From a virus, in the IMG/VR virus record IMGVR_UViG_3300042350_004090, positions 1 to 23,385 of that record: a stretch of 23,385 nt of DNA. One strand, 5' to 3'. The notes under the pieces are model-generated. The model was not told the origin of the DNA, did no database searches, and saw only the letters and a list, made by a program, of their open reading frames with translations. Both the position numbers and the translations under genes were made by a program. Positions 1 to 23,385 of the stretch are shown here, in pieces (position 1 is the first letter of the stretch; every line of letters begins with the position of its first letter).

Positions 1-1164
1 AGCAATAACATCATTTGCAAATCCAACCAAACGACCAATGGATGTATACCAAAATGTTTTAACAGGAGCAGGACCAGTTGCTTCCGCTGGAGCAGATGCT
101 GGTGCAGCATTTGGATCCGTTGTTGCAGCTGCCGGTGCAGCATTTGGATCTGCAGCCGGTGCATTCGGATCAACTATTACCGGACCACCGGCAGTAACCT
201 CTTCTTCTGCACCAGATGACTCTTGAAAAGGCCACCCGATACCAACATAATCTAAAAGTTTATTTATTGTTTGGGATGTTCCCATATAATGAACATCACC
301 CGCATTTGTTGCTTGCCAAATTGTTGCACCACCACCACCGGCGGCAGCGCCACCGTCTCCGGCTGCTACTGCAGTTTGAGGTGGAGCAAATACAACTGCA
401 TTTGGATCCGCTGGTGCAGTGTTAGTTGCACCGGCTGGTTGTGTTCCGGCTGCATTTGGATCCTGTGATTGATTTCCCAATCCCAAATCAGAATCTATAA
501 CTGATACCAAATTACTTGCGGCAATAGTGACTTGGGAAGGATCCTGTGCCTCTTTTGTTGAATCATCTTTTGGAGTAACTGATTGATCTCCGGATAAACC
601 GATAGAAATTGTTGCAGCAGATACAATACTTACAGTTGCAGTCATAGATAGGTCTGCGTTAAAAGACCAATTAAAATTATTTACTAATCCTGTGAAAGTT
701 TGTCTACATGAAGGTCCACCATAACTCCATCCCCAAGATAATGTAACCTCAGCTCCTGGAGTAAAAAATGCATCATCTATACCGGCCATATTAAACCCGT
801 CTGATGCCATTTCTGGCCAATAAGTAAATGTAAAATTACCACGCAAAAGTGATCCCAATGTACCATCATTGGTTACTGATATTGATTGTAACAATGGAAA
901 TCTAGGTGCATTTCTAGAATTGTATAATTTTAGATTACCACTTCTATCGGAAATTACTCTGTCTCCTGGAAAACCCAATGTTATTCCTTTTGCTTTAACA
1001 TGACCGTATGCAGTTTTACCATACGCCCATTCTATTGCACCAGATTTTTTACCAGCACGAACTCTTGCTCCAACATTTTGAGCTCTGGAGTTTAATTCAG
1101 AAATAACAGATTTGTTTACATTATGATAAAAAGGATTATCATAACCACTACCCCATACTGGCAT
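1..1164 (-). CDS. Probable baseplate hub protein (gp27/XkdQ-like position), 3' end cut by window edge
   Basis: The frame opens with ATG at 1164, preceded by a strong ribosome site (GGAGGT, 7 nt spacing) inside the end of the LysM gene, and stays open for 388 codons to base 1. Residues 1-235 look like a folded domain; around residue 135 there is FFTPGAEVTLSWGWS, a pattern I associate with phage baseplate hub-type proteins (from memory, not a search). Then comes an Ala/Pro/Gly-rich linker with repeated Asp-Pro-Asn-Ala units (about positions 80-205 and 395-475), separated by a short folded-looking stretch, and a more ordinary sequence at the left edge. Its place after the tape measure, tube-initiator-like and LysM genes matches the hub slot in PBSX/Mu/T4-type tails. 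It has no octamer of its own and is probably co-transcribed with the LysM gene. It could instead be another baseplate structural protein. The coding status is certain, the role moderate. Confidence 0.75.
   Translation of the reverse strand, partial: MPVWGSGYDNPFYHNVNKSVISELNSRAQNVGARVRAGKKSGAIEWAYGKTAYGHVKAKGITLGFPGDRVISDRSGNLKLYNSRNAPRFPLLQSISVTNDGTLGSLLRGNFTFTYWPEMASDGFNMAGIDDAFFTPGAEVTLSWGWSYGGPSCRQTFTGLVNNFNWSFNADLSMTATVSIVSAATISIGLSGDQSVTPKDDSTKEAQDPSQVTIAASNLVSVIDSDLGLGNQSQDPNAAGTQPAGATNTAPADPNAVVFAPPQTAVAAGDGGAAAGGGGATIWQATNAGDVHYMGTSQTINKLLDYVGIGWPFQESSGAEEEVTAGGPVIVDPNAPAADPNAAPAAATTDPNAAPASAPAEATGPAPVKTFWYTSIGRLVGFANDVIA
85..475 (-). repeat. Asp-Pro-Asn-Ala linker repeats in hub candidate
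   Basis: The codons for Asp-Pro-Asn-Ala recur six times within about 390 bases, seen on the plus strand as repeated gcatttggatcc-like strings (near 107, 140, 162, 400 and 450, with one more near 85-130). They sit in Ala/Pro/Thr/Gly-rich low-complexity sequence and probably form flexible linkers between folded parts of the protein. Confidence 0.7.
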
Positions 1165-1169
1165 AACAA

Positions 1170-1505
1170 TTACCTCCAATCATTGTAAGAATCTATCAAT
1201 GATACTATACCAGTATCTTCTTGATAATATGGTATTTTTAGAATTATTCCAGCAGGAACATTCAAACTACCTTTTCCCAAATTATTAACTTTTGCAATAA
1301 CAAACCACAATGATTCATCACCGTAGTATTCTTTTGCAAGAATATCAAGTCTGTCTCCCTCTTGTGTTAAAATTTGAGTATCTTCAGCTTTAGCAAAATT
1401 TGGATAAAAAATAGTAGATAATCTTCTGACATATCGTAAATTGCCATCAGAATCTATTTTTCTAGCATTTTGGACAATATATGTCCCACCATATCTTTTT
1501 GCCAT
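1170..1505 (-). CDS. LysM-type baseplate protein, gp53/gpX-like
   Basis: A 111-residue protein. Residues 45-95 read as a LysM-like module: a DRLDILAKEYYGDESLWFVI segment followed by an Asn-rich turn, then VPAGIILKIP. This is the usual pattern of small LysM proteins of contractile tails (P2 gpX, the LysM part of PBSX XkdP, T4 gp53). In such tails the module helps attach wedge or hub to the tail end rather than degrading cell wall, and no catalytic domain is present. The start is ATG with AGAGG about 5 nt upstream. The octamer motif lies 36 nt before the ATG. The hub candidate follows after 5 nt with its ribosome site inside this gene, so the two are translationally close. The family call is good; the exact T4 equivalent is uncertain. 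Confidence 0.8.
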   Translation of the reverse strand: MAKRYGGTYIVQNARKIDSDGNLRYVRRLSTIFYPNFAKAEDTQILTQEGDRLDILAKEYYGDESLWFVIAKVNNLGKGSLNVPAGIILKIPYYQEDTGIVSLIDSYNDWR

Positions 1506-1519
1506 ATTACCTCTTATCG

Positions 1520-1552
1520 AATAAAAACATTATCATTTACAATAAATATGTT
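1520..1552 (-). terminator. Possible bulged terminator hairpin overlapping octamer
   Basis: On the coding strand, AACAT and ATTTA pair with TAAAT and ATGTT around a TTG loop, with a 4-nt bulge (GATA) on the right arm, followed by a T-rich run. It lies between the giant repeat protein and the LysM gene. The octamer is in the left arm. The stem is AT-rich and weak. Confidence 0.35.
1542..1549 (-). promoter_or_regulatory. Octamer ATATTTAT before LysM gene
   Basis: Coding-strand ATATTTAT preceded by C, 36 nt before the ATG of the LysM gene. It is one of eight identical intergenic copies and a likely phage late promoter element. Confidence 0.6.
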
Positions 1553-1573
1553 ATGAATTTTTTTATCTATCGT

Positions 1574-4500
1574 TTACCGTCTTTTCTTTTTAGCACGTTT
1601 AGGTGTAGCACCAACATTTGCAGTTCCACCATTAGTTGCAGTAGCATTTGGATTTCCTGATCCAGTTGGTGGTGTTTGCAATGGTTGTGATGCCCAAGAT
1701 GCCCAATCAGCAGAAGTAGGCGGATTTGTTCCAGGTGCAGGAACATTTGGTTTAGTTTCTGTTGCCGGTGGAGCACCACCAACTACTCTAAATCCACCAT
1801 CTGTTTTTGCAGGTGGGGTAAGTCCAACACCTTTCAATAAATTATTAGAACTTACATCTGGAGTTGTTGTACCCGTAGCTGCTGGCGTAGCACCTTGCAT
1901 CATCAATGGTGTTGGTCTTTGTTGTTGTGGTGTTGCAGCCGGATTACTTGTTGGTGCAGCACTACCTTGACCAGTTCCAGTTGGTGAAGACGATGTTGAA
2001 GTTGCAGGCGGATTTGGATCCGTAGAAACATTTGCCTGTGTATCTTCTCTTAATTTTTCATCCGGAACTGGTATCTTATCTTCACTATTAGGTGAAGGTG
2101 AGTTATACAACTCTACATTTTCAGGATCGGATGCGGACTTACCATCTATAGCACGGAAATAGTTTACTCTCTTATCACTTTGTGGAATAAGACCGGTTTC
2201 AATATCAGCACCGGTATCATCATACAATGAGTACATAACACCATTGTATTCTGGACGATATACGCCTATCGGTGTAAATGACAAACCAACTTGAATATGT
2301 TTTGGTAATTGTAATGCACCAGGTGTAGACAATGGAACATTATCTGCAACAACATTCAACTTTTTATCTTCTGATAAGTGTGCAGTTTCCCATGTAGTTC
2401 CAGCATTATCAAATGTGTATGACAGACTACTTATGAATCCTGGCATTTTTCTATAAAGATGACCTATATTCAATCTTATTATTGGACCACGAATCAAACC
2501 ACCCTTTGTATATTCGGGAGCAGTCCATGATGCTAAGTGATTCAATTTACGCCAAGATGCCTTCATTTCATCGCGCGATCCAATGTGAACTGTGAATCCA
2601 AAACTTATACTTCTTTCATATCCATCATAAACATACAATGGATCTCCTCTACCCATATACTTTATTGGATTCCACTTTGGACTATGATTATCAGTTATAG
2701 AATCAAATGTTGCTCTAAATGCAATAATTTCAGCTGGTCTGTTTACACCACCGGCTTGAATTTTTAATCCTGTAAAGTAAAATTCTATCAAGTCTTCTGT
2801 GCCAGGTATTGAATCATTATTGTATTTACCCTTTTCATATACCAAGTTTTTATTTATATTTTTAGTTACTTTTCTGTAATCCAATATGTTGATTCTATCA
2901 CCTCTAAATTGACGACCATTTTTCAACTGTGGAGATGTTGCACCTGTTTTGGTACTCTTAGCATAAGTTACATTGCTAACAAAAGGCAAGTTTCTTTGAC
3001 TACCAGGTTCACCTGCAGAACCAAAACCAAAGTATCTTTCCAAATTTAATGCATGATATTTTGCAAAACTTGGATCAGACATAATATATTCTTTTTTAGC
3101 AGCTTCATTATTTTGAACAGTTGATGTTGTTCCATCTGCATTTGTAACGGTTCTAGTTTGACCCTGGTCTTGTGCATACAAATCAAATCTAAAATCATTG
3201 AATTTTCTAGATCTATTTGGATCACCACTTGTAGCTTTTCTTAAATTACTATATGTTGCACTCAAATACTTTTTCAAAGGATCAGTTTCATTTGGACTTG
3301 ATGTACTTATTGTCTCTGTATCTGCTTCGTTTGCAACACCAGCATTTATGAAATCAGTTCTTCTAACTCTATCTGCAATAGTTTTTCTTTTTGGATCATA
3401 TGGATCCAATTGTTTTATTTTCTGTAAAGTTGTATCTTGTAGATTTATCTTACTTGGCAATGTTGAAGATCTAGTTGTATTTATTTCAAATGGTGCATCA
3501 TCTAAAATTTCAGAAAGTTTCCTTAATGATCCAAAAATTTTCTTATCCGAAGAAACATAATCATTTATTATTTCATTTGAATAATAATTTGGTTTATCGC
3601 CTTCAGCATTTAATGTACTATAATACTGATTTCTCCTTGATGTTATAGGGTATCTTGGATTTTTTTCAGATGTTATACTCCAAGGTGGTGCATCATATGT
3701 TGATGTTTGAACCGCATTTGATGGACCACCATCAGGAGCAGTTTGACCGGTGTTTCCTGAATCTGGTGGATTTGATCCAAATGTTAAATTTGATTCTGGT
3801 AAAACAGGAGATGTTGAATAAAATGTTAAATGTGGATGTCTTGATTTTCTAATTGTAGTTGGACCAAGACCCAAAGGAGAATGAACTCCACCATTTTGAG
3901 TAGACAGACGATTGATTACAACATTTTGAGATATTGTAGGTGATGATCCAGATATTGGTTTGAAAGATTCCGGTAACATTTCTTTCATCAAACCAATCAA
4001 ACGGTTGTAATTCGTTTGATCTCCAGAAGAACTTGGTGTTGTTAATGTTCTCCAAAAATCAGAAGTTGCATCAGGAAATGCACTATACTCTCTTTTTATA
4101 GTTGTACTTTCATATCTGTTCAATGATGTTTCATCGGAACCACCAGTTAAACTATGTCTTGATATTCTAACACCATTTGATGCACCTCTTATATTTTCTA
4201 TTATTGATCCAGGATTGTATATCTGTGTTGTTGAATTTATTACAGAATCTCCATTTCCAGATAAAGAATCCACATCCGCATCAACTGCTGGATTCATTAG
4301 TTGTAATTGCTTTTGTTTTTCTGTAAAGGTTGTTCCTTTTGTTGATCTCAAGAATTTCTCTATTCTATCTATATCTCGGTCTATCCTTTCTTGTAAAGTT
4401 GATGATCCACCCCTAACAGTTCCGTCATCAACCACAGATCTCATAGACCATCTCTGACCAATATCTCTTGTTTCGTATGGTTGTAATTCTCTATCTAAAT

Positions 4501-7500
4501 TATATGAATTATTTTGTAAATTGTACTTATCATATTGTTTATCCAATTCCGAAGAAAACATCCCTTTGGTTGCCCAAGTTGTCAAGTAACCAACACTATT
4601 TGTAACATTTTTCATGTTTCTTTCGTATGGATTACCATAATTACTCGGTCTTGCCTTTACTTTTGAATCTGGCACTTGATTTGATAATGACGATAATAAA
4701 CCACCAGTTCCAGATTGTTTTTTACCAAAACTATTTGGTGCAAACTTTTCTCTATCGTTTACTATTATACCACCAGCACCTCTTGCGGATTCTATACTAA
4801 CTCTATCACCGGAAACAGCATTGTATTTTAACTCTGGCTTTATTATTGGATATAAAGTTTCTGCAATAGAGTTCATTTTTGGCATGAATCCCCTTCTCTC
4901 ACCTGCAAGTATTCCAAAATAATTTGTTATTGGTATACCGGTTATAGTGGATTTATTTTGACCAGTTTCGGTAGATAACGCCGAATAATTTGGTGACAGG
5001 TTGGTGTTTGATTTATCAGCAAAAAATGGAACGAACCCCTTATCTCCACCTGGAACTTGATTTGGTGAACTTATTGCTATCCCAAAATACTTAACACCCG
5101 GTGCATCAGATTTTGCACCCTTCCATGATAAACTTCCATATTCAGATACAAAATCACTTGTTAATGTTTGTGGTAAAGCAGTAAATCCTTTCGATGCATC
5201 ATTTGGGATGAAATCAACTCCAGGTGCCTCAGACCTACCACCTTTCCATGTAAATATACTACTATCACTAGTATACTTTGTTTCTAATGATGGAGCAAAT
5301 GAATTAAATCCAGTAGTGTTATCATTTGGAAAATAATCAACAACAGATGCAACAGATCGTGCACCCTTCCATGTAAATGACGAAACATCGGAAACATATT
5401 GTGTTTCGAGTGGTCTGGCAAATGTTGTGAACCCAACACTTTGATCATTAGTTAGATAATTTGTAGCAGGAGCATTGGAAGATGCACCTTTGAATGTAAA
5501 TTCACTAATATCTGTTTGGTATTCACTTACAAGTTTCTGTGCCTTTAATGTGAATCCTTTATTAAAACTATCTGGAAAAAAGTTTACTTCTTTTGGAACG
5601 CTACCTGCAAATGTTAATTTTGAAGAATCTTTTACATATTCACTTTCCAAAGATCTAGGAAATTTTGTAAATCCTGGAGAATTTGTATTTCCAAAGAAGT
5701 TTGTTGTTTTTGCATCATTCTTTGATCCGTTAAAATCAAATTCAGATGAATCTTTTACATACTTTGAATCTAATTTTTGCACCAATCTTGTAAAACCACC
5801 TTTACTGAATTTTGATGTTTTATCAAAATAGTTTTGTTCCGGAGCAGTATTTGGTGTTCCCTTCCAATCAAAATTCGATGATTCTTTTTTATATTTACTA
5901 TTGAGTAATTGAACCAATCTCTCAAAACCAGCACTACTGTATTTGGATTGTAAATCAAAATAATTTATTTGTGGAGCGGAATTTCTAGATCCATCCCAAT
6001 CAAAATCAGAAGATTCATTTTTATATTTTGTACTCAATTTTTCCGCAAATAAATTAAATCCTGCGGTTGTATATCTTCTGTCTCTATCAAAGTAATTTAC
6101 ATTAACTGCATTTGTTCTCAACCCATCCCAATCTAAATCAGAAGAATCTTTTTTATACTTACTTTCAAGTTTAGTTGAAAATGTATGAAAACCAGTTGAA
6201 CTATATTTTGATTCTAAATCGAAATAATTTACAGCAGGTGCATTTACTCTTGATCCATCCCAATCAAAATCAGAAGAATCTTTTATGTATTTGCTTTCCA
6301 ATTTTGGTATGAAAGTAGTGAATCCTGCAGTTGTTACTTTATTAGTCAAATCCAAATAATTAACCTGTGGTGCATCTGACCTAAAACCATCCCAATCAAA
6401 ATCAGAAGAATCTTTTATGTATTTGCTTATTTGGAATTGCGTAAATGTATTGAATCCTTCCGTTGATACTTTCGATGTTAAATCCAAATAATTTACAGCG
6501 GGAGCATTACTTCTCTTACCATCCCAATCGTAAATTGAAGAATCTGGAATATATTTTGATTCACCTTGAACTGCAAAACTATGGAAACCAGCATTAGAAT
6601 GAGCGGAAGTCAAGTCAAAATAGTTTATCGTTGGTGCACTTTGTTTATCACCATCCCAATCGTAAATTGAAGAATCGGGAACATATTTCGATTCACCTTG
6701 AGCGGCAAATGTTGTAAACCCAGCATTAGTATGAGTGGATGTTAAATCAAAATAATTTACAGCCGGTGCAGTATCTTTTGCACCATCCCAATCGTATACT
6801 GATGAATCTGGAATATATTTTGAATCGCCTTGAGCGGCAAATGTTGTAAATCCTGCATTGGAATTTGCAGATGACAAATCAAAATAATTTACAGCAGGAG
6901 CTGCGTCTTTTGTTCCATCCCAATCATATACAGATGAATCTGGAATATATTTTGAATCGTATAATTGTCCAAATGTACTAAAACCAACATTAGTGTGTTG
7001 TGATTCTAAATCAAAATAATTTACAGCAGGAGCCGCTTGAGCAGTACCATCCCAGTCGTATAATGATGCATCTGGAATATATTTTGAATCACCTTGACCA
7101 GCAAATGTATGGAAACCCAAATTACTACTCAACCCCTCTATATCAAAATAATTCACAGCAGGTGCGGTTTGTTTTGATCCAATCCATGTCAATTCGGAAG
7201 AATCTGGAATATATTTTGAATCGAACAGTTGTGATAAACGACTAAAACCAAGTGTTGTGTATCTATTTGTTATATCAAAAAAGTTTGTTTCTGGAGAAGT
7301 TGTTCCATTTCCATCCCAATCATATTGAGAAGATTCTATCACATATTTTGAATCGTATAGTTGTGATAGTTTACTAAAACCTGATATTGTATTTTGTTTT
7401 TTTATATCAAGAAAATCTGTTTCCGGAGCACCATCTCTTTTACCATACCAAGCAAATATAGAACTATCTGGTTTATATTTAGTTTCACCTTGAGCAGTAA

Positions 7501-9319
7501 ATGTTGTAAATCCAGATGTAGTATATCTTCCATTTTGATCAAAATAATCAGTTTGTGGTATAGTTGAAAATGAAAAAGTCGAACTGTTTGGTATGTAATC
7601 TGTTATATTTTTTCTTGCAAATGTTCGGAATCCTATTCCAAAATCATCATCCATAAAATTAACAGACGGAGCCGCACCACCCTTGCCATTCCATGTATAT
7701 GCAGAATTTGATAATAATTTTGAATCACCAATTTGTTGATTTGCAGTAAATCCAATTCCATTTATATTTTGAAAAAAGTTTACTTCCTGTTTTCCAATCA
7801 TAGATAGGCGTGATTCATTTACGTTTTCATGTCTTCCAGATGGATCTGTAAATTCAACATCATCTAAATTGTAAATACTATTGTCTTCTAATTGTCTTGA
7901 TTGTAAGTCATATCTAACTGCAGATACAATTTGTGATGGAGACATTTCCATTAAGTTAGAAATTTGAACATATCTAACTGGCTCATCATCTATATTAAAA
8001 ATGCTAGTATCTTCTAACATTTGTGATGCCAAATCGACTCTGAATACTTTTGTGTCCGGAATAGTTATTAAACCACTCTCTGGCAAATCGGTAATTATTT
8101 CTGGAGATTCCGATGTTCTATCAAAAGATAATTCTCGTCTTTCTAATGCAATATCCGGATTAACAACATTATTCAATGGTGATAACAAATCCTTATTTAT
8201 TACAACCGATTGTGGTTCTAAATCAGCAAATAAAGGTGGTCTTATTATTGTTATATTTGGATTCTCTATGTTGTCAGTTGCATCATCTTGATTTACAATT
8301 ATAGTTGGGGATTGAGCTGATCTCTCAAAAGTTTGATCCGGTCTTATTATATCAATATCTGGATTTTGAACATTATCACTCACATCGTTTGGATTGACTA
8401 TTATTGATGGTGATTGTTCAGTTCTGTCAAATGAAAGTTCACTCCGAACTATATCTATATTAGGGTTTTGTATATTATCGCTGGCATCATTTGGTGTAAC
8501 ATTTATAGTAGGTGATTGTGATGTTCTATCAAACGATAATGGTTTTGATAATATATCAACATTTGGATTTTCTATGTTATCACTGGCATCATTTGGATTT
8601 ATATTCACATCAGGAGATTGTGTACTTCTATCACTTGACAAAACAGACGGTACTATCTCTATTTTTGGATCAGTTATATTGTTAGTCAATTCAGCAGAAT
8701 TTATTTGTATTTCTGGTGAATACGCTTCAAGTCCAGATGTTAATGGTGTCTGTTCTAAATTTGTATTTGAAGTTAAATTGTTCGTTCCGGCATTTACTTT
8801 TTGAATTTGAATTTCAGAACTATTCAATCTGCTCTGAATTTGTTCATTTCTAATTTGACCAAATTGTGATATTATTTTTTCTAACGGAACATCACCAATA
8901 CCACTATTTCCAAAATCAGCATTGATTTCGGATAGATTTGAAACAGAATTTACCAATCCTTCTTGAAATACTTTTTTTACTATATCATCTTTTTTTGTTC
9001 TTGATAAGTTAGTTTCAATAGGTTTTGTTTTGAATTGTTTTATTTCATCTAATTTTGTTGTACTCAAATATCTCTGTATTGGAACCGGTTTTGGTTTTCT
9101 TATATCATCTCTTTTTGTTGTTCCCAATAATTTAGTAACATCCGTTTCTTCCGGACGATTAGGTGATGGTACTATTGGTGCAAAGATTTGAGTAATAGGT
9201 TGGAACGTAGCAAAATTCTTGGCATTCGTTGCTTTAGATGCCTCTGGTGAACTTTTATCTTCCTTTGAAAAATCAGAACGAAATTTCGATAAATCCGAAG
9301 TTATATCTATCAATGACAT
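1574..9319 (-). CDS. Giant repeat-containing baseplate/tail-tube-initiator-like protein (about 2581 aa)
   Basis: The frame is open from TTG at 9331, but I choose ATG at 9319 because GGGAAG lies just before it and the TTG has no ribosome site. Order of parts: residues about 40-140, charged with three short degenerate repeats; 201-433, six or seven repeats of 34 residues; 430-530, a duplicated LEDxSIxNxDD segment; 532-1437, about 21 repeats of 39-44 residues; 1440-2180, long and polar; 2185-2360, a folded domain with SPKWNPIKYMGRGDPLYVYDG and later LPKHIQVGLSFTPIG; 2400-2581, Pro/Thr/Ser/Ala-rich, ending in a basic tail. I recall the folded domain from virion baseplate proteins encoded after the tape measure; it resembles tube-like initiator proteins (gp48/gp54 role), but this is from memory. 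The repeats have no function I recognise. It is unusually large for this slot. The gene is certain; the function is inferred. Confidence 0.8.
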   Translation of the reverse strand: MSLIDITSDLSKFRSDFSKEDKSSPEASKATNAKNFATFQPITQIFAPIVPSPNRPEETDVTKLLGTTKRDDIRKPKPVPIQRYLSTTKLDEIKQFKTKPIETNLSRTKKDDIVKKVFQEGLVNSVSNLSEINADFGNSGIGDVPLEKIISQFGQIRNEQIQSRLNSSEIQIQKVNAGTNNLTSNTNLEQTPLTSGLEAYSPEIQINSAELTNNITDPKIEIVPSVLSSDRSTQSPDVNINPNDASDNIENPNVDILSKPLSFDRTSQSPTINVTPNDASDNIQNPNIDIVRSELSFDRTEQSPSIIVNPNDVSDNVQNPDIDIIRPDQTFERSAQSPTIIVNQDDATDNIENPNITIIRPPLFADLEPQSVVINKDLLSPLNNVVNPDIALERRELSFDRTSESPEIITDLPESGLITIPDTKVFRVDLASQMLEDTSIFNIDDEPVRYVQISNLMEMSPSQIVSAVRYDLQSRQLEDNSIYNLDDVEFTDPSGRHENVNESRLSMIGKQEVNFFQNINGIGFTANQQIGDSKLLSNSAYTWNGKGGAAPSVNFMDDDFGIGFRTFARKNITDYIPNSSTFSFSTIPQTDYFDQNGRYTTSGFTTFTAQGETKYKPDSSIFAWYGKRDGAPETDFLDIKKQNTISGFSKLSQLYDSKYVIESSQYDWDGNGTTSPETNFFDITNRYTTLGFSRLSQLFDSKYIPDSSELTWIGSKQTAPAVNYFDIEGLSSNLGFHTFAGQGDSKYIPDASLYDWDGTAQAAPAVNYFDLESQHTNVGFSTFGQLYDSKYIPDSSVYDWDGTKDAAPAVNYFDLSSANSNAGFTTFAAQGDSKYIPDSSVYDWDGAKDTAPAVNYFDLTSTHTNAGFTTFAAQGESKYVPDSSIYDWDGDKQSAPTINYFDLTSAHSNAGFHSFAVQGESKYIPDSSIYDWDGKRSNAPAVNYLDLTSKVSTEGFNTFTQFQISKYIKDSSDFDWDGFRSDAPQVNYLDLTNKVTTAGFTTFIPKLESKYIKDSSDFDWDGSRVNAPAVNYFDLESKYSSTGFHTFSTKLESKYKKDSSDLDWDGLRTNAVNVNYFDRDRRYTTAGFNLFAEKLSTKYKNESSDFDWDGSRNSAPQINYFDLQSKYSSAGFERLVQLLNSKYKKESSNFDWKGTPNTAPEQNYFDKTSKFSKGGFTRLVQKLDSKYVKDSSEFDFNGSKNDAKTTNFFGNTNSPGFTKFPRSLESEYVKDSSKLTFAGSVPKEVNFFPDSFNKGFTLKAQKLVSEYQTDISEFTFKGASSNAPATNYLTNDQSVGFTTFARPLETQYVSDVSSFTWKGARSVASVVDYFPNDNTTGFNSFAPSLETKYTSDSSIFTWKGGRSEAPGVDFIPNDASKGFTALPQTLTSDFVSEYGSLSWKGAKSDAPGVKYFGIAISSPNQVPGGDKGFVPFFADKSNTNLSPNYSALSTETGQNKSTITGIPITNYFGILAGERRGFMPKMNSIAETLYPIIKPELKYNAVSGDRVSIESARGAGGIIVNDREKFAPNSFGKKQSGTGGLLSSLSNQVPDSKVKARPSNYGNPYERNMKNVTNSVGYLTTWATKGMFSSELDKQYDKYNLQNNSYNLDRELQPYETRDIGQRWSMRSVVDDGTVRGGSSTLQERIDRDIDRIEKFLRSTKGTTFTEKQKQLQLMNPAVDADVDSLSGNGDSVINSTTQIYNPGSIIENIRGASNGVRISRHSLTGGSDETSLNRYESTTIKREYSAFPDATSDFWRTLTTPSSSGDQTNYNRLIGLMKEMLPESFKPISGSSPTISQNVVINRLSTQNGGVHSPLGLGPTTIRKSRHPHLTFYSTSPVLPESNLTFGSNPPDSGNTGQTAPDGGPSNAVQTSTYDAPPWSITSEKNPRYPITSRRNQYYSTLNAEGDKPNYYSNEIINDYVSSDKKIFGSLRKLSEILDDAPFEINTTRSSTLPSKINLQDTTLQKIKQLDPYDPKRKTIADRVRRTDFINAGVANEADTETISTSSPNETDPLKKYLSATYSNLRKATSGDPNRSRKFNDFRFDLYAQDQGQTRTVTNADGTTSTVQNNEAAKKEYIMSDPSFAKYHALNLERYFGFGSAGEPGSQRNLPFVSNVTYAKSTKTGATSPQLKNGRQFRGDRINILDYRKVTKNINKNLVYEKGKYNNDSIPGTEDLIEFYFTGLKIQAGGVNRPAEIIAFRATFDSITDNHSPKWNPIKYMGRGDPLYVYDGYERSISFGFTVHIGSRDEMKASWRKLNHLASWTAPEYTKGGLIRGPIIRLNIGHLYRKMPGFISSLSYTFDNAGTTWETAHLSEDKKLNVVADNVPLSTPGALQLPKHIQVGLSFTPIGVYRPEYNGVMYSLYDDTGADIETGLIPQSDKRVNYFRAIDGKSASDPENVELYNSPSPNSEDKIPVPDEKLREDTQANVSTDPNPPATSTSSSPTGTGQGSAAPTSNPAATPQQQRPTPLMMQGATPAATGTTTPDVSSNNLLKGVGLTPPAKTDGGFRVVGGAPPATETKPNVPAPGTNPPTSADWASWASQPLQTPPTGSGNPNATATNGGTANVGATPKRAKKKRR
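5009..7726 (-). repeat. About 21 tandem repeats of 39-44 residues in the giant protein
   Basis: Unit consensus: SKY(I/K)xDSSxxDWDG, then xxxxAPxVNYFDL, then a variable stretch and GFxxFxxxxx. Central copies are 44 residues (132 nt) and nearly identical in protein while differing at silent sites. Copies toward both ends diverge and the later ones shorten to 39-41. A further degraded copy may lie at about 4870-5008. The pattern fits repeated unequal duplication followed by selection on the protein. Confidence 0.95.
8023..8719 (-). repeat. Six to seven tandem 34-residue repeats in the giant protein
   Basis: Unit consensus: SPxIxxNPNDxSDNIxNPxI, then DIxxxxLSFDRTxQ (about 102 nt). Four central copies are regular; the first and last two are degraded. 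The sequence is unrelated to the downstream 44-residue family in the same protein, so two arrays arose independently in one gene. Confidence 0.9.
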
Positions 9320-9340
9320 TATTCTTCCCAAATGTTTACT

Positions 9341-9348
9341 ATAAATAT
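9341..9348 (-). promoter_or_regulatory. Octamer ATATTTAT before giant repeat gene
   Basis: Coding-strand ATATTTAT preceded by T, 21 nt before the ATG at 9319 (only 9 nt before the alternative TTG at 9331, another reason to prefer the ATG). It sits in a 45-nt gap after the tape measure stop. An imperfect hairpin (AATG...CATT) surrounds it; no T-run follows. Confidence 0.55.
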
Positions 9349-9364
9349 AACCATTGATAGATTA

Positions 9365-12300
9365 TCATATGCGTCTTCCATAAGTGTTGTCTATTGCAAC
9401 ATTGTAAGATTTTCTTAAATCTATTGTTGATTGTATTTCTTCTACTGTTTTTTCTCCAATCTTTATTATAGTTGGTTGTGAAGTTATAGAAGATAATACG
9501 GCTATCAATTTATCTAATTTTTCAACAACTGCAGCATTTGAATCACCACGAGATGTGGATGCACTCTTTGTTGATGTTCCTGCTTCCATTTCTTTTTGAG
9601 CGGCAAGTGATTTGACTTTCTCCACACTTTCGGGACCAGCAGGTGTTGTTGCTCTGGATTGAACTACTCCTGGACCACTTGACATTTGAGGAGACGAGGA
9701 AATACCAAGAACACTTGCAATACCAGACATAGCACCACCAATAGTTGATGAAACTGATTTAGCAGGAGAAGTTGTATTACCAACAGTATTACCAATTATC
9801 GAAGAAAGTTTATCTAACCCAGCAGCGGATTGTTTTTCTATCATTATTCCTATTTTCGTATCAATGGATTTTAATACTGCCAACTCTGGAGTTTCTCCTG
9901 TTGATTTTTCATTACCAGCGGCAGATAATGCACTTCCAATTTGTTTTGTAGAAGATGCACTAGCAACTACTGAACCTTGTGGTAACGAAACAACCTCAGG
10001 TCCCTTTTCACCTACAAGAGTTGCACCACCTTTTGATATTGTTCCACCGGTTGCAGCTGCACCAATTTTTTTCTCACTACCTTCTTTTTTACCTTCTTCT
10101 TGTTTTTCTTTTGACATATCTTGAACAACTTGTTTGGATTGTCCTGCAGATTTATTTGCCTCTTGTTTTTCTTCACCACCCATTCCTAACAAATCCAAAG
10201 CCCACCCTGGAAGCATATCTTTTACTGCGTTCTTAATTTTACTACCGATTGATTCAAATAATCCAACAAATTTTTTGAAAATATCTTGAACGAGAGTTAC
10301 AGGTGCCATTAAAAAATCAAGAATTGCTTTTCCTATTGTTTCTAAACCACCTTTGAAATCACCAGTGAATATCTGAACTATACCACCAATCAATCCTTTC
10401 ACCAAATCAAATGGACGCATCAAATACTTTATTATTGATGCACCAATATCCCATATAAAACTACCAATGGTTTTGAATATGTCTTTTACAAAATCAAAAA
10501 ATACACCAACACTTTTTGTTAAATTTGTTCCAAATATAGAATCTATCACACTGCTTATTGCAGTTAAAATTATTTTTGGTAATCCGAGAAGTGTTCCAAA
10601 CAAAAATTCTCCAATAGCAGATCCAATATCTTTCATGCCACCAACAAAATCTCCTGTAAACATTTTTATTATTGCCTTTGCAACATCCCATAATAATGTG
10701 AACGGTTTTACCACAAATTCAAATATAGGTTGTGCTATATTTGAAAAAACATTCATAAAAGTATTTTGTATAGAGTCAAAAAATTTAGTAACACCTTCTG
10801 TCAGATTTGTTCCAAATATACCATCTATTATACCGGTTATCGTAGTCCAAACTAATTTTGGCAACCCGTATATTTCATTAAACAAAAATTTACCAATCGC
10901 TGATCCGATTTGTTTTAGTCCCCCAACAAAATCTCCTGTAAACATTTTGATTATACCCTGACCTATATCCCATAATGATTTGAAAGGCGTTATTATCAAA
11001 TCCATCAATACTGTACCTGCACCTGAAAACAATCCAGTGAATCCTTGAAACATTTTTTTAATAGAATCAAAAAATCCAGTAACACCTTCTGTCAGATTTG
11101 TTCCAAATATGCCATCTATTACACCAGTTATTGCCTCCAATATCATTTTTGGCATACCAAAGAAATACTTAAATATCCAAGTACCAACATCTTCTAGTGC
11201 TCCAGTAACATCACCCGTAAAAAGTTTTACGATAGCGCTTATTACCAGAGTAACCATTTCCAAAGGTTTAATTATTAAACCGGCTATCAATTTACCGATA
11301 GGAGCTATTATTTTTCCTAAAATTTCAAATCCCTTTCCTATTATTTCTGTGAAACCAGCAGTTTCTTTTGCACCTTTATTTGCTCCAAATAGGGGTTCAA
11401 ATGCCTTCTTTACTTGTTCATACAAACCTTGAAAGGTTTTGAATATACCTTGAAACGATTCCCAAAGTGGAGTGACTATTGCCTTCCATAACATTTTTGT
11501 TGGTGTTATCAAAAATTCTATTATACCCTTACCAATGTTAGAAACAACACTAAAAATTGTATCAAGAACACCACTTATAGTTTGAAAAATAGTTGCAATC
11601 CCACCCGCACCTTCTGCACCACTTCCAAATACTGAAAATATCTCTTTTAATGCATCAAATATAGGTCCCAACAAACTGAAAAACAATCTCATTGGAAATG
11701 TCATTACTTTATAGATTATACCACCAATGGCAAACAGTGATTCCATTATTGGTTTCAATATGTCCATTATTCCATCAAAAATACTAAAAAGTGATCCAGC
11801 AGCATCGCCACCTTCAAACATTGCATGAACCATATCAACTAGAGGTGTTATCAGTTTTTCTGCAGATTGTTGTATTTTTTTCATAACATCTGCTAATTTA
11901 TCCGCAAATGTTGCAGAATCTTTATCGGCTGCAAGTGCTTCCAATTTATCAGCAGCAGCCGCTTTGCCACTTTTTCTCATTTTTTCTGCTTCTTCTCTCA
12001 ATCCCTTCGCATTTTGTAAGTGTTTTTGTTCAAGCATTTCTGAACTCAATCCTACATCTTTTAACTCTTGTGCCTTTGATAACATTGATGTCATTTCTTC
12101 AACAGACATACCCATAGCATCCGCCATTGCTTTCTGTTGAATACGATTCATTTCAGTAAATTCTGATAATGATCCAGCTTCTTCTAACAATGTATCTTGT
12201 AATTTACCAATTTCACCACTTAAAGCATATTCTCTTGCCTTATCCAAGTTTAAGTTTTTACCAGTTAGAACTCTTGCTTCCATTTCTTTTGCAAGTGAAG

Positions 12301-14035
12301 ATTCTATGTCTAATAATCCATCACCGATTTCTTGAACTCTTCTCAAGTCTGTGCCCAATAATTTTGCCTTTTGTGATGCCTTAATAAGTGAATCGGTTCC
12401 ACCCTTGAAAGCAACCGCAACTTCTTTTGGAACAGATGCAAGTGTTTTCATTGCTGCCTTATCAGTCATAAGACCTTTTCCCATCTTAACAGTATCATTC
12501 GTTAATTGTCCGATTGATTTGCCTGTGATAGTAGATAACGTTCTCATATTATCAATTTCATCTGCACTCAAACCAAATTTCTCACCAAGTATTGCGGTGT
12601 CTTTTACAAGTCGTTTCATCTTTTCACTAGCTTCACCTGTTCCTTTTGATATAGAAGCAACATCCAAACCACCCATTGATTCACTAACTTGTGCCATAGA
12701 TTTTGCAAGTTCACCGGCATTCAATCCTGTTATCTTCATTTCAGAAGACATTTTCTTTGCAGTATCAAGTGTTTCTCTTGCTTCTTTTTTGTTTCCACCC
12801 AAAGACTTCTGAACTTCGGAAACTTCCTTATCTACACCAGCAAATGCTGCAATTATCAAACCAACAGCAGCAAGAATACCAAATATAACAACTTGTGGAC
12901 CGGCTAAAAGTGCCATACCAAATTGTTTTGCAGCCAATCCCATTGCCTTAAATCCAGCAACTCCACCTTGTTGAAATCCAGTGGTAACATTCATTAAACT
13001 GTTTCCAAGATTCTTTGTTATATTGTCTTTCATTTTATCAAAACCAAGTGTTTTTAATAAAACGCCACCCCCTGGAATCTTTTTAACAGCACCTTCTACC
13101 CCATCAAACATTCGATTCATTCCACTCTGATCGATTACATCTTTCATTTCTTTCTGTCTATCTAGTATTTCCTTTTGTTTTGCGGAATCCTTTTCATTTA
13201 GAATGTTTGCCTCTGTTTTAGCAGCAACTATTGCTTCCAATCCCTCTTTTTGTTTTGTGTAGAAATTAACAGCAGATTGATCACCCTTTGCTTTTGCACT
13301 CGCTATATCAAGTTCGATATTTGCAATACCAAGAAGTTCTCTATCCATTGATAATTTTTTGAAACTACCCTTTGCAGCTTCTTCTGAAGCAGTTGCCATG
13401 TCTTGTTGAACTTCTGACATGAGTGCACTAGTTTCAAAATTTCTTCTCATTAGTTTTATCAACTCTTGTTGATCTGCAACATTAGCGCTCTGTGCATCTT
13501 GTAGTAATTGTGATCTAGATTCTAATGTCTGATTGATATACTCATCAAGTTTTCTTTGAGAACCAGTTTGATTTATTGCATTCTTTGCAGATTCACTAAT
13601 TGATTCCCTATTTTTCTTAATGTCTATTTCATAACGGTTTATATCTTTTTGTATGGCAAGAATTGTATCCTGTTGAATTTTTATCTTTTCCGATTCTTTT
13701 CCAAGTTCTTCACTATTTTTGAGAATGTCTTTTGTCATATCAACAGTATCTTTTTGTAAATCAAATATACTTTGACTTATCTCCTGTCTCTTTTCGTCTG
13801 AATCGAATACTTTACCATTGATGTCTACTATCTCTTTGGATATTCCCCTTTTTTCTTTTTCTAAATCTAATAGTTTGAATTGAATGTTGGCGGCCTCTTT
13901 CAAATTGACAACATCTTCCGATGAAAGAGTTTTTAACTTTTCACGTAACGCTATCAATTCTTTTGTAATTTCTGCCTCAGCTTTTCGTAAATTACTAATA
14001 TCTTCGGCAGTTTTTTTATCTAACTCTTCGGCCAT
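9365..14035 (-). CDS. Tail tape measure protein
   Basis: A 1556-residue protein that sets tail length and is packed in the tube lumen until DNA ejection. Residues 1-300 are highly charged and predicted coiled coil. A strong hydrophobic, membrane-like segment lies at about 380-400 (IFGILAAVGLIIAAFAG). Residues 450-700 are helical and Ala/Lys/Glu-rich. Residues about 720-1260 are hydrophobic, with four repeats of about 94 residues. Residues about 1330-1355 carry the motif GGATLVGEKGPEVVSLPQGS, which recurs near the C-termini of many tape measure proteins. A polar C-terminal part follows. The start is ATG within GATATATGG; the ribosome site is weak. The gene follows a terminator-like hairpin containing the octamer. 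Size, composition, motif and position agree, so the call is firm. By the usual rule of about 1.5 angstrom per residue, the tail would be long, well over 150 nm (inference). Confidence 0.95.
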   Translation of the reverse strand: MAEELDKKTAEDISNLRKAEAEITKELIALREKLKTLSSEDVVNLKEAANIQFKLLDLEKEKRGISKEIVDINGKVFDSDEKRQEISQSIFDLQKDTVDMTKDILKNSEELGKESEKIKIQQDTILAIQKDINRYEIDIKKNRESISESAKNAINQTGSQRKLDEYINQTLESRSQLLQDAQSANVADQQELIKLMRRNFETSALMSEVQQDMATASEEAAKGSFKKLSMDRELLGIANIELDIASAKAKGDQSAVNFYTKQKEGLEAIVAAKTEANILNEKDSAKQKEILDRQKEMKDVIDQSGMNRMFDGVEGAVKKIPGGGVLLKTLGFDKMKDNITKNLGNSLMNVTTGFQQGGVAGFKAMGLAAKQFGMALLAGPQVVIFGILAAVGLIIAAFAGVDKEVSEVQKSLGGNKKEARETLDTAKKMSSEMKITGLNAGELAKSMAQVSESMGGLDVASISKGTGEASEKMKRLVKDTAILGEKFGLSADEIDNMRTLSTITGKSIGQLTNDTVKMGKGLMTDKAAMKTLASVPKEVAVAFKGGTDSLIKASQKAKLLGTDLRRVQEIGDGLLDIESSLAKEMEARVLTGKNLNLDKAREYALSGEIGKLQDTLLEEAGSLSEFTEMNRIQQKAMADAMGMSVEEMTSMLSKAQELKDVGLSSEMLEQKHLQNAKGLREEAEKMRKSGKAAAADKLEALAADKDSATFADKLADVMKKIQQSAEKLITPLVDMVHAMFEGGDAAGSLFSIFDGIMDILKPIMESLFAIGGIIYKVMTFPMRLFFSLLGPIFDALKEIFSVFGSGAEGAGGIATIFQTISGVLDTIFSVVSNIGKGIIEFLITPTKMLWKAIVTPLWESFQGIFKTFQGLYEQVKKAFEPLFGANKGAKETAGFTEIIGKGFEILGKIIAPIGKLIAGLIIKPLEMVTLVISAIVKLFTGDVTGALEDVGTWIFKYFFGMPKMILEAITGVIDGIFGTNLTEGVTGFFDSIKKMFQGFTGLFSGAGTVLMDLIITPFKSLWDIGQGIIKMFTGDFVGGLKQIGSAIGKFLFNEIYGLPKLVWTTITGIIDGIFGTNLTEGVTKFFDSIQNTFMNVFSNIAQPIFEFVVKPFTLLWDVAKAIIKMFTGDFVGGMKDIGSAIGEFLFGTLLGLPKIILTAISSVIDSIFGTNLTKSVGVFFDFVKDIFKTIGSFIWDIGASIIKYLMRPFDLVKGLIGGIVQIFTGDFKGGLETIGKAILDFLMAPVTLVQDIFKKFVGLFESIGSKIKNAVKDMLPGWALDLLGMGGEEKQEANKSAGQSKQVVQDMSKEKQEEGKKEGSEKKIGAAATGGTISKGGATLVGEKGPEVVSLPQGSVVASASSTKQIGSALSAAGNEKSTGETPELAVLKSIDTKIGIMIEKQSAAGLDKLSSIIGNTVGNTTSPAKSVSSTIGGAMSGIASVLGISSSPQMSSGPGVVQSRATTPAGPESVEKVKSLAAQKEMEAGTSTKSASTSRGDSNAAVVEKLDKLIAVLSSITSQPTIIKIGEKTVEEIQSTIDLRKSYNVAIDNTYGRRI
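10258..11290 (-). repeat. Four hydrophobic tape-measure repeats of about 94 residues
   Basis: Each copy carries a PFxxLWD-type start, IIKMFTGDFVGGL, an IGSAIGxFLF helix, GLPKxxxTxI and, in three copies, IDxIFGTNLTxxV. The TGD motifs lie near 11215, 10935, 10653 and 10362, giving spacings of 279, 282 and 291 nt. All spacings are multiples of three. Confidence 0.85.
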
Positions 14036-14046
14036 ATATCTACATT

Positions 14047-14088
14047 AAAAATAAAAAAATAGTTCGTATACATAAATATACGAACTAT
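14047..14088 (-). terminator. Intrinsic terminator with octamer in its loop, before tape measure gene
   Basis: A perfect 12-bp inverted repeat (ATAGTTCGTATA and TATACGAACTAT, 14059-14070 and 14077-14088) with a 6-nt loop, followed on the coding strand by TTTTTTATTTTT. It lies just after the stop of the shifted gp26-like frame and 11 nt before the tape measure ATG. The octamer spans the left arm end and the loop. Confidence 0.8.
14072..14079 (-). promoter_or_regulatory. Octamer ATATTTAT before tape measure gene
   Basis: Coding-strand ATATTTAT preceded by T, 36 nt before the ATG, within the apex of the 12-bp terminator hairpin. A transcript starting a few bases downstream would lack the left arm and so could escape termination. 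Confidence 0.6.
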
Positions 14089-14090
14089 GA

Positions 14091-14318
14091 TTATTTTGGA
14101 TTAAAAAATGGTCTATTGATTGTATTCGTGTTAGACCTATTTTCTTGTTGTGACATTGAATTTGTTTTTTCGTTAAATTTTATTATCTCTTTCAGATAGA
14201 ATCTCCGGAGATGTATTGGCAAAGAATATACTTCATCCCATGTAAAACCACCTTGACCATGATAACATAAGTTAAAAATTTCTTCATGTAAATTTAACTT
14301 ATACTCAATTCCCAGGCC
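14091..14318 (-). CDS. Start-less overlapping frame, probably the frameshifted extension of the gp26-like protein
   Basis: This frame gives 75 residues after the run of seven T at 14319-14325: GLGIEYKLNLHEEIFNL, then CYHGQGGFTWDEVYSLPIHL, then RRFYLKEII and a polar tail to TAA at 14091. The core (LHEEIF, G-G-FTWDEVY, MP/LP-hLRRFY) looks like a genuine folded domain and reminds me of small proteins or extensions next to gp26-family genes in T4-like phages. No ATG, GTG or TTG stands before the conserved part; the first TTG is inside it and the only ATG is near the end. The frame is +1 to the gp26-like gene and overlaps its last four codons, directly upstream of the tape measure gene, as in G/GT-type chaperone pairs. 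The shifted product would be about 359 residues. Alternatives are a rare ATT or CTG start, or a homopolymer sequencing error. Coding is well supported; the mechanism is inferred. Confidence 0.75.
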   Translation of the reverse strand, partial: GLGIEYKLNLHEEIFNLCYHGQGGFTWDEVYSLPIHLRRFYLKEIIKFNEKTNSMSQQENRSNTNTINRPFFNPK

Positions 14319-15171
14319 AAAAAAACGATACCCCCATGGGTATTTCCAACTCCTTTACCTCACCGGTAGCATCTGAAATAAATGTGTATGTCATATCCAA
14401 ATCAGGAGACATTGACTTAATATATTGTCTTAATGCTCTCGAATCTGCAGCAAATAATTCATTATCAACAAAATTATTTATAGCAGCACGACCGCTTTCA
14501 CCATCAACTGCAATAATAATATGTTTGAGTCTTGTTGTTAGTTCTTTGTCAATTCCAGTTCTAACCAATGTTTTATTCATAGATTTTATTTCAGATTGAA
14601 TTTCTTTTTCAGTTCTATGCGTCATAAGACGAAATGTTACGACTCTTTTTGAATTTGGAAGTTCAAAATCAAATTCATTTTTGCCGTTCTCAAATAAGCT
14701 ATAATCGACCTCCTTGTGCTCAATTTGAGTTAAATCTATTGTTACTTTTTGTTTTGTTCCAGTAGAAAAAGGATCTTCTATTTCAACCTCATAATCTTTT
14801 CCATAACCTAAAATTCTGGCAGCAACCATAATTGCATTTTTATCACCAACATACAAATCGTTATAGTCTATTGGTGTAACAATCAAAGACTCAAACAATT
14901 TATCCAATACAACACCTTGTTTAATTAAATTTTGTGATGTCAAAATATCTTCTTCTTTCGCAGTCATATATTTCATTTCAATAACACCACTGCTCAGAGC
15001 ACTGCTTTCGTGATATATCAACCCTCTTGATGGCAATGGAACTATCTCTGTTGGAAATTTAGACTTTTTAACTTCTGTTTGTTTGTGTTCCGATAATAAT
15101 TGGGCTTTTATATCTGCATCAGAAACGGTTTCTTCGTTTTGCAAATCATAGCCGGTTGGAATTTTTGTCAT
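14305..15171 (-). CDS. T4 gp26-family baseplate/tail assembly protein
   Basis: A 288-residue protein of the T4 baseplate (gp26-like) family. Residues 40-60 hold PTEIVPLPSRGLIYHESSAL, followed by GVIEMKYMTAKEEDILTSQN, the usual family opening. It ends IPMGVSFFWPGN, and the FFWP ending is typical as far as I recall. In T4, gp26 is a small baseplate hub assembly factor. Here the gene is immediately upstream of the tape measure and its end overlaps a second frame in a +1 register, so a role like the tail-assembly chaperone gpG is plausible. The start is ATG after a weak TAGGAT site. The octamer lies 43 nt upstream, directly after the stop of the dehydratase gene. There is no signal peptide or membrane segment. 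The family is confident; the exact role is not. Confidence 0.85.
   Translation of the reverse strand: MTKIPTGYDLQNEETVSDADIKAQLLSEHKQTEVKKSKFPTEIVPLPSRGLIYHESSALSSGVIEMKYMTAKEEDILTSQNLIKQGVVLDKLFESLIVTPIDYNDLYVGDKNAIMVAARILGYGKDYEVEIEDPFSTGTKQKVTIDLTQIEHKEVDYSLFENGKNEFDFELPNSKRVVTFRLMTHRTEKEIQSEIKSMNKTLVRTGIDKELTTRLKHIIIAVDGESGRAAINNFVDNELFAADSRALRQYIKSMSPDLDMTYTFISDATGEVKELEIPMGVSFFWPGN
14319..14325 (-). other. Candidate frameshift site: seven T in a row
   Basis: Zero-frame codons are TCG TTT TTT TGG CCT. Phe-tRNA on the second TTT can move forward by one and still pair perfectly with TTT, giving TTT GGC CTG and entry into the overlapping frame. A single-tRNA -2 slip would reach the same frame with one extra Phe. 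The zero frame stops 15 nt further on (TGA at 14305-14307). Confidence 0.6.
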
Positions 15172-15190
15172 AACATAATCCTATAACATT

Positions 15191-15224
15191 AAAAAATAAA
15201 ACATTTTCGTACATATAAATATGT
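15191..15224 (-). terminator. Possible weak terminator after the dehydratase gene
   Basis: On the coding strand, ACATATTT can pair with GAAAATGT with one A-A mismatch, followed by TTTATTTTTT. An alternative 6-bp hairpin (TACATA, loop TTTA, TATGTA) uses the same left part. The octamer is in the left arm. The stem is AT-rich and weak. Confidence 0.3.
15215..15222 (-). promoter_or_regulatory. Octamer ATATTTAT before gp26-like gene
   Basis: Coding-strand ATATTTAT preceded by C, 43 nt before the ATG, starting 3 nt after the stop codon of the dehydratase gene. It is centred in a short palindrome. Confidence 0.6.
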
Positions 15225-15225
15225 A

Positions 15226-16194
15226 TCAGTTTGAAATATACCAATCAATAGTTGATTTTAGTCCGTCTTCAAACTTTATCAGGGGTTTCCATCCTAATTC
15301 TTCTTTCGCCTTTGATGAATCTATTGCATATCTTCTATCATGTCCTAATCTGTCTTTTACATAGTTTATTGTAGAATTTTTTACATCCATGAGAGAAATT
15401 ATTTTTCTTACTAATTTGCCGTTAGACCATTCATTATCTGATCCAACATTGTAAACTTCACCATTTCTACCTTTTTCATATGCAAGCCAAACAGCTCTAC
15501 AATGATCATTTACATGAATCCAATCTCGCACATTGAGTCCATCGCCATATATTGGTAATTTTTCACCATTCATTGCTTTGGTTATTATCAACGGTATCAA
15601 TTTTTCCGTATGTTGTCTTGGACCATAATTGTTTGAACAACGGGTTATTACAGCAGGAACACCATAAGTGTGATAGTATGAACGAACAAAACAATCAGCA
15701 GAAGCTTTTGCTGCTGAGTATGGTGAATTTGGTTGTAATTGCGTAATCTCTGTGAATTTATCATTGGAATCTAATTCGAGACTACCATATACTTCATCCG
15801 TAGATACTTGTAAAAACCGTTTTAAGTTTAATTCTTTTGCAACATTCAATAGTGAAACAGTTCCGATAACATTAGTATCTAAAAAAGGTTTACTGTTATT
15901 TATTGAATTATCAACATGAGATTCTGCAGCAAAATTTATTATACCCTCTACATTGTAAACTTTACAAATAGATTTTACAATATATGTATCACGAATATCT
16001 TCTTGAACAAATATATGTCTGTCATCTTGTTCAATAAACTTTTCAACATTTTTTTTATTACCAGCATAGGTAAGCAAATCTAAATTCACTATTCTAATAT
16101 CAGAATCAAAATCATCTAACATCATGTGAATAAAATTACTACCGATAAAACCACAACCCCCGGTAACGAGGATTGTTCTTTTTTGATGTGACAT
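15226..16194 (-). CDS. rmlB: dTDP-glucose 4,6-dehydratase
   Basis: A 322-residue short-chain dehydrogenase/reductase of full family length. It converts dTDP-glucose to dTDP-4-keto-6-deoxyglucose, the precursor of rhamnose and other deoxysugars, in the cytoplasm with tightly bound NAD. Visible features: the nucleotide-binding TGGCGFIG at residues 11-18, FAAESHVDNS at 88-97, the catalytic TDE triad at 132-134 in STDEVYG, the YxxxK pair at Tyr159 and Lys163, NNYGPRQHTEKLIP at 188-201, RDWIHV at 223-228 and the substrate-binding LGHDRRYAID at 283-292. All catalytic residues are present, so it should be active. It is odd in a tail gene block, with no other sugar gene in view; likely acquired from a bacterium and used to modify host surface sugar, phage DNA or virion. 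The start is ATG with a weak ribosome site. A terminator-like hairpin ends 3 nt before the ATG. A related epimerase/dehydratase specificity is possible but less likely. Confidence 0.93.
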   Translation of the reverse strand: MSHQKRTILVTGGCGFIGSNFIHMMLDDFDSDIRIVNLDLLTYAGNKKNVEKFIEQDDRHIFVQEDIRDTYIVKSICKVYNVEGIINFAAESHVDNSINNSKPFLDTNVIGTVSLLNVAKELNLKRFLQVSTDEVYGSLELDSNDKFTEITQLQPNSPYSAAKASADCFVRSYYHTYGVPAVITRCSNNYGPRQHTEKLIPLIITKAMNGEKLPIYGDGLNVRDWIHVNDHCRAVWLAYEKGRNGEVYNVGSDNEWSNGKLVRKIISLMDVKNSTINYVKDRLGHDRRYAIDSSKAKEELGWKPLIKFEDGLKSTIDWYISN

Positions 16195-16197
16195 AAC

Positions 16198-16245
16198 AAA
16201 AATAAAACCCTACATTCATTAACATTTCTGCTAATAAATATAGGG
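16198..16245 (-). terminator. Terminator with octamer in its left arm, between tube and rmlB
   Basis: Coding-strand CCCTATATTTATTA (16232-16245) pairs with TAATGAATGTAGGG (16208-16221) over 14 positions, two of them G-U pairs that exist only in the minus-strand RNA. The stem can extend by two more pairs into the loop. TTTTATTTTT follows at 16198-16207, ending 3 nt before the rmlB start codon. Confidence 0.75.
16234..16241 (-). promoter_or_regulatory. Octamer ATATTTAT before rmlB
   Basis: Coding-strand ATATTTAT preceded by T, 39 nt before the ATG, wholly inside the left arm of the terminator hairpin. Confidence 0.6.
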
Positions 16246-16289
16246 ATTTTTTTCAAAAATTGAAAATTACTATAAATTTCCAATAAAAA

Positions 16290-16778
16290 TTAGTATTGAA
16301 GGATAGCATAATCATATGCGAGTGTAAGAGAAATCTCTACAAACGCATCGTTTGCCCAATCCATATCACCGAATGTTGTTGCAGTGATGAATGCTCCTTT
16401 TAGTGTCCATTCTTCAACTTTATCACCAACAGGACCAAGAACATGCAATGTTATATCTTTCTTGTAGAAGTCAGAATAACCGTCACGACCAGTTACAGAT
16501 TCGTGTGAAAGACGGACCCATTCCATAACTGCCTGAGCAGCAGAAGGAACGATTGGATCATAGAGTTTAATTGAAACATCTTGCCATTCACCTTTACCTT
16601 TAACTTTACGTTTGATGTTAATGTGGTCTAATGTAATCGGGTTAAAGCTGATATTTGGACGACCTGCACCTTTTACCAAATATGCGGGAACGCCTTCAAT
16701 ATACATAATAAATCGGTTTTGTAATTTCGGCTCAAACGGGGTAAAAAATACTTCCGTGGGATCAAGTAATTCAGCCAT
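16290..16778 (-). CDS. Tail tube protein, gp19-like
   Basis: A 162-residue protein, almost exactly the length of T4 gp19 (163). It polymerises into the inner tube of the contractile tail around the tape measure. Family features include the N-terminal LDPTEVFFTPFEPKLQNRFI, GRPNISF, the positively charged loop near residues 55-62 (INIKRKVKGKGEW) and the C-terminal WTLKGAFITATTFGDMDW followed by an ISLTLAYDYAIL strand. The ATG is preceded by a good ribosome site (GGAGAT). The gene has its own octamer 31 nt upstream and is separated from the sheath gene by a strong terminator, so tube and sheath output can be set separately. The call is firm. Confidence 0.96.
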   Translation of the reverse strand: MAELLDPTEVFFTPFEPKLQNRFIMYIEGVPAYLVKGAGRPNISFNPITLDHINIKRKVKGKGEWQDVSIKLYDPIVPSAAQAVMEWVRLSHESVTGRDGYSDFYKKDITLHVLGPVGDKVEEWTLKGAFITATTFGDMDWANDAFVEISLTLAYDYAILQY

Positions 16779-16809
16779 TTATATCTCCAAATTAAAATTA
16801 TTCTTTTAC

Positions 16810-16817
16810 ATAAATAT
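16810..16817 (-). promoter_or_regulatory. Octamer ATATTTAT before tail tube gene
   Basis: Coding-strand ATATTTAT preceded by T, 31 nt before the ATG and 9 nt after the end of the sheath terminator's T-run. Here the octamer is clearly downstream of and separate from the terminator, which favours a promoter role. Confidence 0.65.
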
Positions 16818-16826
16818 AAAACTTTG

Positions 16827-16859
16827 AAAAAATCATGGGGAGAGTATTTCATCTCCCCA
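16827..16859 (-). terminator. Strong intrinsic terminator after sheath gene
   Basis: A perfect 8-bp GC-rich stem (TGGGGAGA and TCTCCCCA, 16852-16859 and 16836-16843) with an 8-nt loop, followed on the coding strand by TGATTTTTT. It starts 10 nt after the sheath stop codon and is the most canonical terminator in the window. Confidence 0.92.
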
Positions 16860-16869
16860 ATTAAATCAA

Positions 16870-19308
16870 TTAAGCACCGGGAAACGCCGCACCAGTAGAC
16901 TGAATGTTGAAATCAAGTATGATAAATTCAGCTGTTTTTGCAGGTTGTAGATACAACTGTCCGTAAAGAATGTTACGGTCAATAATATCCGGTGTATTAT
17001 TACTTTCATCCATGATAACACGGAACGCATACAAACCTTGACGTTGTTGAATTGATTCAAGATATGGATTCACAATGTTCAAGAAACGAGTTCTTGTTTG
17101 TGATGTGTTTTGTTCAAACACGAGGTATCTTGTAGAAGAAGCAATAAACTTCTTAGCAGCAATCAACAGACGGCGAACATTGATACGGTCAAGAGCAGAA
17201 GGACGACCTTGAAGTGTTTTTTGACCCCATACACATACTCCAGTTGATGGGAATACTGCAATAGGATTAACACGTGCTTCATAAAGTTGGTCTCTTTCGG
17301 CTTGTGTCAAACGAGTTTTAACTTCAACAACTTCTGTCAAACCACCACGATTCAAACCAGCAGGAGCGAACCATTCAGCAGACACACGGTCATTAAATGC
17401 AATAACACCAGGAAGAACAACGGATGGTGGAACCCAAACAGGTTTATTTCTATCAAAATCAAGAATTTTAACCCAAGGATAATATGTTCCAGCATAGTTT
17501 GTGTCTAAACCTTCTGTTGTAGATACTGCACTTGCAATGTTATCGTTTATTCCGGTTGAATCCATCACATAGAATGCATCACCACGATTCTCACACATAT
17601 CAACAGCATATGTTGTTATTGGTGAGTGTAATGAATGTAAAACACCAGGAGTTGAAAGTAAGTTAATATCAAATTCATCTGCGTTTGAAATAGCATCTAT
17701 TGCCTTTTTGTAAGCAACATAACCATCGGCTGCAGTTGTTGATATATCAAATCCTTGTGTGTTTCCTGCCTCTATATGTATACCTGTTTTCTTTTGAAGA
17801 TTTGGTTTATGACCATCAAATCCGCCTTGGAATGGCAACATAAATTTACGACTATCAAGTGCTGTATTGGTTGATAAATCTATCGAGGAACTATATGATG
17901 TTGCACTTGATGGGAAATTAGCAGAAGCATCTTGTTCGTAATCACCCAAATAGAAATCTATGTTTGATCCAACTGTTTGATTTGCAGGAATCGGCAATGG
18001 TCTTAAATAATTAAAGTTATCTGTATTTGCGAAGTCATAATCAAATCCCCAGTAAACTCTACGATTGTAAGCACCACCAACTGTTTGTGATTGAACATAT
18101 GAAGCTGCAGGTGGTTGAGTGAAAGCATCTGGTATAGGTGTTATTAAAGCACGGAATCCAAAAGGAACAAGTGTAGGTGAAACTGCACCATTTGCAACAG
18201 CATCACTAACTTCAACACGAATATATTTTGATTTATTAGAATAATCACCATTAACAACTACTTTTCCTTCGTCTGTTATCGTAATATATCTATCACCAAC
18301 TACTCTTGCAATGTATTTAGGTGAATTTGGATCAAGATTGGCCTTGAAAGTTTCAACTATTGACGGTCTAATATCTTCATCTTCGGTGTTAAAAGGTGTT
18401 TGTGGTAAATTAGATTGATCAACAAATCTAACAACAACATCAAAATCACCATATTCAGATCCAGCTATTGTCCCAGCTGTACGAATGTTTGCAATACCAA
18501 CTTTTACTTCATAGTTAGAATGAATACCATGAGAAAGAGTGTGAAACTTAAACAAATCAGTTTTTGTAGCACCAATCTTTTGAGATGTTACCCAAGGTGT
18601 AGATGCCTCTGAATAATCTTGTAAGAAGTTCCACGGTGGTGAACTTGATCCAGTTTCTATTAAAACTGTTGTTGCTGGATCAGCTGCAAGTGATGCAGAT
18701 GCTTGGTATCTAAAATTAACATAGTTGTAAACAGCATGAGTTCCATATGGGTTATATCCATACAAATCACCAATATAAGATGTAGTTTCTGGGTCAATAG
18801 AAGCGCTGAAAGGAACACCATCTTCATTTGTTGCATTAGTAAACGATGAAGTATCGGTGAGGAAATCACCAGCTACTGTCAAAACAAAACTACCACTTGC
18901 ATTTGATGCTAAAATTGAATCCTTAAACAATGAAGTTGATCCATCACTTGTAACAGCAAATGTTGGGTGTAACATTGAAATCAATTTTTTACCCCATGAA
19001 CCAGTTGCAACAAGTGCTATAGGATGTGTCAGTGAATATCCACCAGAACCAAGAACACGGATAATGGTTGTACTACCAGCATTATTCAAATAGTTTTTAG
19101 CGGTATACGGTAAGTATGATTGCTCAAATGTTCCACCAAATTTTGTTACAAAATCGTTGTAACCCTGAACAACCGTTGGGACAAACGCAGGTCCCTTAAG
19201 CGTTGGTCCTATAAGTGCAGCACCAATTTGACCAATACCTTGTTGAAGGAATGAAAGGTCATTTTCATTAGTAAACACGCCAGGACTTACAATTCTTTCA
19301 TTAGCCAC
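16870..19308 (-). CDS. Contractile tail sheath protein, gp18-like
   Basis: An 812-residue sheath subunit, longer than T4 gp18 (659), with the extra length in the variable middle (about residues 100-480). The N-terminus (ERIVSPGVFTNENDLSFLQQ) and the C-terminal third are the conserved parts: GVCVWGQKTL at about 680, the RRLLIAAKKFIASSTRYLVF helix, then NPYLESIQQRQGLYAFRVIMD and a final strand near AEFIILDF. The C-terminal domain forms the inter-subunit mesh next to the tube and drives contraction. The start is GTG at 19308, supported by GGAG 7 nt upstream; the next in-frame residues are Ala-Asn-Glu. The gene lies between a small coiled-coil gene and the tube gene. It has an octamer 37 nt upstream and a strong terminator downstream, as expected for a very highly expressed gene. 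The call is firm. Confidence 0.97.
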   Translation of the reverse strand: MANERIVSPGVFTNENDLSFLQQGIGQIGAALIGPTLKGPAFVPTVVQGYNDFVTKFGGTFEQSYLPYTAKNYLNNAGSTTIIRVLGSGGYSLTHPIALVATGSWGKKLISMLHPTFAVTSDGSTSLFKDSILASNASGSFVLTVAGDFLTDTSSFTNATNEDGVPFSASIDPETTSYIGDLYGYNPYGTHAVYNYVNFRYQASASLAADPATTVLIETGSSSPPWNFLQDYSEASTPWVTSQKIGATKTDLFKFHTLSHGIHSNYEVKVGIANIRTAGTIAGSEYGDFDVVVRFVDQSNLPQTPFNTEDEDIRPSIVETFKANLDPNSPKYIARVVGDRYITITDEGKVVVNGDYSNKSKYIRVEVSDAVANGAVSPTLVPFGFRALITPIPDAFTQPPAASYVQSQTVGGAYNRRVYWGFDYDFANTDNFNYLRPLPIPANQTVGSNIDFYLGDYEQDASANFPSSATSYSSSIDLSTNTALDSRKFMLPFQGGFDGHKPNLQKKTGIHIEAGNTQGFDISTTAADGYVAYKKAIDAISNADEFDINLLSTPGVLHSLHSPITTYAVDMCENRGDAFYVMDSTGINDNIASAVSTTEGLDTNYAGTYYPWVKILDFDRNKPVWVPPSVVLPGVIAFNDRVSAEWFAPAGLNRGGLTEVVEVKTRLTQAERDQLYEARVNPIAVFPSTGVCVWGQKTLQGRPSALDRINVRRLLIAAKKFIASSTRYLVFEQNTSQTRTRFLNIVNPYLESIQQRQGLYAFRVIMDESNNTPDIIDRNILYGQLYLQPAKTAEFIILDFNIQSTGAAFPGA

Positions 19309-19319
19309 TTATTATCTCC

Positions 19320-19378
19320 AAAAAATTATAGAATTAAGTCTTCATATAAATATGAAAGAAAAAATCGAAACTATAATT
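19320..19378 (-). terminator. Possible extended terminator hairpin between coiled-coil gene and sheath
   Basis: Coding-strand AATTATAG (19371-19378, including the TAG stop of the small gene) pairs perfectly with CTATAATT (19324-19331). An inner hairpin TTCATA, loop TTTA, TATGAA holds the octamer. A T-run follows, directly before the GGAG ribosome site of the sheath gene. The stem is AT-rich. Confidence 0.45.
19346..19353 (-). promoter_or_regulatory. Octamer ATATTTAT before sheath gene
   Basis: Coding-strand ATATTTAT preceded by C, 37 nt before the GTG start, at the apex of a 6-bp palindromic hairpin. Confidence 0.6.
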
Positions 19379-19667
19379 CAGATGGAATAAATTTACCAGA
19401 ATCTATATCAAGAACACCATCACCATACTTTTCATTTAATGTTTTAACGAGTTCTGATTCATCATTTTGTAAATTTGCATAATCTGAAAATAATTTTTCT
19501 CGCAACTCTTTTGTTTGTTCTAATCTTTTGTTTAGAAGATATAACTCAATTTCAACTTGACCAATTTGTGCAGTTGTTCTTGCATACTTTGATTGCAATG
19601 ATTTTACTGCATCAATATCTTCTTGATGAAACTCTTTTTCCGAAACTTGTTCGATGTTTTCTGACAT
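19371..19667 (-). CDS. Small coiled-coil protein of the tail module (98 aa)
   Basis: A 98-residue acidic protein, helical for residues 10-80 (heptad-like spacing of Leu/Ile/Val in VEIELYLLNKRLEQTKELRE and following), ending in YGDGVLDIDSGKFIP. The ending YGxGxhDhxxG is one I recall from short uncharacterised proteins beside sheath genes in other environmental T4-like phages; it has no named function known to me. The ATG is preceded by AGAGG at about 7 nt spacing. It has its own octamer 34 nt upstream and lies between the tail terminator and the sheath, so it may be a minor virion component or an assembly factor. It occupies the place where T4 has the terminase genes 16 and 17 but is not terminase. 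Coding is well supported by the ribosome site, spacing and position; the function is unknown. Confidence 0.85.
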   Translation of the reverse strand: MSENIEQVSEKEFHQEDIDAVKSLQSKYARTTAQIGQVEIELYLLNKRLEQTKELREKLFSDYANLQNDESELVKTLNEKYGDGVLDIDSGKFIPSEL

Positions 19668-19701
19668 ATGAAACCTCTTAAATTGTGTATAAATAACATC
19701 T

Positions 19702-19709
19702 ATAAATAT
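19702..19709 (-). promoter_or_regulatory. Octamer ATATTTAT before coiled-coil gene
   Basis: Coding-strand ATATTTAT preceded by C, 34 nt before the ATG. A 7-bp inverted repeat (ATGTAAT...ATTACAT) lies just upstream and touches the octamer with its right arm, unlike the other sites; no T-run follows. Confidence 0.55.
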
Positions 19710-19736
19710 GTAATAAATCTTTCAAAATTACATTTA

Positions 19737-20999
19737 TCAATCAGTATTATCAACTTCATTTGTTTTAACACCCGGTGATTTTGTAAATTTATCAAGATTT
19801 TCTTTGTTTATTCCACTATCTCCTGTTGGTAAGTTTCTGTTTTCGGATGATATTTCAAAATCTACTATTTCAAAATCTCCCGATTGTTTTGCGGCATTCA
19901 AATCTCTACCAGCAAATTGTCCGCCACCAAATTGTCCAATACCAAATACATCTGTTTGTTTTTTGAAAGCAGGATTATTTGCCAATTGTTGTGCTTTTTC
20001 TTGATAGTATTTCAGTAAGTCTTCTGCAGATCTTGAGTTCAATCGTTGGAAACCAGCTGCTGTTTGTCCTGGTGGCAATACTCTTGGTGTTTGATCCGTG
20101 TTTATTGAACCAAATTCTTCGTTATTTTCTGCGATTTCTTGACGGTTTTTAGCAGTAATAGTGTTTATGTCACTAAATGCCTCGGAAACAAATACTATCT
20201 TATTTGCAGTTACCAATCGTGTTGTTGTCATTTGTGATGCAATGTTTTTCGGTAATAGATAAGCATGAACGAGTAATTGGAAAGATGCCCTAACTACTCT
20301 ATCTTGACCAGTAGTATTGCTGTCTTCCATACTAACACTATCCATAAATGTAGAAAACTTGAAAAAGTTTTTATCACCGAAAGACTGACCGTTGAAATAT
20401 ATGAAATTTTCTATAATAAAATTTAATTGACTTTGGTAATCACACCACAATATGAAATCGTAAGAAACATCAACATAATCTGGCATTGGAGTCATAAAAT
20501 ACTCTGCCGGTTTTTTAGCATCATATTGAGTGCTAAATTTATCATAAGGTGTTGATTTATTGTATTTTTGTTTCATTATGTATGCAATCTGATTTATGGT
20601 TGCAACTTTATTTCTACGGAGAACAGAATTTATAGCAACATTTGATCTACGAAATGTTATCAAAGGTGTTATAGTTTTTCCTTTTTTATCTTTCAAATAA
20701 CCATCTTTTTGTATAGATGCCCATTTTTCAGGATTAGCGTATATCGTTGGAACTGGCACAGATTGACCATTATCCTCAACTGAAAGTTGTATTTTTTGAT
20801 CTATAAATGATTTCACTGCAAAATCAATGTCATATAAAGTTATACCCATATTACGAGTAGTATCTTTATCACGTCTAACCTGCAAGTGACGCATTTGACC
20901 TAAATCATATCTAGGATTTTGTATAGAATTTTTGTCATCAATAAAAGAATCCCGTGTTCTTCTCAATGGGGGTTTTCTATATTTGCTAGAGTTATTCAT
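19737..20999 (-). CDS. Tail terminator / proximal sheath stabiliser, gp15-like
   Basis: A 420-residue protein. The central part (residues about 45-290) carries the recognisable features: NMGITLYDIDFAVKSFID, FRRSNVAINSVLRRNKVATI, TPMPDYVDVSYDFILWCDYQ, then a stretch of paired hydrophobic strands ending ASFQLLVHAYLLPKN. This resembles the gp15-type proteins of T4-like phages, which cap the tube and sheath and join the tail to the neck. It is longer than T4 gp15 (272) because of a polar N-terminus and a Gln/Asn-rich C-terminal extension from about residue 300. Its ATG overlaps the stop of the gp14-like gene (TAATG, one shared base), implying translational coupling. Position after gp13- and gp14-like genes supports the call. 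Confidence is good for the family, moderate for the precise role. Confidence 0.82.
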   Translation of the reverse strand: MNNSSKYRKPPLRRTRDSFIDDKNSIQNPRYDLGQMRHLQVRRDKDTTRNMGITLYDIDFAVKSFIDQKIQLSVEDNGQSVPVPTIYANPEKWASIQKDGYLKDKKGKTITPLITFRRSNVAINSVLRRNKVATINQIAYIMKQKYNKSTPYDKFSTQYDAKKPAEYFMTPMPDYVDVSYDFILWCDYQSQLNFIIENFIYFNGQSFGDKNFFKFSTFMDSVSMEDSNTTGQDRVVRASFQLLVHAYLLPKNIASQMTTTRLVTANKIVFVSEAFSDINTITAKNRQEIAENNEEFGSINTDQTPRVLPPGQTAAGFQRLNSRSAEDLLKYYQEKAQQLANNPAFKKQTDVFGIGQFGGGQFAGRDLNAAKQSGDFEIVDFEISSENRNLPTGDSGINKENLDKFTKSPGVKTNEVDNTD

Positions 21000-21523
21000 T
21001 ATATGTTACTCGGTATATCATTATTATCAATAGGAACTGCCGGTCTAAATTCTTCAATGTGCAATCTAGATCTTCTTGTCAAGTGTGTATTTGCAATGAT
21101 AGAAACATTGTGTCCCCATCTTTCAGTTGCAAAAGAATAATCAGGATTTTTTCCACCAAAGAATTGATTTTCTTGAATGGCATCTACTTCCCACCATTCA
21201 CCATTGTATTCTATAACATCACCAACTTCTATAAAAATATCAACTTCTTTCAAGTATTCTCGTATGAATGCGAAATTTGATGTTTGTTGGAAATCTTGAC
21301 CAAATTCCGTTCCTTCATATGTTTGTGGTTGATAGTCTATTAAAGCAGGAACTTTTATAGCACTATAATACACCTTTTTATCAGATTCATTATACAAATT
21401 AGTTTTTGTGTTTTCAATAGAAAGTTTATACACTGCAACTTCTGTGTCAATAATATCAACTATCAATTCCATGTTGAATTTATGAACAAGTCCGGCATCT
21501 CTTTGTCCGTGAAATAATGGCAT
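20999..21523 (-). CDS. Neck protein, gp14-like
   Basis: A 174-residue protein. Residues 8-60 (DAGLVHKFNMELIVDIIDTE, then VAVYKLSIENTKTNLYNES) and 115-165 (FIEVGDVIEYNGEWWEVD, the ENQFFGGKNPDYSF loop, then ANTHLTRRSRL) match the pattern I know for T4 gp14-type neck proteins, which complete the head and provide the docking site for the tail. It is shorter than T4 gp14 (256). The ATG is preceded by AGGA inside the end of the upstream gene, with only 4 nt between the stop of that gene and this ATG; its own stop overlaps the next start. The four-gene run PhoH, gp13, gp14, gp15 is therefore read as one unit. Confidence 0.82.
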   Translation of the reverse strand: MPLFHGQRDAGLVHKFNMELIVDIIDTEVAVYKLSIENTKTNLYNESDKKVYYSAIKVPALIDYQPQTYEGTEFGQDFQQTSNFAFIREYLKEVDIFIEVGDVIEYNGEWWEVDAIQENQFFGGKNPDYSFATERWGHNVSIIANTHLTRRSRLHIEEFRPAVPIDNNDIPSNI

Positions 21524-21527
21524 TGTA

Positions 21528-22658
21528 TTATCCTATGTAAATTGCTAAAGGTGTTCCATTTAGACTAGCAGCAAGTGCTTCTGTTTCCATTCTTTTTGCC
21601 TCTAACAATTTTGAACGAGTCATTGTGTCTAACATTGTTCTTAATTGATCAACCAATGCTTGTTTTTCAGTTCCAGCGGCACCCAATAAATCTGCAGCAT
21701 TTAATGATGTCTCACCATTTGGAATTGGTATACTACCATATTTTCCTCGAATATATCCTAACATTTCTTTTGCAAGCGCCAATCCAAAAGAATATATCCA
21801 ACTCTTTCCAACAGAATTTATTTGTGAATATACCATAAAATCATACGGAGCATTTGACATATCTGACACTTGACCATTTGGGTATTTCAATGGATCACTT
21901 CGTTCTTCTTTTACAATATATTCTATCCACAATTTGTAATTTTTAGTTGGTATGGGGAATATACGCAAATCATTATCAATTATTTCAAAAGAATATGCAG
22001 ATTTACGCATCATGTCATTAAACTCAATCGCCTGAACACGCAATAGATCTGCATACATGGGCATTAACATAAATGATACACCGGTTGAATATGCACCAAA
22101 TCCAAATGTATCAAGCATTGCCTGATTACCCAAATATGGATCATAAAAACGAATGGATGCTGGTGGAGAATAATGGTGAACTTTTTTAATTTCTATTGAA
22201 CTACTTGGAACTTTTATGTCACGAATCAAAGTATTCAAATCATATCTTTGTTTTCCAACTTCAATATCAATGGATGATGAATAAAATTTTACATTACCAT
22301 TTGTAAAAGTTTCACTACCATATTCTGTTGCAAGTTGTATTAAACCACCCATATTTGTAGATATATTTCTTTGCGTTAAATTTGAAGCAGTTGATGAACC
22401 CATTATACTTAAAAGATTCTGTTGTATGTTAAACTGATTTATATGATATGAATACTCATATATTGCCTCTTCAAAACAAGTGTAAAAATTAACATCTTGC
22501 AATTCTATATCAACTAATGGATAACCCAATCTCTTTGCACACCAATCTGAAAATTTATCTATGTCTGCTTGAAAATCAGCATCATTATCAAAAGTTCCAA
22601 ACGGTGTGCTACCTGTTGCAAAACTAGATGAACCAGGCCAAATAGGAATTTCTACCAT
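21528..22658 (-). CDS. Neck / head-completion protein, gp13-like
   Basis: A 376-residue protein. The first 100 residues are characteristic: a Gly/Ser/Phe-rich start, then WCAKRLGYPLVDIELQDVNF and CFEEAIYEYSYHINQFNIQQ, a helical pattern shared by head-tail adaptor proteins with a conserved EEA motif. The middle is beta-rich with Tyr and Ile, and the C-terminal 70 residues (LVDQLRTMLDTMTRSKLLEA) are helical. In T4-like phages the gp13-type protein binds the portal ring and, with gp14, closes the filled head. The ATG directly follows the stop of the PhoH gene (TAAATG), with GAGAAG just upstream. It is longer than T4 gp13 (309). The assignment rests on gene order and remembered family patterns. 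Confidence 0.75.
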   Translation of the reverse strand: MVEIPIWPGSSSFATGSTPFGTFDNDADFQADIDKFSDWCAKRLGYPLVDIELQDVNFYTCFEEAIYEYSYHINQFNIQQNLLSIMGSSTASNLTQRNISTNMGGLIQLATEYGSETFTNGNVKFYSSSIDIEVGKQRYDLNTLIRDIKVPSSSIEIKKVHHYSPPASIRFYDPYLGNQAMLDTFGFGAYSTGVSFMLMPMYADLLRVQAIEFNDMMRKSAYSFEIIDNDLRIFPIPTKNYKLWIEYIVKEERSDPLKYPNGQVSDMSNAPYDFMVYSQINSVGKSWIYSFGLALAKEMLGYIRGKYGSIPIPNGETSLNAADLLGAAGTEKQALVDQLRTMLDTMTRSKLLEAKRMETEALAASLNGTPLAIYIG

Positions 22659-23385
22659 TTACTTCTCGGTTTTATTTTCATCAAAATACTTTAATATATC
22701 ATCAACAATAGGATGACGGTGGTTTGTTTTTAATTCATAAACCCCTAATCCTTGTATCTTATCTTTCATACTAAATAAATATGGCAATCCAGAATCTTTT
22801 TTCTGTTTCAAATCTATTTGTGATATATCACCAGTTAGCATCATCTTTGAATTGATACCAAGACGAGATAATATCATTTCCATTTGTGCCTTAGTTACAT
22901 TCTGTGATTCATCAACTACAACACAGGCATTTACAAATGTTCTACCACGAAGAAATGAAATAGGAGCAATTTCTATCTTATCTTCTGCCATTAACTTTTC
23001 AATTTTTTCTTTGCTATAAAGCATACACATATTTGCGTGTATAGGTGCTAACCAAGGATCCATTTTTTCTTTTATATTACCAGGAAGAAATCCCAAGTCT
23101 TCGTTTGATACGGTTGGTCTTGTAATTATTATCCGTTCTACCTCACGGTAAAAAAGACATTCTAAAGCAATTTGTGTTGCTAATAATGTTTTACCAGAAC
23201 CAGCTTTACCAACAAAAACAGAAATATCATCACGAAGTGCTTCTGATTTTATTCGTTTTTGTTCCTCATTCAATGTTAATTGAAATTGGATTTTATTTTT
23301 TATAGTTTTTCTTCCTTTTTTTATTCCTGATGTATTTAGACTCGAACTTTCTTCTTCACTCAATAAATTTTGTTTATTGTCAAAT
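22659..23385 (-). CDS. phoH: PhoH-like P-loop ATPase, 5' end cut by window edge
   Basis: PhoH-like NTPases share the ATPase core of superfamily 1 helicases; their phage role is not established, although they are very common in marine phages. Visible motifs (numbered from the in-frame TTG at 23363): Walker A GKAGSGKT at 52-59, RPTVSNEDLGFLPGNIKEKM after it, Walker B VVVDESQN near 147-153, then LTGDISQIDL and a final TNHRHPIVDDIL. All are intact, so the protein should bind and hydrolyse ATP. The frame remains open from 23363 to the right edge (upstream residues FDNKQNL), and the TTG has no ribosome site, so the true start is probably beyond the window. The gene ends in TAA directly followed by the ATG of the neck gene. 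The family call is firm. Confidence 0.94.
   Translation of the reverse strand, partial: FDNKQNLLSEEESSSLNTSGIKKGRKTIKNKIQFQLTLNEEQKRIKSEALRDDISVFVGKAGSGKTLLATQIALECLFYREVERIIITRPTVSNEDLGFLPGNIKEKMDPWLAPIHANMCMLYSKEKIEKLMAEDKIEIAPISFLRGRTFVNACVVVDESQNVTKAQMEMILSRLGINSKMMLTGDISQIDLKQKKDSGLPYLFSMKDKIQGLGVYELKTNHRHPIVDDILKYFDENKTEK
22775..22782 (-). promoter_or_regulatory. Intragenic copy of the octamer in PhoH
   Basis: Coding-strand ATATTTAT preceded by C, inside the PhoH gene, 116 nt before the gp13-like ATG. It may be an internal promoter for the neck genes or a chance match in AT-rich DNA. It is the only copy I noticed inside a gene. Confidence 0.25.

Follow-up and report, generated by a model that had tools for sequence, protein, structure and literature searches.

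Organization of the locus

The window, by which we mean the whole 23,385-nucleotide stretch of viral DNA analysed here (IMGVR_UViG_3300042350_004090), carries on its minus strand a gp26-family open reading frame of 288 amino acids (TAC-N, 15171-14305) with the C-terminus MGVSFFWPGN; its 3' end reads TCG TTT TTT TGG CCT GGG AAT TGA, the stop codon occupying 14307-14305. A second minus-strand frame, open from 14354 to 14091, lies in the +1 register (equivalently -2) relative to this gene and overlaps its end. This frame translates as RSWKYPWGYRFFGLGIEYKLNLHEEIFNLCYHGQGGFTWDEVYSLPIHLRRFYLKEIIK... and encodes the domain LHEEIFNLCYHGQGGFTWDEVYSLPIHLRRFYLKEI, and in the window no ATG, GTG or TTG codon stands ahead of its HEEIF domain. 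The original prediction had described such a start-less frame meeting the gp26-like gene at seven T residues, and we confirmed the observation: the run, TTT TTT T(GG), encoding Phe-Phe-(Trp), lies at 14325-14319 (minus strand) and is preceded by a G at 14326, referred to here as position -7. After a +1 slip the next codon would be GGC (14318-14316), the beginning of a C-terminal domain lacking a start codon (TAC-C, 14318-14091, GGC to TAA). Conceptual +1 read-through of the junction gives a putative fusion of 359 amino acids (TAC-NC, 15171-14091, minus strand), and translation of the window thus agrees with the predicted product sizes of 288 and about 359 residues and with the predicted direction of the shift.

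The next gene downstream (9365-14035, minus strand, 1556 amino acids, no Pfam match) was identified as the tape measure gene by its position. The gp26-family gene lies directly upstream of this position, as it does in phages immuto, LIS04 and SP-15, and the orthologous downstream gene is annotated as a tape measure in immuto and LIS04; the predicted location just before the tape measure gene therefore held, with the window's own tape measure assigned by position only. The interval separating the TAC-C stop from the tape measure start holds a terminator- or processing-like hairpin with a T-run after it (14050-14097, minus strand), and phage Mel-JY01 has a similar element at the matching position. 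The minus strand also encodes the tail tube protein gp19 (16290-16778; PF06841) and the tail sheath (16870-19308; PF04984/PF17482). A sugar-nucleotide 4,6-dehydratase gene (15226-16194, minus strand; PF16363, E 6e-85) sits within the tail operon, with the gp19 and gp26-family genes on either side, and a minus-strand ORF of 2585 residues (1574-9331) contains many repeat copies built around SKYIPDSSxYDWDG...APxVNYFDL...GFxTF. Searches of the window for tRNA genes and for Rfam families found none.

The gp26-family protein is a predicted tail assembly chaperone

TAC-N matched the Pfam family T4_baseplate (PF12322; T4 gp26/gp51) with 36.7 bits against a cut-off of 24.5 (E 4.6e-9), and also matched PHROG 150. 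As TAC-N and TAC-C were modelled apart, structural comparisons were made for each separately. The AlphaFold2 model of TAC-N (pLDDT 90.6) had strong matches in BFVD only to baseplate hub assembly proteins of T4-like phages. A Foldseek search of the PDB with this model returned one sensible match, the HK97 gp13 tail assembly chaperone (2ob9), which ranked second and was not significant (E 0.89), and a profile search of PDB sequences gave no match. From its family and its genomic position, we predict that the protein is a tail assembly chaperone with short (TAC-N) and long (TAC-NC) forms.

The TAC-C model consists of three helices, and a fold search with it returned nothing significant. T4 gp26 and gp51 both match PF12322, and gp51 has an additional C-terminal segment. 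Run directly against gp51, the TAC-C HMM found no match; hhalign of TAC-C with the gp51 residues past the PF12322 domain aligned the right segment weakly (E 0.043, probability 1.2%), and one of 38 TAC-C members matches PHROG 634. A resemblance of TAC-C to the gp51 C-terminus is thus suggestive only. TAC-C also has a weak similarity, below cut-off, to DUF6760 (PF20546; E 3.9e-5; two of 38 members), and DUF6760 proteins may be stand-alone relatives of TAC-C.

The +1 arrangement is conserved among relatives

A search of viral contigs identified 598 relatives, from which the best 80 were taken first. Among these 80, every complete junction had FFWP or FFYP (LFWP in L071) and then the small domain in the +1 frame. 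Further scans yielded 259 loci in which both domains were detected, and TAC-C was in the +1 frame in 257 of them and in the third frame in two. Every +1-frame TAC-C overlaps the end of TAC-N; as the shortest overlap is 23 nt, the shift must be confined to the motif. Seventeen additional loci from bacterial and archaeal genome bins (L369-L385), which played no part in forming the rule for position -7 described below, all place TAC-C in the +1 frame and have no T at -7. The contigs at L369-L385, from the window's phage lineage, sit in bacterial and archaeal MAGs, many of them Flavobacteriales, a hint at Bacteroidota hosts.

Because homopolymers are prone to error, a sequencing or assembly mistake in what is truly one continuous gene had to be considered. 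We assign this explanation a negligible likelihood, since the same relation recurs in 257 of 259 loci from unrelated metagenomes and in the sequenced isolates Mel-JY01 and immuto, and many of the sites contain no homopolymer. A miscount of the T-run, against which the original prediction had cautioned, is further ruled out by a second contig (IMGVR 3300044627_004046) that is identical to this stretch of the window over 3237/3237 nt.

Every relative with the +1 arrangement retains the slippery motif, either as T7 or in a closely similar form. The zero-frame codons of the 167 unique junctions are TTT TTT TGG CCT in 103, TTT CTT TGG CCT in 28, TTT TTT TAC CCT in 17 and TTC TTT TGG CCT in 12, with a few close variants besides, and every junction provides at least one P-site codon able to slip by +1 and re-pair (UUU to UUU or UUC, CUU to UUU). 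This variety bears on two other ways of reaching the same frame. Slippage of RNA polymerase on the T7 tract, yielding mRNAs with a changed number of U residues, is conceivable, as T7 is a homopolymer and U tracts can cause such slippage, but about a quarter of the unique junctions keep the +1 relation with a longest run of four T or fewer (TTT CTT TGG, TTC TTT TGG, TTT CTA TGG), which makes this explanation very unlikely. A -2 ribosomal shift as in Mu would also lead to this frame, adding one Phe to the fusion; UUUUUUU allows Phe-tRNA to re-pair after a -2 slip, and -2 shifts are known for tail chaperones (PMC5009743). We nevertheless consider a -2 shift unlikely, because at TTC TTT TGG (12 unique junctions), as at the UUC UUU CGN sites of Streptococcus phage GXN1 and of L385, the middle base would be mispaired after a -2 slip, whereas a +1 slip restores full pairing, a re-pairing argument that applies to these site types only.

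The domain encoded in the shifted frame is filed either as gp51 or as a hypothetical protein of its own in the public records of L082, L083, L276, L278, L280, L282 and L274, the records concerned being WWT39326.1, immuto gp038, SP15_046, Atu_ph07 gp687, 121Q 595, NVP2275O_435 and syn9 gp13. These separately listed C domains look like mis-annotated frameshift extensions.

Selection on the slip site and the shifted frame

Codon tests used 59 representatives sharing less than 80% identity. The proline codon after the slip site (14316-14314 in the window, dual-coded with GGC CTN of the +1 frame) is CCT in 58 of 59 representatives, compared with 33% expected from elsewhere (p = 8e-27), and the next Asp codon is GAC in 29 of 29 (p = 3e-20 against 21% elsewhere). 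At the second Phe codon, 49 of 49 have TTT. The invariant third bases coincide with the second positions of +1-frame codons (Leu, Thr) and are the ones required there to spell Gly-Leu-Thr, so that beginning at the slip site the +1 frame is protein-coding and under protein-level selection. Elsewhere in the same gene family, 42 kb of sequence contain no in-frame TTT TTT T, which argues that the junction motif is not a product of chance. Within the first 12 shifted codons, ATG, GTG and TTG are all absent in 53 of 59 representatives. Judged from these codon comparisons, the gp26-family/TAC-C arrangement is evidently under purifying selection. The comparison of relatives called for by the original prediction has thus come out in its favour, with the +1 relation in 257 of 259 loci, the T-run or a close variant kept and start codons mostly absent.

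The two exceptions, L179 and L184, are informative about whether TAC-C could be an ordinary separate gene, translated from a non-canonical start codon or by re-initiation past the TAC-N stop. At both loci an ATG-initiated small domain lies in the third frame just after the first stop codon. At these same loci, however, the slip motif has decayed (TTC TTG TAT CCT and TTC CTT TGG CCA) and the +1 frame is closed. All other relatives have a motif that is invariant at synonymous sites and a +1 frame under constraint from the slip onward. A separate gene is therefore highly improbable as an explanation of the arrangement in the window. An ordinary start codon in homologues, an outcome that the original prediction had allowed for, is accordingly found in L179 and L184, and the other 257 of 259 loci have the +1 frame. 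In the tree, L179 and L184 branch from inside the +1 clade, next to the group of Flavobacterium phage immuto. As a natural control, these two loci indicate that the slip motif decays once the small domain has a start of its own.

The base at position -7 tracks the direction of the shift

Other members of the family place the C domain in the opposite frame. In cyanophage syn9, gp26 ends TCT TTT TTC GGG TAG and the C domain lies in the -1 frame; 75 of 75 unique cyanophage relatives likewise have TAC-C in the -1 frame at the motif T TTT TTC (U UUU UUC). The jumbo phages 121Q, PA5oct, Atu_ph07, Vibrio 2.275 and XacN1, as well as LR756511 and three relatives (L189-191), also use the -1 frame, with a T before TTT TTT or TTT TTC. 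Compared with this -1 slip class of T4-like chaperones (U UUU UUC), the window falls outside, its TAC-C being in the +1 frame and its -7 base a G. The +1 frame together with a base other than T at -7 is likewise found in Bacillus phage SP-15 (GAA TTT TTT CAC), Listeria phage LIS04 (GAG TTT TTT AGT) and Streptococcus phage GXN1 (GAA TTC TTT CGT), and the distant members GXN1 and L385 have exactly UUC UUU CGN.

Within the main +1 clade, none of 44 T7 representatives has T at -7 (synonymous codon usage predicts 23.3; P = 1e-16), nor does any of 10 TTT-C sites (5.3 expected; P = 3e-4); these P values overstate independence because the representatives share descent. At TTC-TTT sites, where the first codon is not UUU, T is found in two of four (2.6 expected). 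Avoidance of long homopolymers fails to explain this pattern, as T is also avoided in TTT-C sites, where only four T would result; avoidance where only TTTT would form argues against transcriptional slippage as well. The -7 rule also holds across deeply separated +1 and -1 clades. The simplest reading of these sequence patterns is that the absence of T at -7 reflects selection against -1 slippage of Phe-tRNA.

On the tree, two separate groups with support show the +1 state, and the fork joining them is not settled. On balance, we favour the view that a few bases at a homologous Phe-Phe pair, chiefly the presence or absence of U before UUUUUU, set the direction of programmed frameshifting, that at least one change of direction and probably more have taken place, and that one lineage has gone back to two separate genes.

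Proposed mechanism

From our comparative analysis, we propose, with a probability of about 0.92, that a T4-like myovirus makes its tail assembly chaperone from this locus in two forms, the long one through a +1 slip in UUU UUU UGG. Comparative evidence strongly supports the original prediction, in which a programmed +1 frameshift ahead of the tape measure gene joins a start-less C-terminal domain to a gp26-family protein. Most ribosomes would terminate at TGA and release TAC-N (288 amino acids). In a minority, the P-site Phe-tRNA would move forward by one base, from UUU to the overlapping UUU within UUU UUU UGG, after which GGC CUG... would be read in the +1 frame to give TAC-NC (about 359 amino acids); both the slip itself and the proportion of ribosomes that slip are inferred. 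By analogy with lambda gpG/gpGT (reviewed in PMC5009743), the N domain would bind or coat the tape measure protein and the C domain would recruit tube subunits. The direction probably arises from the local sequence, with a U just 5' of UUUUU(U/C) permitting -1 slippage in cyanophages and jumbo phages, and with the exclusion of U at -7, together with a U following the second Phe codon, making the +1 slip the productive one.

To our knowledge, few bacterial +1 sites have been documented that lack both a stop codon and an obvious stimulator. We found no enrichment of an upstream Shine-Dalgarno-like stimulator compared with random positions, and the search for downstream RNA structure gave a weak folding bias (mean z -0.7). 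The window itself contains a perfect 10-bp AU-rich inverted repeat (14267-14302) that begins 17 nt past the slip site. The A-site codon varies among relatives (UGG, UAC, UAU, UUC, CUA, CAC, AGU, CGN), and a rare or stop codon is therefore no common cause. Known P-site codons for +1 slippage include UUU and CUU when a U follows, and influenza PA-X provides a proven +1 site at UUU_CGN (PMC10885494, PMC5052127). Low, unstimulated slippage has been suggested for some tailed phages (PMC5009743), and such slippage may suffice at sites of the window type.

Relation to known systems

Vladimirov and colleagues reportedly found in 2022 that frameshifting is conserved in several T4-like groups and that T4 uses genes 26 and 51. 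The window shares with the T4-like chaperones (gp26/gp51, PF12322) the N-domain family and the logic of N and N+C forms; in T4 itself the two forms are separate genes, 26 and 51, whereas the window has a +1 shift at an exactly limited T7. Lambda gpG/gpGT resembles the window in that overlapping chaperone genes precede the tape measure gene and give short and long products, but its shift is -1 at GGGAAAG, and no sequence relation to the window's proteins is expected. Cyanophage syn9 gp26/'gp51' (Kyanoviridae) shares the protein family, the Phe-Phe position and the small C domain before a large gene, and its relatives differ in their -1 shift at U UUU UUC (75/75).

The chaperone role of T4 gp26/gp51 and frameshifting in T4-like phages were both published in 2022 (Vladimirov, Gautam and Davidson, Virology 566:9-15, as cited in PMC10885494 and PMC12846349). 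The original prediction, which treated T4 gp26 as a hub assembly factor and knew of no frameshift reported for it, is out of date on this point, the chaperone role that it inferred for the gp26 family having already been published. A 2016 review describes -1, -2 and +1 chaperone frameshifts in other phages and names T4 as an exception (PMC5009743). In the parts of the literature available to us, TAC-N genes of some T4-like groups carry poly-T -1 signals (PMC12846349), in contrast to the +1 shift of the window; the 2022 paper, which we know as cited, may include a +1 subgroup. The chaperone of Vandenendeviridae/Andersonviridae (phage Adele) likewise has a poly-T slip site at the end of TAC-N and a C domain mis-annotated as a separate gene, but it shifts by -1 at a GTTTTT motif (PMC12846349). 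UUU_CGN sites of influenza PA-X and amalgaviruses (PMC5052127) are similar in that a P-site Phe-tRNA slips +1 from UUU, and differ in belonging to eukaryotic viruses and unrelated proteins. Listeria phages PSA and A118 also use a +1 shift in a structural gene, at a proline CCC_U site at or near the stop codon and in the major tail protein rather than a chaperone (PMC5009743).

In the literature searched, we found neither the +1 variant nor its extent over hundreds of loci, nor any account of U being avoided at -7, of -1 and +1 contrasting in a single family or of a return to separate genes. As frameshift-made T4-like chaperones were already known, the forward direction and what tracks it appear to be the new part. 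With the present analysis, a very large uncultured T4-like lineage joins the phages whose tail chaperones are made by frameshifting, and the annotation is corrected for many phages in which the C domain had been entered as a hypothetical protein of its own. Since the homologous +1 and -1 sites differ from each other by a few bases, the question of frameshift direction becomes testable with simple reporters, and if direction is indeed set by a few bases, this family would constitute a natural experiment on frameshift direction.
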